Shown: piece by piece, positions 1 through 64,000 of the stretch
Position numbering within the stretch: the stretch's first letter is position 1
Layout of the letters: every line of letters begins with the position of its first letter
Source of the DNA: Fluviicola sp.
GTDB lineage: Bacteria > Bacteroidota > Bacteroidia > Flavobacteriales_D > Crocinitomicaceae
Direction: 5' to 3'
Assembly (NCBI RefSeq): GCF_029266855.1
Contig: NZ_JAQSWB010000003.1
Coordinates: 1-64,000, forward strand
DNA length: 64,000 bases
Notes under the pieces: generated by a model
The model's input: only the letters and a program-made list of their open reading frames with translations
Database searches by the model: none
Told to the model about the DNA's origin: nothing
Position numbers and translations under genes: made by a program

Positions 1-699
1 AAGAACTGGTTGAGAACAGGAACCTACAATCCGGATCAGGCTACCGAGTGTGATCCATGGGCAGGCCCTGCCTATTTGAACCCATGTTGTTTCCCTGATG
101 AAGTTGGACGTGATCCGAAAGAACAATACAACAAATTATTGGGCGGTGGAATTGGTCCGCACAAACTGACAGGATATCAGTGTGATTTCATGCCGCTTGC
201 TTACCCTTCCAATTATACGGGAGCTGCAGTAGCGCGTTTGAATGCATCGATCAAATACTTGCCAAGTGTGGATATCGTAATGACACCGGATAAGTCCAAA
301 TGGACGCGTTGTGTGGTTGTTGAATTGGGTCGTGATGCCAACCTGAACCAGGGAGGCGGACAACCGGGAAGACTTCGTGCAGCACCATCGGTGAACAAAG
401 AAGGAAATCCGGATGGATCAGGAACAACAGGTATGGGCTGGTTCCCAGGATACGCCATTGACTTGGAGACAGGAGCACGTTTGCACATGGCTTTCGGAGA
501 GAATTCATTCCTTGGAGGTGACAATGGAGCAGACATGGTTTGGAATCCATCAGACAGAGAATTTGATGCGAATGGTCTTCCGGTATTCGGAGGTAACCAA
601 CCGATCTGGGTATTTGGAGTAAACATCAATAACGAAGGTTGTCCTTATTACGATGGGGTTAACACGTGGGTTTATGACCAATTCCAGACAGCTCTATGA
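1..699 (+). CDS. C-terminal part of a large secreted protein (5' end outside window)
   Basis: The reading frame is open from the first base, so the gene starts upstream of the window. The visible 232 residues are rich in Gly, Asn and Trp, with segments such as GMGWFPGYAIDLETG and GADMVWNPSDREFD that I associate with very large secreted Bacteroidota proteins carrying a T9SS-type C-terminal domain. It ends at TGA 697-699, which overlaps the ATG of the next frame (ATGA at 696). The next frame encodes exactly the type of sorting domain expected at the end of this kind of protein, so the two are probably one gene broken by a frameshift or internal deletion. Function is unknown. Confidence 0.7.
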   Translation, partial: KNWLRTGTYNPDQATECDPWAGPAYLNPCCFPDEVGRDPKEQYNKLLGGGIGPHKLTGYQCDFMPLAYPSNYTGAAVARLNASIKYLPSVDIVMTPDKSKWTRCVVVELGRDANLNQGGGQPGRLRAAPSVNKEGNPDGSGTTGMGWFPGYAIDLETGARLHMAFGENSFLGGDNGADMVWNPSDREFDANGLPVFGGNQPIWVFGVNINNEGCPYYDGVNTWVYDQFQTAL

Positions 700-1061
700 A
701 TGACTTACAGACAACAACAGCAAGCAGAGATGTATTGGCATCAGCATTGGATCTGATCAATGTGGTACCGAATCCATACTATGCGTTCTCAGAATATGAG
801 CGGAATAAGGTAGACAAACGCGTTAAGTTTGTAAACCTGCCGGAAGTGTGTACGGTTACAATTTATACGATGTCGGGTAAAATGGTGAATCAATTCAAGA
901 AAGATAATGCTCTGACTTTTATGGACTGGACACTGGCAAATAAGGCAGGAATCCCTGTTGCCTCGGGAGTATATTTAGTGCACGTGGAAGTGCCCGGAAT
1001 AGGTGAGAAGGTTCTCAAATCGTTTGTTGCAATGCGGGAACTGGATATCGAAGGATTTTAA
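696..1061 (+). CDS. T9SS-type C-terminal sorting domain, probably the displaced end of the preceding gene
   Basis: This 121-residue frame has no signal peptide. It begins with a short linker and then the phrase VVPNPYYAFSEYE, followed by a compact beta-rich domain (TVTIYTMSGKMVNQF, GIPVASGVYLVHVEVPG) ending in KVLKSFVAMRE. This is the FlgD-like/T9SS-type terminal domain found at the end of giant secreted Bacteroidota proteins. It overlaps the upstream frame by 4 bases (ATGA), so translational coupling is possible, but a lone sorting domain makes little biological sense. I infer a frameshift within one gene. Its stop overlaps by 3 bases the stop of the convergent small membrane gene. Confidence 0.65.
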   Translation: MNDLQTTTASRDVLASALDLINVVPNPYYAFSEYERNKVDKRVKFVNLPEVCTVTIYTMSGKMVNQFKKDNALTFMDWTLANKAGIPVASGVYLVHVEVPGIGEKVLKSFVAMRELDIEGF

Positions 1062-1264
1062 GATTCCAGAAATACCAGCAAGAACATTAATCCTAAGATC
1101 AATAGGAGTAAAAACAACTTCGGATCTCTGTATAAGGGTTTCTTGGGACGTTTTGCCAAACGCTCATATTTATGAGAAAGCGAGGCAAAATCCTTGTAAC
1201 GCACCATTTGTTCTTTGGTGGGTTCCTTTGATTTTTCGTTCGTTATTCTTTGAAATTTTCTCAT
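1058..1264 (-). CDS. Small tail-anchored membrane protein coupled to ECF sigma factor
   Basis: The product is 68 residues if started at the ATG overlapping the sigma-factor stop as ATGA (1261-1264); an in-frame start 15 bases upstream is less attractive. The N-terminal part is charged (lysine/arginine/glutamate rich) and the last ~18 residues are almost purely Leu, Ile, Phe, Met and Val, so the protein should be held in the inner membrane by its C-terminus with its head in the cytoplasm. Coupling to an ECF sigma gene is the classic position of an anti-sigma factor, but no zinc-binding or ASD motif is visible and the protein is very short. A role in controlling the sigma factor is inference only. 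Confidence 0.6.
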   Translation of the reverse strand: MRKFQRITNEKSKEPTKEQMVRYKDFASLSHKYERLAKRPKKPLYRDPKLFLLLLILGLMFLLVFLES

Positions 1265-1869
1265 GATTCGCGTTTCCAATTGGTGTTGATTTTTTCCAGT
1301 AAGCGATAAATTCTCATTTTTGCATTTGCTTCGCTAATTTGGTAGATATCTGCAATCTCTTTGAAACTGAGTTCCTGGAAAAACCGTAATTCTATTAAAT
1401 CTGTTTGAGTTTCATCTAAGTTATTGATTATTTCAATCAGTTGATCTAAATCTTCCTGTCGAACAGTGCTTTCACCACCTTCTTCCAGGATGGAATAAAG
1501 CTGTCGGTCACTTATTTCAACCGAGTAATTCTTCTTCTCGGATCGGAAGAACATGTTTACTTCGTTTTGAGCAATCCGGTAAAGCCAGGCACTGAAAGGA
1601 AGCCCTCTGTCTTCGTATTTGACAATGTTTGCCATCGCCTTCATAAAACATTGCTGCACCAAGTCTCCGGCTACTTCTTCGTTCCCTCCAAGTCGTTTGA
1701 AAATGAAACGGAAGATTTGTTCGAAATACCGTTCGTACAATGGCCCGAAATGACGATGGTCTTTTTGAGCGAGTTCAATTTGCTGGGCTTCGTTAAATGC
1801 AGTATATGTTTTCTTTTTAAACAAAGTCTGGGTTTTGATAGAGAATGTAGTGTTTTGGAAAAGTAACAA
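1261..1869 (-). CDS. ECF-type RNA polymerase sigma-70 factor
   Basis: Region 2 is visible as FGPLYERYFEQIFRFIFKRL, then a region rich in acidic residues and LPFSAWLYRIAQNEV (2.4-like). Region 4 follows after an acidic linker: LIELRFFQELSFKEIADI and the recognition helix SEANAKMRIYRLLEKI. About 200 residues is normal for the family. No ATG lies at the N-terminus: the open frame begins with TTG at 1869 and another TTG at 1824 would give a start just before FKKKTYTAF, so the start is uncertain. Downstream, a small membrane protein overlaps by ATGA. Target promoters are unknown. Confidence 0.88.
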   Translation of the reverse strand: MLLFQNTTFSIKTQTLFKKKTYTAFNEAQQIELAQKDHRHFGPLYERYFEQIFRFIFKRLGGNEEVAGDLVQQCFMKAMANIVKYEDRGLPFSAWLYRIAQNEVNMFFRSEKKNYSVEISDRQLYSILEEGGESTVRQEDLDQLIEIINNLDETQTDLIELRFFQELSFKEIADIYQISEANAKMRIYRLLEKINTNWKRES

Positions 1870-1873
1870 GAAA

Positions 1874-1898
1874 AATTACGAATGCCTAATTCGTAATT
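1874..1898. repeat. Perfect 10-bp inverted repeat at the end of the alkD-like gene
   Basis: AATTACGAAT and ATTCGTAATT are separated by 5 bases. The right arm runs into the stop codon of the alkD-like gene (minus strand), and the element lies just upstream of the sigma-factor gene. There is a short A-run on the sigma-gene side, so on the minus strand the hairpin is followed by a few T residues and may act as a weak terminator. Related AATTCGTAA words occur at 10058-10097. Confidence 0.5.
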
Positions 1899-2574
1899 AA
1901 TCCAAGTATTTACTCGCTTCTCTAAGGGCAAGGCCTTTAATCGGATTGTTGGCAAGGATCCGCACCACTTCCTGCGGTTTGTATTTTGATAATTGTCTGA
2001 GTGACCAGCCGATAGCTTTTTGAATAAAAAACTCCTTATTTACATTCATTTGCCGGATCAAACTTTCCAGGTAGTCGATGTCAACCTGGTCTTTGTATTT
2101 TAACTGATAGATCAAGCAAGAACGCTGTAACCAAAAGGAGTCATGGTGACGCCATTTTTCAAAAGTTTCCCTTGCCTTTTCAGGAAACATCAAAGCCCAC
2201 TTTCCAAGGTAATTGGAAGCAATGGCATCTACACTGTCCCACCAGGATTTTTCATTAAGCATCCATTCCAGTTCGACAGCATCTTCTTCTGAATAGCATT
2301 TTTTCGGCCAGGAGTTCAAGAAGTCTATTGCCACATAATGGTAATCGCGCTCTTCTTTATCCCAAAGAGCGCGAATAATTAACCATCTAAGCTTTCTATC
2401 TTCTAAAGTTTTGAGTGAATCGATCCAGCTTTTCTGAGCGCCCCTTCGAATTTCGGTTTTCATCCCAATGAATGAAAACTGGTCTCTCATGTATGCACTG
2501 GCTGTTTGAGCACGCCCGGCATTACGGAAAGGTTCGAAAAGTTCTTCCAGCTGGCGGATCGTCTCCTCAATCAT
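1897..2574 (-). CDS. DNA alkylation repair protein, AlkD-like HEAT-repeat glycosylase
   Basis: The 225-residue helical protein carries the signatures of the AlkD family: RDQFSFIGMKTEIRR near residue 30, WWDSVDAIASNYLGKW around 115 and FFIQKAIGWSLRQLSKYKP around 175, ending in ALREASKYLD. These enzymes remove N3- and N7-alkylated purines without flipping the base. The length fits the family. Only 3 bases separate its start from the stop of the carbonic anhydrase gene upstream, so it is probably co-transcribed with sulP and the anhydrase, although the functional link is not obvious. Confidence 0.88.
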   Translation of the reverse strand: MIEETIRQLEELFEPFRNAGRAQTASAYMRDQFSFIGMKTEIRRGAQKSWIDSLKTLEDRKLRWLIIRALWDKEERDYHYVAIDFLNSWPKKCYSEEDAVELEWMLNEKSWWDSVDAIASNYLGKWALMFPEKARETFEKWRHHDSFWLQRSCLIYQLKYKDQVDIDYLESLIRQMNVNKEFFIQKAIGWSLRQLSKYKPQEVVRILANNPIKGLALREASKYLD

Positions 2575-2577
2575 ACA

Positions 2578-3204
2578 TTAAAACTGGTAAAACTGGAAAA
2601 CAGGTTTCAGATCAGTTGCACTGTTGATGGATGTATTCAGGTCTCTTAATTTACCATCATTCAAACTGTAAACCAGCGCATGAATTTCCAACGGATTTCC
2701 TTGGCTCCATTCTTCCTGGATAAAAGAGATCTTAGCCATGTTGACAGATTGCTGAATCGCATTTAATTCAACCAGACGATCTGTGCGGTCATCCATATCG
2801 GAAATAGCTTCCAGTTCTGCTTGGTTCTTTAAATAAACGTTCTTGATACTTACCAGCCAGTTGTCCAGGAAACCGAAACTATTGTTGCTCATTGCAGCAG
2901 CAACGCCACCGCAGCCATAATGGCCTACAACTAAAATGTGTTTTACTTTCAGATACTTTACCGCGTAGTAAACCACGCTCAATAGGTTCATGTCCGAATT
3001 AATAACCTGGTTGGCAATGTTTCGTTGTACAAAAATACTTCCCGGGGGAAGATTTACGATTTCATTTGCAGGAACACGGCTGTCGGAACAACCAATCCAT
3101 AAATATTCAGGTGTTTGTCCTTTAGACAAGTTGTCAAAAAAAGCAGGGTCTTTAGCAAGTGTATCTTCTACCCATTTTTTATTTCCTTCAAATATCTCTT
3201 TCAT
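2578..3204 (-). CDS. Beta-class carbonic anhydrase
   Basis: The zinc ligands and catalytic dyad of the beta class are present: C39-S-D41-S-R43, then H95 and C98 in GHYGCGG. The protein (208 residues) lacks a signal peptide, so it acts in the cytoplasm, interconverting CO2 and bicarbonate. It begins inside the last 17 bases of the SulP transporter gene. SulP-type anion transporters and carbonic anhydrases are repeatedly linked or fused in bacteria, so the pair most likely serves bicarbonate uptake and retention. The reading is strong; the physiological substrate of the neighbouring transporter is inferred. Confidence 0.95.
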   Translation of the reverse strand: MKEIFEGNKKWVEDTLAKDPAFFDNLSKGQTPEYLWIGCSDSRVPANEIVNLPPGSIFVQRNIANQVINSDMNLLSVVYYAVKYLKVKHILVVGHYGCGGVAAAMSNNSFGFLDNWLVSIKNVYLKNQAELEAISDMDDRTDRLVELNAIQQSVNMAKISFIQEEWSQGNPLEIHALVYSLNDGKLRDLNTSINSATDLKPVFQFYQF

Positions 3205-4714
3205 CTTCTAATTCTATTGGTTTAATAATTTCAATTTCAATGTTTTTGTCTTTTGCTCGTATTTTAAAGTCTTCGATAGACTCGATGATATCGTTTGACA
3301 CGAATTTGGCTTCACTTTGGTCGATAATTACCGTCACACCATTCGGAATCTTCAACAGAGTCTCAATCAATGATGCTTTATTCAGGAAAGTCATGTGTTC
3401 CGTTAGGCGTACATGATAAATTTCTCCTTCTACGGAAAGGTAATGAGATAATTTATAATTGTAATACAGGATCACCAAAAATGAAACCGCCAGTCCAATC
3501 CCGATTCCGTAAAGTAAATTGGTAAACAGAATTCCACCGATGGTTGCTATGAACGGAATAAACTGAAGCCAGCCTTCCTTGAAAACCTTTTTAAATAAAG
3601 CTGGTTTTGCCAGTTTGAATCCAACCATGATGAGTATCGCTGCAAGAGATGCATACGGAACAAAGTTGAATACACTTGGAATGGTAAGAACTGTTACGGC
3701 GATCAGAAGACCGTGAAAAATGGTTGCCAGTTTGTTGGTTCCTCCTGAATTGACGTTGGCAGATGTTCGAACGACAACTTGGGTCACGGGAAGTCCGCCA
3801 ATAAGTCCTGAAGCCATATTTCCGATTCCCTGCGCTACGAGTTCCCGGTCAACGGGCGTGATTCGTTTCTTCGGGTCCAGTTTATCCGAGGCATCCACAC
3901 TCAAAAGTGATTCGAGGCTGGCTACAATTGCCAGGGTGGCTGCTGTCAGGTAAATTTTGTAGTTTCCTAAATGGCTGAAATCCGGAAATGTAAATAATTC
4001 ACCAAAAGATTTTCCGTCGATTCCCAGATCCACCCGGTGGTTCGGAATTAATTCCCAGGAAGTCCCTTGAAGTGAAATAGTGGCAACAATCCCGATCAGT
4101 ACAACGATCAGCGGGCCGGGAATAAATTTCAGAAAAGTGTTTTGAATACGTTTGTTATCCCATAAAATCAGCACAGCAATTGAAACTACGCAAATAAGAA
4201 TTGCAGGAAGAGAGATGTAATTCAAACTGTAAAAAAGTTCCGAAAATGTATTGTGTCCGTCGGCTTGAAAGAATGATTCGTCTCCTTCAAAATCAGCGTC
4301 ATAACCAACAGCATGCGGGATTTGCTTGAAAATGATCAGAAGTCCTATTGCCGCTAACATTCCTTTGATTACTACGTTAGGAAAATAGTAGGAAATAAAT
4401 CCTGCTTTGACAATCCCGAGTATGATCTGAAAGACTCCGGCAAATACCACTGCGGAAAGGAATATCTCGTAAGAACCCAAATCGCCGATGGCGGTCGCTA
4501 CAATGGCTGTTAATCCTGCTGCAGGACCGGCAACTCCGATAGCGGACCCGGAAATACTTCCAACAACAATCCCTCCTATAATCCCTGCAATCAATCCTGA
4601 AAATACAGGAGCCTCAGAGGCTAAGGCAATCCCTAAACAAAGCGGGACCGCAACTAAAAATACAACCAAGCCGGCAGGAATATCCTGCTTCCAGGTTTGA
4701 AATAAATTTTTCAT
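3188..4714 (-). CDS. SulP-family anion (probably bicarbonate) transporter
   Basis: The 508-residue inner-membrane protein starts with the SulP N-terminus (WKQDIPAGLVVFLVAVPLCLGIALASEAP begins near residue 8; GVAGPAAGLTAIV near 60) and has about 10-12 hydrophobic segments. It contains a characteristic NMASGLIGGLPVTQVVVRTSANVNSG stretch (shown only in part: GLIGGLPVTQVVVRTSA). The last ~90 residues resemble a short STAS domain (VTVIIDQSEAKFVSNDIIE). It overlaps the carbonic anhydrase gene by 17 bases, which favours bicarbonate over sulfate as substrate. A short AT-rich gap separates it from a small exported protein gene upstream. Confidence 0.93.
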   Translation of the reverse strand: MKNLFQTWKQDIPAGLVVFLVAVPLCLGIALASEAPVFSGLIAGIIGGIVVGSISGSAIGVAGPAAGLTAIVATAIGDLGSYEIFLSAVVFAGVFQIILGIVKAGFISYYFPNVVIKGMLAAIGLLIIFKQIPHAVGYDADFEGDESFFQADGHNTFSELFYSLNYISLPAILICVVSIAVLILWDNKRIQNTFLKFIPGPLIVVLIGIVATISLQGTSWELIPNHRVDLGIDGKSFGELFTFPDFSHLGNYKIYLTAATLAIVASLESLLSVDASDKLDPKKRITPVDRELVAQGIGNMASGLIGGLPVTQVVVRTSANVNSGGTNKLATIFHGLLIAVTVLTIPSVFNFVPYASLAAILIMVGFKLAKPALFKKVFKEGWLQFIPFIATIGGILFTNLLYGIGIGLAVSFLVILYYNYKLSHYLSVEGEIYHVRLTEHMTFLNKASLIETLLKIPNGVTVIIDQSEAKFVSNDIIESIEDFKIRAKDKNIEIEIIKPIELEDERDI

Positions 4715-4748
4715 GAAAAATTAATAATGAATAACTAAATAATTGGTG

Positions 4749-5108
4749 TTAGCTCAATTCAAAATCAATTTCTGGAGGATTGTCCAAGGGGGCTTTCTTG
4801 GAACCATTGGTTTTATCGGTGATAACCGAAAAATTGCTTTTCTGAATCCGTTTCAGATCGAAGTCGAAGCCAAAAAGTGAGGTGTGTTCTGCCAAATGAA
4901 GCTCTTCTTCCAAAAGATTGATGGCTCTTTTACTGCTTCCGTTGTTGTTTTCATCCGGATCGGAATCTCGCTCTTCACTATCATCCTCTTCGGAAGACAG
5001 GGCGATTGATTCTTTATTGTCCATATATGTCCAGACGAAATTTCCCACTAAATTGCTTGTTAGTGACAAAAAACAAATAAGAGAAATTAAACGTAATCTT
5101 CTAAACAC
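4749..5108 (-). CDS. Small exported acidic protein of unknown function
   Basis: I place the start at GTG 5108, giving FRRLRLISLICFLSLTSN, a good signal-peptide-like N-terminus; the longer open frame begins with TTG at 5144 and adds 12 residues. After a membrane-spanning or cleaved segment the protein is strongly acidic (SSEEDDSEERDSDPDENNN), followed by a region with no motif I recognise and a C-terminus ending in DFELS. It lies 34 bases upstream of sulP on the same strand and may be expressed with it. No function can be assigned. Confidence 0.55.
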   Translation of the reverse strand: MFRRLRLISLICFLSLTSNLVGNFVWTYMDNKESIALSSEEDDSEERDSDPDENNNGSSKRAINLLEEELHLAEHTSLFGFDFDLKRIQKSNFSVITDKTNGSKKAPLDNPPEIDFELS

Positions 5109-5371
5109 GGTGTAAATATAATTACTAAAAGAAAGTTGCGGCAAAGCGCTTATACTTTTTTTGTTAAAAAAACAGTACGAGATAATTCCCCCACTTTTGT
5201 TTAATTACTGTCTTTCAACTAATTTAGCCGAAAAATTAGTAGATTGACAGACCTTGGTTTGTTAATCTAACCGAATGGTTTGAAATATTCACCGGTAAAA
5301 CAGCAGAATTCTCCCAATAGAAATGAATCAGCTGAGGCTGGTAATCAGATGATTGGTTCAAAAGAACAAGT

Positions 5372-5938
5372 ATGACAAAAGCAGATTTGCGTCAAAAATA
5401 TAAAGAAAAGAGACTTCAACTTTCTCCGGGTGAGATTGAGCGGCTTTCGGAAACGATTGTCGAACAGGCATTGACTCATTTCCAACTTTCTGAAAAAACG
5501 ATTTCTTTATTTCTTCCCATCGAAAGACAACGAGAAGTAAATACTTACATCCTTTTGGAAAGAGCTATGGGAATCGGAGCAACGGTGGCCGTCCCGAAAA
5601 CGAATTTGGAAACCATGGAAATGCGCCATTATCTTTTTGAATCCACGGATCAACTGGAGGTGAATCAAAGAGGGATTCCGGAACCTAAAAAAGGAAAAGT
5701 AATTGCTGCTGACCGCTTCGACATTGTTTTTGTCCCTCTTTTGGCTGCCGACGTGAAAGGTAATCGGGTAGGCTACGGGAAAGGATTCTATGACCGTTTC
5801 CTTCGTAAATGCGCACCGAATTGCATCTTTGTCGGCTTACATTACTTTGATCCGGAACCTAAAATCGAAGATGTTTTGCCAACTGATATCCGTTTGAATG
5901 CTTTGGTTACTCCAACTAAAGTGATTCGTTTCGATTAA
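5372..5938 (+). CDS. 5-formyltetrahydrofolate cyclo-ligase
   Basis: The 188-residue cytoplasmic enzyme converts 5-formyl-THF to 5,10-methenyl-THF using ATP. It shows the family pattern: a basic N-terminus (KADLRQKYKEKRLQLSP), FLPIERQREVNT for folate and ATP contacts, and the signature GNRVGYGKGFYDRFL near residue 130. The length is typical. It stands alone between two divergently or separately arranged units, so it is probably monocistronic. No nearby folate gene is seen. Confidence 0.94.
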   Translation: MTKADLRQKYKEKRLQLSPGEIERLSETIVEQALTHFQLSEKTISLFLPIERQREVNTYILLERAMGIGATVAVPKTNLETMEMRHYLFESTDQLEVNQRGIPEPKKGKVIAADRFDIVFVPLLAADVKGNRVGYGKGFYDRFLRKCAPNCIFVGLHYFDPEPKIEDVLPTDIRLNALVTPTKVIRFD

Positions 5939-6054
5939 AATTAAACAGTTTTTTTCAGAATTTATTCGGTACCTATTTTGCAATTGGTTCACAATGAATT
6001 AAATTGTTTGTCCAGATAAGAAACAAATTTATCAAAACGCGCGTTTAAGGAAGT

Positions 6055-6615
6055 GTGAAATACGGTTTACTGATCATATGGCTTCTTCTTTCTGTTTCAT
6101 TTTCCGAAGTGAAGCAGACCTCTTTTAAATATGTTTTTGGTGCACGTATATCGATAGGTGTAAATTCAAGTACGGTAAGTTTTGTAGCCATGAAGTACTC
6201 CGATGACGGGATTCTCAGAGCAAAACGATATTATACCAGCAGGGATGAATTTATTAAGGTTCTGAGTGGTTACTGGCCAAGTCCCTTCAACCCGGATAAA
6301 ATTGACTATTTCAAGGCAAACAGGATAATAGGGGGTGTTTTTGTAAACGATACTATTCGGGTAGAAGTAGGCTATTGTCCTGCATTGGACAGTCTGTGGA
6401 AGATTCGCTTTTCAGATTGGCCATATCACGGAAGAAATGAAGCCGGTTGGAGCCTGAACAAAGCACGTCCGAGTTTGAAACAGGAAGAATATCTGGCTAA
6501 AAGATACAATATCAAACAATTGGATTTTGATTATATAGTAGATACCAATTTCTGGAAGCTGTTATATGATGTTACCGATTCAACCTGGATCGAGAACTAC
6601 AAATTTATTCAATAA
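6055..6615 (+). CDS. Exported protein of unknown function
   Basis: The frame begins with GTG, preceded by AAGGAA at a suitable distance. The first ~18 residues (KYGLLIIWLLLSVSFS) are a signal peptide or single anchor. The remainder is 165 residues with many aromatic and charged residues, two Trp-rich spots (SGYWPSPFNPDK, RFSDWPYHG) and no family I recognise. The gene is followed at once by a strong bidirectional hairpin, so it is a single-gene unit. The protein is presumably periplasmic or on the cell surface. Confidence 0.7.
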   Translation: MKYGLLIIWLLLSVSFSEVKQTSFKYVFGARISIGVNSSTVSFVAMKYSDDGILRAKRYYTSRDEFIKVLSGYWPSPFNPDKIDYFKANRIIGGVFVNDTIRVEVGYCPALDSLWKIRFSDWPYHGRNEAGWSLNKARPSLKQEEYLAKRYNIKQLDFDYIVDTNFWKLLYDVTDSTWIENYKFIQ

Positions 6616-6653
6616 AAACGTAGAGGCGCGATTAATCGCGCCTCTACGTTTTT
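6614..6653. terminator. Perfect bidirectional terminator hairpin
   Basis: Nearly 40 bases form a perfect palindrome, with A-run on the left and T-run on the right, arms running from ACGTAGAGGCGCGATT to its complement. It lies between the convergent exported-protein gene and the GT2 gene and can stop transcription from both sides. The core GCGATTAATCGC is identical to that of the palindrome at 8732-8761. Confidence 0.85.
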
Positions 6654-6667
6654 ATATTTGATTGATT

Positions 6668-8557
6668 TTATCCTCTTCTCAATTCTTTTATTGAATTGAA
6701 GAATATAATTCCGTATCCGATTGTAAGCATTAAATGGAAGGGAACCATTCCCAAATCTCCGTAAATGGATCTGTTCACAACGGTAAATCCGAATACGCAC
6801 ATTAAAATTCCTTCTCCGATCGTGATCAGGGAAATACTTTTCTTATCGTATTTATTTCCTTTGAATTCATTTTTCTTGCTAACGTTGAATTTAGGCGTTC
6901 TGACGAACGAACTCTTAATTCCCATAAATCCTTCCAGTACTGCAATTGTATTGGCTAAGGACAGCCCCAGGGAGACTGTAAGGAATAAGAAGAAACGCCC
7001 GATGAAACGAAAGAATGAAGTGACCTTGTTTGCTGTTTTGTCACGGTATGCAAGCCAGTAATAATACATCAGGAACACCGTACTCAGGATAAACACCGAA
7101 CCGTATTGGATTACGTAGTTCAAATCGGAGAAGCTGTCTTTAATTTGTAGAACCACCAAACTCAGTAATGACATGATCAAAATGAACATGAATACAGATG
7201 AGTTGAACAAATGTGCCATTCCATGAACCCGGTCGGAAAGCCGTACATTTTTAAATGTCAGGATCGTTTTCCACATTTTAACGAAACATTCAGCTCCGCC
7301 TTTCATCCAGCGATGCTGTTGTGCTTTCAATGCGGACATGGTAATCGGTAATTCGGCTGGAGCTACTACGTCTTCCAGGTACTTGAATTTCCATCCTCTT
7401 AATTGGGCACGGTAACTCAAATCCAAATCTTCAGTCAGGGTGTCGTGTTCCCAGCCACCTGCACTTTCAATACACTTTTTGCGCCAAATACCACCGGTAC
7501 CGTTAAAGTTGATGAAATGTCCTGCTGCATTACGTCCTCCCTGCTCAGCAGCAAAGTGACCGTTCAAACCAAATGCCTGCAATTCGGTAAGCATGGAATA
7601 TGTCTTGTTTAAATGTCCCCAGCGTGTCTGTACAACTCCGATGTTATCATCTTCAAAATAAGGCATGGTGCGTTGTAACCAGTCGCTTTCCGGAACGAAA
7701 TCGGCATCAAAGATCGCGATAAACTCACCTTGTACTTTGTTCATCGCTGAATCCAAAGCTCCGGCCTTGTACCCGGTTCTGTCCACGCGGTGTATGTGTT
7801 CTATCCGGATTCCGCGGGCAGCTACTTCAGCTACTTTTTTAGCAATCAGGTCTTTGGTCTCGTCCGTTGAATCATCCAGTACCTGGATGTCGAATTTGTC
7901 TCTTGGGTAATCAAATGCTGCTGCTGCTTCAATGATCCGGTCGGCAACATACATTTCATTGTACATCGGTAACTGAATAGTAACTGTTTTGGCAGTGTCC
8001 GGGTTATAAACCGGTTTGACTTCCTCTGACTTGCGTTTTTTGCTTTTTGCATATGCAATAGACAGCGAAAGTTGTAGCAAGGAATAAATGAATACCAGAA
8101 CCAAACAAAACCCGTAAATCACCAATACTGCTTTTGCTGTGAAGTGTGACCAATAATTTTCTGTTCCGTTCCAATCTCCCCAGTTAAACATCCACGTTAC
8201 TTTCGTAGAAGTTTTAAACGGGTTTTTCGGATCCATTTTATATTCACCCGTATGATCAGAGTCTATTTTAATGGTGAATATTTCCTGCTTGTATTTTTTG
8301 TTTGACACAGATAGTTCAAAAACGGTCGTATCTGTATTTGCCAGCAATTCAACATTCTGAAACAAGAACTTACCATCTTCATTCGTAATGGCCTGATAGG
8401 TTTTACCTGTTTTTTGGTTGACTAATTGAACGGGAACATCTTCAGAAGGTCCTTTTGTCCTGTAATCCTGGTAGTAACCAGAAACATCGCGTGTGATTTG
8501 TCCGAAGACAGAAAGCGTGAATACCGCGCAAAATAAAACAAGTAAAGACCTTGTCAT
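6668..8557 (-). CDS. Membrane glycosyltransferase family 2 (cellulose/mannan synthase-like) with N-terminal periplasmic domain
   Basis: Residues 1-19 form a signal peptide ending in VFG-Q. Residues 20-115 form a small beta-sandwich-like region (QAITNEDGKFLFQNVEL) resembling the carboxypeptidase-regulatory/Ig-like fold. A membrane helix lies around 145-170, then the GT2 catalytic domain with DDSTDET, AIFDADFVP, LTEDLDLSYR and the QQHRWMKGG motif of processive synthases. Four or five membrane helices end the protein. Such enzymes polymerise a beta-glycan from a nucleotide sugar and pass it through the membrane. The extracytoplasmic N-terminal domain is unusual, and the glycan is unknown. The gene is probably monocistronic. 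Confidence 0.88.
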   Translation of the reverse strand: MTRSLLVLFCAVFTLSVFGQITRDVSGYYQDYRTKGPSEDVPVQLVNQKTGKTYQAITNEDGKFLFQNVELLANTDTTVFELSVSNKKYKQEIFTIKIDSDHTGEYKMDPKNPFKTSTKVTWMFNWGDWNGTENYWSHFTAKAVLVIYGFCLVLVFIYSLLQLSLSIAYAKSKKRKSEEVKPVYNPDTAKTVTIQLPMYNEMYVADRIIEAAAAFDYPRDKFDIQVLDDSTDETKDLIAKKVAEVAARGIRIEHIHRVDRTGYKAGALDSAMNKVQGEFIAIFDADFVPESDWLQRTMPYFEDDNIGVVQTRWGHLNKTYSMLTELQAFGLNGHFAAEQGGRNAAGHFINFNGTGGIWRKKCIESAGGWEHDTLTEDLDLSYRAQLRGWKFKYLEDVVAPAELPITMSALKAQQHRWMKGGAECFVKMWKTILTFKNVRLSDRVHGMAHLFNSSVFMFILIMSLLSLVVLQIKDSFSDLNYVIQYGSVFILSTVFLMYYYWLAYRDKTANKVTSFFRFIGRFFLFLTVSLGLSLANTIAVLEGFMGIKSSFVRTPKFNVSKKNEFKGNKYDKKSISLITIGEGILMCVFGFTVVNRSIYGDLGMVPFHLMLTIGYGIIFFNSIKELRRG

Positions 8558-8620
8558 AGATTTTCTTTGTTAATTGTTCGATTACTAATACAAACCGGAA
8601 CGTATTAGATTTTTAGCGCA

Positions 8621-8628
8621 CAAAGATA
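8621..8628 (-). promoter_or_regulatory. Possible -7 element of the GT2 gene
   Basis: On the minus strand TATCTTTG matches the Bacteroidota -7 consensus TAnnTTTG, 63 bases upstream of the GT2 start. A TTG at the ideal 19-base spacing is missing, so the call rests on the -7 box alone. Confidence 0.4.
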
Positions 8629-8731
8629 GTTTTTATTCCATTGAACAGATGGTTTTTTTTGCGGAGTTTTGAAAGCGGGCAACTTACCTGGAAATGTTAG
8701 TTTTCAGGACAAACCAGGACAGGGATAAATG

Positions 8732-8761
8732 TTTAGGGCTGCGATTAATCGCAGCCCTAAA
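8732..8761. repeat. 30-bp perfect palindrome sharing a core with the 6614 terminator
   Basis: The arm TTTAGGGCTGCGATT is followed directly by its reverse complement. The central GCGATTAATCGC is the same as in the palindrome at 6614-6653, while the outer bases differ in both arms together so that pairing is kept. It sits downstream of kbl on the minus strand. A clear T-run is missing, so it may be a dispersed palindromic repeat or a binding site more than a standard terminator. Confidence 0.65.
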
Positions 8762-8784
8762 CCTAATTTTATTTCTTTGGAACC

Positions 8785-9975
8785 TTATTTAATCACTTTC
8801 AATTCTTTCCCGACTTTAATAAAGGCAGCAATTGCTTTATCCAAATCTTCGATACTGTGAGCAGCTGATATTTGTGTTCTGATTCGCGCAGCACCTTTCG
8901 CTACTACAGGGTAAAAGAACCCGATTGCATAAACGCCTTCCTGCAATAATTTGTCTGCAAACTGTTGAGACAAAGCAGCATCGTATAACATAATCGGAAC
9001 GATTGGGGAATCTCCCGGTTTGATATCAAATCCTGCTGCAATGATTTTCTCTTTGAAGTATTTGGTGTTGGATTCCAATTTATCGCGAAGCTCTGTTGAA
9101 CTTCCCAGGATATCGAATACGGCATTGGAGGCTCCTACAATTGAAGGCGCCAGAGAGTTTGAGAATAAATAGGGTCTTGAACGCTGACGCAGCATTTCAA
9201 TGATTTCCTTTTTTCCGGTTGTATAACCTCCCATTGCTCCGCCTAAAGCTTTGCCCAACGTTCCCGTGATAATATCTACACGATCCTGGCAGTTGTGGTA
9301 TTCCGGAACTCCACGACCTGTTTTCCCAATAAATCCTGCACTGTGACATTCATCTGTCATTACCAGTGCGTCGTATTTGTCAGCCAAGTCACAAATTTCG
9401 TTCATTTTAGCAATATCACCATCCATGGAAAATACTCCGTCAGTAACAATGATTCGATGACGTTGTGCCTGTGCTTTTTTTAATTGTTCTTCCAGGTCAG
9501 CCATATCCGAATGCTTGTAACGGTAACGCTGTGCCTTGCATAAACGGATTCCGTCAATAATGGAAGCGTGATTCAGTTCGTCGGAAATAATTGCATCCTC
9601 CTCACCGAACAATGGTTCGAAAACCCCGCCGTTTGCATCAAAGGCAGCAGCATATAAAATAGTGTCTTCGGTACCGTAAAACTTAGCAATCTTTGCTTCC
9701 AGTTCTTTATGAATATCCTGAGTTCCGCAAATGAAACGAACAGATGACATTCCGAAACCATGTGTATCCAAAGCATCTTTTGCAGCCTTGATTACGGAAG
9801 GGTGGGAGGAAAGTCCGAGATAATTGTTTGCACACATGATGACTACTTCGTCACCCGAGCTCACATGTACTTTTGCTCCTTGCGGAGATGTAATAATGCG
9901 CTCTCTCTTAAATATTCCACCTTCCTTGATTGTATTTAATTCTTCGGAAAGGTATTCTTTCATTTTTCCGTACAT
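8785..9975 (-). CDS. kbl: Glycine C-acetyltransferase (2-amino-3-ketobutyrate CoA ligase)
   Basis: This PLP enzyme cleaves 2-amino-3-oxobutyrate with CoA to glycine and acetyl-CoA in threonine breakdown. Visible motifs are [33 protein letters not shown] and the Schiff-base lysine in [14 protein letters not shown]. The open frame extends to 10035, but homologues begin with a sequence like [13 protein letters not shown], so I choose ATG 9975 (396 residues, typical). The palindrome at 8732 follows. No threonine dehydrogenase gene is present in the window. Confidence 0.95.
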
Positions 9976-10057
9976 GGTCTTATCGTTTTTTTTGTAAAGA
10001 TAATAGAATTGCGAATTGCGTTCGTTAGCTGACAAAGCGAATATGCTTGTTCATCAA

Positions 10058-10097
10058 TAATTCGTAACTCGTAATTCGGCATTAGGAATTCGAAATT
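10058..10097. repeat. Degenerate repeats of TAATTCG-type words after the radical SAM gene
   Basis: TAATTCGTAACTCGTAATTCG is a broken 10-base-period direct repeat and is followed by GGAATTCGAAATT. It directly abuts the stop codon of the radical SAM gene. Similar words follow the stop of the alkD-like gene at 1874-1898, and a heptamer variant is expanded at 57351-57446. Confidence 0.45.
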
Positions 10098-11118
10098 AAT
10101 CAATCCACACTTTTGCTCCTTCTGAACAATTGGTGCAGATCTCGATAGAGTTCCTGTCTTGCAGAACCGAATTTCGAAACGAACGGTAAGCAGGACTTTT
10201 CCAGATCGTTTCGAATGTTTGTTCCTGAAGACTTCCCAAAGTATGATGTGCATCCTTGTCAAAACAACAGGGAACAACTTGTCCGTCCCAGGTTAGAACA
10301 CTCGAGGACCACATTCTCCAACAGCTGTTCCCGCCTTTGTATTTGAACCGGTAGGTTCCATCTTTCTGTTTTACATACCGGGAATAAGCCTCGTTGTCGG
10401 GAATTAACTCATTTCCATGTTCATAATCATAAACCTGGGCTGTTTTGAAACGCACTTCATCGATCCCTATTTCGGTGGCAAGTTCCTGTACTTCCGCAAT
10501 TTGATGCTCGTTCGCTTTTACGACCAAAAACTGGAAGATCAGATGAGGCGTAGCACTTTGAGCTGTTTGTTTTGCCTGTACCAGTGCCTTGGAACCGGCG
10601 ATCACTTTTTCCAGGTTCCCGTGTACCCGGTATGATTCATACGTTTCCTGGGTCAGACCATCAATTGAAATGATTAAACGGTCCAAACCGGATTCAACGA
10701 TTTCCTGTGCTTTTTTCTCATCAATAAAATGAGCATTCGTTGAAGTAGCAGTATAGATTTTTTTGCGCTTCGCCTCCCGGATTAAATCCAGGAATTGAGG
10801 ATGAAGGAAGGGTTCTCCCTGGAAATAATAATTGATATAAAAAACTGAATTTGCAACTTGGGAAAGCCAGTTTTGATGATTCACCAAATCAATTTTCCCC
10901 GTTGGGCGGCTAAATGCTTTCAAACCACTCGGACAAGCCGGGCAGCCTAAGTTGCAGGCCGTTGTTGGTTCGATACTCAGAGCAAATGGTTTACCCCAAT
11001 TTTTTTGGATCTTAAAAAGCCGGGCCAACCCATATGAAAAGCGGAGCATAACAATATTCCAAACACGTTGAATGTTAAGATGTTTGATAATATTTCGCTG
11101 GTCCTTAAAAGTGCTCAT
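10096..11118 (-). CDS. Radical SAM protein with C-terminal SPASM-type cysteines
   Basis: The 4Fe-4S/SAM motif C55-x3-C59-x2-C62 (TTACNLGCPACPSG) is intact, followed by a TIM-barrel-like region (YFQGEPFLHP, DRLIISIDGL). The C-terminal part contains further cysteines (CWRMW, VVPCCFDKD, ICTNCSEGA) of the SPASM type that would bind auxiliary clusters. It lies 120 bases upstream of kbl on the same strand. SPASM proteins often modify peptides or act as sugar or alcohol oxidoreductases; no precursor peptide is visible nearby, so the substrate is unknown. Confidence 0.88.
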   Translation of the reverse strand: MSTFKDQRNIIKHLNIQRVWNIVMLRFSYGLARLFKIQKNWGKPFALSIEPTTACNLGCPACPSGLKAFSRPTGKIDLVNHQNWLSQVANSVFYINYYFQGEPFLHPQFLDLIREAKRKKIYTATSTNAHFIDEKKAQEIVESGLDRLIISIDGLTQETYESYRVHGNLEKVIAGSKALVQAKQTAQSATPHLIFQFLVVKANEHQIAEVQELATEIGIDEVRFKTAQVYDYEHGNELIPDNEAYSRYVKQKDGTYRFKYKGGNSCWRMWSSSVLTWDGQVVPCCFDKDAHHTLGSLQEQTFETIWKSPAYRSFRNSVLQDRNSIEICTNCSEGAKVWID

Positions 11119-11213
11119 TCTACTTTACGAATTTACGGAACTGCAATGAAACTTCTTGTTTTTTTTGAATAACTGTAACTTTTTTTGACTTAGTTTGTCT
11201 TACCGATAAGACA

Positions 11214-13619
11214 ATGACTATTATGAAATATATTTTACTTAGCTTATTTACACTTCTTTTAACACACACATTCGCTCAACAAATTCAGATACAGGAAGAT
11301 ATATCACATGCTCCGATCCCATTCGTAAAGGTTTATCCCAAAACGGGAAAACCGTTTTTATCTGATTTGGATGGTCGTTTTGAAAATCCTCCCGGAAACA
11401 CACACGTTACTTTGAAGATGACAAGCTTCCGGGACACCACAATTGAAATTACGGGCGATATGATTGTTTTCATGAAAGAACAAGCCAGTGAAATTGATGA
11501 GGTAGTGATTCTGCCGGGGGTGAATCCTGCGGAGCGGATTATGGAATTAGCCATTGAGAACAGGAAAAAAAATCACCCGAAATCGGATGTTGCGTTTAAA
11601 TATGACAGTTACAGCAAGTTTATATTTACGATCAATCAGGATGCATTGGCGCAGATCTCTGATACTACTGCCGATACCAACCTTATTGACCTGAGAAAAT
11701 TCTTTGATCAGCAGCATATCTTCTTATTGGAAAGTACTTCGACTAAGTACTTCAAACCGCCTTTTAAGGAAAAGGAAGTAATCAGTGCGTACCGGGTATC
11801 AGGTTTTTCAGATCCCATGTTTTCCACTTTTGCAAATGAACTGCAGTCATTCAATTTTTACGATAATCAATTCGACATTTTAGGAAGGTCTTACCTGAAT
11901 CCTTTAGCTTTAGGATCAATTCGCCGCTATTTGTTTATCCTGGAAGATACTACCATTACGGCTCCGGGAGATACAACGTATACCATTCGTTTTCAGCCTA
12001 GGAGAGATAAGAATTTTGAAGGGATGAAAGGAACATTGTATATCAATACACGAGGATATGCAGTTGAGAAGGTGAACGCGGAACCTGCTGAAAGTAAAGG
12101 TGGAGTTCATCCCCACATCATCCAGGAATACACACTTGTAGATGGAAAAAAATGGTTCCCGTATAAACTGTCTACGGAATTAGTGGCTCCCGGATTATTA
12201 TTGAGTTCAAAAATTAAGGACGCCTACCTGGTAGGAAAGGGAAATACGTATATTGATCATGTTGTCCTCGATGCGGATCTCAAGGATGAACGGTTCAATG
12301 CGGTTTTTGTGGAAACAGCACGGGACGCCAATGCGAAGGATAGTACGCACTGGGAAGCAAAACGAAAATACGACCTGGATAACAAAGATTTGAGAACGTA
12401 TGAGTTCGTGGACAGTCTTTCGGAAAAAGAAAACCTGGATGGGAAATTGAAAACACTTCAATCCCTTTTACAGGGAAAAATTCCTTTGGGATATTTGCAG
12501 GCTGATATTTTGCGATTAGTCAATTTCAGGGATTACGAAGGTTTCCGTTTGGGAATAGGCTTGGAAACCAGTGATAAGTTATCTACGCGTTTCCGTGTCG
12601 GCGGTTACTTTGCATATGGGTTCAAAGATAAGATGTGGAAATACGGAGGCTATGGAAGAGTAACACTGATTCCGAAATATTTCCTCGATTTTGAAGCACG
12701 TTACCAGGAAGATATTGTGGAACGCGGGGGGACGGGCCTGACATCCGAACCGGTTATTACCCAGTTAAATTCTTTCTACCGAAATATTTATATCCGACAA
12801 ATGGATAAACAGCGGATCGGTGAAATCGCCTTTTCAGGTTATATTTTCCCCCGCATGAAATTCAGACTTTCGGGTTCATACCAGCGAATCGGTTTTACGG
12901 AAGGTTACCGCTACCAATGGTCAAAACCGGAAATGGGTTCAATTGATCAGTATGATATTGCTGAAAGCTCTTTGGAATTGACCTGGGCAATCCGCGACAA
13001 AGTCATGTCTTTAGGAACAAAACGTGTTTCTTTGGGTTCCAAATGGCCGATACTAACATTGAAAGCTACAAAAAGCCTTCCTGGAGTTACTGCAGCTAAA
13101 ATTGATTATACACGTGTCACCGGAGCTGTTCAGCAAATTGTTCCGATTCGTGCAGTGGGTAAGTTGACATATGTTTTAATGGGAACGGTAGTTGATGGTG
13201 ATGCACCTTTACTGTTGCAGCAGGTCGGACAAGGTACGGGAGGAATGTGGAAGCTGTCTGCCGCAAATTCTTTTGAAACGATGATCGCTAGTACGTATTA
13301 TTCTTCACGGATGACAGCCTTGTTTACGCGCTTCGATTTCAAAGCTGTTAAGACGAATAAAAGGTGGACAAAACCGCAATTTGCAATTCATCATGCGGTT
13401 GGGTACGGAAGCAAAGAAGATGCAAGTCGTCATTCGATTACTTTTAATTCACTGGATAAAGGATACGCAGAAACGGGCTTGCTTGCAAATAGTTTACTGG
13501 TGTTTAATGGAATTGGTTTTGGGATTGGTGGTTTTTATCATTATGCGGGAGGTGTTATTTCTCCAAAAGTTGAAGATAATATCACTGCTAAGTTCAGCTT
13601 GAATATCTCTTTATTCTAA
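11214..13619 (+). CDS. DUF5686-type outer-membrane protein with carboxypeptidase-regulatory-like N-terminus
   Basis: The start may be ATG 11214 or, better placed before the signal peptide, ATG 11223. After the signal peptide (KYILLSLFTLLLTHTFAQ) comes a shortened CarboxypepD_reg-like domain (residues 20-100), then a helical region with NPAERIMELAIENRKKN, the landmark of this family. The C-terminal ~400 residues alternate as expected of an outer-membrane beta-barrel and end in LNISLF with a terminal Phe. Family members are abundant in Bacteroidota and poorly characterised. The gene converges on tauE with a 4-base overlap. Confidence 0.82.
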   Translation: MTIMKYILLSLFTLLLTHTFAQQIQIQEDISHAPIPFVKVYPKTGKPFLSDLDGRFENPPGNTHVTLKMTSFRDTTIEITGDMIVFMKEQASEIDEVVILPGVNPAERIMELAIENRKKNHPKSDVAFKYDSYSKFIFTINQDALAQISDTTADTNLIDLRKFFDQQHIFLLESTSTKYFKPPFKEKEVISAYRVSGFSDPMFSTFANELQSFNFYDNQFDILGRSYLNPLALGSIRRYLFILEDTTITAPGDTTYTIRFQPRRDKNFEGMKGTLYINTRGYAVEKVNAEPAESKGGVHPHIIQEYTLVDGKKWFPYKLSTELVAPGLLLSSKIKDAYLVGKGNTYIDHVVLDADLKDERFNAVFVETARDANAKDSTHWEAKRKYDLDNKDLRTYEFVDSLSEKENLDGKLKTLQSLLQGKIPLGYLQADILRLVNFRDYEGFRLGIGLETSDKLSTRFRVGGYFAYGFKDKMWKYGGYGRVTLIPKYFLDFEARYQEDIVERGGTGLTSEPVITQLNSFYRNIYIRQMDKQRIGEIAFSGYIFPRMKFRLSGSYQRIGFTEGYRYQWSKPEMGSIDQYDIAESSLELTWAIRDKVMSLGTKRVSLGSKWPILTLKATKSLPGVTAAKIDYTRVTGAVQQIVPIRAVGKLTYVLMGTVVDGDAPLLLQQVGQGTGGMWKLSAANSFETMIASTYYSSRMTALFTRFDFKAVKTNKRWTKPQFAIHHAVGYGSKEDASRHSITFNSLDKGYAETGLLANSLLVFNGIGFGIGGFYHYAGGVISPKVEDNITAKFSLNISLF

Positions 13620-14416
13620 CGGATAGAGATAATTTCAGTAACGATAATTGAAATTCCTATCAGAAGGACAAAGATCCCGAACCCTTTCTTGAGGTTGGCG
13701 GATTGAATTTTGTGATTGAGCTTTAAGCCAATGATCAAACCTGCTGTTGCAATCAATGTAAATCCTAAGAGGATTACCCAGTTCAGTTCCAGGCCTGGCC
13801 TGAATAATTCTGCTGTGAAACCGCTAAGTGAATTAATAGCTATGATCACAATAGATGTGGCAATGGCATTCTTGATGGGAACTTTCATGAAAATAGAAAG
13901 GGAAGGGATGATCATAAATCCGCCTCCGGCTCCAACCAAACCGCTGATAAATCCGATAATGGCTCCGAAGATAACCAGGATAACAGGCCTGTTCTTTTTC
14001 AGGGAAGGATGCTCTTTTTGGCCTCTTATCATGGGAATGGATGCAAGGATCATCAGGATTGCAAACAAAGACATGATAAAGGTGTTTTTTTCAAAGACAA
14101 TGTGCTCTCCCAAACGAATAACAGGTGGAAGTGCGGGAACAACCAGCAAGCGTGTAAGTGAAATACTGATCACTGCCGGAATCCCGAAGAGCAAGGTGTT
14201 CTTTGGATTGATCAGTTTGGATTTAAAATGCTGAATGGCCCCGAATAAAGAGGTCACTCCTACGATAAACAGGGAATAAAGTGTTGCGTTTTGTGGTTCC
14301 ATTTGGAAGAAGACTACCAAAATTGGTACAGCAAGTATGGATCCGCCACCACCAAGTGTTCCCAGTACCAAGCCTACAAAAAGGGCTAAAAAATATCCGA
14401 TTATTTCTAAAGTCAA
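13616..14416 (-). CDS. TauE/SafE-family sulfite or sulfonate exporter-like permease
   Basis: This 266-residue inner-membrane protein has about eight hydrophobic helices. The family's repeated glycine motifs are seen as LGTLGGGGSILAVP near the N-terminus and ISGLVGAGGGFMIIPSL in the second half. These permeases move sulfur- or carbon-containing anions, and the substrate cannot be read from sequence. The first codon appears to be TTG (14416), 13 bases after the murI stop, so it probably belongs to the murI unit. Confidence 0.85.
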   Translation of the reverse strand: MTLEIIGYFLALFVGLVLGTLGGGGSILAVPILVVFFQMEPQNATLYSLFIVGVTSLFGAIQHFKSKLINPKNTLLFGIPAVISISLTRLLVVPALPPVIRLGEHIVFEKNTFIMSLFAILMILASIPMIRGQKEHPSLKKNRPVILVIFGAIIGFISGLVGAGGGFMIIPSLSIFMKVPIKNAIATSIVIIAINSLSGFTAELFRPGLELNWVILLGFTLIATAGLIIGLKLNHKIQSANLKKGFGIFVLLIGISIIVTEIISIR

Positions 14417-14428
14417 TGGATCTGTGAT

Positions 14429-15256
14429 TTAATGTAAGGTTAGATGTTCGGCTTCAATCTGATCATTCATTAGCAAAGATGCTTTTTCACTGAATGCCTG
14501 GGCACTTTCGGTAGTCAGGTATCTGACGGAACCTCCTTTTGAACACTTCGCATCCATTTCAGGATGACGGATCAAATAATCTGCTAAGCTTTCTGCTACA
14601 ATCTTCCCTTGTGCCAATACTTCAATATGTTCAGGAAGCAAACGCTGCAATTGATCCAATAAGATAGGGTAGTGCGTACAAGCCAATAAAATTGTATCGA
14701 TCTTGGGATCCTTTTCAAGGATTGACACCAAATCATTCTGAATGAAGTAAACACCTCCGGGTGTATCGAATTGATTGTTCTCAATCAGTGGAACCCACAT
14801 GGGACAAGCGTGTTGATTTACAACCAGGTCAGGCGCAAACTTCGCAAGTTCTATTTGGTAACTGTTGGAACGGATGGTTCCTTCTGTTGCTAAAACACCC
14901 ACGTGTTTTGTTTTGGTGTGTTTATCCAATTCTTCGGTACTTGGTCTGATCACACCTAATACCCGTTTATCCGGATGCAATTCCGGTAATTTGATTCGCT
15001 GGATATTGCGCAATGCTTTCGCAGATGCTGTATTACATGCCAATATGACCAGGGAGCAATCCCTGTCGAATAAGGCCTGAACCGCTTGCCAGGTATATTG
15101 ATAAATGACATCAAAGCTTCTGGAACCGTATGGAGCGCGTGCATTGTCTCCCAGATAAAGGAAATCGTATTCAGGTAACTTCTCACGCATTTCCTTCAAA
15201 ACGGTCAAACCGCCGTATCCGGAATCAAAAACACCAATTGGACCTTTCACTGACAT
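14429..15256 (-). CDS. murI: Glutamate racemase
   Basis: MurI makes D-glutamate for peptidoglycan. Both catalytic cysteines are present, in LVILACNTASA and TILLACTHYP, together with the N-terminal GVFDSGYGGLTVL. The open frame reaches 15271 with a GTG, but ATG 15256 (starting SVKGPIGVFDSG) matches the usual beginning of the family and gives 275 residues. In many flavobacteria murI follows uppS-bamA-skp-skp; here a dioxygenase-like gene and a terminator lie between them. Confidence 0.95.
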   Translation of the reverse strand: MSVKGPIGVFDSGYGGLTVLKEMREKLPEYDFLYLGDNARAPYGSRSFDVIYQYTWQAVQALFDRDCSLVILACNTASAKALRNIQRIKLPELHPDKRVLGVIRPSTEELDKHTKTKHVGVLATEGTIRSNSYQIELAKFAPDLVVNQHACPMWVPLIENNQFDTPGGVYFIQNDLVSILEKDPKIDTILLACTHYPILLDQLQRLLPEHIEVLAQGKIVAESLADYLIRHPEMDAKCSKGGSVRYLTTESAQAFSEKASLLMNDQIEAEHLTLH

Positions 15257-15283
15257 GGCCCAAAAGTACACAACGTTTCCGTT

Positions 15284-16162
15284 TTACCCAAATCGAACCG
15301 AAGTCATATTCAAAGAACCTGCAACCAATTCATTGTTGAATATTGCAATCTCATCTTTGTCGTTCGACAAGCCTAAACTATAAATAAGCGGGTAATAATG
15401 ATCGGGAGTCGGAATGGCTAATTGAGCGAATTGTCCCAGTTTTTGGTAATCAATCAAAGCCTGGTGGTTCCGATCGATAATGAGTTTGTTAAAGGTCTCG
15501 TTTGCTTCAATAGCCCAGTCATATCCGTAGTTGGAAGTGTTTAATTTATCCCAGGCCACCATTCGCAGATTGTGAACCATGTTTCCGCTTCCGATAATTA
15601 GCACTCCTTTTTTGCGAAGTTCTTTTAATTCACGGGCCAAAGCATAATGGTAGGCTGCAGGTTTATTGTAATCGATCGAAAGCTGGATAACCGGGATATC
15701 CGCATCCGGGTACATGTGACGAACCACTGTCCATGTTCCGTGATCCAATCCCCATTCGTGATCCAATTCAACACTGGTACTTTTTACCAGGTCTTTTGTC
15801 TGCTTTGCCCATTCGGGGCTTCCGGGTGCTGGGTACTGAACTGCAAATAATTCATCCGGGAAACCGCCAAAGTCATGAATGGTTTGTGGTTTTTCCATTG
15901 CGGTAACATAGGTTCCGTTTGTCAACCAATGTGCTGAAACAACCAGGACCAATTTAGGATCCGGTAAGTGGTCGATCTCACTTTTCCATTGTTTGGAGAA
16001 ATGATTGTCTTCTATTCCGTTCATCGGCGATCCATGCCCAATGAAGAAAACCGGGTAAGTATAATCTTCTTCATTTAATAATTTCCTAAGTGAACTAACG
16101 GAAGTCAATCCACCAAGTGCTGCAAATCCTAACATACCTTTTACAAATGATTGGCGTTTCAT
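15284..16162 (-). CDS. YgiD/LigB-type extradiol dioxygenase-like protein, probably exported
   Basis: The core is a class III extradiol (LigB) domain: FFIGHGSPMNG with the metal-binding His, VVSAHWLTNG, WGLDHGTWTVVRHMYPDADIP and GSGNMVHNLR. E. coli YgiD acts on L-DOPA. Here an additional N-terminus (RQSFVKGMLGFAALGGLTS) resembles an export signal or membrane anchor, unlike the cytoplasmic enzyme. I start at ATG 16162. Only 27 bases separate its end from the murI start, so the two are probably co-transcribed. Confidence 0.85.
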   Translation of the reverse strand: MKRQSFVKGMLGFAALGGLTSVSSLRKLLNEEDYTYPVFFIGHGSPMNGIEDNHFSKQWKSEIDHLPDPKLVLVVSAHWLTNGTYVTAMEKPQTIHDFGGFPDELFAVQYPAPGSPEWAKQTKDLVKSTSVELDHEWGLDHGTWTVVRHMYPDADIPVIQLSIDYNKPAAYHYALARELKELRKKGVLIIGSGNMVHNLRMVAWDKLNTSNYGYDWAIEANETFNKLIIDRNHQALIDYQKLGQFAQLAIPTPDHYYPLIYSLGLSNDKDEIAIFNNELVAGSLNMTSVRFG

Positions 16163-16214
16163 GCTATAAAGGTACATCTTTATTATTTACCATGGTAATT
16201 AAAGTGTGTTAAAT

Positions 16215-16249
16215 AAAAAAGGTGCCCGAACGAAGTCGAAAGCACCTTT
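16215..16249 (-). terminator. Terminator after the uppS-bamA-skp-skp operon
   Basis: AAAGGTGC and GCACCTTT flank a 16-base loop. Read on the minus strand it is followed by a T-run, 18 bases after the stop of the first Skp-like gene. Confidence 0.75.
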
Positions 16250-16266
16250 CAAATATATTGGAAATA

Positions 16267-16791
16267 TTACTTACCTGTTTTCTTAGCTTCTGCTTCCAGT
16301 TTCATTAACTCAACGATTACTTCGTTAGTCACATCCACTCCTCCTACAGAATAAAGCGTTGTGCTTTCGTCAATGATGTAGTTGAACTTTTTAGCTGTTG
16401 CTACGATATTCACTGCTTTTTTAACACGGTCAAGAATTACATTGTTCATTTCCTGTGTCATCATTTGCAATTGCTGGTCGATTTGTTGTTGACGCTCTTC
16501 CAGGTTTTGTTGCATGCGGCGAATACGGTTTTCTTCATATTGTTTTACCGTTTCAGACATGGTATTCATCTTTTTCTGATATTCCATATAAGTGATCTGG
16601 ATAACGCTGTCCGCTTCTTTTAACTCTTTCAAACCTGCATTTTCAATTTCTTTGATTTCTTTGATTGCAGCTTTTCGGGAAGGCATCGTATCTAATAATG
16701 CTTGAGATCTCACATGCCCGATTTTCGATTGAGCTTGAGTAGTTGCGATTGCACATACTGTTAGTGCTAGGGCAAATAGGATTTTTTTCAT
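16267..16791 (-). CDS. Skp/OmpH-family periplasmic chaperone (second of pair)
   Basis: A clear signal peptide (KKILFALALTVCAIATTQAQ) precedes SKIGHVRSQALLDTMPSRKAA, the N-terminal strand region of OmpH/Skp proteins. A long charged helical stretch with many Gln and Glu forms the coiled-coil tentacles, and YIIDESTTLYSVGGVDVT closes the body domain. Skp holds unfolded outer-membrane proteins on the way to BamA. It is the last gene of the operon and a paralogue of its neighbour. Confidence 0.92.
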   Translation of the reverse strand: MKKILFALALTVCAIATTQAQSKIGHVRSQALLDTMPSRKAAIKEIKEIENAGLKELKEADSVIQITYMEYQKKMNTMSETVKQYEENRIRRMQQNLEERQQQIDQQLQMMTQEMNNVILDRVKKAVNIVATAKKFNYIIDESTTLYSVGGVDVTNEVIVELMKLEAEAKKTGK

Positions 16792-16876
16792 TTTTGGTTT
16801 TTGTTTCGTTGTTTTTGTTTACTGCACCGAGTCTGACATTGGGATCGATCCCATCTATCAAAAGCGATGCTTTTTC

Positions 16877-17395
16877 TTATTTGGTGCTAACACCCATTTC
16901 TCTCAGAACCTCGTCACTGATATCAAATTTACTATCGGCGTATACCAGGTTGCTTTGGTTTGACTTGTCAAAGATAAAACTATAATTTCGTTTTGAGGCA
17001 ACAGTTTGCATTGCTTCGTAAACCCGGTCTTGTATCGGTTTAATTAATTCTTGTCGTTTTTGGAAATAATCTCCGGAAACTCCGAAGCGGGTCTGCTGCA
17101 TTTGCATTGCTTCAGATTCCAATGTTTTGATTTCCTCTTCGCGTTTTGTTTTCTCTTCGGCAGGCAATAAACTTTCTTCTCTCAGAAAATTTTCCTTCTT
17201 CTTTTTGATCATCTCATAACGCTCTTCGATTTCTTTAGTCCAACGTTCGGCTAATTTATCTAAACGTTCCTTAGCCTCTTTATATTCCGGCATCTTCCCT
17301 AGAATAAATTCCGAGTCGATATAACCGTACTTCTGAGCTGAACTGACAAAGGTCATGCCAAAGACCATTAAGAAACATAAAACAAGAGTTTTCAT
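16877..17395 (-). CDS. Skp/OmpH-family periplasmic chaperone (first of pair)
   Basis: I start at ATG 17395 since it directly precedes a signal peptide (KTLVLCFLMVFGMTFVSSAQ); the open frame runs upstream to 17428. YGYIDSEFILGKMPEYKEA and the distal SFIFDKSNQSNLVYAD are body-domain segments typical of OmpH, with a long lysine/glutamate-rich coiled coil between. It lies about 40 bases after bamA and 85 bases before the second copy. Two tandem Skp genes after bamA are common in Bacteroidota. Confidence 0.92.
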   Translation of the reverse strand: MKTLVLCFLMVFGMTFVSSAQKYGYIDSEFILGKMPEYKEAKERLDKLAERWTKEIEERYEMIKKKKENFLREESLLPAEEKTKREEEIKTLESEAMQMQQTRFGVSGDYFQKRQELIKPIQDRVYEAMQTVASKRNYSFIFDKSNQSNLVYADSKFDISDEVLREMGVSTK

Positions 17396-17437
17396 AGGCG
17401 AAATCTGAAAGAACGACGAAGATAACATTTTTATTGT

Positions 17438-20044
17438 TTAAAGCTCACCAAGATTCATACCGATGGTGAATGTGAATTTAGGGAAATAACCTTTTGAATC
17501 GATTGATTGGTCAATTGACCCTCCGTAACCGGAAGAGTGTTTATCCAATTTGTCGAAGCCCCAGCCATAATCCAATCCGAGCATACCAAACATTGGCAGG
17601 AAGATTCTCACACCTGCACCAACACTTCGTTTTACATTAAACGGATTGAAGGTTTTGAAACTTGTAAAGGTATTTCCGGCTTCCGCGAATGCAAGTACGA
17701 AGAAAGTCGCTTGTGGATTTAAGGAGATCGGGTAGCGTAATTCCATGGTATATTTTGCAAGGATCGGATCTCCTCCGCTTGAAGACAAGGCATTGTCATC
17801 GTATCCTCTTAGCGCAATGATCTCACGACCTCCAAATTGATTTACCCCGGAAAGACCACTACCTCCCATGCTGAATCGTTCGAATGGAGTTAAGCCTTTA
17901 GCTGCATTGTATGCACCCATGTAACCAAAACCGATTCGTGGCATCAATACCAGTTTTTTATCCGGTGAAAGCGGTAAATAGTATTCAAATGTGAATTTCA
18001 ATTTATAATATTCCAGGTATTTGAATGTTTCCTGGGCAGACATGGTGCTGAAATCTTTTTTCCCATCCATTAGAGAGTAGGGAAGTGTTCCTTTTGCCGT
18101 AAATGAAATTTTAGATCCTTCTGTCGGATAGATCGGTGAGTTGATCGAGTTTCTCTGCAAAGAATATTTCAAACTGATATCGTTTGCATACCCATCGTTA
18201 AAGCTTGGGAACAAAGAAGAGTAATTTCGAACATCGTAGTATTGGTAAGCCAACTCATAGTATGCACTGAAATAATCATCCGGGAATTTTTTACGTCTTC
18301 CCAAACCGACACCCATTCCTGTGATTCCGACACCTGAATAACTTGGATCGCGTTTCTTCAAAGTCAAGCTTGAAGAAAAGGAAGTGTGATTCAAATAAAA
18401 AGTAAAGGAATTCGGTTTCTTTCCACCTAACCACGGTTCTGTGAAAGAGAAGTTATATCCCTGGTAAATTCGGCCATTCGTTTGTGCACGAATCGAAAGT
18501 CTTTGTCCGTCACCTGTTGGAAGCGGACTCCATGAATTCGGTTTGAAAATGTTTTTAACAGAGAAGTTACTGAAGGTAAGTCCCAGGGTTCCGATCACTC
18601 GTCCTGCACCATAACCACCCGAAAGCTCGATTTGATCCGCTGATTTTTCTTCTACAATGTATTCGATATCCACTGTTCCGTCCTGGGGATTTGGAATCGG
18701 GTTTACCTGGAATCCTTGCTCATTGAAATATCCCAGCTGTGCCAACTCACGCTGTGTACGGATAATATCGTTTCGGCTAAACAGATCACCTGGTTTTGTG
18801 CGGATTTCACGACGGATAACGTGCTCGTTTGTTTTATAGTTTCCTTTGATGATGACATTCTTAACGCGTGCCTCTTTGCCCTCAATAATCCGCATTTCGT
18901 AATTGATGTGATTGTCTTTAACTCCGGTTTCTACAGGCTCCACACGGAAGAATAAATATCCTCTGTCCATGTAAAGGGAGGTAATGTCTCTGTTGTCAGG
19001 ACTTTGAAATAAACGCTGATCTAATAAAGGTTTATCATAAATATCCCCGTATTTGATACCTAGAATCGTATCTAAAACACCGGAACTGAATTTGGTATTT
19101 CCAATCCATGTAATGTCTCCGAAATAGTATTTCTGGCCTTCTTCTACTTTTAAGTAGATTCCCAGGTTTCGGCTGTTTATTTTGTAAACGGAGTCAACTG
19201 AGAAACGAACATCTCTAAGCCCGACAGCTCTGAATTTATCCAAAACAGCCTCTTTGTCCCTGATGTAAGCCGTAGAATTGAATTTTGAACGTTTGAAAAT
19301 CCGCATGATGGACCTTCTCTTCGTATCTTTCATCGCTCTGCGCAGCTTCCATGGCTTAACGGAAGTGTTTCCGTCAAAGATGATATGTTTGATCTTAACT
19401 TTTTTTCCCTTGTCAATGTCAATGAAGAAAATTTCGGAATTGTTGATCAACGTATCCTGAACCTGGGTAATGTTTACCTGTACGTTGTTAAATCCTTTTT
19501 CAAGAAAATAACCTCTGATCTTATTTTTGGTCTTGAATAATAGGTTCTCAGTGATTGTTTGCCCGGATGACAGGTCCACTTCTTCACGGATCTTATCAAC
19601 TTCTCTTTTCGAAACACCTGTAAATCTGAAACGTGAAAGTTTTGGACGTGGCGTCAGTTTAATAACAAGGTAAATGACTCCGGCAACTTCTTTCTCGGCT
19701 TCAATGGCAATCTGAGAGAATAGCCCTTCATTCCAAAGGTTTTTAATCGCGTTACTGATTTTGTCTGAAGGAATTGTGATACTTTCTCCCTGTCTCAAAC
19801 CGGCAATTAATTTAATGGCTTGTGGGTCGAAATTGTCTGCACCTTCTATTCGGATAGGACCTAATATGTATTTTTCTGTTTTGGAGTAATTAAAATCCAA
19901 TCCGCCGCCGATTGTGGTAGCGGTTGATTTGATCGAATCAGTTTTATCTTTTGGTTGAGTTACGGCTGTTGTATCTGACGGATCAACTTGTCCGAAAGAC
20001 GAAAGAGCACACGTAAGAAATAAAATTGATAGGATGTTTTTCAT
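17438..20044 (-). CDS. bamA: Outer-membrane protein assembly factor BamA
   Basis: The 868-residue protein has a signal peptide, a short Thr/Lys-rich spacer, then POTRA-type repeats from about residue 60 to 475 (for example GPIRIEGADNFDPQAIK and VKNVIIKGNYKTNEHVIRRE as first and last). The C-terminal ~390 residues form the Omp85 beta-barrel, with GGYGAGRVIGTLGLTFSNF at its start and ending in TFTIGMNLGEL. BamA inserts beta-barrel proteins into the outer membrane. It lies 8 bases after uppS and ahead of two Skp chaperones, forming one envelope-assembly operon. Confidence 0.95.
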   Translation of the reverse strand: MKNILSILFLTCALSSFGQVDPSDTTAVTQPKDKTDSIKSTATTIGGGLDFNYSKTEKYILGPIRIEGADNFDPQAIKLIAGLRQGESITIPSDKISNAIKNLWNEGLFSQIAIEAEKEVAGVIYLVIKLTPRPKLSRFRFTGVSKREVDKIREEVDLSSGQTITENLLFKTKNKIRGYFLEKGFNNVQVNITQVQDTLINNSEIFFIDIDKGKKVKIKHIIFDGNTSVKPWKLRRAMKDTKRRSIMRIFKRSKFNSTAYIRDKEAVLDKFRAVGLRDVRFSVDSVYKINSRNLGIYLKVEEGQKYYFGDITWIGNTKFSSGVLDTILGIKYGDIYDKPLLDQRLFQSPDNRDITSLYMDRGYLFFRVEPVETGVKDNHINYEMRIIEGKEARVKNVIIKGNYKTNEHVIRREIRTKPGDLFSRNDIIRTQRELAQLGYFNEQGFQVNPIPNPQDGTVDIEYIVEEKSADQIELSGGYGAGRVIGTLGLTFSNFSVKNIFKPNSWSPLPTGDGQRLSIRAQTNGRIYQGYNFSFTEPWLGGKKPNSFTFYLNHTSFSSSLTLKKRDPSYSGVGITGMGVGLGRRKKFPDDYFSAYYELAYQYYDVRNYSSLFPSFNDGYANDISLKYSLQRNSINSPIYPTEGSKISFTAKGTLPYSLMDGKKDFSTMSAQETFKYLEYYKLKFTFEYYLPLSPDKKLVLMPRIGFGYMGAYNAAKGLTPFERFSMGGSGLSGVNQFGGREIIALRGYDDNALSSSGGDPILAKYTMELRYPISLNPQATFFVLAFAEAGNTFTSFKTFNPFNVKRSVGAGVRIFLPMFGMLGLDYGWGFDKLDKHSSGYGGSIDQSIDSKGYFPKFTFTIGMNLGEL

Positions 20045-20052
20045 AGAATTTT

Positions 20053-20790
20053 TTATAATTGCTCGGATACCATTCCGAAGCGTCTTTCTCTTGACTGATA
20101 ATCAAGAACTGCTTTATACAGGTCTTCCTCCCGGAAATCCGGCCATAAAACAGGTGTGAAGTGAAATTCACTGTAAGCCGCCTGCCAAAGGAGGAAGTTG
20201 CTTAAACGTTGTTCACCACTTGTTCGGATTAGTAATTCGGGGTCGGGGATATTTTTGGTTGATAAGGTAGCAGAAATTAATTCGGGTGTTAAGTCTGAAA
20301 CTTCAATTTTACCCTCCTTTACCTGGGTGGCAAGTTCCTTGAAGCTTTCTGTAATTTCCCACCTGGAGCTATAATTTAGTGCGATAACAAGATTTACCCC
20401 GGTGTTGTTTTTAGTTGACTCGATTGCGTTGTGTAATTCATTCTGGCAATCTTCCGGCAATCCGGCAGTATCACCGATGCTTAATAAGCGAACGTTTTGT
20501 GAATTCAGTTCTGTGACTTCGTTTGCAATCGTGTAAACGAGCAGGTTCATTAGTCCTTCTACTTCATCCTGGGGTCTGCTCCAGTTTTCTGTAGAGAAAG
20601 CGTACATGGTGACATATTTGACACCAATATTTTTACATGCCGTCAGGGAAGCACGAACTGAGTCAACTCCGAAGGAATGACCGTATAGGCGCTCTTGCCC
20701 CTGTTTTTTGGCCCATCGTCCATTCCCATCCATAATGATGGCAATGTGCTTGGGAACGTTTGTCAAATCTATTTGATCCTGTAGATTCAT
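20053..20790 (-). CDS. uppS: Isoprenyl transferase (undecaprenyl diphosphate synthase)
   Basis: The cis-prenyltransferase signature HIAIIMDGNGRWAKKQG places the catalytic Asp at residue 21. Other landmarks are YAFSTENWSRP, LVIALNYSSRWEI and DPELLIRTSGEQRLSNFLLWQ. It makes the C55 lipid carrier needed for peptidoglycan and surface glycans. The length of 245 residues is normal. It leads the uppS-bamA-skp-skp operon, with a plausible promoter at 20833-20864. Confidence 0.96.
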   Translation of the reverse strand: MNLQDQIDLTNVPKHIAIIMDGNGRWAKKQGQERLYGHSFGVDSVRASLTACKNIGVKYVTMYAFSTENWSRPQDEVEGLMNLLVYTIANEVTELNSQNVRLLSIGDTAGLPEDCQNELHNAIESTKNNTGVNLVIALNYSSRWEITESFKELATQVKEGKIEVSDLTPELISATLSTKNIPDPELLIRTSGEQRLSNFLLWQAAYSEFHFTPVLWPDFREEDLYKAVLDYQSRERRFGMVSEQL

Positions 20791-20832
20791 GATTACAGAA
20801 CGAAAATAATTAAAGAATCTTATGTGCTAGTG

Positions 20833-20864
20833 CAAAAATACGTTTTTATAACAGACCTTAACAA
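20833..20864 (-). promoter_or_regulatory. Putative promoter of the uppS-bamA operon
   Basis: On the minus strand TTG (20862-20864), 21 bases, then TATTTTTG (20833-20840) resemble the TTG-N19-TAnnTTTG pattern, ending 43 bases before the uppS start. The upstream box touches the T-run of the atpC terminator. Confidence 0.5.
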
Positions 20865-20889
20865 AAAAGGACCCGCCGCGGCGAGCCCC
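20863..20889 (-). terminator. Terminator of atpD-atpC
   Basis: On the minus strand a GC-rich stem (GGGCTCGCC with CGGCGGGTCC, including G-U pairs) is followed by six T residues, 24 bases after the atpC stop. Confidence 0.8.
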
Positions 20890-20912
20890 TCTTATCGGTT
20901 TATTACTACGTA

Positions 20913-21200
20913 TTATTCAGCTAACACGATAATTTTGTTGTTTTGCATTTCCACAACACCACCTTTGATCGCAACATGGATGATTTTCCCGTTGTTTTCA
21001 GCTGTAATGTTAGGGTTAGTCTTCGCAGTAACTTTAAAAGCCTCTGTCAGATCCGCTTTAATTGTTCCGGCACTTAATCCGGAGATAATCGGAGCGTGAT
21101 TGTTCAATACCTGGAATGATCCGTCTAATCCGGGAAATTGAACCGCAGTCGCTTCACCTTTGAAGATTAAAGTTTCCGGAGTTATAATTTCTAATTGCAT
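20913..21200 (-). CDS. atpC: ATP synthase F1 epsilon subunit
   Basis: The 95-residue protein corresponds to the N-terminal beta-sandwich of epsilon: MQLEIITPETLIFKGEA, the conserved GLDGSFQVLNNHAPIIS, and HVAIKGGVVEMQNNKIIVL. The C-terminal helical hairpin found in proteobacterial epsilon is missing, as is usual in Bacteroidota. It is transcribed after atpD across a 108-base spacer that contains a large imperfect inverted repeat. Confidence 0.95.
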   Translation of the reverse strand: MQLEIITPETLIFKGEATAVQFPGLDGSFQVLNNHAPIISGLSAGTIKADLTEAFKVTAKTNPNITAENNGKIIHVAIKGGVVEMQNNKIIVLAE

Positions 21201-21213
21201 CTTCTTTTGATTT

Positions 21214-21307
21214 TAAGACTTCAGGATTTTAGGATGTTAAGACTTTTCAGTTCTCGGAAGTTCTAAAAAGTCTTAATATCTTAATGTCTTAAAGTCCTGA
21301 TGTCTTA
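21214..21307. repeat. Large imperfect inverted repeat between atpD and atpC
   Basis: The left arm (21214-21247) and right arm (21265-21307) are near-complementary over more than 30 bases, with TAAGAC.TCAGGA.TTTA at the outer ends and TTAAGACTTTTT at the inner ends. The loop is about 17 bases. The arms also contain repeated words TTAAGAC/TTAATGTC. It fills the whole atpD-atpC spacer and would fold into a long RNA hairpin. Confidence 0.65.
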
Positions 21308-21308
21308 A

Positions 21309-22835
<1,527 letters not shown>

Positions 22836-22847
22836 TTAATTTGGGCG

Positions 22848-22877
22848 CAAAGTTACGTTTTTTATTTTTTTATCCAA
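22848..22877 (-). promoter_or_regulatory. Consensus Bacteroidota promoter of atpD
   Basis: On the minus strand TTG (22875-22877), exactly 19 bases, then TAACTTTG (22848-22855). This is a full match to TTG-N19-TAnnTTTG, 37 bases upstream of the atpD start, with an A/T-rich spacer. Confidence 0.85.
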
Positions 22878-22937
22878 TTTTTATTGAACAAAACTTCCTA
22901 AAAATTTAGAATTAAGCCAGTTCTAAGTTCTTCAAAC

Positions 22938-22975
22938 AAAAAAAGGCGGGCAGCCGAAGCATACCCACCCTTTTT
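22938..22975. terminator. Terminator downstream of the first tonB gene
   Basis: AAAAAGGCGGG pairs with CCCACCCTTTTT across a 13-base loop. On the minus strand the single mismatch becomes a T-G wobble and the stem is followed by a T-run, so it ends the tonB-like transcript (stop at 22999). Confidence 0.8.
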
Positions 22976-22998
22976 GACTATGAAAAAGAAATTTTTAT

Positions 22999-23865
22999 TT
23001 ATTGGATATTAATTGGAAGTCTGTAATAACTTTTAACCGCTTCACCGTTCACTTTTCCGGGAGTCCATTTCGGCATGGATTTCACCACTTTAATTGCCGC
23101 CTTTTCACATGACTTGCAATCGTCGGTTGTTTTAGTGACGATTACAGAAGAGATACTTCCATCCGTGTCCACTACAAATTTCAAAGAAACTTTAGCTGTT
23201 CCATCAATGGAATTAATATCGATGTTTTCCGCTATGAAAGCACGCAAAGCATCCATCCCGCCCGGAAACTGCGCTGGTTCATCAACCACATCAACCGGTT
23301 CTTTGATTTTTGGAATCTCAATTGTTGTTCCTCCACCTGTTCCTTTACCCGGAGGTACAATTACAGGATTATCCCAAATGGATTTACCATCTCCCTTTTG
23401 TTGTTCAAGACCAATGTTCTTGTCCGGCTCCGGAGGAGTGATTTTATTATCTATTTCCTTGTCGCTAACAACCGGTTCACGGAATGCGATGATTTCCTGC
23501 ATGGACGGAGCTTCAGGTTGTTCAACTTCCGGCTCGGGAATTTCCGGCTCCTTCACATCATCTTTATACAACTCGGTAGTCCAGTTTTGTGTTACTATTA
23601 TAGGATCTTTTCTTTGTTCGAGCGGTTTGAACAGGTTGGATGCTCCCCATAATCCACCGATTCCAAGTGTGACTCCCAGGAAGATCAGGATAATCCGTTT
23701 GTCGTAATCTTTCCGGATTTTGTATGCGCCATATTCCTTGTTGCGGTTTTCGAATACGGTTTCATTGCGTTCTCTTGAAGTAACCATTTGCCAGGATCTG
23801 GAAGAGAAATAATCATACAGCGAGAATGCTACGATGATTAACATGATTGAAAGTGTAAGTACCAT
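22999..23865 (-). CDS. TonB-family energy transducer with two N-terminal membrane segments
   Basis: Residues 1-18 and about 58-78 are hydrophobic, separated by a cytoplasmic segment (TVFENRNKEYGAYKIRKDYD) typical of Bacteroidota TonB. A Pro/Glu-rich spacer follows (EPEIPEPEVEQPEAP), and the last ~90 residues are a TonB C-terminal domain (EPAQFPGGMDALRAFI, SLKFVVDTDGSISSV, MPKWTPGKVNGEAV). A CKSC motif sits where many Bacteroidota TonB domains have one Cys. It is a paralogue of the gene at 28275. It stands alone, with its own terminator. Confidence 0.92.
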   Translation of the reverse strand: MVLTLSIMLIIVAFSLYDYFSSRSWQMVTSRERNETVFENRNKEYGAYKIRKDYDKRIILIFLGVTLGIGGLWGASNLFKPLEQRKDPIIVTQNWTTELYKDDVKEPEIPEPEVEQPEAPSMQEIIAFREPVVSDKEIDNKITPPEPDKNIGLEQQKGDGKSIWDNPVIVPPGKGTGGGTTIEIPKIKEPVDVVDEPAQFPGGMDALRAFIAENIDINSIDGTAKVSLKFVVDTDGSISSVIVTKTTDDCKSCEKAAIKVVKSMPKWTPGKVNGEAVKSYYRLPINIQ

Positions 23866-24108
23866 GATTTGGTTTTTTTAAGTTTATTATCTAGCTAAAC
23901 GTAATTCCAATAGGCCTTTTTGGTTTTACTATATTCTAATCTAATCACTAATTGAATACCTTTTTTTAAAAGAATTTTATCTGTCGAAATGCCTTACTTA
24001 ACGGTAGCTTGCAGAGATTTAAAGAATATAGGAGTTTGTTTTTAAGCTGATTAACGGTAATTTATCCGTAAGCAAACCTTAAATGAAAGTGGATTGGCAC
24101 GAATTTGG

Positions 24109-24116
24109 TAAGTTTG
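24109..24116 (+). promoter_or_regulatory. Possible -7 element of the exported protein gene at 24140
   Basis: TAAGTTTG matches TAnnTTTG 23 bases before the ATG. No TTG at the ideal distance; called on the -7 box alone. Confidence 0.4.
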
Positions 24117-24139
24117 GCGAAAATTTAAATTTATAACCT

Positions 24140-24946
24140 ATGAAAGTATTAATGATGGCTGGTTTCCTGGGAACAATGGCTCTTTCGGGAACTGTTTTTG
24201 GCCAGTATGAAAAAGTGTACTATAATGACACCACATTCGAAACGGATAATTACAAAGTAGAGATCGATAATATTGTGGCACTCGCAAAGGAGGTCAAGTT
24301 CAGAATGACGATCATCAATAAAACGAATGACTGGGTCTTGTATCTTCCCGAAGAGGGGAAATTCGAACTTGGAGGAAAGCCATTGGATTTCAAAGAGGAT
24401 AAATTATTAATCCCGCCTTACGACAACAAGAAAAGAATTCTGCGTGCAACAGGAACAGGATTAAACGATGCCCGCGCTTTCAATTTTGTATGTGATGGGT
24501 TCTATAAAGTGCGCTTAAAAGATGCGTCAAAGTCTCCGGAATTCAAACTGCCTATTTCATCCAATGAATTTGTTGCTGAAAACTTTAAGGTGACTTTGGT
24601 TAATTCCTCTAAAACATCGGCAAGAACGGATGTGAAATTCAACGTGACTTACAACGGAGAAGGAATTGGTTTTGTTTCACCGGCAAAAATTTCGATGAGA
24701 ATGCCTGACGGAAATGTCTATGCTACCGCAAAAACTAAAGCAGATGTAGTTGCCATTGAGAAAGGAAAAACAGAATCCATTACAGCTGTCTGGACTAAAA
24801 TGGAAGGTGGTTCCAAGAATGATATGCAAATGGTTGAAATGTGGCTTTTGTTTAACGGGGTGTTCCAGGAAAGCACACAAGTGAAGCTCGAGAAAACAAT
24901 TGTTCCTTTGAGATGGAATGAAGCAATGACTATCGGGAAAAAGTAA
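24140..24946 (+). CDS. Exported protein of unknown function
   Basis: A signal peptide (KVLMMAGFLGTMALSGTVFGQ) is followed by ~247 residues that look like two similar beta-sandwich halves: both contain a segment of the type VEIDNIVALAKEVKFRMTI and FKVTLVNSSKTSARTDVKFNV, suggesting an internal duplication. I do not recognise a named family. The gene is monocistronic, between a -7-like element and a strong terminator. The protein is presumably periplasmic or surface exposed. Confidence 0.75.
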   Translation: MKVLMMAGFLGTMALSGTVFGQYEKVYYNDTTFETDNYKVEIDNIVALAKEVKFRMTIINKTNDWVLYLPEEGKFELGGKPLDFKEDKLLIPPYDNKKRILRATGTGLNDARAFNFVCDGFYKVRLKDASKSPEFKLPISSNEFVAENFKVTLVNSSKTSARTDVKFNVTYNGEGIGFVSPAKISMRMPDGNVYATAKTKADVVAIEKGKTESITAVWTKMEGGSKNDMQMVEMWLLFNGVFQESTQVKLEKTIVPLRWNEAMTIGKK

Positions 24947-24969
24947 TTTTACTTTAATAATAATTGATA

Positions 24970-24998
24970 GGTCCGGGCAATACGTCCGGACTTTTTTT
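24970..24998 (+). terminator. Terminator of the exported protein gene
   Basis: GTCCGG and CCGGAC flank a 9-base loop and are followed by eight T residues, 24 bases after the stop codon. Confidence 0.88.
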
Positions 24999-25016
24999 TA
25001 CCACATAGTTACAACA

Positions 25017-25111
25017 CTTACGCAGAAGCTTGTGCCATCGCTATGCGCCTATGCTGAAGCTCCGGCGTAAGCATAAGCTATTGGCGACATGTGATCAGCG
25101 AAGGCGCATAG
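25017..25111. repeat. Nested inverted repeats in a gene-free stretch
   Basis: The 357-base gap between 24946 and 25304 has no gene that I can support. Within it CTATGCGCCT (25041-25050) pairs with AGGCGCATAG (25102-25111), and CTTACGC (25017-25023) pairs with GCGTAAG (25065-25071). The region is richer in GC than its surroundings and may be a structured RNA or a relic repeat. Confidence 0.4.
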
Positions 25112-25251
25112 GTCAGATAGCATTTTAGTGTCTCCAAAAAGAACAAGAAATGTTATTCACCCGTCTTTCCTTCCTATGTTTTCTATGTGCACTACTGTGG
25201 TTTTAATTGAGTACCTATATAGCTCTATAAAACTTTTGAATTGGATCAAAC

Positions 25252-25282
25252 AAAAATCCCTTCCACATAAGTGAAAGGGATT
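25252..25282 (-). terminator. Terminator of the TPR protein gene
   Basis: AATCCCTT and AAAGGGATT form a 12-pair stem with one mismatch around the loop ATAA. On the minus strand it is followed by five T residues, 22 bases after the TPR stop. Confidence 0.82.
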
Positions 25283-25303
25283 CGATTATCTATTCTTTCA
25301 GAT

Positions 25304-26917
25304 TTACTTTTTAAAGTATGCTTTAGCTTGTGCGTCGTTCGGGTCTAGCTCCAGAACTTTGTTCCACATAGCGTCTGCTTTTGCTTTATCCTTCATCGGG
25401 GAGTTTACATAGTAATCTCCAAGATACTTGGAAGCTTCAATGATGTAAGACTTATAAGAACCTGTAGCAATATCCTCAGGAGTAAGTGCAGCTAAGAAGC
25501 TTTCATATTGAGGCTGTGCCAAATACTTTTTAGGCTTATTCGTAAGATCCAGCTGAACACGTGCACGTGCCTGCCAGAAATGTCCTCCGGGGAATGTAGG
25601 TGATGTTTCCACCAAACGTCCGAAGATCGAATCTGCCATTTTGTAGTCTTTTGGACCGAAATAGTAAGCTCTACCAAAATCGTAATATTCGATAGCCTGC
25701 ATTTTAGCCGGGTACTGATTCATTTTCTTTGTATATACTTCTATCAGTTTCGGATAGTTTTTCTTTTCAGCATACAACTTCGCAATATCAGTAAGGTATT
25801 CGGAAGCTTTTGCAGTATCTATTGCAGCAGCTAAATAATATTGTTCGACCGTTTTGTCTTCCTGACCTAATTTGTCGTAGATCATTCCACGGTATTTATA
25901 GTCGGATGAAATGATCTTTTCTTTAGGAACGATTTTCAGGAAATTTTCGCTTTCATTCAAAGCCTGAACATATCGCAAGCTGTCAGCGGATTCATTGCAT
26001 TCGTACAAAGAATAGTATAACATACGTTTCGTATACAAATTCACGAAACCATGTTTTTCAATTTGCTCGATTTGAGATAAAGCGTTACAATATTGCTTTG
26101 CTCCGAACAATGAACTTGCGTAACGGTAACGTGCTTCATCCGTGTCGTTCAATTTCAAATACTTTTCCCACGATTCGATCGCAGCGGCATATTGGTCGAA
26201 CAGGATGTTCAACTCTGCATTTTCTCTGTATGCAGGTGCATAGTTCGGGTCGGCAGCCTGTGCTTTTTTGTATTCTTCGTTCGCCAGCTTGTAATTTTGA
26301 ACGCGCTGATAAATTTGTGCTTTGCGTACAATCACTCTTGCTGAATTCGGGTCAATAGCCAATGCATTATTGTATTGTTCTGTTGCAGCAGTTGCGTTGG
26401 CATTGCTTTGAGCTAACAAAACATCTCCCAATAAAACGTATGCATCCAGGTTTTTCGGGTCTAAACGAACAGCATCACGCAAATAAGCTTCTGCCACCTT
26501 CAGGTTTTTCACTGGCCCTGTTGCATAAGTCTCGGCAATACGGTGAAGAACTACCGGGTTTTTGCGCTTTGTTTTTTTGATGATTTCACAGAATTGCTGA
26601 CCTGCAGTTGTAGTGTCACCTTGAAAGTAAAGTGCTTTTGCAGCGGAGACCATTCCTAATTTGTCTTCCAGGTTGATTGTTCCTGCTTTTCTCCACATGG
26701 TAATAGCCGAATCTTTTTCTCCGATGATTGCATAGAAATTCCCAAAAAAGAATGCGTTCTCCACACTGTTCGGATCAGCCTGAATTAATTTTTGATATTC
26801 TTTACGCGCTAAATCATAACGCTCATTTTCCGTTTTTTTGTTTGCGTCCTGCAATGTTTGAGCCTGTGCGGCTGTTCCTAAACTCAGTGCAAAAACGAAT
26901 AGTTTTAACTTGTTCAT
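25304..26917 (-). CDS. Exported tetratricopeptide-repeat protein
   Basis: I choose ATG 26917, directly before the signal peptide (NKLKLFVFALSLGTAAQAQ); the open frame extends 6 codons further. Almost the whole mature protein (~515 residues) consists of TPR-type helical pairs, for example DANKKTENERYDLARKEYQK at the N-terminus and AEAYLRDAVRLDPKNLDAYV near residue 155. It ends in a last repeat (MWNKVLELDPNDAQAKAYF). It follows the PstS-like gene; exbB-exbD-exbD-tonB-PstS-TPR is an order I know from flavobacteria, but the role of the TPR protein is not established. Confidence 0.88.
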   Translation of the reverse strand: MNKLKLFVFALSLGTAAQAQTLQDANKKTENERYDLARKEYQKLIQADPNSVENAFFFGNFYAIIGEKDSAITMWRKAGTINLEDKLGMVSAAKALYFQGDTTTAGQQFCEIIKKTKRKNPVVLHRIAETYATGPVKNLKVAEAYLRDAVRLDPKNLDAYVLLGDVLLAQSNANATAATEQYNNALAIDPNSARVIVRKAQIYQRVQNYKLANEEYKKAQAADPNYAPAYRENAELNILFDQYAAAIESWEKYLKLNDTDEARYRYASSLFGAKQYCNALSQIEQIEKHGFVNLYTKRMLYYSLYECNESADSLRYVQALNESENFLKIVPKEKIISSDYKYRGMIYDKLGQEDKTVEQYYLAAAIDTAKASEYLTDIAKLYAEKKNYPKLIEVYTKKMNQYPAKMQAIEYYDFGRAYYFGPKDYKMADSIFGRLVETSPTFPGGHFWQARARVQLDLTNKPKKYLAQPQYESFLAALTPEDIATGSYKSYIIEASKYLGDYYVNSPMKDKAKADAMWNKVLELDPNDAQAKAYFKK

Positions 26918-27102
26918 GTTATTTTGTCTTTTCAACGTATTGGTGCATTATACAATTCCTTTGCCAAATTAGTACAAACTGATTAAATCGTATGCTTTCT
27001 TAACGATTATTTCATTTTAATCGACTCGTATGTATTCCTGATTGAGCGAAATGAAGCAGGGAGGAATTGAATGATAATTTTCTAAAAACCAGGTGGATAT
27101 CG

Positions 27103-28005
27103 CTATTCTGTGGTGAAATTGATTTCCCGTGGAGTTCCTCTTCCGGGTCCGAGCTCACATTTTTCCAATAGAAGCTGACCTTGGCGCGAATTCAGGAAAG
27201 TTACAAATCCGGTGTTTAATCCGTCGGGTGCCCCGGAGTTAATTGCCCAGATAGGTCTCCAAAACGGGTATTTTTTCTCCGTTATGTTTGCTTTTGATGG
27301 TCTCCAGTAAGATTTTTCATTTCCCTGGATTCCCACAACAATGAATTTTTTGAGCCTGGCTCTTACATCTGCATCGTCAAAATCACTAATAAAATTGTAC
27401 CCGATCACACCCAATGTGTTTGGATGTTCCTGAACGTATTGGATTACATCTTCCGTGTTTTTGGCAGCATGAACCTGTTTTCCGAAATCTGTTCCGATCC
27501 AGTTTAGCATGTAGTTGAAGTTTGCCGACTGAACCCGGTCAAATACGATTTCTATCGGTTTTTGAGATCCGGGCCAGGTAGTGCTTTTTCCTGATAAAAA
27601 TTCACGAAGCTGCTTCTGGGTAAGCAGGGTGTCTGTATTTCCAAGGTTAACAATGAAGGTGATTGCATCATGGGCAATGATCTCGGATGTAACTGTAATG
27701 TTTCGGGATCTCAGGTATTTTCTTTCTTCGTCGGTGTAGTCTCTTCCGGTGAAGATTGTTCGTGCGGTTCCTTCGGATAATGCTTTCATGGCATCGGATT
27801 CGCTGGTGTATACCAGGTTCAGTTCAGCATCCGGATAGATTCCTGAGAATACATCTGATGCGGTTTTGATAAGTGGTTTGAATGATTCATCCAGATACAT
27901 TGTTTTCTTACCACGACGAGGGGTGTCATCAACCTGTTGATTGGTATTACACCCGAACTGAACTCCCAAAACAAGGATCAGACTTAAAATAACCAGTTTT
28001 TTCAT
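27103..28005 (-). CDS. PstS-like substrate-binding lipoprotein
   Basis: The start at ATG 28005 gives a lipoprotein-type signal (KKLVILSLILVLGVQFGCN). The mature part resembles type II phosphate-binding proteins: MYLDESFKPLIKTASDVF, the serine-rich TSESDAMKALSEG, IAHDAITFIVN and PNTLGVIGYNFISD. Because no pst transport genes are near and it follows exbBDD-tonB, I infer that it works with the Ton system and not with an ABC permease. Ligand unknown. Confidence 0.85.
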   Translation of the reverse strand: MKKLVILSLILVLGVQFGCNTNQQVDDTPRRGKKTMYLDESFKPLIKTASDVFSGIYPDAELNLVYTSESDAMKALSEGTARTIFTGRDYTDEERKYLRSRNITVTSEIIAHDAITFIVNLGNTDTLLTQKQLREFLSGKSTTWPGSQKPIEIVFDRVQSANFNYMLNWIGTDFGKQVHAAKNTEDVIQYVQEHPNTLGVIGYNFISDFDDADVRARLKKFIVVGIQGNEKSYWRPSKANITEKKYPFWRPIWAINSGAPDGLNTGFVTFLNSRQGQLLLEKCELGPGRGTPREINFTTE

Positions 28006-28009
28006 AGTC

Positions 28010-28216
28010 CTATTTTTCTTCTCTGTCTTTTTTGATTGTCGTATATAAACGAAATGCTCTGTACGCGGCATAACCGAGCAGCAGAACAATAAATGCATTG
28101 CGTTTGAACCCGTAGATTTTTTCGATAAACAAATCTGTGAATAGCAGGTAATAAGTCATGACTAAACACATGATGATCATGAAACCTGCAACAATATGTG
28201 TGATGTTTTTATACAT
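28010..28216 (-). CDS. Small two-helix membrane protein
   Basis: From ATG 28216 the product has 68 residues with two hydrophobic helices (THIVAGFMIIMCLVMTYYLL and FIVLLLGYAAYRAFRLY) and a charged C-terminus (TIKKDREEK). It lies 4 bases before the PstS-like start and after a strong hairpin that separates it from tonB. It is a conserved-looking position in the cluster, but no function is known to me. Confidence 0.75.
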   Translation of the reverse strand: MYKNITHIVAGFMIIMCLVMTYYLLFTDLFIEKIYGFKRNAFIVLLLGYAAYRAFRLYTTIKKDREEK

Positions 28217-28225
28217 GTTAATGCG

Positions 28226-28255
28226 AAAAATCCCCCTCGGCATAGCTGAGGGGGA
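28226..28255 (-). terminator. Strong hairpin inside the Ton cluster
   Basis: TCCCCCTC and GAGGGGGA form a near-perfect 25-base hairpin (28231-28255); on the minus strand five T residues follow. It lies between the tonB stop and the small membrane gene, so it should reduce transcription into the pstS-like and TPR genes. Confidence 0.8.
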
Positions 28256-28274
28256 CTATTTAAGAATAATGAAA

Positions 28275-29135
28275 TTAATTCAATTTGAATGTTACCGGAA
28301 GGGAGAAGATACTGTTCACCGGTTTTCCGTTGTTCTTTCCTGGTGACCATTTCGGCATTCCTTTTACAACACGGATTGCTTCTGCGTCACATTCAGGACA
28401 GTCAGTTACACCTTTTTTCAATTTTACGTTGGAGATATAACCATTCTCACTTACGACAAACTGGATGTAACATTTTCCCTGGATTCCCATTTCCTGGGCA
28501 ACCTGCGGGTAGTGAATGTTTTCACTCAGGTACTTCAAAAGAGCTGCACGACCTCCGGGGAAATCTGCCGGTTCATCTACGAATTCGTAAATTACTTCCT
28601 CTTTTTTCTCTACCTTTTCCTCTTTCGGTTTTGGAGGAGTCGGATCTACCTTTGCAAACGGATCGCCTTCGTTCTCATTGGTCTCAGTTGAAGCCTTCGT
28701 GTCCTCCACATCCGTTTGAGTTACCGGAGGAGTATCGACTTCGTCATCTGTTACCACAGGAGGTAGGAACTGAACGGTTTTTTCCATTGGCGGGATTTCC
28801 GGCTCAAGAGGTTCAATGATTTCCTCTTCCAAAGGAGCATCAACAGCAAATGCTGTTAAATCCAAAGGAACTTCTTTTGGTTTTTCTTCCGGAAGGTTCA
28901 TAATTAACTTATAAATTCCGAAAGTCGTTCCAATGAACAGGATCACACCGGCCATAACAAGTATCAGGTTGCGGCTGTAATTCGTTCGGATCTGGTACGC
29001 ACCGTATTCGTGGTTGCGGTCCTCAAAAACGATCTCATTACGCTCGTCAGATGTTACTTGCTGCCAGGTTTTAGAGCTGAAGTACTCGTATAACGAAATA
29101 CCTGCTACTAATAGAATTACGATTGTTATTAACAT
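28275..29135 (-). CDS. TonB energy transducer of the ExbBDD operon
   Basis: It has two N-terminal hydrophobic segments around the cytoplasmic VFEDRNHEYGAYQIR motif, a Pro/Glu/Lys-rich spacer (DPTPPKPKEEKVEKKEE), and a C-terminal TonB domain (FVDEPADFPGGRAALLKYL, CYIQFVVSENGYISNVKL, MPKWSPGKNNGKPVN). The position marked TDCPEC gives a C-x-x-C motif. It starts 2 bases after exbD and should carry proton-motive energy to outer-membrane receptors. Confidence 0.94.
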   Translation of the reverse strand: MLITIVILLVAGISLYEYFSSKTWQQVTSDERNEIVFEDRNHEYGAYQIRTNYSRNLILVMAGVILFIGTTFGIYKLIMNLPEEKPKEVPLDLTAFAVDAPLEEEIIEPLEPEIPPMEKTVQFLPPVVTDDEVDTPPVTQTDVEDTKASTETNENEGDPFAKVDPTPPKPKEEKVEKKEEVIYEFVDEPADFPGGRAALLKYLSENIHYPQVAQEMGIQGKCYIQFVVSENGYISNVKLKKGVTDCPECDAEAIRVVKGMPKWSPGKNNGKPVNSIFSLPVTFKLN

Positions 29136-29137
29136 AT

Positions 29138-29785
29138 CTATTTATTTAATGCTTTGTCTAACAATGCCTGTTCGCTGTTCATGATATCTACCGGAGCAAT
29201 TACCCCGACAGATGCAATATACAACTCATCAATTACATCAATAAAGTTTCTCGTCTTGGCCTTCATATCCGTTTTTACCAAAACTTTCAGCGCTCTCTTA
29301 TCTTTTTTTGCCTCATTCAAATTTCTCTTGTAAATTGAATCTGCAATTTGATTACGCTGCAGTTTTCCGTCCAGTTCTACTTTCTTCATCAGAACAAATT
29401 TATTCTCTTCTACAAGAAGTTTTCTAAGACCAGTCGGACCAAAATCCGTTTCGGTCAACTGTGTAGGAGGTTCACCGTCCTTGTTTCCCTCTGGGTGAAA
29501 CTCGCCTTTGTAGTAAAACAAACGATCATCAGATACGATAAATGTAATCGCGTTATTTACTAAACGAGATGGATCCTTTGGATCAGGCGGTTCCTGCTCT
29601 TTAGCTGGGTATACCAGGCTCATTACCTTTGGTTTCGCAAATGTTGAAGTCAATACGAAGAAAGTCAACAACAGGAAACCTAAATCCACCATGGGAGTCA
29701 TATCGATACGCGCAGGTGCTTTCTTAGGACGTTTTTTACCACCTCCTTTTTTGCCTCCTCCGTCATCTTGTGCTAATTCTGCCAT
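29138..29785 (-). CDS. ExbD-type biopolymer transport protein (second copy)
   Basis: A Lys/Gly-rich cytoplasmic N-terminus (GGGKKGGGKKRPKKAPA) precedes the single membrane helix with the essential Asp in RIDMTPMVDLGFLLLTFFV. The periplasmic domain (150 residues) is larger than in E. coli ExbD. Two different ExbD proteins in series are standard in Bacteroidota Ton complexes. It starts 14 bases after the first exbD. Confidence 0.94.
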   Translation of the reverse strand: MAELAQDDGGGKKGGGKKRPKKAPARIDMTPMVDLGFLLLTFFVLTSTFAKPKVMSLVYPAKEQEPPDPKDPSRLVNNAITFIVSDDRLFYYKGEFHPEGNKDGEPPTQLTETDFGPTGLRKLLVEENKFVLMKKVELDGKLQRNQIADSIYKRNLNEAKKDKRALKVLVKTDMKAKTRNFIDVIDELYIASVGVIAPVDIMNSEQALLDKALNK

Positions 29786-29799
29786 CTTTTCCTGTTATT

Positions 29800-30486
29800 T
29801 TATTTAACTACTGCTGATGCTTCTTGCGAAGTAATGAAGTTCAAGTTGTTCAGGTTCAGATCACGGAAGGTTTCGATAGCGCTTTTAACACGCACGTACT
29901 CCGCATCCATTGCTGCTTTCAATACAAACTTCGGTTTATAATCCTCTGCCTTTAAGGGCTCCTGACCTTTACCTTGTTTCGAACTTTCTTCTTCGAACAT
30001 TTTCTTTCCGTAATCAAGCATTTCGCGGTTCGCGAAATTGATCCAGTCTTTCAATTCATTGTGCAAACTGTCAGAAGGAATCCCGACCTCAGTAGGGAAT
30101 GCCTTTCTTCCTGCACCGTCCAATGAAAGATATTGGGGAAGTTGATTCATAGAACAGCCAATACTCGTAATTCTTACGAATTCCTTCATATTGTCTTCGC
30201 TCAATGGAACTTTGTACTTAGCAGCCATTTGGGTAAGCACTTTTCTACGCACCTCTTCTCCTGTACAGGAAAAGAAAATACGACCTCCTTTATCAACAGT
30301 CACTAATATCAACGTCTTTTCGGGAATATCTTTTTCTCCGATGGACGATGGAATAGAAACATCAACTGGTTCATCTGTACGGAATGTTGCTGCAAGCATG
30401 AAGAAAGTAACCAAGAGGAAAGCCAAATCCACCATCGGCGTCATGTCGATGGATGGGGATCCTTTGGATGTTTTAATTTCTGCCAT
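29800..30486 (-). CDS. ExbD-type biopolymer transport protein (first copy)
   Basis: The N-terminus SIDMTPMVDLAFLLVTFFMLA has the proton-carrying Asp in the single membrane helix. The periplasmic part is long (~190 residues) with an insertion between the usual strands, including KDWINFANREMLDYGKKMF. It follows exbB by 31 bases and is clearly related to, but not identical with, its downstream neighbour. Confidence 0.93.
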   Translation of the reverse strand: MAEIKTSKGSPSIDMTPMVDLAFLLVTFFMLAATFRTDEPVDVSIPSSIGEKDIPEKTLILVTVDKGGRIFFSCTGEEVRRKVLTQMAAKYKVPLSEDNMKEFVRITSIGCSMNQLPQYLSLDGAGRKAFPTEVGIPSDSLHNELKDWINFANREMLDYGKKMFEEESSKQGKGQEPLKAEDYKPKFVLKAAMDAEYVRVKSAIETFRDLNLNNLNFITSQEASAVVK

Positions 30487-30517
30487 TCCTTAATATTTTA
30501 TACCGTTTAAACGGATA

Positions 30518-31321
30518 TTAGTTGTTATTTGCATTGAAGTTCTGAACGATAGCAAATCCAGCCTCATCCATTGCGTGTGTCATTTGATCGATCTTCGTGT
30601 TGAAGAAGTTGTAAAGGATAGTTGCAATGGTAGATGCGAAGATACCTAAGAACGTATTGATCAAGGCTTCAGAGATACCAATCGATAATTTTGTAGTATC
30701 CGGAGTACCTTGTCCCATTGCAGAGAACGAACGGATCATCCCGATTACTGTTCCGATCAAACCGATCAATGTACCAACTGATACACACGTTGAAATAATT
30801 ACAAGGTTTTTGGATAACATTGGTAACTCCAACGCGATTGCCTCGTCGATTTCTTGTTTGATGATTTCTGATTTTTCTTCTTTAGTCAAAGAAGGATCGC
30901 TTTTAACAGATTCGTATTTTTCCAAACCAGATCTGATAACGTTAGCCAAAGATCCTTTTTGTTTATCACACTCTTCGATAGCGCCTTCTAAATCGTTAGC
31001 ATCCAATAAAGATTTGATGTTTTCTACAAATTTGTTGATGTTTCCACGTCCTTTTGTTTTTGAAATGCTGATGAAACGCTCAACAGAGAAAATAATCACG
31101 ATAAGGTTTACCGCCATTAGGAAAGGTACGATAATACCACCTTTGTAAACAATTCCTAATACATTTCCTTCAATCGGATGTTCATTTGGATCGTTATTCA
31201 CGAAGTTTGACGGATCTCCTAAAATGAAATAATAGATAAGAAATCCAATTCCTAATGCAATTGCAATAGATAATGAGGCAACTAATGATGAAAAACCTCC
31301 TCCTGTTTTTGTCTTGCTCAT
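30518..31321 (-). CDS. ExbB/TolQ/MotA-family proton channel protein
   Basis: The 267-residue protein has three or four hydrophobic helices. The C-terminal two contain the family's conserved features (SVGTLIGLIGTVIGMIRSF and GISEALINTFLGIFASTIA). With two ExbDs it forms the motor that energises TonB. It is the first gene of exbB-exbD-exbD-tonB; a -7-like element lies at 31361. Confidence 0.95.
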   Translation of the reverse strand: MSKTKTGGGFSSLVASLSIAIALGIGFLIYYFILGDPSNFVNNDPNEHPIEGNVLGIVYKGGIIVPFLMAVNLIVIIFSVERFISISKTKGRGNINKFVENIKSLLDANDLEGAIEECDKQKGSLANVIRSGLEKYESVKSDPSLTKEEKSEIIKQEIDEAIALELPMLSKNLVIISTCVSVGTLIGLIGTVIGMIRSFSAMGQGTPDTTKLSIGISEALINTFLGIFASTIATILYNFFNTKIDQMTHAMDEAGFAIVQNFNANNN

Positions 31322-31360
31322 AATTTAGTCTTTATTGAAACTTTTTACATGTTTAAGCCT

Positions 31361-31393
31361 CAAACATACTAAAAAGGTTTTAATTAGTTTCAA
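31361..31393 (-). promoter_or_regulatory. Possible promoter of the exbB operon
   Basis: On the minus strand TATGTTTG (31361-31368) matches the -7 consensus, 40 bases before exbB. The nearest TTG (31391-31393) is 22 bases upstream, longer than ideal. Confidence 0.45.
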
Positions 31394-31478
31394 TCCTTTT
31401 AGTGAAATGAGTTGCCTTTTTTATCAAAATGTTTCAAAACACGTTTTAAGTACCTGAATTATCAATTAAACGAAAGAA

Positions 31479-31631
31479 ATGATTGATTCTATGGAATGTT
31501 ACGCTAAAATAAAGCCTGCATTAACCCCAAATGAACTTTTCAATTCTCAGGATTCTGTACAAGCAAGCTTATATTTGGTTCAATCGGAAGATTATTTGGA
31601 AAGAAATTACACTGTTTTGCAACCGTCCTGA
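31479..31631 (+). CDS. Possible 50-residue small ORF before paaZ
   Basis: In the 351-base gap between exbB and paaZ an ATG preceded by GAAAGAA opens a 50-codon frame (MIDSMECYAKIKPALTPNEL at its start), ending in TGA close to the paaZ promoter. It has no signal peptide or known motif. The absence of internal stops over 50 codons in AT-rich DNA is only weak support. Confidence 0.25.
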   Translation: MIDSMECYAKIKPALTPNELFNSQDSVQASLYLVQSEDYLERNYTVLQPS

Positions 31632-31649
31632 TTGAGCGTTGTATATTTG
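31617..31649 (+). promoter_or_regulatory. Putative promoter of paaZ
   Basis: TATATTTG (31642-31649) matches the -7 consensus; TTG (31617-31619) lies 22 bases upstream. Initiation a few bases downstream would favour the ATG at 31673 over the one at 31652. Confidence 0.5.
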
Positions 31650-31672
31650 AAATGAAATTTCATAGGGATAAA

Positions 31673-33745
31673 ATGATACAAGTAAAGAATTATATATGCG
31701 GCCAGTGGGTTGCCGGTGAAGGTGAGGAACAAAAGATCTACAATGCGATTACCGGTGATCAGATCGGTTCTGTTTCGAGCGCCGGATTGGATTATGAAGC
31801 TGTGCTTAATTACGGGAGAACTGTTGGTGGGAAGGTCCTGCGCAAAATGACTTTCCAGGAGCGTGGGCGCATGCTGAAAGCATTGGCTCTTTTCTTAATG
31901 GAACGCAAGAAAACATATTATGAGGTCTCCGCCTGGACCGGAGCAACAAAGGTGGATTCCTGGATCGATATCGAAGGTGGGATCGGGAATTTATTTGCGA
32001 ACGCTTCTTTGAGAAGACAATTTCCGGACTTACCGTATTACGTGGATGGAACAGCGGCTCCAATGTCTAAAAACGGTTCGTTTATCGGGCACCATATCCA
32101 GGTTCCGAAACAGGGAGTAGCAATTCATATCAATGCGTTTAACTTCCCGATCTGGGGAATGCTGGAGAAAATTGCGGTGAACCTGATGGCAGGTGTTCCT
32201 GCGATCGTGAAACCTTCTGAGTTTACGAGTTATCTCACCGAGGTAATGGTGAAGGATATCATTGATTCAAAAATTCTTCCGGAAGGAGCATTACAGTTGG
32301 TTTCGGGTTTTGGCCGCGGAATTATCGATCACGTCATAAGTCAGGATGTGGTAAGTTTTACCGGAAGTGCATTTACCGGGCGCAAATTAAAGGCACACCC
32401 GAGATTATTGGAGGAATCGGTTCCGTTTAACCTGGAGGCAGATTCCCTGAATGCAATGATTTTGGGGCAGAAAGCTGCACCGGGAACGGAAGAGTTTGAC
32501 ATTTTTGTGAAGGAGGTCACACGAGAGATCACGATCAAAGCCGGGCAGAAATGTACGGCTGTTCGTAGGATCCTGGTTCCTGAAGATTTTGTTGAAGAGG
32601 TTCAGAAAGGAGTTTCGGCTCGTTTGGCATCTACAACGATCGGTGATCCGAAAGTGGAGGGTGTACGAATGGGATCTTTGGTGAACAGAACACAGGTTGA
32701 CCGCGTGCGCGAAAATGTGGAATTGCTTGCGAAATCACAGCAAATCGTTTACGGTAACATGGATCAGTTTGATGTACTTGGGGCGGATAAGGATAAAGGA
32801 GCTTTCTTTTCCCCGATCCTGTTCCTGAATGATTCGCCTTTTGACAAACAGGACGTTCACAACATAGAAGCTTTCGGGCCGGTATCCACGATTATGCCTT
32901 ACAAAGACCTGGATCAGGCAATTGAATTAACTAAATTAGGAAAAGGTTCACTGGTAACATCGATTGTGACCGCCGACGATAAAGAAGCACGCGAGTTTGT
33001 GGTTGAAGCAGCTTGTGTGAACGGACGAATCCTGGTTCTGAATAAAGATTGTGCAAAGGAAAGTACCGGACACGGATCTCCGATGCCGTTGTTAACACAT
33101 GGCGGACCGGGACGAGCAGGTGGCGGTGAAGAAATGGGCGGAAAGCGCGGAGTGATGCATTATATGCAGCGCACGGCGATCCAGGGACATCCAACGACCA
33201 TTACGGAGATTACACAGGTTTTCCAGCAAGGTGCAAAGGGAAATCTAAGTTCCGTTCATCCCTTCAAGAAGCATTATGAAGAATTGGTTGTGGGAGATCA
33301 GCTGATTACCGACAGCCGCTTAATTACTGCTGAAGATATTGATGCATTTGCTGCTTTGAGTGGAGACAATTTCTACGCTCACAAAAGGGAGACAAATTTT
33401 ACAGGAACCATGTTTGATGAGCAGGTGGCGCATGGATACCTGATCATGAGTATTTCAGCAGGATTGTTTGTGGATAGTTACGAGATTAATCCGGTGTTGC
33501 TGAACTATGGTATTGATGAATTGCGTTTTACGAAACCGGTTTATGCGGGAGCAAACATCCACATTCGATTTACCTGTAAAGAGAAAATCAGTACGGATGT
33601 CACTCCGAATGATGAAGATCCGAAGACGCATATTCAACGCGGAGTAGTAAAATGGCTGGTTGAAATGCTGGATGATACGGATGAACCATTGGTAGGGATT
33701 GCTACTATCCTGACTATGGTTAAAAAACTAGATCAGAGTAAATAA
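31673..33745 (+). CDS. paaZ: PaaZ: oxepin-CoA hydrolase / aldehyde dehydrogenase fusion
   Basis: The first ~520 residues are an aldehyde dehydrogenase (INAFNFPIWGMLEKIA, VSFTGSAFTGRKL, and the nucleophilic Cys in KAGQKCTAVRRILVPE). The last ~150 residues are a MaoC-type (R)-hydratase domain (FAALSGDNFYAHKRE, EQVAHGYLIMSISAGLF). This is the architecture of PaaZ, which opens the oxepin-CoA ring in aerobic phenylacetate breakdown and oxidises the aldehyde. No other paa gene is in the window. ATG 31673 is preferred over 31652. Confidence 0.93.
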   Translation: MIQVKNYICGQWVAGEGEEQKIYNAITGDQIGSVSSAGLDYEAVLNYGRTVGGKVLRKMTFQERGRMLKALALFLMERKKTYYEVSAWTGATKVDSWIDIEGGIGNLFANASLRRQFPDLPYYVDGTAAPMSKNGSFIGHHIQVPKQGVAIHINAFNFPIWGMLEKIAVNLMAGVPAIVKPSEFTSYLTEVMVKDIIDSKILPEGALQLVSGFGRGIIDHVISQDVVSFTGSAFTGRKLKAHPRLLEESVPFNLEADSLNAMILGQKAAPGTEEFDIFVKEVTREITIKAGQKCTAVRRILVPEDFVEEVQKGVSARLASTTIGDPKVEGVRMGSLVNRTQVDRVRENVELLAKSQQIVYGNMDQFDVLGADKDKGAFFSPILFLNDSPFDKQDVHNIEAFGPVSTIMPYKDLDQAIELTKLGKGSLVTSIVTADDKEAREFVVEAACVNGRILVLNKDCAKESTGHGSPMPLLTHGGPGRAGGGEEMGGKRGVMHYMQRTAIQGHPTTITEITQVFQQGAKGNLSSVHPFKKHYEELVVGDQLITDSRLITAEDIDAFAALSGDNFYAHKRETNFTGTMFDEQVAHGYLIMSISAGLFVDSYEINPVLLNYGIDELRFTKPVYAGANIHIRFTCKEKISTDVTPNDEDPKTHIQRGVVKWLVEMLDDTDEPLVGIATILTMVKKLDQSK

Positions 33746-33762
33746 ATCTGTTCGTTTAATCA

Positions 33763-33800
33763 AGGAAGGGGAGACTGGAAATAGTCTTCCCTTTGTTTTT
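33763..33800 (+). terminator. Terminator of paaZ
   Basis: GGAAGGGGAGACT pairs with AGTCTTCCCTT around a short loop and is followed by TTTGTTTTTT. It insulates the TonB-domain array that starts about 50 bases further on. Confidence 0.8.
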
Positions 33801-33852
33801 TATATCTTAGCAGGGTCAATCAATTTAAATGTCTAAATTTCAAGGAATCACC

Positions 33853-34992
33853 ATGCGTATCTCAATCAATATAAGCCTGTTTTTAGTCCTCTTTACGTCA
33901 CTGCCTGCAGGTGCTCAATCTGCAAAGGAATTGAATAAGCAGTTGCGTGCTGAACTGGCTGTGGAGCAGCAGAAACAGGATTCCTGCCATTCGGTTTTCC
34001 TTCGATCGTACCGGGAACTGGACAGTGTGAAAGAAAGCGTGTACATTAAACTGCAAAAATTGTCTGAAGCGGCAAGATCGATCAGGGAAACCTACAGTTC
34101 TGTTTCCTCCTCACTGAATACGTTAAAGAGCCTGGGCAGGTATCCGGATATGGATTTCAAAGAGTTGAATGCACTGAAGGATTACTCTGATTTTATAAAA
34201 CCGATCAAGGGCTCGCTGAAAACAAAAGAACGCTTTGAGGTGGTTTTAAATAACGAAAATCTTGAAAAAGCTAAAACAAAGGAGCAAAATCAATTGTGGG
34301 GGCAGAAGCTTGTGGAGTACCGGGATAAGGCGGCGTTGAACGCATCCGGTTTCAGGAAAAATGAAGCAGCACGGATACAATTGCAAAGCTTTTCTCCGCA
34401 ACTGGACTCAATTCTGATAGGATATCAGTATGTCACTGAAGATCTGCTGCCAAGAAAAGCGCAGTTGGAGAAGGAACTTGATGTACTTCGTGAGAATTAC
34501 CGCTTGAAAGGTCCGGAAGGATTCTCGTTCGCGTATAGAGAAGCTTTTCCGGATATTCATCCGCTTCCTCCAAGGGAGAATGGTGATATTGTAATGGATG
34601 GAACAATCGAAAGTGAAGGCGATTATGATGCTGTACCGGTGCAGAAAGAGTCAAGTATCCCTGTTCAGGAACCTGAGATTTACGAAATCGTTGACGAACC
34701 GGCAATATTTCCGGGAGGTTATGATGCTTTGAAGAAATACCTGGCAGAGAATATTGTTTATCCTTCGTTTGCCAAAGAAGCCGGGATTTCCGGAAAAGTA
34801 TTTCTGAAATTTGTTGTTTCAGATAAAGGGAGGATTTCAAATGTGAAAATCATGCGGGGAATCCCCGATTGTCCGGAATGTGATAAGGAAGCAATTCGCG
34901 TTGTAAAAGGAATGCCTGCCTGGATTCCGGGTAAGGTCAAGGGCAAAGCGGTGAACTCCGTTTTCAATCTCCCTGTTCAATTTAAACTATAG
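33853..34992 (+). CDS. Exported coiled-coil protein with TonB C-terminal domain (array gene 1)
   Basis: Translation probably starts at ATG 33853, which has AAGGA upstream and directly precedes a signal peptide (RISINISLFLVLFTSLPAGAQ); the frame is open from 33829. Mature residues begin QSAKELNKQLRAEL and form a long charged helix up to about residue 215. A LRENYRLKGPEGFSFAYREA segment links to a TonB C-terminal domain (VDEPAIFPGGYDALKKYL, CPECDKEAIRVVKGMPAWIPG). A cleaved signal would leave no membrane anchor, unlike a true energy transducer. First of four paralogues, 2 bases before the next. Confidence 0.85.
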   Translation: MRISINISLFLVLFTSLPAGAQSAKELNKQLRAELAVEQQKQDSCHSVFLRSYRELDSVKESVYIKLQKLSEAARSIRETYSSVSSSLNTLKSLGRYPDMDFKELNALKDYSDFIKPIKGSLKTKERFEVVLNNENLEKAKTKEQNQLWGQKLVEYRDKAALNASGFRKNEAARIQLQSFSPQLDSILIGYQYVTEDLLPRKAQLEKELDVLRENYRLKGPEGFSFAYREAFPDIHPLPPRENGDIVMDGTIESEGDYDAVPVQKESSIPVQEPEIYEIVDEPAIFPGGYDALKKYLAENIVYPSFAKEAGISGKVFLKFVVSDKGRISNVKIMRGIPDCPECDKEAIRVVKGMPAWIPGKVKGKAVNSVFNLPVQFKL

Positions 34993-34994
34993 CT

Positions 34995-36137
34995 ATGAAA
35001 AATCTACTATTTCTGCTTGTAATTATAATTTATTCGTTTAGTTACGGGCAATCCGCAAAGAAATTGAATAAGCGACTCTTGGCTGAGTTCGCTTCGGAAC
35101 AACAAAAACAAGATTCCGCTTTTGCTGTTTTCTCGCAAACAAAGCGGGAATTTGATTCGCTCAAAAGAGTGACAAATGGAAAGATGGATTTGTTGTCCAA
35201 CGAAGAACGGCGGGCTGTGAAATCAGTTGACAAAACTATTGAATTCATCAGTCAGTTGGAAGAGCTGGGATTTAATCCTTATGCTATAATCCCGAAGGAT
35301 GATCCCAATAGAAAAGAATTCCCAAGGTACCGGGAATTTATCAGGCCGCTTAAGGAAATAATGAGAACAGAGGTGAAATTTGATAAGGTATCAAACAGGC
35401 TTTATTTGGAGGGCCTCAAACGAAAGGAGCAAAATGTCATGCTGACCGAAAAAATCAGCGAATATAAAACGCATTCGAAGGACAACGCTATCCACCAGGA
35501 GAACTTGGAGTCGAATATGGAAAAATTACTTGCCTTTTTTCCGAAAATGGATTCCTTGTCTCGTTACTATAAAGCGGTAACGGATGAATTCAAAATCAAA
35601 GGAGCTAAGTTGGAAAGTAAACTCGACGCATTGCGGGCAGAATATATCGAAAAAGGACCGCGTGGATTCTCTGATGCCTACAAAAAAGTCTTCTATGATG
35701 CATTTCCACCTTCGCCGGAAGAAATGATCCAGGAAGTTGAAATGACTAAAGCAGGATGGGGTGATGGTACTTACGATATGGTAATAGCTCCGCCGGTCGA
35801 GCCAAAAGATCAGGAGGTAGTATATGATTATGTGGAGGAACCCGCAAGTTTTCCGGGTGGGAGCGAAGCTTTGAAAACGTTTATTTCCAAAAACTTGCGT
35901 TACCCTGAATCAATGAAAGAAGCCGGAGTACAGGGGAAAGTGTATTTGAAATTCGTGGTTTCTGAAACGGGGGAGATTTCTGATGTTAAAATTGCAAGAG
36001 GTATTCCCGGTTGTAAAGAGTGCGATACGGAGGCAATCCGTATGGCCAAAACAATGCCGCTTTGGATTCCCGGTAAGAATAATGGGAAAGCGGTGAAGTC
36101 TTATTTTATTTTGCCAGTTAAATTTCAATTGGAATGA
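34995..36137 (+). CDS. Exported coiled-coil protein with TonB C-terminal domain (array gene 2)
   Basis: Signal peptide (KNLLFLLVIIIYSFSYGQ), then QSAKKLNKRLLAEFASEQQK and a long helical region to about residue 220. EYIEKGPRGFSDAYKKVFYD matches the linker of genes 1 and 3. The TonB domain (VEEPASFPGGSEALKTFI, YLKFVVSETGEISDVKI, MPLWIPGKNNGKAVKS) has CKEC in place of CPEC. It starts 2 bases after gene 1 and ends 4 bases before gene 3. The paralogues are well diverged in the helical part, so the array is not recent. Confidence 0.85.
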   Translation: MKNLLFLLVIIIYSFSYGQSAKKLNKRLLAEFASEQQKQDSAFAVFSQTKREFDSLKRVTNGKMDLLSNEERRAVKSVDKTIEFISQLEELGFNPYAIIPKDDPNRKEFPRYREFIRPLKEIMRTEVKFDKVSNRLYLEGLKRKEQNVMLTEKISEYKTHSKDNAIHQENLESNMEKLLAFFPKMDSLSRYYKAVTDEFKIKGAKLESKLDALRAEYIEKGPRGFSDAYKKVFYDAFPPSPEEMIQEVEMTKAGWGDGTYDMVIAPPVEPKDQEVVYDYVEEPASFPGGSEALKTFISKNLRYPESMKEAGVQGKVYLKFVVSETGEISDVKIARGIPGCKECDTEAIRMAKTMPLWIPGKNNGKAVKSYFILPVKFQLE

Positions 36138-36141
36138 TTTT

Positions 36142-37260
36142 ATGAATAAGATTGTTATCGCAGTATCGTTCTTTTTGCTGAGCCAGTTGGTTTTGGGACA
36201 ATCTGACCGGAAAATCAATAGTCAGTTAAAGGCAGATCTTTTGCGTTGCTGGGAAAAGCAGGATTCAGTTACGCAATTATTTAAGACCAAAGAGTATCCA
36301 TTAGCCTTACTCAAGGGGGAAACAATGTATCACCTTTCCATTTTGGGCGGGGAGAAGAATTCAACAGAAGAGCTGATTCTGGTAAACACGCAATTGAAGG
36401 AGAACCTGGAAATGTTGGGTGTGGATTTGAAATCTTTGATCTCAACGGACAAAACTCCTGTCTTACCTGAGTACAAATTGTTAACGGATCCGATGCAAGA
36501 AATAATAAAAACGCATTTGGATATTGGTTTGCCGCCTGTTAAGGCCTATTATGACCATCTTCCGTTGGAAGAGCAGAACGAAATGTTGCGGAAAGAGATT
36601 AGTAAGAATGAATATTATTTAAATTACATTTCTTCCGAATTTAATCAGATAGAACCTCATAAAACACAGCTTGAGCAGCTTACCCCCAAACTGGATTCGA
36701 TGCAAATCGGTTATCAATTAATGAGGAAAGAATTGCTTGCTGTGAAGAAAATATTGGAGGGAAAACTGAAAGAGATGCGAGAGAATTATGTCACCAAAGG
36801 ACCAAATGGTTTTTCAGAGGCCTATAAAAAAGTTTTTCCAGAGATTGGAAGGACTGTAAGCATTGAAAAACGAATTTTTGAAATGCTTGAATCGGAACCT
36901 GAGCCTGATATGGGGCCTGGTAAAAGACAGGAACCAATTGTTTATGAGTTTACGGATGAACCGGCGATGTTCCCGGAAGGAAATTCAGCTATGTTGAAAT
37001 ATTTGACGGAAAATATCCGTTATCCGGAAGTAGCTGTTGAGATTGGAATTCCAAGTTCGAAGTGGTATGTTCAGTTCATAGTGAGTGAAAGAGGGTCAAT
37101 TTCCAACGTTCAGGTAAAAGGTGGTATAACTGATTGTCCGGAATGCAATGCAGAAGTAAAGCGGGTAGTAAAATCAATGCCGCTTTGGATTCCTGCAAAA
37201 ATTAATGGGAAATCAGTAAACTCATGGTTTATTCTGCCGGTTACAATTGGTTTGCGCTGA
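36142..37260 (+). CDS. Exported coiled-coil protein with TonB C-terminal domain (array gene 3)
   Basis: Signal peptide (NKIVIAVSFFLLSQLVLGQ), mature start QSDRKINSQLKADLLRCWEK, helical region to about residue 210, linker ENYVTKGPNGFSEAYKKVFP, and a TonB domain (TDEPAMFPEGNSAMLKYL, VQFIVSERGSISNV, CPECNAEVKRVVKSMPLW). FPEG replaces the usual FPGG, and PAKINGKS replaces PGK. It lies between genes 2 and 4 with gaps of 4 and about 5 bases, so it is in the same operon. Confidence 0.85.
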   Translation: MNKIVIAVSFFLLSQLVLGQSDRKINSQLKADLLRCWEKQDSVTQLFKTKEYPLALLKGETMYHLSILGGEKNSTEELILVNTQLKENLEMLGVDLKSLISTDKTPVLPEYKLLTDPMQEIIKTHLDIGLPPVKAYYDHLPLEEQNEMLRKEISKNEYYLNYISSEFNQIEPHKTQLEQLTPKLDSMQIGYQLMRKELLAVKKILEGKLKEMRENYVTKGPNGFSEAYKKVFPEIGRTVSIEKRIFEMLESEPEPDMGPGKRQEPIVYEFTDEPAMFPEGNSAMLKYLTENIRYPEVAVEIGIPSSKWYVQFIVSERGSISNVQVKGGITDCPECNAEVKRVVKSMPLWIPAKINGKSVNSWFILPVTIGLR

Positions 37261-37265
37261 ATAGA

Positions 37266-38510
37266 ATGGTAAAATTATTTTTCATGAAACTCTTTATTTT
37301 ATTCCTTTTATTTCTGTTCTCAGCAGCTTCAATTTTTGCCCAATCCAAAAAGAAGATCAATGACCAGTTGAATACTGAATTGGCAGCGGTTAAAACGAAG
37401 GTTGATTCCATTACTGTTTTAGTTTCACAAAAAGCATCTCAACTTCTGATCAAACAACAGGATTTTGAATCTGCGCAGTTGAGAAATACACAGCGGCAGG
37501 CAACAGATCTGAAGGATGCACTTAAAAGCGTGGAAAAATCCTATAATCAATTGATCCGTTTGGAAAAAGATCCCGCCAAACTCGTTAATTTGAATGCTTT
37601 GAAAGCAGAGATAGATCGTTTTCAGGAAAAGCAGTCGGCAACAGAGCTCCCAAAGGAGATTATGGAGCCTAAGGAACTTATTCTGATTAAAGATACCATA
37701 CTTGAAAAAAAACGCAGCCGGAAAGCACAAAACGAGTGGCTGCGTGGAGAATTGGTTCGGTATTCATTGGTTATAGAAGAGAATAGGACTAAACTGAACC
37801 AAATAAATAACTATTCTGCGACCATTGACCGGATGCGCCCTGAATTGGATTCGGTTTACCTGAGTTACGAAGAAGTATTGTATAATTTGGCAATTGGAGA
37901 AGCTAACTTACGGGATAGTATTCATAAACTTCGGGAGTTTAGTCTTAAAAATTGGCCAAAGAATTTCTCACCGGTATTTGAACGGGAATTCGGAAAACCG
38001 GAGAGGAACGAAATTTCACAACCTACAGGCGAAGGATGGAGCACAAATGTGTGGTATGCTTATAATGAACCGGTTGAATTGGCAGTAGATTTTATCAGGT
38101 ACGCCAACTCCATTCCGATTAATGAATTTAGTGTGGAAAGGATGAAAAGTCAGGGAAGTGTAATTCGTCGCTTTGATCCGGATCCTGCGATGATTTATTC
38201 CCACGTGGATGAAGAAGCAGAATTTCCGGGTGGTCGAAGTGCACTGATGAAATTTTTAGCTGAAAATTTTCAGGTTCCCGAAGTGCTTAAGGAAATGGGA
38301 ATGTCGTTTAAGCTACGGATGAAGTTTGTTGTGCTGGAGGATGGAACACTTTCAGATGTTACGGTCTACAAAGGAATGCCCGGATGCCCGGAATGCGACA
38401 GGGAAGCAATTCGCGTCTTCAAAATTATGCCGAAATGGATACCCGCAAAGTTGCATGGAAAAACAGTGAAATCCCAGTACAACCTGCCGATCAATATTCA
38501 TTTGAATTAA
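37266..38510 (+). CDS. Exported coiled-coil protein with TonB C-terminal domain (array gene 4)
   Basis: Start ATG 37266 (or 37284, at the signal peptide KLFILFLLFLFSAASIFAQ). The mature start QSKKKINDQLNTELAAVKTK matches the other three; the helical part (~240 residues) is the longest. The linker is degenerate (LKNWPKNFSPVFEREFG) and a 60-residue insertion precedes the TonB domain (VDEEAEFPGGRSALMKFL, CPECDREAIRVFKIMPKWIPAK). The gene's last 19 codons are part of the 228-bp tandem duplication that follows. Confidence 0.83.
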   Translation: MVKLFFMKLFILFLLFLFSAASIFAQSKKKINDQLNTELAAVKTKVDSITVLVSQKASQLLIKQQDFESAQLRNTQRQATDLKDALKSVEKSYNQLIRLEKDPAKLVNLNALKAEIDRFQEKQSATELPKEIMEPKELILIKDTILEKKRSRKAQNEWLRGELVRYSLVIEENRTKLNQINNYSATIDRMRPELDSVYLSYEEVLYNLAIGEANLRDSIHKLREFSLKNWPKNFSPVFEREFGKPERNEISQPTGEGWSTNVWYAYNEPVELAVDFIRYANSIPINEFSVERMKSQGSVIRRFDPDPAMIYSHVDEEAEFPGGRSALMKFLAENFQVPEVLKEMGMSFKLRMKFVVLEDGTLSDVTVYKGMPGCPECDREAIRVFKIMPKWIPAKLHGKTVKSQYNLPINIHLN

Positions 38511-38680
38511 TTGGATCGGATATCAAATCCAAAGGACAACTGATTGATACCCTAAGGAAGGGCGACTGGTAAGCGCCCTTTAAAATCTGTGCATTTGTGG
38601 TAAAAAAAAGGTCAATTGCGATTCATTCTCAACGCTTCGCGTCCCTGTCTTATCCTTATCTCAACAAAAACTCCAAAACT
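38453..38680. repeat. Tandem duplication, copy 1 (228 bp)
   Basis: It begins within array gene 4 (GCATGGAAAAACAGTG), includes the last 19 codons, the intergenic hairpin and the last few codons of the convergent hydrolase, and is repeated head-to-tail at 38681. The two copies differ by a few substitutions and small indels, mainly in the stretch after GGATCGGATATCAAAT. The junction words are both GCAT. Confidence 0.9.
38558..38582. terminator. Terminator hairpin in duplication copy 1
   Basis: AAGGGCG and CGCCCTT flank a 9-base loop, about 48 bases after the stop of array gene 4, with a short T/A run on either side. Confidence 0.65.
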
Positions 38681-38907
38681 GCATGGAAAAACAGTGAAAT
38701 CCCAGTACAACCTGCCGATCAATATTCATTTGAATTAATTGGATCGGATATCAAATTCAGGATAACTGGTTAATACCTTAAGGAAGGGCGACTGGTAAGC
38801 GCCCTTTAAAATCTGTGCATTTGTGGTAAAAAAAAAGGTCAATTGCGATTCATTCTCAGCGCTTCGCGTCCCTGTCTTATCCTTATCTCAACAAAAACTC
38901 CAAAACT
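38681..38907. repeat. Tandem duplication, copy 2 (227 bp)
   Basis: Second copy of the 38453-38680 unit. Here the array-gene fragment is non-functional (it has no start), while the hydrolase tail is the real one, with its stop at 38883-38885. Copy 2 has one more A in the A-run and CTCAGCGC instead of CTCAACGC. Confidence 0.9.
38784..38808. terminator. Terminator hairpin in duplication copy 2
   Basis: Same stem as in copy 1 (AAGGGCG / CGCCCTT). It lies about 75 bases after the hydrolase stop on the minus strand, so the two copies could serve the two convergent genes separately. Confidence 0.6.
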
Positions 38908-39644
38908 GCATTCATGAATTCTTCCGGTTGTTCTGCATGAACCCAATGACCTGCATTTTCAATACTCACAAAGGAAGAATCCGGGAATTGATTTTCAATA
39001 TCCGGAATATCTTTGTCCGGGATGTAATTGGAAAGTGATCCTTTGATAAACAGGGTTTGAACCAAAACTTCTTCTTCCGGGATGGCTTTCAGGATGTTTT
39101 CCATTTCTTTTTCAAGGACTTTGACATTCATCCGCCAGGCCAGTTTCCCCTTTTCGATCCAATACAGGTTCTTCATAAGGAATTGCCTTGTTCCGTTTTC
39201 GGGAACAAATGGAAGGAGGATTTCTTCGGCAGCTGAACGCGAATCCATTGCTGAGGCATTCACCGCAGCAATCCCTTTTAAAATTTCCTGGTGGTGCGGA
39301 GGATAGCTTTTAACTCCCATATCCACCACGATTAATTTTTCAATGCTGTCGGGATAGAGCTGTGCATAACGCATAACTGTCTTCCCGCCCATGGAATGCC
39401 CCAGGAGATTGACTTTTTCCAGTCCAAGATCGGTAATTAATTCATGAAGATCTTCTGCAAGAAGGTCGTAATCAAATTCTTCGCTCCAGTCTGTATGACC
39501 GTGATTGCGCTGATCGACTAAAATGACCTGGAAATACTCGGAGAAACGTTTGGCATGAGTTTGCCAGTTGTCTGAAGAACCGAAAAGTCCGTGAAGAATA
39601 ACTAAGGGTTTTCCTTCTCCGATAATACGATGTTGCAGTTTCAT
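38883..39644 (-). CDS. Alpha/beta-hydrolase, YbfF-like esterase
   Basis: The 253-residue cytoplasmic protein has the oxyanion region LHGLFGSSDNWQ, typical of YbfF-type esterases, and the nucleophile Ser84 in LLGHSMGGKTV. The acid and catalytic His are in the expected place (the last in ENAGHWVHAEQPEEF). Substrate unknown. Its last codons are duplicated downstream. It lies 28 bases before the HMA lipoprotein gene on the same strand (the HMA gene is upstream). Confidence 0.88.
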   Translation of the reverse strand: MKLQHRIIGEGKPLVILHGLFGSSDNWQTHAKRFSEYFQVILVDQRNHGHTDWSEEFDYDLLAEDLHELITDLGLEKVNLLGHSMGGKTVMRYAQLYPDSIEKLIVVDMGVKSYPPHHQEILKGIAAVNASAMDSRSAAEEILLPFVPENGTRQFLMKNLYWIEKGKLAWRMNVKVLEKEMENILKAIPEEEVLVQTLFIKGSLSNYIPDKDIPDIENQFPDSSFVSIENAGHWVHAEQPEEFMNAVLEFLLR

Positions 39645-39672
39645 CCTGCAAAACTACAAATAGGGATTGTTT

Positions 39673-40185
39673 TTAATTAACCAAATGAGAAAAAAACTCG
39701 AAAATATTGGGCATCTCCCAATCAGCTTCAGGAACTTCTACATTGATCTTGGTCGATTTCGTTTCGCTGACCACAGTAGTTGACGGACTGCTGGATTTTG
39801 TTTCACCGGCTAGATCCGTAGAACTGGATTTCCCTGTTGTGAATTGCTTTTCATTGATGGTTTCAATAATGGAAGCAATTTTGTCGGCAGAGATCTTTGA
39901 TTTATCAAATGTAATGTATGCTGTGTTGGTCTTTCTTCCGGCTTCAAAATCATAGGAAACACGGTCAACCGCTCCGGTTTCTTTTAATGCCATCCGGATT
40001 GAGCCTCCGCAGGCATGCTCACAAGTCATTCCCGAAACTTCGATTGCCAGTTTACGATTAGCCTGAACCGGGTCTAATTTTTTATAGATCACTTTCTTTT
40101 CAACGGAAATAATCTTTTTCTCATTGGATGAACAGGATGCAAGAACTAGTCCGGTGGCAAGACTTAAAATAATGGCGTGTTTCAT
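39673..40185 (-). CDS. Lipoprotein with heavy-metal-associated (HMA) domain
   Basis: Lipoprotein signal peptide (IILSLATGLVLASC) is followed by an HMA-type fold at residues ~45-110. The metal loop reads SGMTCEHACGG, i.e. C-x3-C where classical copper chaperones have C-x2-C. The C-terminal ~60 residues are Ser/Thr/Lys-rich and low in complexity, ending in EMPNIFEFFSHLVN. A role in capturing a metal ion at the envelope is plausible. It is probably co-transcribed with the downstream esterase. Confidence 0.82.
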   Translation of the reverse strand: MKHAIILSLATGLVLASCSSNEKKIISVEKKVIYKKLDPVQANRKLAIEVSGMTCEHACGGSIRMALKETGAVDRVSYDFEAGRKTNTAYITFDKSKISADKIASIIETINEKQFTTGKSSSTDLAGETKSSSPSTTVVSETKSTKINVEVPEADWEMPNIFEFFSHLVN

Positions 40186-40320
40186 GGTTTAACTTTTATG
40201 GGCATAAATGTAAGGCAAACAAAACACGTGTTTCACTAATTTTTGTTAAAATGCCTGTCGTGGAAACTGAATTTAACATCTCCGGATTTCCGAAGAAGAG
40301 AAATCCGTAAATTTACATCC

Positions 40321-40836
40321 ATGTCTGAGATCGTAAATAAAGTAGCACAAAGTGGATTGATTGCAATTGACCTGGCTGAATATTGTCCGAAGGATTCTGA
40401 GTTTGCAGGCTTTGATTTTGAACCTTCTTTATGGCAGGGATTGGTGTTGAAGGAAAAAGACTTCCGTGATTATGTGAAGAGTTTCGACTGGAACCAATTT
40501 CAGGGAAAACATGCTTACCTGTTTTGTTCTGTTGATGCTATTTTGCCTTCATGGGCTTTTATGCTGGTAAGTTCTAAACTGGTTGGTCTTGCGAACTCTG
40601 TTACGATCGGAAATTTAGCTGATGCGAAACAAAAAGCATTGGAGCTGAGTATCGAACAACTGGATATTGATCAGTTTACCGACGGGAAATTAATCGTGAA
40701 AGGGTGTTCTGACATCCCGAATCCGGAAGCGGCAATGTCGCAGTTCCTGGTGAAAGTACAGCCGGTTTGCTCCAGTGTTATGTACGGGGAACCTTGTTCT
40801 ACCGTTCCGATTTACAAAAAGCCTAAGCAGAAATAA
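40321..40836 (+). CDS. DUF2480 family protein
   Basis: From ATG 40321 the product has 171 residues starting SEIVNKVAQSGLIAIDLAEY, the typical N-terminus of this Bacteroidota-specific family; the open frame begins upstream at 40243. Other conserved pieces are FRDYVKSFDWNQFQGK and PVCSSVMYGEPCSTVPIYKK at the end, with a cysteine pair. No function is known. It converges on the deacetylase gene, overlapping by 14 bases. Confidence 0.88.
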   Translation: MSEIVNKVAQSGLIAIDLAEYCPKDSEFAGFDFEPSLWQGLVLKEKDFRDYVKSFDWNQFQGKHAYLFCSVDAILPSWAFMLVSSKLVGLANSVTIGNLADAKQKALELSIEQLDIDQFTDGKLIVKGCSDIPNPEAAMSQFLVKVQPVCSSVMYGEPCSTVPIYKKPKQK

Positions 40837-41434
40837 CTTCGGAATGAAATCCCTTTGCTTTCAATAAGCGGAAGAGTTGGGGAAGCAATTGCTTTTGCCG
40901 TTCGGTGATCTTTGCATTGTCGTGCAAAACCAGGATATCTCCTTTTTTGATTCGCTTCGCTTCCGAAAGGATGCGTTCGTTACTGACATTCAGATCGTAA
41001 TCGTATGACAACCAGGACCACATGATGATCCGGTGTGTTTTTCCTATTTCCTTCGCTACACTTGGTTTGATTCTTCCGTAAGGTGGTCTGAAGAGTTTCG
41101 TCTGAACCGTTTTTTCAAATTCCCGGAATGATTCCAGGTACAATGCATTTTCTGTCCTGATCGAATTCAGGTGCTTCATGGTGTGATTACCGATGGTATG
41201 TCCTTCCGAAACAATTCGCTGAAACAATTCGGGATGCCTGATGATATTTTGTCCTACGCAGAAAAAGGTTGCTTTCCACTTGTATTCTTTCAGCAGGTCC
41301 AGGACAAAGGGCGTGATCTCGGGATTCGGCCCGTCATCGAAGGTGATAAAAACGGTTGGCTCGGAAATGGAAAACCTCCACCTTAACTTTGGGAAAACCC
41401 AATTAGTCAAGCGTGGAGGTTTAAATAATTTCAT
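40823..41434 (-). CDS. Polysaccharide deacetylase (NodB-type)
   Basis: The 203-residue domain has the catalytic motif FITFDDGPNPE, the zinc-binding pair in GNHTMKHLN, and RPPYGRIKPSV. It lacks an obvious signal peptide. The family removes N-acetyl groups from chitin-, peptidoglycan- or exopolysaccharide-type substrates. It is 9 bases after the DUF2723 gene, so the two are probably co-transcribed and may act in one glycan pathway (inference). Confidence 0.9.
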   Translation of the reverse strand: MKLFKPPRLTNWVFPKLRWRFSISEPTVFITFDDGPNPEITPFVLDLLKEYKWKATFFCVGQNIIRHPELFQRIVSEGHTIGNHTMKHLNSIRTENALYLESFREFEKTVQTKLFRPPYGRIKPSVAKEIGKTHRIIMWSWLSYDYDLNVSNERILSEAKRIKKGDILVLHDNAKITERQKQLLPQLFRLLKAKGFHSEVISA

Positions 41435-41443
41435 TTTGAATGT

Positions 41444-44400
41444 TTATTGAATCATCGACTCACTGTCGGAAGCTGCAGCTTTACTTAGTACATCTTCGTT
41501 TAAAACAGCTTCATTTGGGATTCCATCCTGAGCTGGCGGTTGCGGAGCACTTGGAACTTGTGTTCCCGTCAATTGAAAAGTAAAATCAATGGCGTTCATT
41601 GTTCCTTGCAAACGTGCTTTTTTCGAAGCAAAGTTTCCATCGGTTCTGCTTTCACCGTTCTCCAAAGAAAGCTGATCCAGTTCAGTATAAATACGTCTCA
41701 AATCCTGGTTGTAAAGTGCTTCCAGGCCTTTTGTCGTTCGGCTGGCCAGGACTCCGTTCGGATTCCCGATTTGCGGATCACCTGCAAATTTGTGAAGCGT
41801 CGCATAATTAATTACTGCAGAGATATAATCGATATCATTGGATGCAGCAAATTCCGCCGGGCTGTTTTTGAAATAACCCAGGATACTTTCCAACTGGCGT
41901 GCTACTTCAGCTCCTAGTTTTTCCGCTCCTTGTTTGTCATTTGCCCTGTAAAGGAAGCCCACATAATCCTGCAGTACTCCGTCCTGGTATTGTGCATACT
42001 CTGCACCATTTGCATCCTTGATACCACCAGAAGGAGATGGCCTTTCACCGTAATCAAGTACAATGTTTGCCGGCATTACTTCCAGTGACTTGTAAATGAC
42101 AGTGGCAGCTTTTTTACGTAATTGTGCCGGAGTCAGACCCATAGATCCTTTGAATGAATTCTCCAGTGAATCGGCAACTCTCGCCTGACCTGTAGCGCGA
42201 AGATTTTTGATCATCGGACCGTATTGTTCCTTGCTCATCTCCATTTGTTCTGCTTCGGTAATGTAATGTTCTGCCAATTGAGCAAACATCGTTCTGAATT
42301 GAACCGTTTGTCTTCTTGCATAGTAATCAGTTAACACATCAGGATCATTCATTTTACCGTAATGATATGTTTCCATCAGATGTTTATACATCAGTTTTTC
42401 ATTGATTGGAGTTCTTCCCTGAGCCAAGATCGGTGTAATCTCCCAAGCCATACCATTCGTGCGTAAATGCCCGCTTTGATACATTGCCGTTGAAATTTCC
42501 GTGTTGCCCGGAGAAGTGAAATACATCGGTCTTTTCCAGTCGTTGTTTGCAAGCATATCCAGGATCATAATGTCTGACTTCGTGATTGCCTGAACGGATC
42601 TGGAATTAAAACGGAAACGGATTTCATCTTCGCAATTTGCCAATTCCTCTTTGGAAATGATCTTGGATGCCAACGCATTTTTCTTGTTAACCGGTAGAAT
42701 GAAACCTGTACTTGGAATAACTCTTAAATATGCAGTTCCGTACTTGATCATGTTATCGTCGTCCTGCATAAAAGAGATTACCTCTTTGATTGGCAGGAAT
42801 GACCATGCGTCTTCCCATGAACCGATCATTTCCTGCAATGCTTCCAATCCTTTCACATCAGCCTCAAGCATGTGGTTTCTGTATCCTTCAAAAATTTCAA
42901 GAATACCGTTTTCCATGCTTTCAACCACGTCAATTGTAACTGAATCTGGGTTTGCATTGCTGAATAATTGGCGAATCTCATTGATTCTTGGATCGTACGC
43001 AACGTCTTTTGCTTTTACGGTTGAAAGAACAGAAGTAGTTGTATTTACAAAGCTCGTGAAAGATTGTTTAAACTCTCTCGGGCTGTTCTTTAATTTCATA
43101 TTGAACAATTTCTCCAGTGTTTCACGGTTGATTCCCTGGTTCAGCATTTGAGTTGTTGACATGAAGAAAGCCTGATCCGTTCCTCCTGCCCACTGAAGAA
43201 TTTGATCTTCTCGGAAAGTAATAGGAAGTGGTTCTGACTTGTACATCTTCATTTTCATCTGGTTGGTATACCAGTCGGTATCGAATAGACTCGTGTTACA
43301 AACGCGTACATCTGTTCGTTCTCCTTCAACTTCCTGTAAGTACCACAAAGGGAATGTGTCGTTGTCACCAACTGAGAAAATGATCCCGTTTTCAGCACAT
43401 GACTGCAGGTAATTGTATGCCAGGTCATGAGCAGATGTTTTTTGTGAACGGTCGTGATCGTCCCAACCCTGTTCGCCCATCAGATACGGAACAAACAATG
43501 TCAAAATAGTAAATAAGGAAGCCGCAATGGTTTGATTTGGCAATGCTTTCCTCAGTCCATAGGCTAAGCCGAGCAGGATTAGTCCGATAATTGCAATTAC
43601 CAGCCATGTTTTTAATATGAAACCACCGCCTGCAATTGCAAAGATCAAAATGAACCCGGTAAGTGCACCATATCCGTACAACATGTTTTTCCAATCAGCC
43701 TTATTGAAGTTTTTATAGGCATCGTATAAGGCCAGGACGCTTAACCCGATCCAGAATGCAAAGGCATAGAAGGAGGCGGCATAAGCATAATCCCGCTCAC
43801 GAGGCTCGAATGGTTTCTGATTCAGGTAAATGACAATTGCAATTCCTGTAAAGAAGAACGTTAAGAATACAATGAATGCGTCTTTAGGAGCTCTGTAGAA
43901 ATGGAAGATCACCCCGATTACTCCCAGAATAATTGGAAGAAGCCAGAAATTATTGTGTGCCGGATTTTCCAAAGTGTAGTATGGAGCATGCTCCTGGTTA
44001 CCTAAACGTTCGTCATCGATAAATGAGAAGCCTGAAATCCAGTTTCCGCGCATTTCATCACCATGTCCCTGGAAATCGTTCTGACGACCTGAGAAATTCC
44101 ACATGAAATAACGCCAGTACATCCAGTTCATTTGGTATCGGAACATGTAATTCATGTTTTCACCGAAACGTGGCAGTCTTAAACCATCTGCTCCGTTTTC
44201 ATCCGAATCCCTTACATCTGTCGGATCATAACCTGACCAGTATTTATATTGAACAATCTTAGGGTCGTTCGGATTATTCGATGTGTAGTACATGCGTGGC
44301 AGGAAAGTGTTTTGTGAATAGACCTGTTTGCTTTGCTTTCTTACACTTTCGTTACTGGAGAAGTACTTTTCCTTTACCGAATAGTTTCTGCCTTTTGATT

Positions 44401-45607
44401 TTGCCCAGGCACTGGCTTCTTTCTCAGTTTTAAATGCTTTTGCATCCATTCCTGTCTGATCGTTTTCAACAACAAAACGACGCAGGTAGAATGGACTTCC
44501 GTCCTTGAATTCACTTTGATCCGCCAAAGTAGAGTTCCAGTAATTACCGTTTAAGATAGGCCATGAACCGTATTGCTCGCGTTTCAGGTAAGCGTGAAGT
44601 GTTACCAGGTTTTCAGGGTCATTTTCATCCAATGGCGTGTTTGCATTGGAACGGATAACAATGACAGCGAATGATCCGTAACCGATCAATAGGAATGCTA
44701 AACTCCACAATGCGGTATTCAGGATAGGTTTTGCTTTTCTCTTAGCATATCGGAATGCCCACATAAAGACACCGATCAATAATAGGAAGAAGAAAATAGT
44801 TCCCGAGAAGAATGGTAAACCGAATGAATTGACAAACGTAACCTCAAAAGAGGAAGCTACGGCAACGGTTCCGGGGATAATTCCTTCCTGCACAAAGGCA
44901 AGAACCACTACCGAGATCAAACCGGTCAGGATGATTCCTTTCAGGTTTGTTTTCTCCCAAAGGTTGAAATAAATAACATATGCAATAGCCGGAACAGCAA
45001 GTAGCCCCAATAAATGGACCCCGATTGCCAATCCGAACATAAACCAAATCAGGATCATCCAACGCATAGGAGATCGTTTGTCAGTGATTTCACCGTGCTT
45101 GATACCGATCATTTCGGAATCCCATTTCAGGATCATCCAGAAGATTGCTGCAGTAAATAGGGATGACATGGCGTAAACCTCTCCCTCAACGGCAGAGAAC
45201 CAGAATGAATCAGAGAATGTGTATGCCAAAGCACCTACAATTCCAGCTCCGAGAGTTGCAATTTGATCACCTCTCGACCAGTCTCTTTCTTTGCGCTGCA
45301 TGATCTTTTTACCGAACATGGTAATCGACCAGTAAAGGAATAAAATAGTAAATGAACTACATAAAGCTGAAAGACGGTTGATCCATACTGCCACCATTTC
45401 AGGCTCGGCAAAGAAGGAGAACAAACGTCCCAGTACCATGAACAACGGCGCGCCCGGAGGGTGACCAACTTCTAATTTATTTGCTGCTGTGATATATTCC
45501 CCGCAATCCCAAAGTGAAACGGTATCTTCAATGGTTAGGAAATAAACAATCGTTGCGATTAAAAAAACAAACCAGCCTGTAAGGTTATTCAGTTTATTGT
45601 AATTCAT
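41444..45607 (-). CDS. DUF2723 (TMEM260-like) membrane protein, putative O-mannosyltransferase
   Basis: The N-terminal ~700 residues contain around 15 hydrophobic helices. The start is the family hallmark: FLTIEDTVSLWDCGEYITAA and LEVGHPPGAPLF, with an acidic pair near the membrane as in PMT/GT-C enzymes. The remaining ~690 residues form a soluble domain without recognised motifs. At 1387 residues it is among the usual sizes for Bacteroidota members. Human TMEM260 of this family is an O-mannosyltransferase; the same activity here is inference. It is followed by a deacetylase gene. Confidence 0.85.
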   Translation of the reverse strand: MNYNKLNNLTGWFVFLIATIVYFLTIEDTVSLWDCGEYITAANKLEVGHPPGAPLFMVLGRLFSFFAEPEMVAVWINRLSALCSSFTILFLYWSITMFGKKIMQRKERDWSRGDQIATLGAGIVGALAYTFSDSFWFSAVEGEVYAMSSLFTAAIFWMILKWDSEMIGIKHGEITDKRSPMRWMILIWFMFGLAIGVHLLGLLAVPAIAYVIYFNLWEKTNLKGIILTGLISVVVLAFVQEGIIPGTVAVASSFEVTFVNSFGLPFFSGTIFFFLLLIGVFMWAFRYAKRKAKPILNTALWSLAFLLIGYGSFAVIVIRSNANTPLDENDPENLVTLHAYLKREQYGSWPILNGNYWNSTLADQSEFKDGSPFYLRRFVVENDQTGMDAKAFKTEKEASAWAKSKGRNYSVKEKYFSSNESVRKQSKQVYSQNTFLPRMYYTSNNPNDPKIVQYKYWSGYDPTDVRDSDENGADGLRLPRFGENMNYMFRYQMNWMYWRYFMWNFSGRQNDFQGHGDEMRGNWISGFSFIDDERLGNQEHAPYYTLENPAHNNFWLLPIILGVIGVIFHFYRAPKDAFIVFLTFFFTGIAIVIYLNQKPFEPRERDYAYAASFYAFAFWIGLSVLALYDAYKNFNKADWKNMLYGYGALTGFILIFAIAGGGFILKTWLVIAIIGLILLGLAYGLRKALPNQTIAASLFTILTLFVPYLMGEQGWDDHDRSQKTSAHDLAYNYLQSCAENGIIFSVGDNDTFPLWYLQEVEGERTDVRVCNTSLFDTDWYTNQMKMKMYKSEPLPITFREDQILQWAGGTDQAFFMSTTQMLNQGINRETLEKLFNMKLKNSPREFKQSFTSFVNTTTSVLSTVKAKDVAYDPRINEIRQLFSNANPDSVTIDVVESMENGILEIFEGYRNHMLEADVKGLEALQEMIGSWEDAWSFLPIKEVISFMQDDDNMIKYGTAYLRVIPSTGFILPVNKKNALASKIISKEELANCEDEIRFRFNSRSVQAITKSDIMILDMLANNDWKRPMYFTSPGNTEISTAMYQSGHLRTNGMAWEITPILAQGRTPINEKLMYKHLMETYHYGKMNDPDVLTDYYARRQTVQFRTMFAQLAEHYITEAEQMEMSKEQYGPMIKNLRATGQARVADSLENSFKGSMGLTPAQLRKKAATVIYKSLEVMPANIVLDYGERPSPSGGIKDANGAEYAQYQDGVLQDYVGFLYRANDKQGAEKLGAEVARQLESILGYFKNSPAEFAASNDIDYISAVINYATLHKFAGDPQIGNPNGVLASRTTKGLEALYNQDLRRIYTELDQLSLENGESRTDGNFASKKARLQGTMNAIDFTFQLTGTQVPSAPQPPAQDGIPNEAVLNEDVLSKAAASDSESMIQ

Positions 45608-45750
45608 GATTTACTTTGAAAGTTTGACTCGCGAAGTTATAAATATATTGCGACGATTCCTCATTGAAATGCTGAAAAATGCTAAATGGATGAATTTCAA
45701 TGTTTTTTCTTCTTTTTGTTTGAAAAACTGAAGTTTTTTTATTGGTTTTC

Positions 45751-45780
45751 TTGTGTGAAAAGAATTTAGTATTAACTTTG
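45751..45780 (+). promoter_or_regulatory. Consensus Bacteroidota promoter of tRNA-Gln
   Basis: TTG (45751-45753), exactly 19 bases, then TAACTTTG (45773-45780), 10 bases before the tRNA. It is a full match to TTG-N19-TAnnTTTG. Confidence 0.85.
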
Positions 45781-45790
45781 CCCTCGCAAT

Positions 45791-45863
45791 TGACCCATGG
45801 TGTAACTGGCAACACGTCTGGTTTTGGTCCAGAAGAGTCTAGGTTCGAGCCCTAGTGGGTCAA
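45791..45863 (+). tRNA. tRNA-Gln (anticodon TTG)
   Basis: A 7-bp acceptor stem (TGACCCA / TGGGTCA), D-arm, anticodon arm with loop TTTTGGT giving anticodon TTG, and a T-arm (CTAGG TTCGAGC CCTAG) are all present. The CCA end is not encoded. A T-rich hairpin follows at once. Confidence 0.95.
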
Positions 45864-45867
45864 CAAT

Positions 45868-45897
45868 AAAAGCCTCATCGAAAGATGAGGCTTTTTT
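45868..45897 (+). terminator. Terminator of tRNA-Gln
   Basis: AAAAGCCTCATC and its complement flank a GAAA tetraloop and end in six T residues. Confidence 0.9.
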
Positions 45898-45927
45898 GTT
45901 TTCCACCCACTTAGGTGAGAAGTTTAT

Positions 45928-45958
45928 CCCGGACATCCGCATGAGCGGATCGTCGGGG
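45928..45958. repeat. GC-rich hairpin downstream of tRNA-Gln
   Basis: ATCCGC and GCGGAT close an ATGA loop; the stem is extended by GAC/GTC (with one bulged C) and CCC/GGG (with one mismatch). The 382 bases between the tRNA and the DUF2971-like gene contain no gene I can support. They hold this hairpin, an 11-base copy of tRNA sequence (45958-45968) and another inverted repeat (45979-46023). Confidence 0.5.
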
Positions 45959-45978
45959 AGCCCTAGTGTTTCTCCAAA

Positions 45979-46023
45979 CTCACACTCCCGCTCATACTTT
46001 TTAGCATGTTTTTTGAGTGTGAG
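45979..46023. repeat. Inverted repeat CTCACACTC/GAGTGTGAG
   Basis: Perfect 9-bp arms are separated by 27 bases. They are followed by a purine-rich stretch (GGAGGGGGATTAAGGGGGAG) at about 46059-46079. The role is unknown. Confidence 0.45.
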
Positions 46024-46245
46024 AATTAGAGCGGGGGCAGCATTTTTCTGTTTCCCCCTTTGGAGGGGGATTAAGGGGGAGGACATTTTTAGTAATTTTT
46101 CTTTTTGTTTGATGTTGTGCAGTTTAGAAATAAGCTCCTTTTTTTGTGCTCATTGGTTTTGTGGTTGAATGGTGGAAATGTAGTTTTGTCAGTGGGGGCG
46201 GGATTTGGTATAGAATTGCTATATTGAACCATCTAATTGTTACAA

Positions 46246-47115
46246 ATGAATAGCAATAATATTCCTAAGGTGTTTACAGATCAGGACACCATTTATCATT
46301 ATACTTCTTTAAATATTGCAATAGAGCATATTCTTTTTGAAAAGCAACTCCGATTTTCACCAAGAATTCATTCAAATGATCCAATTGAATTTCTCAAATC
46401 TATGACAGGAAAAGGAGGTCAATATAGAGATCTGGAGCACATGCTAGAAGTTGAGGGGAGAACAGCAGACGATTCAAATAAAATTTCTCTAGGATTAAAG
46501 GAAAAGTTTAATCAAGTAAAACAATTGTGTTTTTGTCGGAATGAATCATTGGAAAAAACTCAAGGACAATCCAGTTTTTATGAGGAATATTATGGGTTTT
46601 TAAAACCAAGAATGTAGGATCAGTATGGGGATAAGTATAATGGAGTGTGCCTTTCGTTTTCAAAGTCTAAATTACTTGAAGTTCATAAAGATGAGAAGCG
46701 AGATGTTAATTACCTGCCTTACAGATGGTTATTTAAGGATAATTCTATTAGACTTAACGAGTTAGATAATTTAGGTTATCAGCAATACAGCAAGTTAGCT
46801 TTCGAAAATATGGTACGGGATTTATCAAAAAAACATATTGATTATTCAGGAGAATGTGAATTTAGGTTATACTCCTTTAATGAGAAGGAATACGAATACC
46901 CTGATGTCTCAAATGCAATCAATGGGATTATTGTACCAAGAAGAAATTTGTCAAAGTTTGCAGAGCAACAATTGATTCAATTTTCTAAGAATATGAAGAT
47001 TGAAATGCTTTATTTAGAATGGAGGAGTGATGGAATATCAATAACGACATTAGAAGAAGATGAAAAGGTTTACAATATAATAATGAATAATTTGGAAACT
47101 GATAAATTGCAATAA
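46246..47115 (+). pseudogene. DUF2971-like gene interrupted by an in-frame TAG
   Basis: Two frames in the same phase (46246-46617 and 46618-47115) read as one protein of about 289 residues if TAG 46615-46617 is read through. The N-terminal half has DTIYHYTSLNIAIEHIL and RFSPRIHSNDPIEF; the stop falls between KPRM and DQYGDKYNGVCLSFSKSK, where DUF2971 proteins have a conserved Met-Trp pair followed by this same pattern. A TGG to TAG change explains it. The second half (CEFRLYSFNEKEYEYP, IIVPRRNLSKF) is intact. The gene is AT-rich relative to its neighbours. Confidence 0.75.
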
Positions 47116-47232
47116 CGATGAAAGGTATTGTTATAAAGTAATATTAATCATCAGAAAAATCTGCGCCTTCTGCGAAATCCGCGGGAACCATAAAAATCAC
47201 TGCAGTCTTATAATTTTCCTTACTTTCATCCC

Positions 47233-47739
47233 ATGCATCCGATCAGACTTTCCCTTGTACTTATGATCTTCTTCTTCGCTTTCATGTGGATCATATTCCC
47301 TTTTTTAAACGATTTGCTGATGAAGCAACTAACCGGTTTATCAGGATCAATGGTATTCACCTCAACTTCTATGGGTGGTAAATCGAACCTGGCCTTAAAA
47401 ACTGCGCTTTCATTCGGAATCCTTCCTTTACTTTCCCTGGGAGTTTTCCAGCTCGTTAAACGCTTCAAAAATCCGGGTTACCCGTCTCGTAAACTGATAA
47501 TGATCTTATCCCTTGTTTGTGTAAGTTACCTTATCGGGTTCTTTTGTAAGGTTATCTTTATTTTGATTTCATTGGATGTGATTATCTCCGAACCAATTTC
47601 TCCCAATGTGAAGATGGATGTTCCTTTGAACCAGCTTTACTTTTATGACTATGCCTTGGTTTTTAGCATAATTGCCGGTTTGTTAGTATTCCTTTTTGCA
47701 AGAAAAAGGACTGATTCACAGGCTGGCTATATCGGCTAA
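47233..47739 (+). CDS. Membrane protein of unknown function
   Basis: The 168-residue protein has four hydrophobic stretches (the first LSLVLMIFFFAFMWIIFPFL, the last ALVFSIIAGLLVFLF), with a Gly/Ser-rich extramembrane loop between the first and second and a short charged C-terminus. I do not recognise a family. It lies after the broken DUF2971-like gene and before the zinc-ribbon ORF. Confidence 0.65.
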   Translation: MHPIRLSLVLMIFFFAFMWIIFPFLNDLLMKQLTGLSGSMVFTSTSMGGKSNLALKTALSFGILPLLSLGVFQLVKRFKNPGYPSRKLIMILSLVCVSYLIGFFCKVIFILISLDVIISEPISPNVKMDVPLNQLYFYDYALVFSIIAGLLVFLFARKRTDSQAGYIG

Positions 47740-47799
47740 GTTATTTTTTGTCCGAAAATTCTTTTTCCTTACCTTAGAGAGTACCGTAAAAGCAGGATC

Positions 47800-47928
47800 A
47801 TGAAAAAGTATTATTATCGCGCAGAGGAAGGCTCGGTTTGCCCAGTCTGCAGTACTCCGATTCCCGACGGGGAACAAAAATGTCCCAACCCGGGATGTCC
47901 GTCAAATACAACGCCTCCGGTCCATTAA
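47800..47928 (+). CDS. 42-residue zinc-ribbon-like protein
   Basis: The ATG at 47800 is preceded by AGCAGGATC. The frame encodes KKYYYRAEEGSVCPVC, then a turn with PIPDGEQKC, then CPNPGC. The two C-x2-C/C-x4-C knuckles with conserved spacing of 10 residues fit a small zinc ribbon. The N-terminus is rich in Tyr and the C-terminus in Pro and Thr. It is too short for many gene finders. Function unknown. Confidence 0.65.
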   Translation: MKKYYYRAEEGSVCPVCSTPIPDGEQKCPNPGCPSNTTPPVH

Positions 47929-48022
47929 TTCCATTTTTGGAAAGAGTTTTTCTTAGATCAGACATGCTATGTGACCTATGTATCTATGTGGTTATTTGAT
48001 CACAATTGTTATGTAGTTTTTC

Positions 48023-49591
48023 TTACTCCTTCACAAAATTCTGGATGCGTTCCATGCTTTCCGATTCATATTTAAACCAGTAGAATCCTGCTGAGAAGGA
48101 AGAGAAATCCAGGTTGATGGTTTCGGTTTCTCCCTTTATTTCCTGCAGTTTGGCTCCACGGGAATCAAAAATTTGGATGGTATAGGGTTTCTCTTCGGGA
48201 ACGAGGATCTGGATCATTCCGGAAGATGGATTGGGAGTGATCTTCAACCCGATTTCGGGATAGGGAGGGTTTTCTGGTTCTACATAAGTGTAAACAGTGA
48301 TTTTGTCAAAATTTAAAGTTCCGCCGCCGTTGTTGATCAGGTAAATTTTCTTCCCATCAGGGGAAAAGGTAATATCACGCAATCGGCCGTTTAGTTGCTG
48401 ATCTTCGACAAAATATTTTTTAGGATTTGGGTTCTGCGGAGTGGAAGCTTCAATTGTTCCTTGTGCATTTAGACGGAATTGATACAATTCCATGTTTGTA
48501 GCCTCGCCCTTTTTTAAAGTTACCAGGAGAATACTGTTTGTCCATTCCGGGATTCCTTGACTATTATAATAAATCCCATCGGATGGAGCAATTGTACACC
48601 AGGAGCTTCCGTTTCCGGTAAGGGGCATTTGAACTGTACAAATGGAATAAATGGGTTCTACTAAATGATCATTTTGGATCAGGGGGTGGGGAACATAGTT
48701 GCTTGCGTAGTTTGTTTCGCCGGGGAAATTGTTGTCGTTATGATAGCCGTGGATATTTTTCCATCCGTAATTCATTCCCTTTTCCAGAATATTGATCTCA
48801 TCGTCAGTACGGTCCCCGTGTTCAATGGAATAAAGAATATCCAGATCGTTGTTGTAAACCAATCCCTGCGGGTTGCGGTGGCCTCTTGTGAAAAATGAGT
48901 TCCCTGCTATTGGATTATCTGAAGGAATGCTCCCGTCCATGTTGAACCGGTGAATTTTTCCGTTATCTGTAGTCGGATCCTGTGCAAAATTATTCGGATT
49001 GTCGGATTGGGGATTGTAACATTGCGGGTTATTGGTCTCAGAAGAGCCATGATCACCTATCGAAACAAACAGGTACGAAATATTACTTCGTTTAATAGCG
49101 AGTAATCTTCCTCCCCAATGATCATAGCCATTTGAAATTCCTGTTACGATATCCTGGTAGCCGCTTACTTGCTCTGTACTCGGATTCCATTTCAATCTGC
49201 GGATTTTATATCGGGTGTCCGGACTGCCGGACGTTCCTGAATTATAAGCATACATGAAATAAATGAACGCAGAATCGGGGTGAATAAAGTCAGGATGTAA
49301 TGCCAGGCCCAGTGTGCCTCCTCCAATTGTAAGATTCGGACACAAAACAGAATTCTCCAGGGGGCTTCCGCCGAAATAATCGGCTGCTGCATGAATAATG
49401 GTTTTGCTTCCGCTCACAGGGTCGATTCTTGAAACTCTGCCGTTGCTTTCTGTTACCCAAAGCATGGAATCCGGTCCGTAAATGATTTCCCATGGACTTG
49501 AAACCTGCGTTGGGAGCTCTGTTCGGATAAATGTTTGTGAAATACCAGATAAGGAGTTCAGGGTGATAAGGAGGAAGAGAAATTGCTTCAT
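48023..49591 (-). CDS. Secreted PQQ-type sugar/sorbosone dehydrogenase with T9SS sorting domain
   Basis: After a signal peptide the protein is a six-bladed propeller of the glucose/sorbosone dehydrogenase family: DSMLWVTESNGRVSRID, LGLALHPDFIHPDSAFIYF, NGYDHWGGRLLAIKR, FTRGHRNPQGLVYN, SIEHGDRTDDEINILEKGMN. The last ~75 residues (GLKITPNPSSGMIQI to NFVKE) are a type A T9SS sorting domain, so the protein is exported and anchored at or released from the surface. Cofactor and substrate are inferred from the family. It is monocistronic. Confidence 0.9.
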   Translation of the reverse strand: MKQFLFLLITLNSLSGISQTFIRTELPTQVSSPWEIIYGPDSMLWVTESNGRVSRIDPVSGSKTIIHAAADYFGGSPLENSVLCPNLTIGGGTLGLALHPDFIHPDSAFIYFMYAYNSGTSGSPDTRYKIRRLKWNPSTEQVSGYQDIVTGISNGYDHWGGRLLAIKRSNISYLFVSIGDHGSSETNNPQCYNPQSDNPNNFAQDPTTDNGKIHRFNMDGSIPSDNPIAGNSFFTRGHRNPQGLVYNNDLDILYSIEHGDRTDDEINILEKGMNYGWKNIHGYHNDNNFPGETNYASNYVPHPLIQNDHLVEPIYSICTVQMPLTGNGSSWCTIAPSDGIYYNSQGIPEWTNSILLVTLKKGEATNMELYQFRLNAQGTIEASTPQNPNPKKYFVEDQQLNGRLRDITFSPDGKKIYLINNGGGTLNFDKITVYTYVEPENPPYPEIGLKITPNPSSGMIQILVPEEKPYTIQIFDSRGAKLQEIKGETETINLDFSSFSAGFYWFKYESESMERIQNFVKE

Positions 49592-49678
49592 GATGGGCGG
49601 AGTTGTGCAATAAATGTAATTATTTCTTAAATAACTTAGGGTTTTTACTTCCCGATACAGCTTCTTTTGAGTAAAGTG

Positions 49679-49686
49679 TATCTTTG
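49679..49686 (+). promoter_or_regulatory. Putative -7 element of thiL
   Basis: TATCTTTG matches TAnnTTTG 17 bases before the ATG. A TTG at the ideal distance is missing. Confidence 0.5.
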
Positions 49687-49703
49687 TACCATATATTTAG
49701 CAC

Positions 49704-50744
49704 ATGTCGGAAGAAAAAAGAACGGATCTGGAATCCCTGGGAGAATTCGGAACCATTGAGTTATTGACTAAGAATTTTCTGATTACAAGAGAATCAACTG
49801 CTTTCGGGATCGGAGATGATGCAGCTGTACTGGAAAGAAATGAGGAGCAATTTACCTTGATTTCAACGGATATGCTGGTGGAAGGTGTTCATTTCAACCT
49901 GATGTATGTTCCTTTCAAGCATTTGGGATATAAGGCTGTTGCTGTAAATGTATCGGATATCGCTGCAATGAACGGAACTCCCGAACAAATTACTGTTTCG
50001 ATAGCTGTTTCAAACAGGTTTCCCTTGGAAGCTTTGGAAGAATTATATGCCGGAATCCGTTTGGCCTGCCAGCATTATAAGGTGGATTTGATTGGTGGCG
50101 ACACTACTTCATCCCGCTCAGGATTGGTTATATCGGTTACGGCCGTCGGTGTGGTAGATAAATCGAAGGTGGTTTACAGATCGGGGGCAGGAACCAATGA
50201 CCTGTTGGTTGTTTCCGGAGATCTGGGTGCTGCTTATGTAGGTTTGCAGGTGCTTGAACGCGAAAAAAGTGTCTTCGAAAGCAATCCGGACATTCAGCCG
50301 GATCTCGACGGAAAAGATTACATTATTGAACGACAACTGAAACCTGAAGCTCGTGTAGATATCCTGAATTATTTGAAGGAATTGGAAGTAGTTCCAACAT
50401 CCATGATCGATGTGTCGGATGGTTTGGCTTCTGAAGTACTGCATATCTGTAAAGCCAGCAATAAAGGGGTAATGATATACAATTCAAAACTTCCTATTGA
50501 TTCCCTGACTTCGACTACAGCAATAGATTTTAATCTGGATCCTGTAACTTGCGTGTTGAACGGGGGAGAGGATTATGAGTTGTTATTCACGATTGCGCAA
50601 AGTGATTTCGATAAGATCAAGGGAAATCCGCATATGACGGTAATTGGTTATATGACGGATGCAAGCGAAGGAACTTATTTGGTGGATACCAATGAATCAT
50701 TAATTCCCTTGCGTGCCCAGGGATGGAATCATTTTCAGAAATAG
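49704..50744 (+). CDS. thiL: Thiamine-monophosphate kinase
   Basis: ThiL makes thiamine diphosphate, using ATP. The 346-residue protein shows FGIGDDAAVLE, DMLVEGVHFNLMYVPFKHLG, AVNVSDIAAMNG, DLIGGDTTSSRSG and STAIDVSDGLAS-like MIDVSDGLASEV with metal-binding Asp residues, plus GGEDYELLFT. Length and motif order are normal. It is transcribed alone and ends at a strong bidirectional terminator. Confidence 0.95.
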   Translation: MSEEKRTDLESLGEFGTIELLTKNFLITRESTAFGIGDDAAVLERNEEQFTLISTDMLVEGVHFNLMYVPFKHLGYKAVAVNVSDIAAMNGTPEQITVSIAVSNRFPLEALEELYAGIRLACQHYKVDLIGGDTTSSRSGLVISVTAVGVVDKSKVVYRSGAGTNDLLVVSGDLGAAYVGLQVLEREKSVFESNPDIQPDLDGKDYIIERQLKPEARVDILNYLKELEVVPTSMIDVSDGLASEVLHICKASNKGVMIYNSKLPIDSLTSTTAIDFNLDPVTCVLNGGEDYELLFTIAQSDFDKIKGNPHMTVIGYMTDASEGTYLVDTNESLIPLRAQGWNHFQK

Positions 50745-50763
50745 ATAACGAATAAATAGAACA

Positions 50764-50798
50764 AAAAAAATCCCGATTCATTGAATCGGGATTTTTTT
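50764..50798. terminator. Bidirectional terminator between thiL and the lipoprotein gene
   Basis: ATCCCGATTC and GAATCGGGAT pair around a 3-base loop, with A-run and T-run on either side. It overlaps the stop of the convergent lipoprotein gene. Confidence 0.88.
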
Positions 50799-51060
50799 AT
50801 TTATTGTCTTTCTGATCTTTCTTTCTTAATGGATCGGTAATATCTCCTCCGTTTGGATCCGGAGTATTCGGATCAACTGAAGAATCTGAACCTCCTCCTA
50901 AGGTGTTCGGATTTCCGCTGTTTGGATTCGGAGTATCTTGAGAAGAATTGCTTTTCAATTCCTGTGAAGAAGCCGGAGAAACAGTTCTCGGACGGATATC
51001 AGCTTTTTGACAAGCTGTAAACACGATTAATAATGATGCTATGAGTGTAATCTTTTTCAT
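50797..51060 (-). CDS. Small Pro/Asn/Gly-rich lipoprotein
   Basis: From ATG 51060 the 87-residue product has a lipoprotein signal (KKITLIASLLIVFTAC) followed by a low-complexity tail rich in Ser, Pro, Asn, Asp and Gly (NPNSGNPNTLGGGSD, DPNTPDPNGGD). No fold is expected. It lies 35 bases after the sensor kinase gene on the same strand and could share its transcript. Unknown function. Confidence 0.7.
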   Translation of the reverse strand: MKKITLIASLLIVFTACQKADIRPRTVSPASSQELKSNSSQDTPNPNSGNPNTLGGGSDSSVDPNTPDPNGGDITDPLRKKDQKDNK

Positions 51061-51095
51061 ATTGTAAAACACATACAGAAACAAATATAAACTAT

Positions 51096-54011
51096 TTAAT
51101 CATTCATTTCCAAATTTTCATAAGGAATTTTGATTAAAACGCGTGTTCCCTTGATTGAACGGTCAGGATTCGTCATTTGAAAGGGACCGATCAGCTCGTA
51201 ATCCTTGTTCCACATCTCACGAATCAGATCAATTCGCTTGGAAGTAATCTCCATTCCCTGCGATTTGTGATCGCCTTTGAATTTGGCTTTCTTGTTCAAA
51301 CTGTAATCAATTCCGATTCCGTTATCGTCAATGCAAATTTCCAATTGATCTCCGAGCGCTTTGATCGTTACTAAAATTTCACCTTTTTTGGTTTCGTCGG
51401 GTAAAATTCCATGAATAATACTGTTTTCCACAAAAGGCTGAAGAAGCATGGCGGGAACAGTTACCTGTTCCAGGTCAATGTTCTGGTTGTCTATTCGGTA
51501 CACAAACCGGTCTTTGAAACGCATTGCTTCCAGTGACAGGTACAATTCAAGGCGTTCGAGTTCCTGGTGAAGTGTCACCACATTATCGCCTTCCGAAGCA
51601 CTGTCCAGGTTCTTCCGGATCAACTTGGCAAAACTGGTTAAATACCTGTTCGCAGATACGCGATCCTGGGTGTTGATGAAATATTGGATGGAATTCAGCG
51701 AGTTAAAAATGAAGTGCCTGTTCATACTTGCATTCAACGATTGTTGTTCCAATGCCAGCAAGCGCGACTTGTTCTCCAGGTTGATCTTATAGTTGCGATC
51801 TCTTTCGCGTTTGATTTGCAGCCTGAAATAATACCGGATTCCAAATGCAATAGCGATAAAAACAAGAATATAGAACCACCAGGTTCTCCAGAAAGGTGGT
51901 GTAATGGTAATTGCGAAGGAACTGATTTCTGAAATTTTCTTGGTTCCTGAAATAGCGCGGATATGCAGCGTGTAATTACCTGCATCCAGGTTCGAAAGAA
52001 TAATGGTTGGGTTTAGGGTTGGTGGAGACCATTTGTCGGATTCACCATCAAGCCAGTATTGGAAAGTGACTGATTCCGGATCTTCCATTGAAATCCCGTC
52101 CAGGTCGATAATGAGGTTGTTTTTGGAATAATTGAGTTTTAATCCGCTGTAAATTTCAGAAGGATTGATCTCCCGGTAATTCACTAAAACACGTGCAATA
52201 TTCAGTTTTGGAGGAAAATCCGAGAATACTTCACTTGAACCGATATGCAGTTTTGCAAGTCCGTCACTCGTGCCGAACCAAAAGTTCCCGTCTTCAAACA
52301 GCGAAGAGTTAATGTTGGATTCCAGGTTGATCAGTCCGTTATTGGTTCCGATATGTTTTATGAGGTCCTGTGAACCTTCATTGTTGTCAAATACATATAA
52401 TCCGTCGTTGGTTCCTATGAAAATATTGCTTTCTACCCGGTGGATAAAATTGATGAAACGCGCACCGCTTTTTGAACTGTACGAAACATCTTTGTAATTG
52501 ATGCCGTCAAAGATCACCAAGCCGTTTTCTGTTCCGATCCAGATCCTGTTTTCAACATCGATTTCTATGGAGGCGATACTTGCTTTAAAGTTCCGGAGAA
52601 GTTTTTGAGTGTTTTTGGAAAGATTTAATTCGTATAATCCTTTTGAGGTGGCAACAAGAATGTTTGAATAGTAAAATGCTATATCGCGGATGTTTCCGTT
52701 TTTACTCGGGTTGAATTTAAAATTGGAATAATGATGAAGCGTATTGTTTTCAATGTAGCCGATGCTTTCTTCGCTGGCTACAATCAGCCTGTTTCTGAAT
52801 GGTTTAAGAACTCTGAATGTTTTTGTACGGCCTTTGAAATAGTAATTTATCGGCTCGGATTTGAAATCCCAGCTAAAAATCCCCATATCTGTAGCAAACC
52901 AGGCGAGTCCGTTGAAGTATTCGATATCCCAGATGGTGGTTGCCGGAATGGGAATTTTCTCACAAACTCCCTGGAGATTCATCTTAAATGCTCCCTTATC
53001 GTATGAACCGAACAAATATGTTCCGCTTTTTAGCTTGGTTCCGGACAAGATCAGATCGGAAGGCATCCCGGTCTTGGTGGAGTAAATTTGTAAGTTTTGA
53101 TTTGCGAAGCGGATGAGTCCTTTTCCGTCACTTCCGAACCAAATATTTCCTTCTTTATCCTGGAAAGAACAATTGATCGTATTTACCGGGAGACCGTTTG
53201 TTTCGTTTAAATTGAGTTGCTTCATTTGAGAAGACAAACGGATAACGCCTTCCGGTGAAGAAAGCCAAAGCTGGTTGGATTTGTCGCTGTTGATCTTGCC
53301 GATATACAGATCCTCTGATTGAACCGGGATCGAATCGAACTTTTTGAAATTGAGATCTGATTTGAATAAGCCCTCAAAAGACGTTGAAATGAAAACGTGG
53401 GTCTTCGTTAAGGCAATTCCGGAAATACGACGATCTTTAAATGCTTCGACATGATTGAAATTGGTTAGGTCTTTGGTGAAATACAAACCGTCTCTGGTCC
53501 CGATGTATAATTTTCCGTTCACTACCTCAAGATCCCTGCACGTTGATGCATCTGCGTTTTTCAGGGTAACTTTTGAAATGTGATTGTTCGAAATAATATA
53601 CAAGCCGCTTCCCTCGGTGGAGGCAATGATTTTCCCTTGGTATTGAATGAAATCGGTTACAATTACAGTTCGGTCATCATCCCCCAATGAATAGCTTTGT
53701 GCTCTGTTATTGGTAATTTGTGTAATTCCACCCTCGTGTCCGACCCAAATCGTTTTTTGAATGTGTTGCAGGCAGGAGATCCGGTTATTGAACAGTCCTT
53801 GTTCAAGCGGGAATGTCGTGAAGTTCTTCCCGTTAAATTTGGCCAGTCCACCCAATGTTCCTACCCAGAGATAACCGTCGTCGTCCTGGGTGATACATTG
53901 CACCTGCGACTGAGGCAGTCCCTGTCCGTTGGAATAGGTAATGAAAGAATAGTCCTGAGCCATTCCAAGGGTCGAAATGGCTGCGAAAACTATCAATGCG
54001 AATAATCTCAT
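51096..54011 (-). CDS. Two-component propeller sensor kinase, LytS-type
   Basis: The 971-residue protein has a signal peptide, then about 14 short propeller repeats of the type DGYLWVGTLGGLAKFNG over residues 20-600. A Y_Y_Y domain (residues ~640-715), a membrane helix (WWFYILVFIAIAFGIRYYF), and a histidine-kinase core with MNRHFIFNSLNSIQYFI (phospho-accepting His in this LytS-like family) and an ATPase with IDDNGIGIDYS follow. A reader of periplasmic ligands, perhaps polysaccharide-derived. It overlaps its response regulator by 4 bases. Confidence 0.93.
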   Translation of the reverse strand: MRLFALIVFAAISTLGMAQDYSFITYSNGQGLPQSQVQCITQDDDGYLWVGTLGGLAKFNGKNFTTFPLEQGLFNNRISCLQHIQKTIWVGHEGGITQITNNRAQSYSLGDDDRTVIVTDFIQYQGKIIASTEGSGLYIISNNHISKVTLKNADASTCRDLEVVNGKLYIGTRDGLYFTKDLTNFNHVEAFKDRRISGIALTKTHVFISTSFEGLFKSDLNFKKFDSIPVQSEDLYIGKINSDKSNQLWLSSPEGVIRLSSQMKQLNLNETNGLPVNTINCSFQDKEGNIWFGSDGKGLIRFANQNLQIYSTKTGMPSDLILSGTKLKSGTYLFGSYDKGAFKMNLQGVCEKIPIPATTIWDIEYFNGLAWFATDMGIFSWDFKSEPINYYFKGRTKTFRVLKPFRNRLIVASEESIGYIENNTLHHYSNFKFNPSKNGNIRDIAFYYSNILVATSKGLYELNLSKNTQKLLRNFKASIASIEIDVENRIWIGTENGLVIFDGINYKDVSYSSKSGARFINFIHRVESNIFIGTNDGLYVFDNNEGSQDLIKHIGTNNGLINLESNINSSLFEDGNFWFGTSDGLAKLHIGSSEVFSDFPPKLNIARVLVNYREINPSEIYSGLKLNYSKNNLIIDLDGISMEDPESVTFQYWLDGESDKWSPPTLNPTIILSNLDAGNYTLHIRAISGTKKISEISSFAITITPPFWRTWWFYILVFIAIAFGIRYYFRLQIKRERDRNYKINLENKSRLLALEQQSLNASMNRHFIFNSLNSIQYFINTQDRVSANRYLTSFAKLIRKNLDSASEGDNVVTLHQELERLELYLSLEAMRFKDRFVYRIDNQNIDLEQVTVPAMLLQPFVENSIIHGILPDETKKGEILVTIKALGDQLEICIDDNGIGIDYSLNKKAKFKGDHKSQGMEITSKRIDLIREMWNKDYELIGPFQMTNPDRSIKGTRVLIKIPYENLEMND

Positions 54012-54793
54012 CCTTCTTTCAGCATTTTTACAAAATCAGTTACGCGATTTCTGGCAACCGGGATCCGCAATCCATTCTTCAGAACGGCGAAATGACCATC
54101 CTCGTTAATGTATTCGGCCAGGTTGTTGAGATTGATAATATGAGATTTATGGACCCTGAAAAACTTGGCTGGGTTCAGGATGTTTTCATAGATTTTTAAT
54201 GTGCGGGTGTCGAGATAACGCGTGCCGTCATTGAAATAAATGGTCGTACAGTTTCCACTTGCTTCCAGGTGGGAAATGGTGTTGTCTTCCACTATTTTTA
54301 ATCCTTTGGTATGACTGATCGCAATGCGGTTGTTCGGCTTGTTGCGAAGCAGCTGATCGGATAGGTTACGCAAACTTCTGAAGTAGGTCACATAATTTTC
54401 CGGGTCTTGCCCGAAAACATTATTGGCCTCAACGAGCTTCTCTACTGCAACACGCAAATCGTCAATGTCGATTGGTTTCAGCAGGTAGTAAACAGCACTC
54501 GCATTGAATGCGCGGATGGCATAATCCTTAAAAGCGGTTACGAAAACGACCAGGAAATTCTTTTCCTCAACTTCTTCCAGGAGTTCGAATCCTTCAGCAC
54601 CACTAGGCATTCGGATGTCTAAGAAAACTACATCCGGCTTACTGGCTGTTATTAAAGCTTTGGCCTGATCTTTTCCGGAAGCTTCACCGATCACTTCAAT
54701 CTCCGGACAGAAGTCGTCCAGCATCATTATTAAATTTTTGCGTGCGTATTCCTCATCATCAATGACTAAAGCGCGAAGTCTTTTCGGTTCCAT
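54008..54793 (-). CDS. LytTR response regulator
   Basis: A receiver domain (residues 1-125) with acidic pocket D12/D13 and phospho-acceptor D59 in VVFLDIRMPSG is followed by a LytTR DNA-binding domain (RIAISHTKGLKIVEDNTISHL and FFRVHKSHIINLNNLAEYI). It is the first gene and overlaps the sensor gene by 4 bases. Targets are unknown; the regulated genes are often next to such systems, but none stands out here. Confidence 0.94.
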   Translation of the reverse strand: MEPKRLRALVIDDEEYARKNLIMMLDDFCPEIEVIGEASGKDQAKALITASKPDVVFLDIRMPSGAEGFELLEEVEEKNFLVVFVTAFKDYAIRAFNASAVYYLLKPIDIDDLRVAVEKLVEANNVFGQDPENYVTYFRSLRNLSDQLLRNKPNNRIAISHTKGLKIVEDNTISHLEASGNCTTIYFNDGTRYLDTRTLKIYENILNPAKFFRVHKSHIINLNNLAEYINEDGHFAVLKNGLRIPVARNRVTDFVKMLKEG

Positions 54794-55130
54794 AATGTAG
54801 TTTGTTATTTGTTCTTACCGAAATTTACGGGATTTAATAAACTGAGTGCTTGTTTTGAAACAGGACACACCCCGATTTTAACCGTTAAAAAATGCTGGTA
54901 AGGTTTATAATCAAAAGTTAATACCGTTAAAATTATTTATTTTTTGCTGAATATCCTTTAAAAAAAAGTTGTCTGCAAGAACCAAATGTTAATTAGTTGA
55001 AATTACGGAGATAGTTAACAATTAAATCTATCGAAGAGTATTTCATAGTTTAAGTACGGATAGAGCGACTTTACTCCCAGTATAAAGCATGGATACAGTA
55101 TAGATACCCCACCTTGAGACGTAGCGACTG

Positions 55131-55170
55131 TAAAGTTTGCTACTGTCTCCTTTTACACTGCGAAACTTTA
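55131..55170. repeat. Inverted repeat in a gene-free stretch upstream of the response regulator
   Basis: TAAAGTTTGC (55131-55140) pairs with GCGAAACTTTA (55160-55170), with one bulged base. The 464-base gap between 54793 and 55258 holds no supportable gene. It may contain the response-regulator promoter and this possible RNA hairpin. Confidence 0.35.
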
Positions 55171-55257
55171 GTGCTGAAAGCCCTTACCGTAGCGTCAATG
55201 GAAGTAGTTTTACACATACGAAGTTCTCAGCAAAGAAGTAGATTTCTTCAGTGTCTC

Positions 55258-56007
55258 TTAAAAAACAGTATTCAGAATATGGATCACTTCTTCCCGGTTT
55301 TCTTCATGCGCCATGTGCCCCACATTCGGAAGGAGAATAGATGAGATTTTGTTCTGCTTGCAAAAGACATCCAAAAGACCAACCTGGATAAGTTTGTCAT
55401 TTTCACCGCTGATCACCGTGAATTTCTCTGGGTTCTTCTCCATTAAATAGGCCAGGTCAAAACGGTTTTTCATGGCTAAAGATGCCCAGCCGATAGCTTT
55501 CGGGTCCATTTGTTCAGCAATTCGGATGTAATGTTCAATGGCATTTTGCATGCGTGCCGGGTCGTGAAATAAATTCGGAATAGCTTCCCGGATAAACACG
55601 GGAGCTTTGGTCAGGACCATGTTGGCTACCCGCTCACGGTCTCTTTTTTTATCTTCGGAATCACTCCATGGGTGGGAATGAAACAGGATCAGGTGTTCCA
55701 AGCCCGGAATGAGTTTCATTAATTCCAAACCAACATAACCACCCATTGAATGTCCCACGATCAAAGCATCTTTGAGCTTTTCCCGGACAATTATTTTTTC
55801 CACTTCTTTTGCCATAGACAAAATGGAAGGTGTTGCATTGAAATCGACCGGGCTTAAACCATGACCGGGTAGATCAACGCAAATAGCTTTCACAGGAAGG
55901 TGGGGAAGTAATTCATCCCACATGCTGTGATCTTCCATAAAACCGTGAAGAAAAACAACAGGATTTCCATTTCCGGAAATCCTGTAATTCAAAAGTTGTT
56001 CACTCAT
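55258..56007 (-). CDS. Alpha/beta-hydrolase
   Basis: The 249-residue protein has the oxyanion segment VVFLHGFMEDHSMWDELL, VDLPGHGLS, the nucleophile Ser87 in LIVGHSMGGYVGLEL, and a C-terminal His in PNVGHMAHEEN. It resembles MenH/YbfF-type hydrolases without a feature that fixes the substrate. It overlaps the aminopeptidase gene by one base (TAATG), so the two are translated together. Confidence 0.88.
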   Translation of the reverse strand: MSEQLLNYRISGNGNPVVFLHGFMEDHSMWDELLPHLPVKAICVDLPGHGLSPVDFNATPSILSMAKEVEKIIVREKLKDALIVGHSMGGYVGLELMKLIPGLEHLILFHSHPWSDSEDKKRDRERVANMVLTKAPVFIREAIPNLFHDPARMQNAIEHYIRIAEQMDPKAIGWASLAMKNRFDLAYLMEKNPEKFTVISGENDKLIQVGLLDVFCKQNKISSILLPNVGHMAHEENREEVIHILNTVF

Positions 56008-57302
56008 TATTTTTGATTCATCAATGTTTCTATTTCATCTGCCTCGATCGGGATGTTTCTCATCAGGTTGAACGGTTGCCCCGATGCCTGAATGACTAAA
56101 TTGTCTTCGATACGGATTCCCAAACCTTCCTCCGGGATGTAAATCCCCGGCTCGCAGGTAAATACCATATTCGCCTCGATCGGAACATTCCACAAACCTA
56201 CATCGTGGGTATCAAGTCCCAGGTAATGCGAGGTACCGTGCATGAAGTATTTCTTGTATGCCGGCCAGTTCGGATCCTGGTTTTTAATATCGGTTTGATC
56301 GAGAAGTTTTAAGCCCAGTAATTCGGATTCCATTAACCTGCCCACTTCTTTTTGATACTCGGCAAGCATGGTCCCCGGAATCAGCATTTTTTCCGCTTGG
56401 GTTTTTACGTTCAGAACAGCATTGTAAACTTCTTTTTGTCTTGGAGTAAAGCGTCCGTTTACAGGAATACTTCTCGACATATCAGATGAGTAATTGGCAT
56501 ATTCGGCACCTACGTCCAATAGAATTACATCGCCGTCCTGGCATTGCATGTTGTTTTCAATGTAGTGAAGAACACAGGCATTTTTCCCGGATGCTACGAT
56601 CGGAGTATAAGCCCAGCCTTTTGATCTGTTCCGAAGAAACTCATGTGAAAATTCAGCTTCGATTTCGTATTCCCAGACACCTGGTTTTACGAAGCCGAGG
56701 ATTCGGCGGAATCCCTTTTCTGTAATATTACAGGCTGTTTGCATCAGTTCCAATTCGATTTTTTCTTTAACAGAACGGATTTGATGCATGATCGGCGCAC
56801 TTTTGTGAACCTGGTGTGCCGGGTAATCCTGTTTTACCTGGATAATGAAACGGTCTTCGCGCGTTTGAACCGTTGTGTCGGCACGCAGATGTTCATTGGT
56901 GTTCAGGTAAATTCCTTCCGCTTCTGCCATTAACTGTTTGAAGATCGTGGGAAATTGCTGCAGCCAGTAAACAGTTTTGATGCCCGCCGTTTCGAATGCC
57001 TGGTCTTTATTCAGTTTAGCACCTTCCCAAACTGCAATATGTTCGTTTGTTTCCTTTAAGAAAAGAACTTCCCTGTGTGCTTCGTTACTCGCATTGGGAA
57101 ATAAAACCAGAATACTTTCTTCCTGGTCAACACCGGATAAGTAAAAGATGTCCCTGTGTTGTGTAAAAGGTAAGGTCCCGTCAGCACTTACCGGGTAAAT
57201 ATCATTCGAATTGAAAACAGCAAGCGTGTTTTTTACCATTTTTGCCGTAAATTTCTTACGGTTTTCAATAAAGAGATTTTTGTCTATTTGGAAATACTTC
57301 AT
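56007..57302 (-). CDS. pepP: Xaa-Pro aminopeptidase (aminopeptidase P, M24B)
   Basis: The N-terminal creatinase-like domain (residues 1-175, with TQHRDIFYLSGVDQEES) and C-terminal pita-bread domain are complete. Metal ligands are visible in LLDVGAEYANYSSDMSRSI, HGTSHYLGLDTHDVG, FTCEPGIYI and GIRIEDN. It removes an N-terminal residue before proline and is cytoplasmic. The length (431) is normal. A 13.7-copy heptanucleotide repeat lies 49 bases upstream. Confidence 0.94.
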   Translation of the reverse strand: MKYFQIDKNLFIENRKKFTAKMVKNTLAVFNSNDIYPVSADGTLPFTQHRDIFYLSGVDQEESILVLFPNASNEAHREVLFLKETNEHIAVWEGAKLNKDQAFETAGIKTVYWLQQFPTIFKQLMAEAEGIYLNTNEHLRADTTVQTREDRFIIQVKQDYPAHQVHKSAPIMHQIRSVKEKIELELMQTACNITEKGFRRILGFVKPGVWEYEIEAEFSHEFLRNRSKGWAYTPIVASGKNACVLHYIENNMQCQDGDVILLDVGAEYANYSSDMSRSIPVNGRFTPRQKEVYNAVLNVKTQAEKMLIPGTMLAEYQKEVGRLMESELLGLKLLDQTDIKNQDPNWPAYKKYFMHGTSHYLGLDTHDVGLWNVPIEANMVFTCEPGIYIPEEGLGIRIEDNLVIQASGQPFNLMRNIPIEADEIETLMNQK

Positions 57303-57350
57303 GTTTCATTATGTAAGTTGTGGTGAAATTACAAAAATGCTTAGAGAAAA

Positions 57351-57446
57351 TAATTCATAATTCATAATTCATAATTCATAATTCATAATTCATAATTCAT
57401 AATTCATAATTCATAATTCATAATTCATAATTCATAATTCATAATT
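57351..57446. repeat. Heptanucleotide tandem repeat (TAATTCA) x13.7
   Basis: Thirteen exact copies plus 5 bases of TAATTCA occupy the spacer between the divergent pepP and hypothetical genes. The 7-base unit and exact identity suggest recent slipped-strand expansion. It is followed by a T-run. Confidence 0.95.
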
Positions 57447-57480
57447 TTTTAAATGCCTTTGAATTTTTTTCGAACTGTTA

Positions 57481-57507
57481 GTAGATCGTAAGTAGTTTAC
57501 GAACTAC
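57481..57507. promoter_or_regulatory. Near-perfect 27-base palindrome, possible operator
   Basis: GTAG-T-CGTAA pairs with TTACG-A-CTAC around a 3-base centre, with one mismatch, 35 bases before the ATG at 57542. It could be a dyad operator or an RNA hairpin. Confidence 0.45.
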
Positions 57508-57541
57508 GGGGTGCAAATTTGTATCATCAAAGTCAAACAGT

Positions 57542-57862
57542 ATGAAAACATTATTCGACAGCATCTTATTAAATCGTATTCAATTCGAAAGTTCATCAAC
57601 AGAAGTTCAGTTGGATTGTTGTGTCTATGAAAACGGAAGTTCTTATGAAAGCCAGATTTTCATTAGTATGAGTGCATTTAATCAGCTGATGTGCGAATTG
57701 AGTGTAAGGGGAATTGACCTGGATATGGATGAGCATTTGGATACGATAGTGATCTCTGAAAATGAGATTATTTATTCAATGGATTTGACCGGCGAAACCG
57801 AGAAACCGGTTTTCTTGCCTTACTACTGTTTCCCTGAACAAAATAAGTTATTGAGAGCCTAG
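57542..57862 (+). CDS. Small protein of unknown function
   Basis: The 106-residue protein has no signal peptide. It alternates between polar and hydrophobic segments (TEVQLDCCVYENGSSYESQI, LDTIVISENEIIYSMDL), ending in LPYYCFPEQNKLLRA. No family is recognised. It is probably cytoplasmic. It is downstream of the palindrome and repeat, so it may be the regulated gene. Confidence 0.6.
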   Translation: MKTLFDSILLNRIQFESSSTEVQLDCCVYENGSSYESQIFISMSAFNQLMCELSVRGIDLDMDEHLDTIVISENEIIYSMDLTGETEKPVFLPYYCFPEQNKLLRA

Positions 57863-57959
57863 ATGTGTGAGATTTTTAGAAATATCTTTGGCATAAGAAA
57901 AAAAGTTGTATTTTCGAATTGTGTTCGCTTAGAACATATTGGTTTGAAAAACATTATCT

Positions 57960-58601
57960 ATGAAAAAAGTTATTGCGCTTTTTGCGTTTGGCTCGGTATT
58001 TTTAGCTGGTTGCCCGAAGCATGAAATTATTCCGGCACCGACACCAAAGGTGGAACTGGAGTCAAATTTTATTGGTATTATCAATGGAAGTCAGGTAGAG
58101 TTGACACAAAATGTTGACGGTTATTACCTCGATGCGACAAAGACCAAATATATCCTTCCATCACCAACTCCATCACAAGCTGCATATTATGCAAACATGA
58201 AATCATCTAATGGATTGGTTTCTATCAGAGTAGGATTGGGATCGATTGATTTTGACGGAAGTGCTTCCAGTGATCCGAGTGTGTCAGTATTTAACGCTTT
58301 CTTCAGCTCCAATACTACACCTGTGTATTCTGATCAGGCTGCTAACGGTTTTGAAGTGGTTTACCGCGATGGTTCTGGAAATATTTGGACTTCAGATGAA
58401 ACACAAACTGGCCAGACGGTGAGTTTTACAGGAATTGTTCAGGAATCCGATGGTTCAGGAGATTACTCGAAATTCACATGTACGTTTAGTTGTAATGTGT
58501 ATCGCGATACGCCGGATCTGAGTACTCCCGATCCGAATGATTTTATAACGCTTACACTACCAATCCAGAACGGAGTTTTGAAGGGTTGGTTTAAACGATA
58601 A
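57960..58601 (+). CDS. Lipoprotein of unknown function
   Basis: The signal peptide KKVIALFAFGSVFLAGC fits the lipobox; the mature protein (~195 residues) is beta-rich with Gly and Ser (VSIRVGLGSIDFDGSAS, VYSDQAANGFEVVYRDG) and two further cysteines near the end (CTFSC). No family is recognised. It is monocistronic, with a terminator after it. Confidence 0.75.
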   Translation: MKKVIALFAFGSVFLAGCPKHEIIPAPTPKVELESNFIGIINGSQVELTQNVDGYYLDATKTKYILPSPTPSQAAYYANMKSSNGLVSIRVGLGSIDFDGSASSDPSVSVFNAFFSSNTTPVYSDQAANGFEVVYRDGSGNIWTSDETQTGQTVSFTGIVQESDGSGDYSKFTCTFSCNVYRDTPDLSTPDPNDFITLTLPIQNGVLKGWFKR

Positions 58602-58615
58602 TAAATAATTTAAAG

Positions 58616-58646
58616 AAGCCATTTGTCAACCGATAAATGGCTTTTT
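58616..58646 (+). terminator. Terminator of the lipoprotein gene
   Basis: AAGCCATTT and AAATGGCTT flank a 10-base loop and lead into a T-run, 14 bases after the stop. Confidence 0.85.
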
Positions 58647-58658
58647 AGTTGATTCCTT

Positions 58659-59330
58659 ATGCAGCAACTGAAGATTGGGATTATTGGGGATTTTAATTTT
58701 ACCTTCAATACGCATCATGCGACTAACATGGCTCTTGACCATGCCGGCCGTTTTTTGGAAGTGGAGTTGTCTTACTACTGGATTAAGATCAACGAGGTAA
58801 TTAATATGAAACCACAGCAATTGTCAAACTACGACGGTTTTTGGTTTGCTCCGGGTCCTTATCTCAACTTATTTTATCTCAATGGTGTAATTGATCTTCT
58901 GCTTCAGCAGGAAGCTCCTGTTTTTATTACCGGAGAAGGATATAAAGCATTGATTGATGTTCTCATTCACAGGAATAATTTGAGTGCTAACGGAGAAAAA
59001 CTGATCTCAGACAATCTCGTGGATGGTAATCATTTCGAACGCGTCTATGTAGTTCCTAATTCTTCTGCATTGATTCACTTATATGAAACGCGAAACCCGG
59101 AAGAATTAACGGCTACCCGCTACAGTTTGTATCCTCAGCTGATTGGAAGTCTTACGGAAACTGATCTGGATATTGAAGCATACAATCAATTTGAAGAGCC
59201 CGAAATTATAAGTCTCAAGAATCGCCGTTTCTTCCTCGCCTGTGGTTTTTGCCCGCAAATTAGCTCTACCAGGGAGCTTCCACATCCATTGGTCTATACC
59301 TTTGTGAAATCCTGTTTCCTGTCTAATTAA
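58659..59330 (+). CDS. Glutamine-amidotransferase-like protein lacking the catalytic Cys
   Basis: KIGIIGDFNFTFNTHHATN and YDGFWFAPGPYLN recall the class I amidotransferase-like family annotated as CTP synthase C-terminal region-related. At the usual nucleophile elbow (family pattern G-T-C-G-G-F) it reads VFITGEGYKALIDV, with no Cys. The C-terminal part has FLACGFCPQISSTRE. I infer a family member that may have lost amidotransferase activity. It has no signal peptide and overlaps rnhA by 4 bases, convergently. Confidence 0.6.
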   Translation: MQQLKIGIIGDFNFTFNTHHATNMALDHAGRFLEVELSYYWIKINEVINMKPQQLSNYDGFWFAPGPYLNLFYLNGVIDLLLQQEAPVFITGEGYKALIDVLIHRNNLSANGEKLISDNLVDGNHFERVYVVPNSSALIHLYETRNPEELTATRYSLYPQLIGSLTETDLDIEAYNQFEEPEIISLKNRRFFLACGFCPQISSTRELPHPLVYTFVKSCFLSN

Positions 59331-59800
59331 TTTTCGTGCTGCTGAACTTCTTCGAAGTATTGATCAATTAAGAGGTTCCCGCCTAAAGCAGCCTGGACAG
59401 CCAATACATCACATCGTTCGTTTTCAGGGTGTCCATTGTGACCCTTTACCCATACAAATTCAATTTTGAATGATTTTGCAACGGAAAGATACCTGAGCCA
59501 AAGATCCTTGTTTTTTTTCTTGGCAAATCCTTTTGAATGCCAGTTATAGATCCAGCCTTTTTGGATGGAATCAATGACATATTTTGAGTCGGAATAAATT
59601 TTGACAGGAATTGCATTGGTTTTCAAGCTTTCTAAAGCACAAACCACCGCAAGCAGTTCCATTCTGTTATTGGTTGTCAGCCGGTATCCCTGAGAAATTT
59701 CTTTTAAGGATTGCTTGTATTTTAAAATGACTCCAAAACCTCCCGGACCCGGATTGCCTCTGGCTGAACCGTCTGTATATATTTGAATGTATTCTGACAC
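59327..59800 (-). CDS. rnhA: Ribonuclease HI
   Basis: The 157-residue enzyme cuts the RNA strand of RNA-DNA hybrids. Catalytic residues are D10 in IYTDGSARGNPGPGGFG, E48 in NNRMELLAV, and D71 in IYSDSKYVIDS, with VWVKGHNGHPENERCDVLA toward the end. Length is usual. It has its own -7-like element directly upstream. Confidence 0.95.
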   Translation of the reverse strand: MSEYIQIYTDGSARGNPGPGGFGVILKYKQSLKEISQGYRLTTNNRMELLAVVCALESLKTNAIPVKIYSDSKYVIDSIQKGWIYNWHSKGFAKKKNKDLWLRYLSVAKSFKIEFVWVKGHNGHPENERCDVLAVQAALGGNLLIDQYFEEVQQHEN

Positions 59801-59804
59801 TTCA

Positions 59805-59812
59805 CAAAGTTA
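59805..59812 (-). promoter_or_regulatory. -7-like element immediately upstream of rnhA
   Basis: On the minus strand TAACTTTG matches TAnnTTTG, ending 4 bases before the rnhA ATG. It would give an unusually short or absent leader. No suitable TTG upstream. Confidence 0.3.
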
Positions 59813-60141
59813 TAAAAATCTCCCGTTTTAAAATTTCGGTTTTGAACCCCTTGCAAAAATTGATTTTTACCTAAATAGTTGTTAAAAATTCACCATGGTG
59901 GATTTTTTAGGATTCCAATAATAAGAACTGCTGAATAGGGATAAAATTCTTCTGAATGGGGTGTTTTAAGCGATAAAGCAGTGCTTTTTAATTCGGTAAC
60001 AAGGGATTAACTTTCAAGATATGTTGGAAATGTTGAAAATTGCATTTTGAATTACGTAATTAATTGATCACTTTTGTAAACGAAAAGGAGCTGATATCTT
60101 CAGTTTCTGATTCAGTGAATAGTGGTTAGGTTAGGTTAACG

Positions 60142-60168
60142 AAAAGCGGTCAGCAATGACCGCTTTTT
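60142..60168. terminator. Terminator hairpin of the PKD-repeat gene
   Basis: AAAAGCGGTCA and its complement enclose a GCAA loop; both strands carry a T-run. On the minus strand it lies 46 bases after the stop of the PKD gene. The rest of the 413-base spacer (59801-60213) shows no gene I can support. Confidence 0.85.
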
Positions 60169-60213
60169 GTTTTTCACCCGATTCTACTCTAAAGAATCAA
60201 CTATTAACTAAGT

Positions 60214-63200
60214 TTATCGGAATAATTCAACAAATCCGGATTTTTGGATTGAATTGTTGTCTTTCAGAATGCCGTTGAGCTTGTAGAAGTATACTCCTTC
60301 GCTGCACGGATCTCCTGCTTTTGTTTTTCCATCCCAGAAAATGGATCCTGTGACGTTTTTACCTTCGTGCACTACATTTCCCCATCGATTGAGAATAACG
60401 ATGTCAAACGACTTAAAAATGTCGTATTTGAAAGAGAAGTATTCGTTCGTTCCATCTCCGTTTGGAGTAATGATGTTCGGCATTTCAAAATCTCCCACAA
60501 CATTTATAACAGTTGTGTAAGTATCAAAACAGCCATTCGGATCTTCAATTGTAAGTGTCACTGTGTAGGATCCCGGAGTGTAATAATTGGTATAAACCGA
60601 AGATCCCGAATTGTTCGTTATCTGCGGGTTTGGATTCATATCCCATGTCCAGCTGGAAATACCATTTACACTAGATGACTGATCATCTAATTCAACCGTT
60701 GTACCTAAATCTATCGTTGTTGGGTTCACAACAAAATAAGCGTTCAATCCGATATCCGGAATGGTAATAGAATCCATCGGATAAACTACCTCACAATCAT
60801 TGCTGTCGGTAACTGTTAAAGTCGGATAGTAGGTGGTAACATCCTGATACGTATGTGTGAAACTTGTCGAATCATTTATGCTTGTGCCGTCTCCGGGATT
60901 CCATACAATCGTTTCCAGGAAATTTGTAGCTCCGATGGTGAAATTAACGTCCTGACCGCAGCCATTCAGATCCTGTGTCCAGGAAGGATTTGCTACTGGT
61001 CCGAAAATGGTCAGATAATCAACGTATGTTGTATCTGATGTACAGCCGAATTCATCGGTGATTGATAGGGTTAAACTGTAAGTTCCGGGGAATACGTAAG
61101 TATTGTTTGGGTTTTCAAGAACGGAAGTTTTTCCGTCTCCGAAGATCCAGCTGTAGTTTGCAATGTTTCCGTAGGAAAGCGAAGAATCCGTCAAAGTAGC
61201 GAAAACCGGCGGACATAAATAATCTCCATTGGAATTTGTGGCAGCTCCGCTGAAAGAATACAGGGGAATTGCAACCGGTGTGGAGATCGTCAGTAAATCT
61301 GATAAAGTGTCCTTACAGCCGTTGGCGTCGGTAACGATCAGCACGTAGCCATGAGTAAAGTTCGAAGTGGAATTATTTAAACTTTCACTGTAGGAATGTG
61401 CATAATCTGTTCCGGTACTCACTTGGGAGCCGTCAACGATCCATTGATAGCTTAATGGGGCCAATCCGGAAGAAGCATTTACCGTGCTTACATTTTCCAG
61501 GTTACAAACAACAGAGTCTATTGTGAATAATGCTGTCGGTTTGGTAATTGAAACGGATGTGCTTGCCGGTGCGGAAACACAGCCGAATTGATCAGTAGCT
61601 ACAATAGTGGCCGTAAATGTTCCTTCGGTATTGTACGTATGGTTTACAGTTGTTCCGACATTAGTAGTCGTTTGAGTTGTATTGTCATCATTAAAGGTAA
61701 AGAGAAAGGATGCTAAATTAACTCCATTGTTCTGCAAACTCGAACCATTACTGAAAGTGACCAGAAAAGGGGCGCAGCCCGCATTGTCGTTTGGTGTGAT
61801 CTCGGCCAACGGAAGGGCTAATGCAATCATTGGGCTAAATGTGTCATCATCTGCACATCCCACACTATTCGTTGCGGTTAAAGTGATAGTATAAGTTCCG
61901 AAACTTGGATAAGCATAACTCGGATTTGGACCTGTAACGGTCTGACCGTTCCCCATATTCCAGGAATAAGTTCCGAAAGGATGGGAGGAAGTAGAGTTGT
62001 CTAAAAATGAAAAGGACGAATTCACGCAAACACTGTCGTTGGAAACGCCGGCAATATCTGCTGTGGTAGTAGAGATATGAATAGTTTGGGTAGTACTGTC
62101 CGAGCAGCCGGTCGTATAGTTGTAAATGACCTGCTTAATGGTATAAGTACCGTAAGCCGCATAATTATGGGAGGTAGTTCCCAGATCCGCATCATCAAAG
62201 ACCGGATCGTCAAAAGTGGTATTCGCTCCGTCTCCCCAGCGCCAGATCATTAAACAATCATCCGGAATTTTTCCTATAATGGATTGATCATTCACAACAA
62301 CATTTACCGGTAAACTGGCCGGATTACAATAAAGGGTCTGAGCCGGAGAAAACAAACTGATCGGTGCCTTGATATAAACAGCATCCTGGATCGTCAAAGT
62401 ATCACTGCATCCTCTGAAAGTTACGATCAAAGTCACGTCAAAATAACCGGTATCCTGGGAATAGGAATAGTCGGGGTTTTCCAATTCTGAAGTACCCCCG
62501 TCTCCGAAATCCCAATGATAAGTTACCTCATCGGAAGTATGTGGTGTCAATACAACGGATTGATTGTGGAAATGAACGGTTCTTTTGGCACACTCAGGTG
62601 TTTCATCAAGGGTGAAATTAACGAGATCCACTTTCCCGACTTCAATATATGCCGGAATGGTCACGGTTCCCTGGCACCCGGTTTGGGTGGTGATGGTAAG
62701 TGTGACATCGTAAACTCCTAACGGATAAGTGTGTGGTGGTGGATTTTGTCCCACGAATGTTGTTCCGTCTCCAAATGTCCATAACCAGTTGGTGATAGGA
62801 ATACTTGCCGATGAAGTATCGGTGAATGTTACTGTTAAAGGCTCACATCCCGCCGTATCTGTGCTTGTGAATCCTGCAACAGGAGGAGTAAGTGTAACGG
62901 CATTTAAGCTAACGGAGCCCGGACACCCGTTTGCTCCGGTCATGGTCAGCGTTACCGTATAAGATCCGTTGTTTTGATAAGTATGTAGAGGTGGATTTTG
63001 CCCGTTAAATGTTGTGCCGTCTCCGAAAGTCCACTGGAAATTTGTTCCTGCAGGGCTTGTGTTTGTGAAAGTGACACCCTGGGGTGCACAGCCAGTCGTT
63101 GGATTTGCAGTAAATGAGGGAACGGGAGTAGGCAAAATGGTTATTTGCTTGGTTGTGGATCCGGAACAACCCAAGCTTGTGTTTTGGGCCGTAAGGCTAA

Positions 63201-63930
63201 TAGTATAGGTTCCGGGAGTAGAATAAACGACCGTATTATTTTGAGAACTTGAGTTGGCAGGTGAGCCTCCCGGGAAAGACCAGGTCCATGAATTTGAACC
63301 TACAGTAGAATTGTTTGTTATTGATACCGGAGTGTTTTGACAGGCAGTTACAGGTGCGCTTATTCCGGCTTGAAAATTAGAAATAACAATCGGCTTGATC
63401 ATGGTATCCTTACAACCGAAACTGTTGGTTGCAATCAATGATACATTATAAGTTCCTGCAGTGGTATAATTGACAGCAGCAGGGTTTTGGAGGGCAGAGG
63501 TCTGGCTGTTTCCAAAGTTCCAGTTGTATGAAACGCCGCCCGTTGTGGTATTGCCGAAATTTACACTAACCGGAAGACTGCAGCCGTTTGCTGTAGTGGT
63601 GAAATTCGCTACAGGTTTCGGATTTACTTTAACATAGGCTGCCTTTAACTCGAAATCTGCCTGTCCGTTTGAAGCTTGAACCGTAAGCGTCACAGTGTAA
63701 GTCCCCGGAGCACTGTAAGTATGATCGGGATTTTGTGACGTAGAGGCATTTCCGTCCCCGAAATCCCAGGCATAGGATGTTATGGGTGAACTACCCGCTG
63801 TAGATTGATTGGTAAAATGAATACTTTGTTCCAGACAAACTATTAATGGCGATGCAGTGAATTGAGCAGTTGGGGGAGTTTGAGAAAATCCAAAAGAGGA
63901 AATTAACAAGCATAAGAGTAGTATACGCAT
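60214..63930 (-). CDS. Giant surface protein with PKD-type repeats and gliding-motility-type T9SS C-terminus
   Basis: Signal peptide (RILLLCLLISSFGFSQ), then about 13 PKD-like repeats of 80-95 residues, each with the pattern W-x-F-G-D-G and ending H-x-Y-x-x-x-G-x-Y-x-V-x-L. Most have a Cys pair near the start and end of the repeat (for example TGCAPQGVTF and NGCPG). The C-terminal ~90 residues (MPNIITPNGDGTNEYF, VILNRWGNVV, GVYFYKLNG) are the gliding-motility-associated sorting domain. It is probably a T9SS adhesin. The upstream gap at the window end is AT-rich. Confidence 0.93.
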   Translation of the reverse strand: MRILLLCLLISSFGFSQTPPTAQFTASPLIVCLEQSIHFTNQSTAGSSPITSYAWDFGDGNASTSQNPDHTYSAPGTYTVTLTVQASNGQADFELKAAYVKVNPKPVANFTTTANGCSLPVSVNFGNTTTGGVSYNWNFGNSQTSALQNPAAVNYTTAGTYNVSLIATNSFGCKDTMIKPIVISNFQAGISAPVTACQNTPVSITNNSTVGSNSWTWSFPGGSPANSSSQNNTVVYSTPGTYTISLTAQNTSLGCSGSTTKQITILPTPVPSFTANPTTGCAPQGVTFTNTSPAGTNFQWTFGDGTTFNGQNPPLHTYQNNGSYTVTLTMTGANGCPGSVSLNAVTLTPPVAGFTSTDTAGCEPLTVTFTDTSSASIPITNWLWTFGDGTTFVGQNPPPHTYPLGVYDVTLTITTQTGCQGTVTIPAYIEVGKVDLVNFTLDETPECAKRTVHFHNQSVVLTPHTSDEVTYHWDFGDGGTSELENPDYSYSQDTGYFDVTLIVTFRGCSDTLTIQDAVYIKAPISLFSPAQTLYCNPASLPVNVVVNDQSIIGKIPDDCLMIWRWGDGANTTFDDPVFDDADLGTTSHNYAAYGTYTIKQVIYNYTTGCSDSTTQTIHISTTTADIAGVSNDSVCVNSSFSFLDNSTSSHPFGTYSWNMGNGQTVTGPNPSYAYPSFGTYTITLTATNSVGCADDDTFSPMIALALPLAEITPNDNAGCAPFLVTFSNGSSLQNNGVNLASFLFTFNDDNTTQTTTNVGTTVNHTYNTEGTFTATIVATDQFGCVSAPASTSVSITKPTALFTIDSVVCNLENVSTVNASSGLAPLSYQWIVDGSQVSTGTDYAHSYSESLNNSTSNFTHGYVLIVTDANGCKDTLSDLLTISTPVAIPLYSFSGAATNSNGDYLCPPVFATLTDSSLSYGNIANYSWIFGDGKTSVLENPNNTYVFPGTYSLTLSITDEFGCTSDTTYVDYLTIFGPVANPSWTQDLNGCGQDVNFTIGATNFLETIVWNPGDGTSINDSTSFTHTYQDVTTYYPTLTVTDSNDCEVVYPMDSITIPDIGLNAYFVVNPTTIDLGTTVELDDQSSSVNGISSWTWDMNPNPQITNNSGSSVYTNYYTPGSYTVTLTIEDPNGCFDTYTTVINVVGDFEMPNIITPNGDGTNEYFSFKYDIFKSFDIVILNRWGNVVHEGKNVTGSIFWDGKTKAGDPCSEGVYFYKLNGILKDNNSIQKSGFVELFR

Positions 63931-64000
63931 CTTAGTTGAGTTTCAAGGTTCACAAATTGTGAGATTAACTATGCTTAACTGTTAATTTGTTAACAATTAA

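Follow-up and report, generated by a model that had tools for sequence, protein, structure and literature searches.

The TonB energy transducer (PF03544 TonB_C, TIGR01352) has a membrane anchor and a long Pro-rich spacer. Its C-terminal domain also occurs, throughout the phylum, in TonB_C proteins that are exported but anchorless; these carry a signal peptide or a lipobox, in several cases with CarboxypepD_reg (PF13620), and their N-terminal part is short or consists of another domain. Small signal-plus-TonB_C genes, mostly of about 130-165 aa, stand in tandem in G011, G017, G022 and G004 (L114, L112, L113, L027). The Skp/OmpH periplasmic chaperones are exported as well and form a long helical hairpin; Skp has no TonB domain. 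Here we describe a four-gene array in a Flavobacteriales bacterium whose predicted products combine such features. They have the C-terminal domain of TonB, by profile and predicted fold, but neither anchor nor long Pro-rich spacer is predicted after cleavage, and a hairpin with a short disordered linker stands in their place. Like the phylum's anchorless proteins they appear to be exported, with a C-terminal TonB_C and a mature chain free of membrane-spanning segments, whereas none of those proteins was seen with a long helical hairpin; the small arrays, equally tandem and anchorless, also have none. The hairpin itself recalls Skp/OmpH, yet an OmpH profile gave no match to the four proteins at E up to 1, and the same library matches two other genes of the window. 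A literature search, with most subscription papers outside its scope, returned no recognisable description of such a system.

A four-gene array beside a Ton motor operon

The window is the whole 64,000-nucleotide stretch of DNA analysed. Four open reading frames follow each other in it with gaps of 2, 4 and 5 bases, and their coordinates agree with the tandem layout given in the preliminary description.

28275..31321, - strand: Ton motor operon exbB-exbD-exbD-tonB
28275-29135, - strand: tonB, membrane-anchored, likely donor of the C-terminal domains
29800-30486 and 29138-29785, - strand: exbD, two copies
30518-31321, - strand: exbB
33765..33804, + strand: intrinsic-terminator-like hairpin with T run, 13 pairs, before gene 1
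33853..34992, + strand: gene 1, 379 aa
33853-33915, + strand: gene 1, predicted signal peptide
33916-34557, + strand: gene 1, predicted helical hairpin domain, then disordered linker
about 34675-34989, + strand: gene 1, TonB C-terminal domain
34995..36137, + strand: gene 2, 380 aa
34995-35048, + strand: gene 2, predicted signal peptide
35049-35702, + strand: gene 2, predicted hairpin domain
about 35814-36134, + strand: gene 2, TonB C-terminal domain
36142..37260, + strand: gene 3, 372 aa
36142-36198, + strand: gene 3, predicted signal peptide
36199-36846, + strand: gene 3, predicted hairpin domain
about 36934-37257, + strand: gene 3, TonB C-terminal domain, Pfam score at cut-off
37266..38510, + strand: gene 4, 414 aa, alternative start 37284
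ends 37340, + strand: gene 4, predicted signal peptide
37341-38000, + strand: gene 4, predicted hairpin domain, then longer disordered linker
about 38190-38507, + strand: gene 4, TonB C-terminal domain, linker motif degenerate
38446..38900, + strand: tandem duplication of ~227 nt (38446-38673 and 38674-38900), three blocks 95-99% alike

The array adjoins the Ton operon, yet it lies divergently on the opposite strand with an aldehyde dehydrogenase-MaoC (PaaZ-like) gene in between, so that the closeness may merely mark a duplication site. The terminator-like hairpin sits 3' of the PaaZ-like gene and is a weak candidate, since sites of this kind number 5 in the scan and 4.5 in its shuffles. At the other end of the array, the ~227-nt duplication takes in the last 65 nt of gene 4 and is a sign of recent recombination.

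Domain plan, export and predicted structure

All four products share a fixed plan, as the preliminary description had noted. Behind the signal peptide the mature chain starts at QS and runs through a helical region and a KGPxGF-type motif into a disordered linker, with the TonB C-terminal domain last. We hold this anatomy with high confidence. The motif reads KGPxGF in genes 1-3 and is degenerate (NWPKNF) in gene 4. Pfam TonB_C scores are 61.2, 52.2, 24.5 and 34.7 bits for genes 1-4 (cut-off 24.6), and the marginal gene 3 reaches 27.9 bits in a six-frame search. Upstream of the TonB domain, 22 columns are invariant among the four proteins (start Met excluded) and a profile of this region matches 24 genes at genus loci; the shared plan is thus not due to chance. 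Pfam and NCBIfam profile searches placed the N-terminal regions in no family above its cut-off and found no peptidoglycan-binding domain in genes 1-4. The absence of a Pro-rich spacer claimed earlier holds for a long, periplasm-spanning one, but the short disordered linker of gene 1 does contain several prolines.

Export was assessed on 26 members of the family in the genus (24 found by profile and two added by hand). Position -1 is A, G or S in every one, -3 holds an allowed residue and +1 is Q; since none has Cys at +1, lipoproteins were rejected. The highest 19-residue Kyte-Doolittle window in the mature chains is 1.46, none reaching 1.6. A crude signal pattern served as a control: besides three of the four array genes (gene 3 was missed) it selected nine further ORFs of the window, which include the Omp85 protein and the two OmpH proteins. 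We predict that a type I signal peptide is cleaved from the products of genes 1-4, leaving neither anchor nor lipobox, and no uncleaved, motor-binding N-terminal transmembrane helix is predicted in any of the 26 members, all having a cleavable signal pattern and no further hydrophobic segment. The hydrophobic N-terminal segments are 17-22 residues long, and an uncleaved signal peptide could in principle serve as an anchor, which would make these proteins ordinary, if odd, TonB paralogues. This is highly improbable, because all 26 conform to the -3,-1 rule and have Q at +1, as do exported proteins of the window, and because the N-termini of the window's two anchored TonB proteins look quite unlike theirs, each with two hydrophobic segments. 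Membrane-anchored paralogues were accordingly rejected on the cleavable signal pattern, and the earlier proposal of exported TonB-C proteins lacking an anchor is backed at the level of sequence.

Structure prediction, which the preliminary description had suggested, was carried out with AlphaFold2 for genes 1 and 4. The gene 1 model (pLDDT 82) has helices at 3-72 and 121-198 and disorder at 221-252, and the gene 4 model (pLDDT 75) has helices at 3-73 and 127-204. Both are predicted to form a two-helix hairpin (70-78 residues each) followed by a TonB-type domain; going by helix geometry, an arm of ~70-78 residues would be about 10 nm long. For gene 1, the modelled C-terminal domain matches 6i97_D, TonB in the FoxA complex (E 6.3e-05 and TM 0.75 on target length in Foldseek; VIA Z 10.8 over 88 residues), and 2gsk_B, TonB in the BtuB complex (VIA Z 9.1). 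A search with the hairpin returned GldL 7saz (E 3.2e-4) and 6ys8 (E 0.0039), then assorted coiled coils. Some helical structures, with VIA Z up to 11.3, match as highly as TonB does; the method carries the warning that long helices reach such values by arrangement alone, and we do not claim kinship of the hairpin with GldL or other helical structures.

Distribution and evolution of the family

A search for the domain pair in other genomes, also proposed earlier, found the hairpin with a TonB domain in 12 of 14 genus genomes (26 genes, 0-4 copies per genome). Besides the 24 genes recovered by the hairpin-region profile, two were accepted by position and plan. Position, signal and plan were the grounds for keeping the G003 member, which scores 21.5 bits, and likewise a diverged G013 gene that the profile missed. 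Most of the genes share a single site, adjoining exbB-exbD-exbD-tonB; the family neighbours this Ton operon in 10 of the 14 genomes. G007 and G010 are natural nulls that retain the Ton operon, and the family is thus dispensable in these two. Profile searches of samples of the family, order and phylum gave no convincing match to the hairpin outside the genus; weak matches in G086 (23.6 bits), G325 (23.1 bits, six stops in frame) and G129 (19.4 bits, one stop) were set aside, although the G003 gene of the genus does not outscore them all. A pattern search of genome contigs returned two named records, Flavobacteriales UBA7666 and UBA5869.

The hairpin evolves fast, with a mean identity of 25% against 51% for the C-terminal domain. 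In the closest pair dN/dS is 0.05/0.34 for the hairpin and 0.06/0.31 for the C-terminal domain, and among the other pairs listed, wherever both could be computed, dN stays well below dS; the family is under purifying selection. These values, together with four open frames, make it very unlikely that the genes are selfish or near-neutral tandem duplicates without stable function, a reading that would fit the variable copy number, the fast divergence and the partial duplication at the 3' end.

The C-terminal domains derive most likely from the exb-linked TonB next to the array. In a poorly resolved tree, in which the 'small' anchorless proteins are scattered, a starred branch joins the family members of G003 and G009 to the TonB of the respective genome. 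Despite this placement, a constraint uniting the C-terminal domains of the hairpin family in one clade was not rejected (p-AU 0.196, on 25 rows instead of 26, after 8 of 59 rows, including one family member, had been removed because of their long branches). We therefore do not claim repeated domain exchange with the neighbouring TonB.

Anchorless TonB_C proteins in the phylum

The preliminary description implied that anchorless TonB-C proteins are exceptional, which our counts do not support. By eye, 9 of the 12 TonB_C matches in this genome look anchorless, including a 109-aa protein below the Pfam cut-off and a 574-aa protein of uncertain start. In 11 other genomes of the phylum, 29 of 65 TonB_C genes have no membrane-spanning anchor by our own classification, and tandem arrays of anchorless TonB_C genes also occur in other genera of the family. 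The script assigned a type I signal peptide to 25 genes of that sample, of which L105 and L110 were reassigned by eye to membrane-anchored; the cleavage sites it printed are the first allowed ones only, and internal starts were allowed up to 40 codons downstream. One small array (L113) directly adjoins an anchored tonB, and a CxxC variant is found in L113 and L114. By this classification the array proteins appear to be a new variant within a widespread anchorless class. The 'distinct assembly' envisaged earlier stands insofar as the hairpin is genus-restricted in the samples searched, but not as regards the missing anchor, which by these counts is unexceptional in the phylum.

This breadth bears on whether the TonB_C fold has been put to new use here, as a general module that binds other ligands in the periplasm and has no part in Ton transport. 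In the phylum the domain is joined to carboxypeptidase-regulatory-like domains and MORN_2 and occurs in small signal-plus-domain proteins and lipoproteins, and the fast evolution of the hairpin would agree with such reuse. We find it doubtful, since the C-terminal domains of genes 1-3 remain close to the genuine adjacent TonB, down to its YP pair and most of its last strand.

Likeness to TonB and possible ligands

The four C-terminal domains are 54-68% identical to that of the neighbouring TonB, whose last strand is nearly retained in genes 1-3 ([NK]SxFxLPV). In E. coli, the last strand of TonB pairs with the TonB box, according to PMC12905483. The YP pair, which contacts the TonB box according to PMC4446302, is present in genes 1-3 and in 19 of 26 family members; because the same paper describes the three TonB proteins of Riemerella anatipestifer as lacking YP, we count the pair as weak evidence. 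Gene 4 has no YP and a looser last strand, and the last strand is altered in several members from congeners. Plug-domain matches number 16 to 32 per genus genome (24 in this one), so possible ligands are many. By inspection, no clear dose relation between copies and receptors was seen: G009 has a single copy and 32 plugs, G011 has four copies and 25 plugs, and the two 2.9-Mb genomes have 0 copies with 16 and 17 plugs.

Discussion

The array is best explained as part of a family of soluble periplasmic proteins that is specific to the genus and has grown by local duplication. Sec would export each protein, the signal peptide then being lost, and a flexible linker would tie an exposed helical hairpin to the TonB-type domain, whose last strand is probably still offered to receptor TonB boxes by strand addition. 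Having no membrane segment, the protein could not itself draw force from ExbB/ExbD and would therefore most likely be a passive ligand, which may occupy or guard receptor TonB boxes or compete with TonB, while the hairpin may self-associate or bind another envelope partner. We give a probability of roughly 0.4 to the proteins acting as passive TonB-box ligands or regulators, in competition with TonB or in control of it. In E. coli, the periplasmic part of TonB, when free, reportedly inhibits transport (Howard et al. 2001).

TonB C-terminal domains dimerise in some crystals, and the free domains could instead pair with that of the anchored TonB, the hairpin extending or cross-linking the force path or tying it to other envelope parts. 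The identity to the neighbouring TonB and the site beside the Ton operon would suit such partners; the layout, which speaks against co-transcription with tonB, and the two genomes that keep the Ton operon without the family make them unlikely. A bolder picture is a long shot: free hairpin-rod 'TonB caps', evolved in this genus, whose heads would hold the TonB boxes of particular receptors and decide which of these the Ton motor may engage. Each paralogue would then have its own group of receptors, and anchorless TonB_C proteins would form a phylum-wide control layer over TonB-dependent transport.

The operon offers a compact test case, with four paralogues at one site and null relatives in G007 and G010. 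Genus genomes hold many receptor-plug matches and few anchored TonB proteins, and the array bears on the way in which receptors share the Ton motor. If anchorless proteins make up nearly half of TonB_C genes, as in our sample of 65, TonB_C counts often misjudge the energy transducers of the phylum, which may also possess competitors or adaptors as an additional layer.

The tandem genes and their domains

Four tandem genes encode proteins built from a signal peptide, a predicted helical hairpin domain, a linker and a TonB C-terminal domain.

Genes of the tandem set in the window
33853-34992, + strand: gene 1, ORF, in tandem with gene 2
34995-36137, + strand: gene 2, ORF, in tandem with genes 1 and 3
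36142-37260, + strand: gene 3, ORF, in tandem with genes 2 and 4
37266-38510, + strand: gene 4, ORF, last of the set

The preliminary description had read these as tandem genes for exported TonB-C-domain proteins with a common plan, and the ORFs, the Pfam TonB_C matches and the invariant N-terminal columns bear out the tandem arrangement and the plan. A Pfam scan places TonB_C at all four C-termini, that of gene 3 merely at the cut-off (27.9 bits in a second search). The N-terminal regions match no Pfam or NCBIfam family above cut-off; aligned, they share 22 invariant positions, the start Met excluded. The linker motif is degenerate in gene 4, as had been noted, with NWPKNF in place of KGPxGF. 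At the end of the array lies a 227-nt tandem duplication (38446-38900), which suggests that recombination took place there recently.

Export and predicted structure

Genes 1-4 and their relatives in the genus, here called the hairpin family, all carry an N-terminal segment of 17-22 residues in which position -1 is A, G or S and position -3 is an allowed residue (26/26). Every mature chain begins with Q, the mature start being read off an alignment column, so that signal cleavage is a prediction rather than protein data. Cysteine at +1 occurs in none of the 26 members, and no 19-residue window of their mature chains exceeds 1.6 on the Kyte-Doolittle scale. The cleavable signal with no membrane anchor after it, as originally proposed, is thereby upheld as a prediction from sequence for 26/26 members. 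A crude signal pattern selects three of genes 1-4, missing gene 3, together with nine other window ORFs, including one Omp85 and two OmpH proteins.

An AlphaFold2 model of the mature gene 1 product, built from a 10-sequence alignment (mean pLDDT 82, pTM 0.50), predicts helices at 3-72 and 121-198, a short helix at 205-210 in the GPxGF region, and disorder at 221-252, with TonB C-terminal domain elements after it. The same plan appears in the model of gene 4, which diverges most among the four (pLDDT 75, disorder at about 223-283). Using Foldseek and VIA-align, we found that the gene 1 model matches TonB C-terminal domains, including those solved with FoxA (6i97) and BtuB (2gsk). Its hairpin matches various long helical structures that are unrelated; the VIA Z of some exceeds that of the TonB rows, high Z being common for long helices.

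Distribution of the hairpin family

Across 14 genomes of the genus, that of the window among them, the family comprises 26 genes (window 4, G001 1, G002 1, G003 1, G004 1, G005 3, G006 3, G007 0, G008 2, G009 1, G010 0, G011 4, G012 1, G013 4); G005, a short contig, could contain further copies. A profile of the N-terminal region recovers 24 of the 26 and, used alone, finds the family in 11/14 genomes; the G003 gene (just 21.5 bits with the hairpin-domain profile below) and one G013 gene were counted by hand for position, signal and plan. In 10/14 genomes the family genes sit between PaaZ-like and alpha/beta-hydrolase genes, beside an exbB-exbD-exbD-tonB operon, all identities that Pfam confirms for the window copies. 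G003 and G009 have additional ORFs between the family gene and the hydrolase side, G005 shows one flank, and the G004 copy lies at another site. G007 and G010 keep both flanks and have no family gene. On a neighbour-gene tree of 13 genomes (G005 omitted, G004 represented by one third of the columns), presence and absence require two changes, which fits two losses. At the corresponding site of G007 (L030 17163-18598), small genes resemble two toxin-antitoxin modules, of which Pfam confirms just a PIN domain (18015-18404).

Outside the genus, a profile of 23 hairpin domains gave no convincing match in 150 genomes of the bacterial family (14 belonging to the genus itself), 299 of the order and 296 of the phylum, overlapping samples that together cover part of the available genomes. 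The MAGs Flavobacteriales UBA7666 and UBA5869 carry the family.

Apparently anchorless TonB_C proteins are widespread

By eye, 9 of the 12 TonB_C matches in this genome appear exported and anchorless: genes 1-4 and proteins of 228, 153, 143, 109 (under the Pfam cut-off) and 574 aa (start uncertain). The other three comprise two anchored proteins and an M56 protein. The 574-aa protein (L010 703-2427; TonB_C 24.8 bits) has a C-terminal part resembling a von Willebrand A domain, with a score under the cut-off for that family.

Across 11 other genomes of the phylum, 72 matches reduced to 65 genes, which a script classed as 28 membrane-anchored, 6 multi-pass, 25 signal peptide I and 6 lipoprotein; with two signal peptide I calls reassigned to anchored by eye, 29/65 have no membrane-spanning anchor. 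In nine chosen from these 29, a Pfam scan found a carboxypeptidase-regulatory-like domain in six and MORN_2 in one, with two under the TonB_C cut-off. The six exported proteins with carboxypeptidase-regulatory-like and TonB_C domains and no anchor are those at L070, L073, L078, L080, L085 and L090; carboxypeptidase-regulatory-like domains are also N-terminal in many Bacteroidetes TonB-dependent receptors, according to the available part of PMC12204202. Small signal-plus-TonB_C genes form tandem arrays in G017 (L112 1119-3417), G022 (L113 1608-3031), G011 (L114 843-3316) and G004 (L027 4928-7114), and the L113 array directly adjoins an anchored tonB.

The anchorless class being common, the new feature is the hairpin. 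Multiple TonB homologues of Bacteroides thetaiotaomicron have reportedly been the subject of published work. A literature search, with most subscription papers outside its reach, found neither the hairpin family nor the class of exported anchorless TonB_C proteins described. Genes 1-4 represent a variant of this widespread class, and one confined to the genus in the genomes sampled.

Link to the neighbouring TonB

Over 325 pairs, the hairpins of the family average 25% identity and the C-terminal domains 51%. For the closest pair, dN/dS values are 0.05/0.34 (hairpin) and 0.06/0.31 (C-terminal domain); because most of the 13 further pairs listed have a high or non-computable dS, support for purifying selection comes mainly from this pair and from dN well below dS elsewhere.

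The C-terminal domains of genes 1-4 are 54-68% identical to that of the TonB encoded by the neighbouring Ton operon, and less identical to each of five other aligned non-family TonB_C domains of the genome. A CxxC motif (mostly CPEC or CKEC), possibly a disulfide, is present in 26/26 family domains and, at genus loci, in 23/23 domains classed as anchored TonB and 7/10 others. It is absent from all 65 phylum-sample genes and present in 16/28 TonB_C proteins of 14 regions selected from the bacterial-family search, five of the 16 lying in the same-genus array L114 (other genera, 11/23). This distribution ties the hairpin family to the exb-linked TonB lineage. The products might pair with TonB itself, which we consider quite unlikely.

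CxxC, frequent in this bacterial family, occurs for example in the TonB C-terminal domains at window positions 28275-29135 and 22999-23865 and in L113, L115-L117, L121 and L125. In the window (25304-31321), exbB-exbD-exbD-tonB is followed by genes for a PBP_like_2 (PstS-like) lipoprotein and a TPR protein, an arrangement seen in those congener loci that span it, with small TonB_C genes inserted in G004 and G007.

A possible role as passive ligands

TonB and TolA hold outer-membrane partners by C-terminal strand addition, and a transmembrane helix couples TonB to ExbB/ExbD (available parts of PMC12905483 and PMC12204202). Genes 1-3 have the YP pair of the neighbouring TonB and nearly its whole last strand, gene 4 shares these features partly, and YP occurs in 19/26 family members. 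In the accessible text of PMC4446302, YP contacts the TonB box and the three TonB proteins of Riemerella anatipestifer are without it; YP therefore speaks weakly for TonB-box contact. The domain may instead be a reused module with new ligands, a rather improbable reading.

The preliminary description had offered periplasmic ligands, decoys or regulators of Ton-dependent receptors; its observation is confirmed and its interpretation supported in part. The simplest working reading, to which we give a probability of about 0.4, is that of passive TonB-box ligands, although the step from fold to ligand, like any partner of the hairpin, is one that we infer. Genes 1-4 would have retained the gripping part of TonB and lost the coupling part, and their products may limit or direct the access of real TonB.
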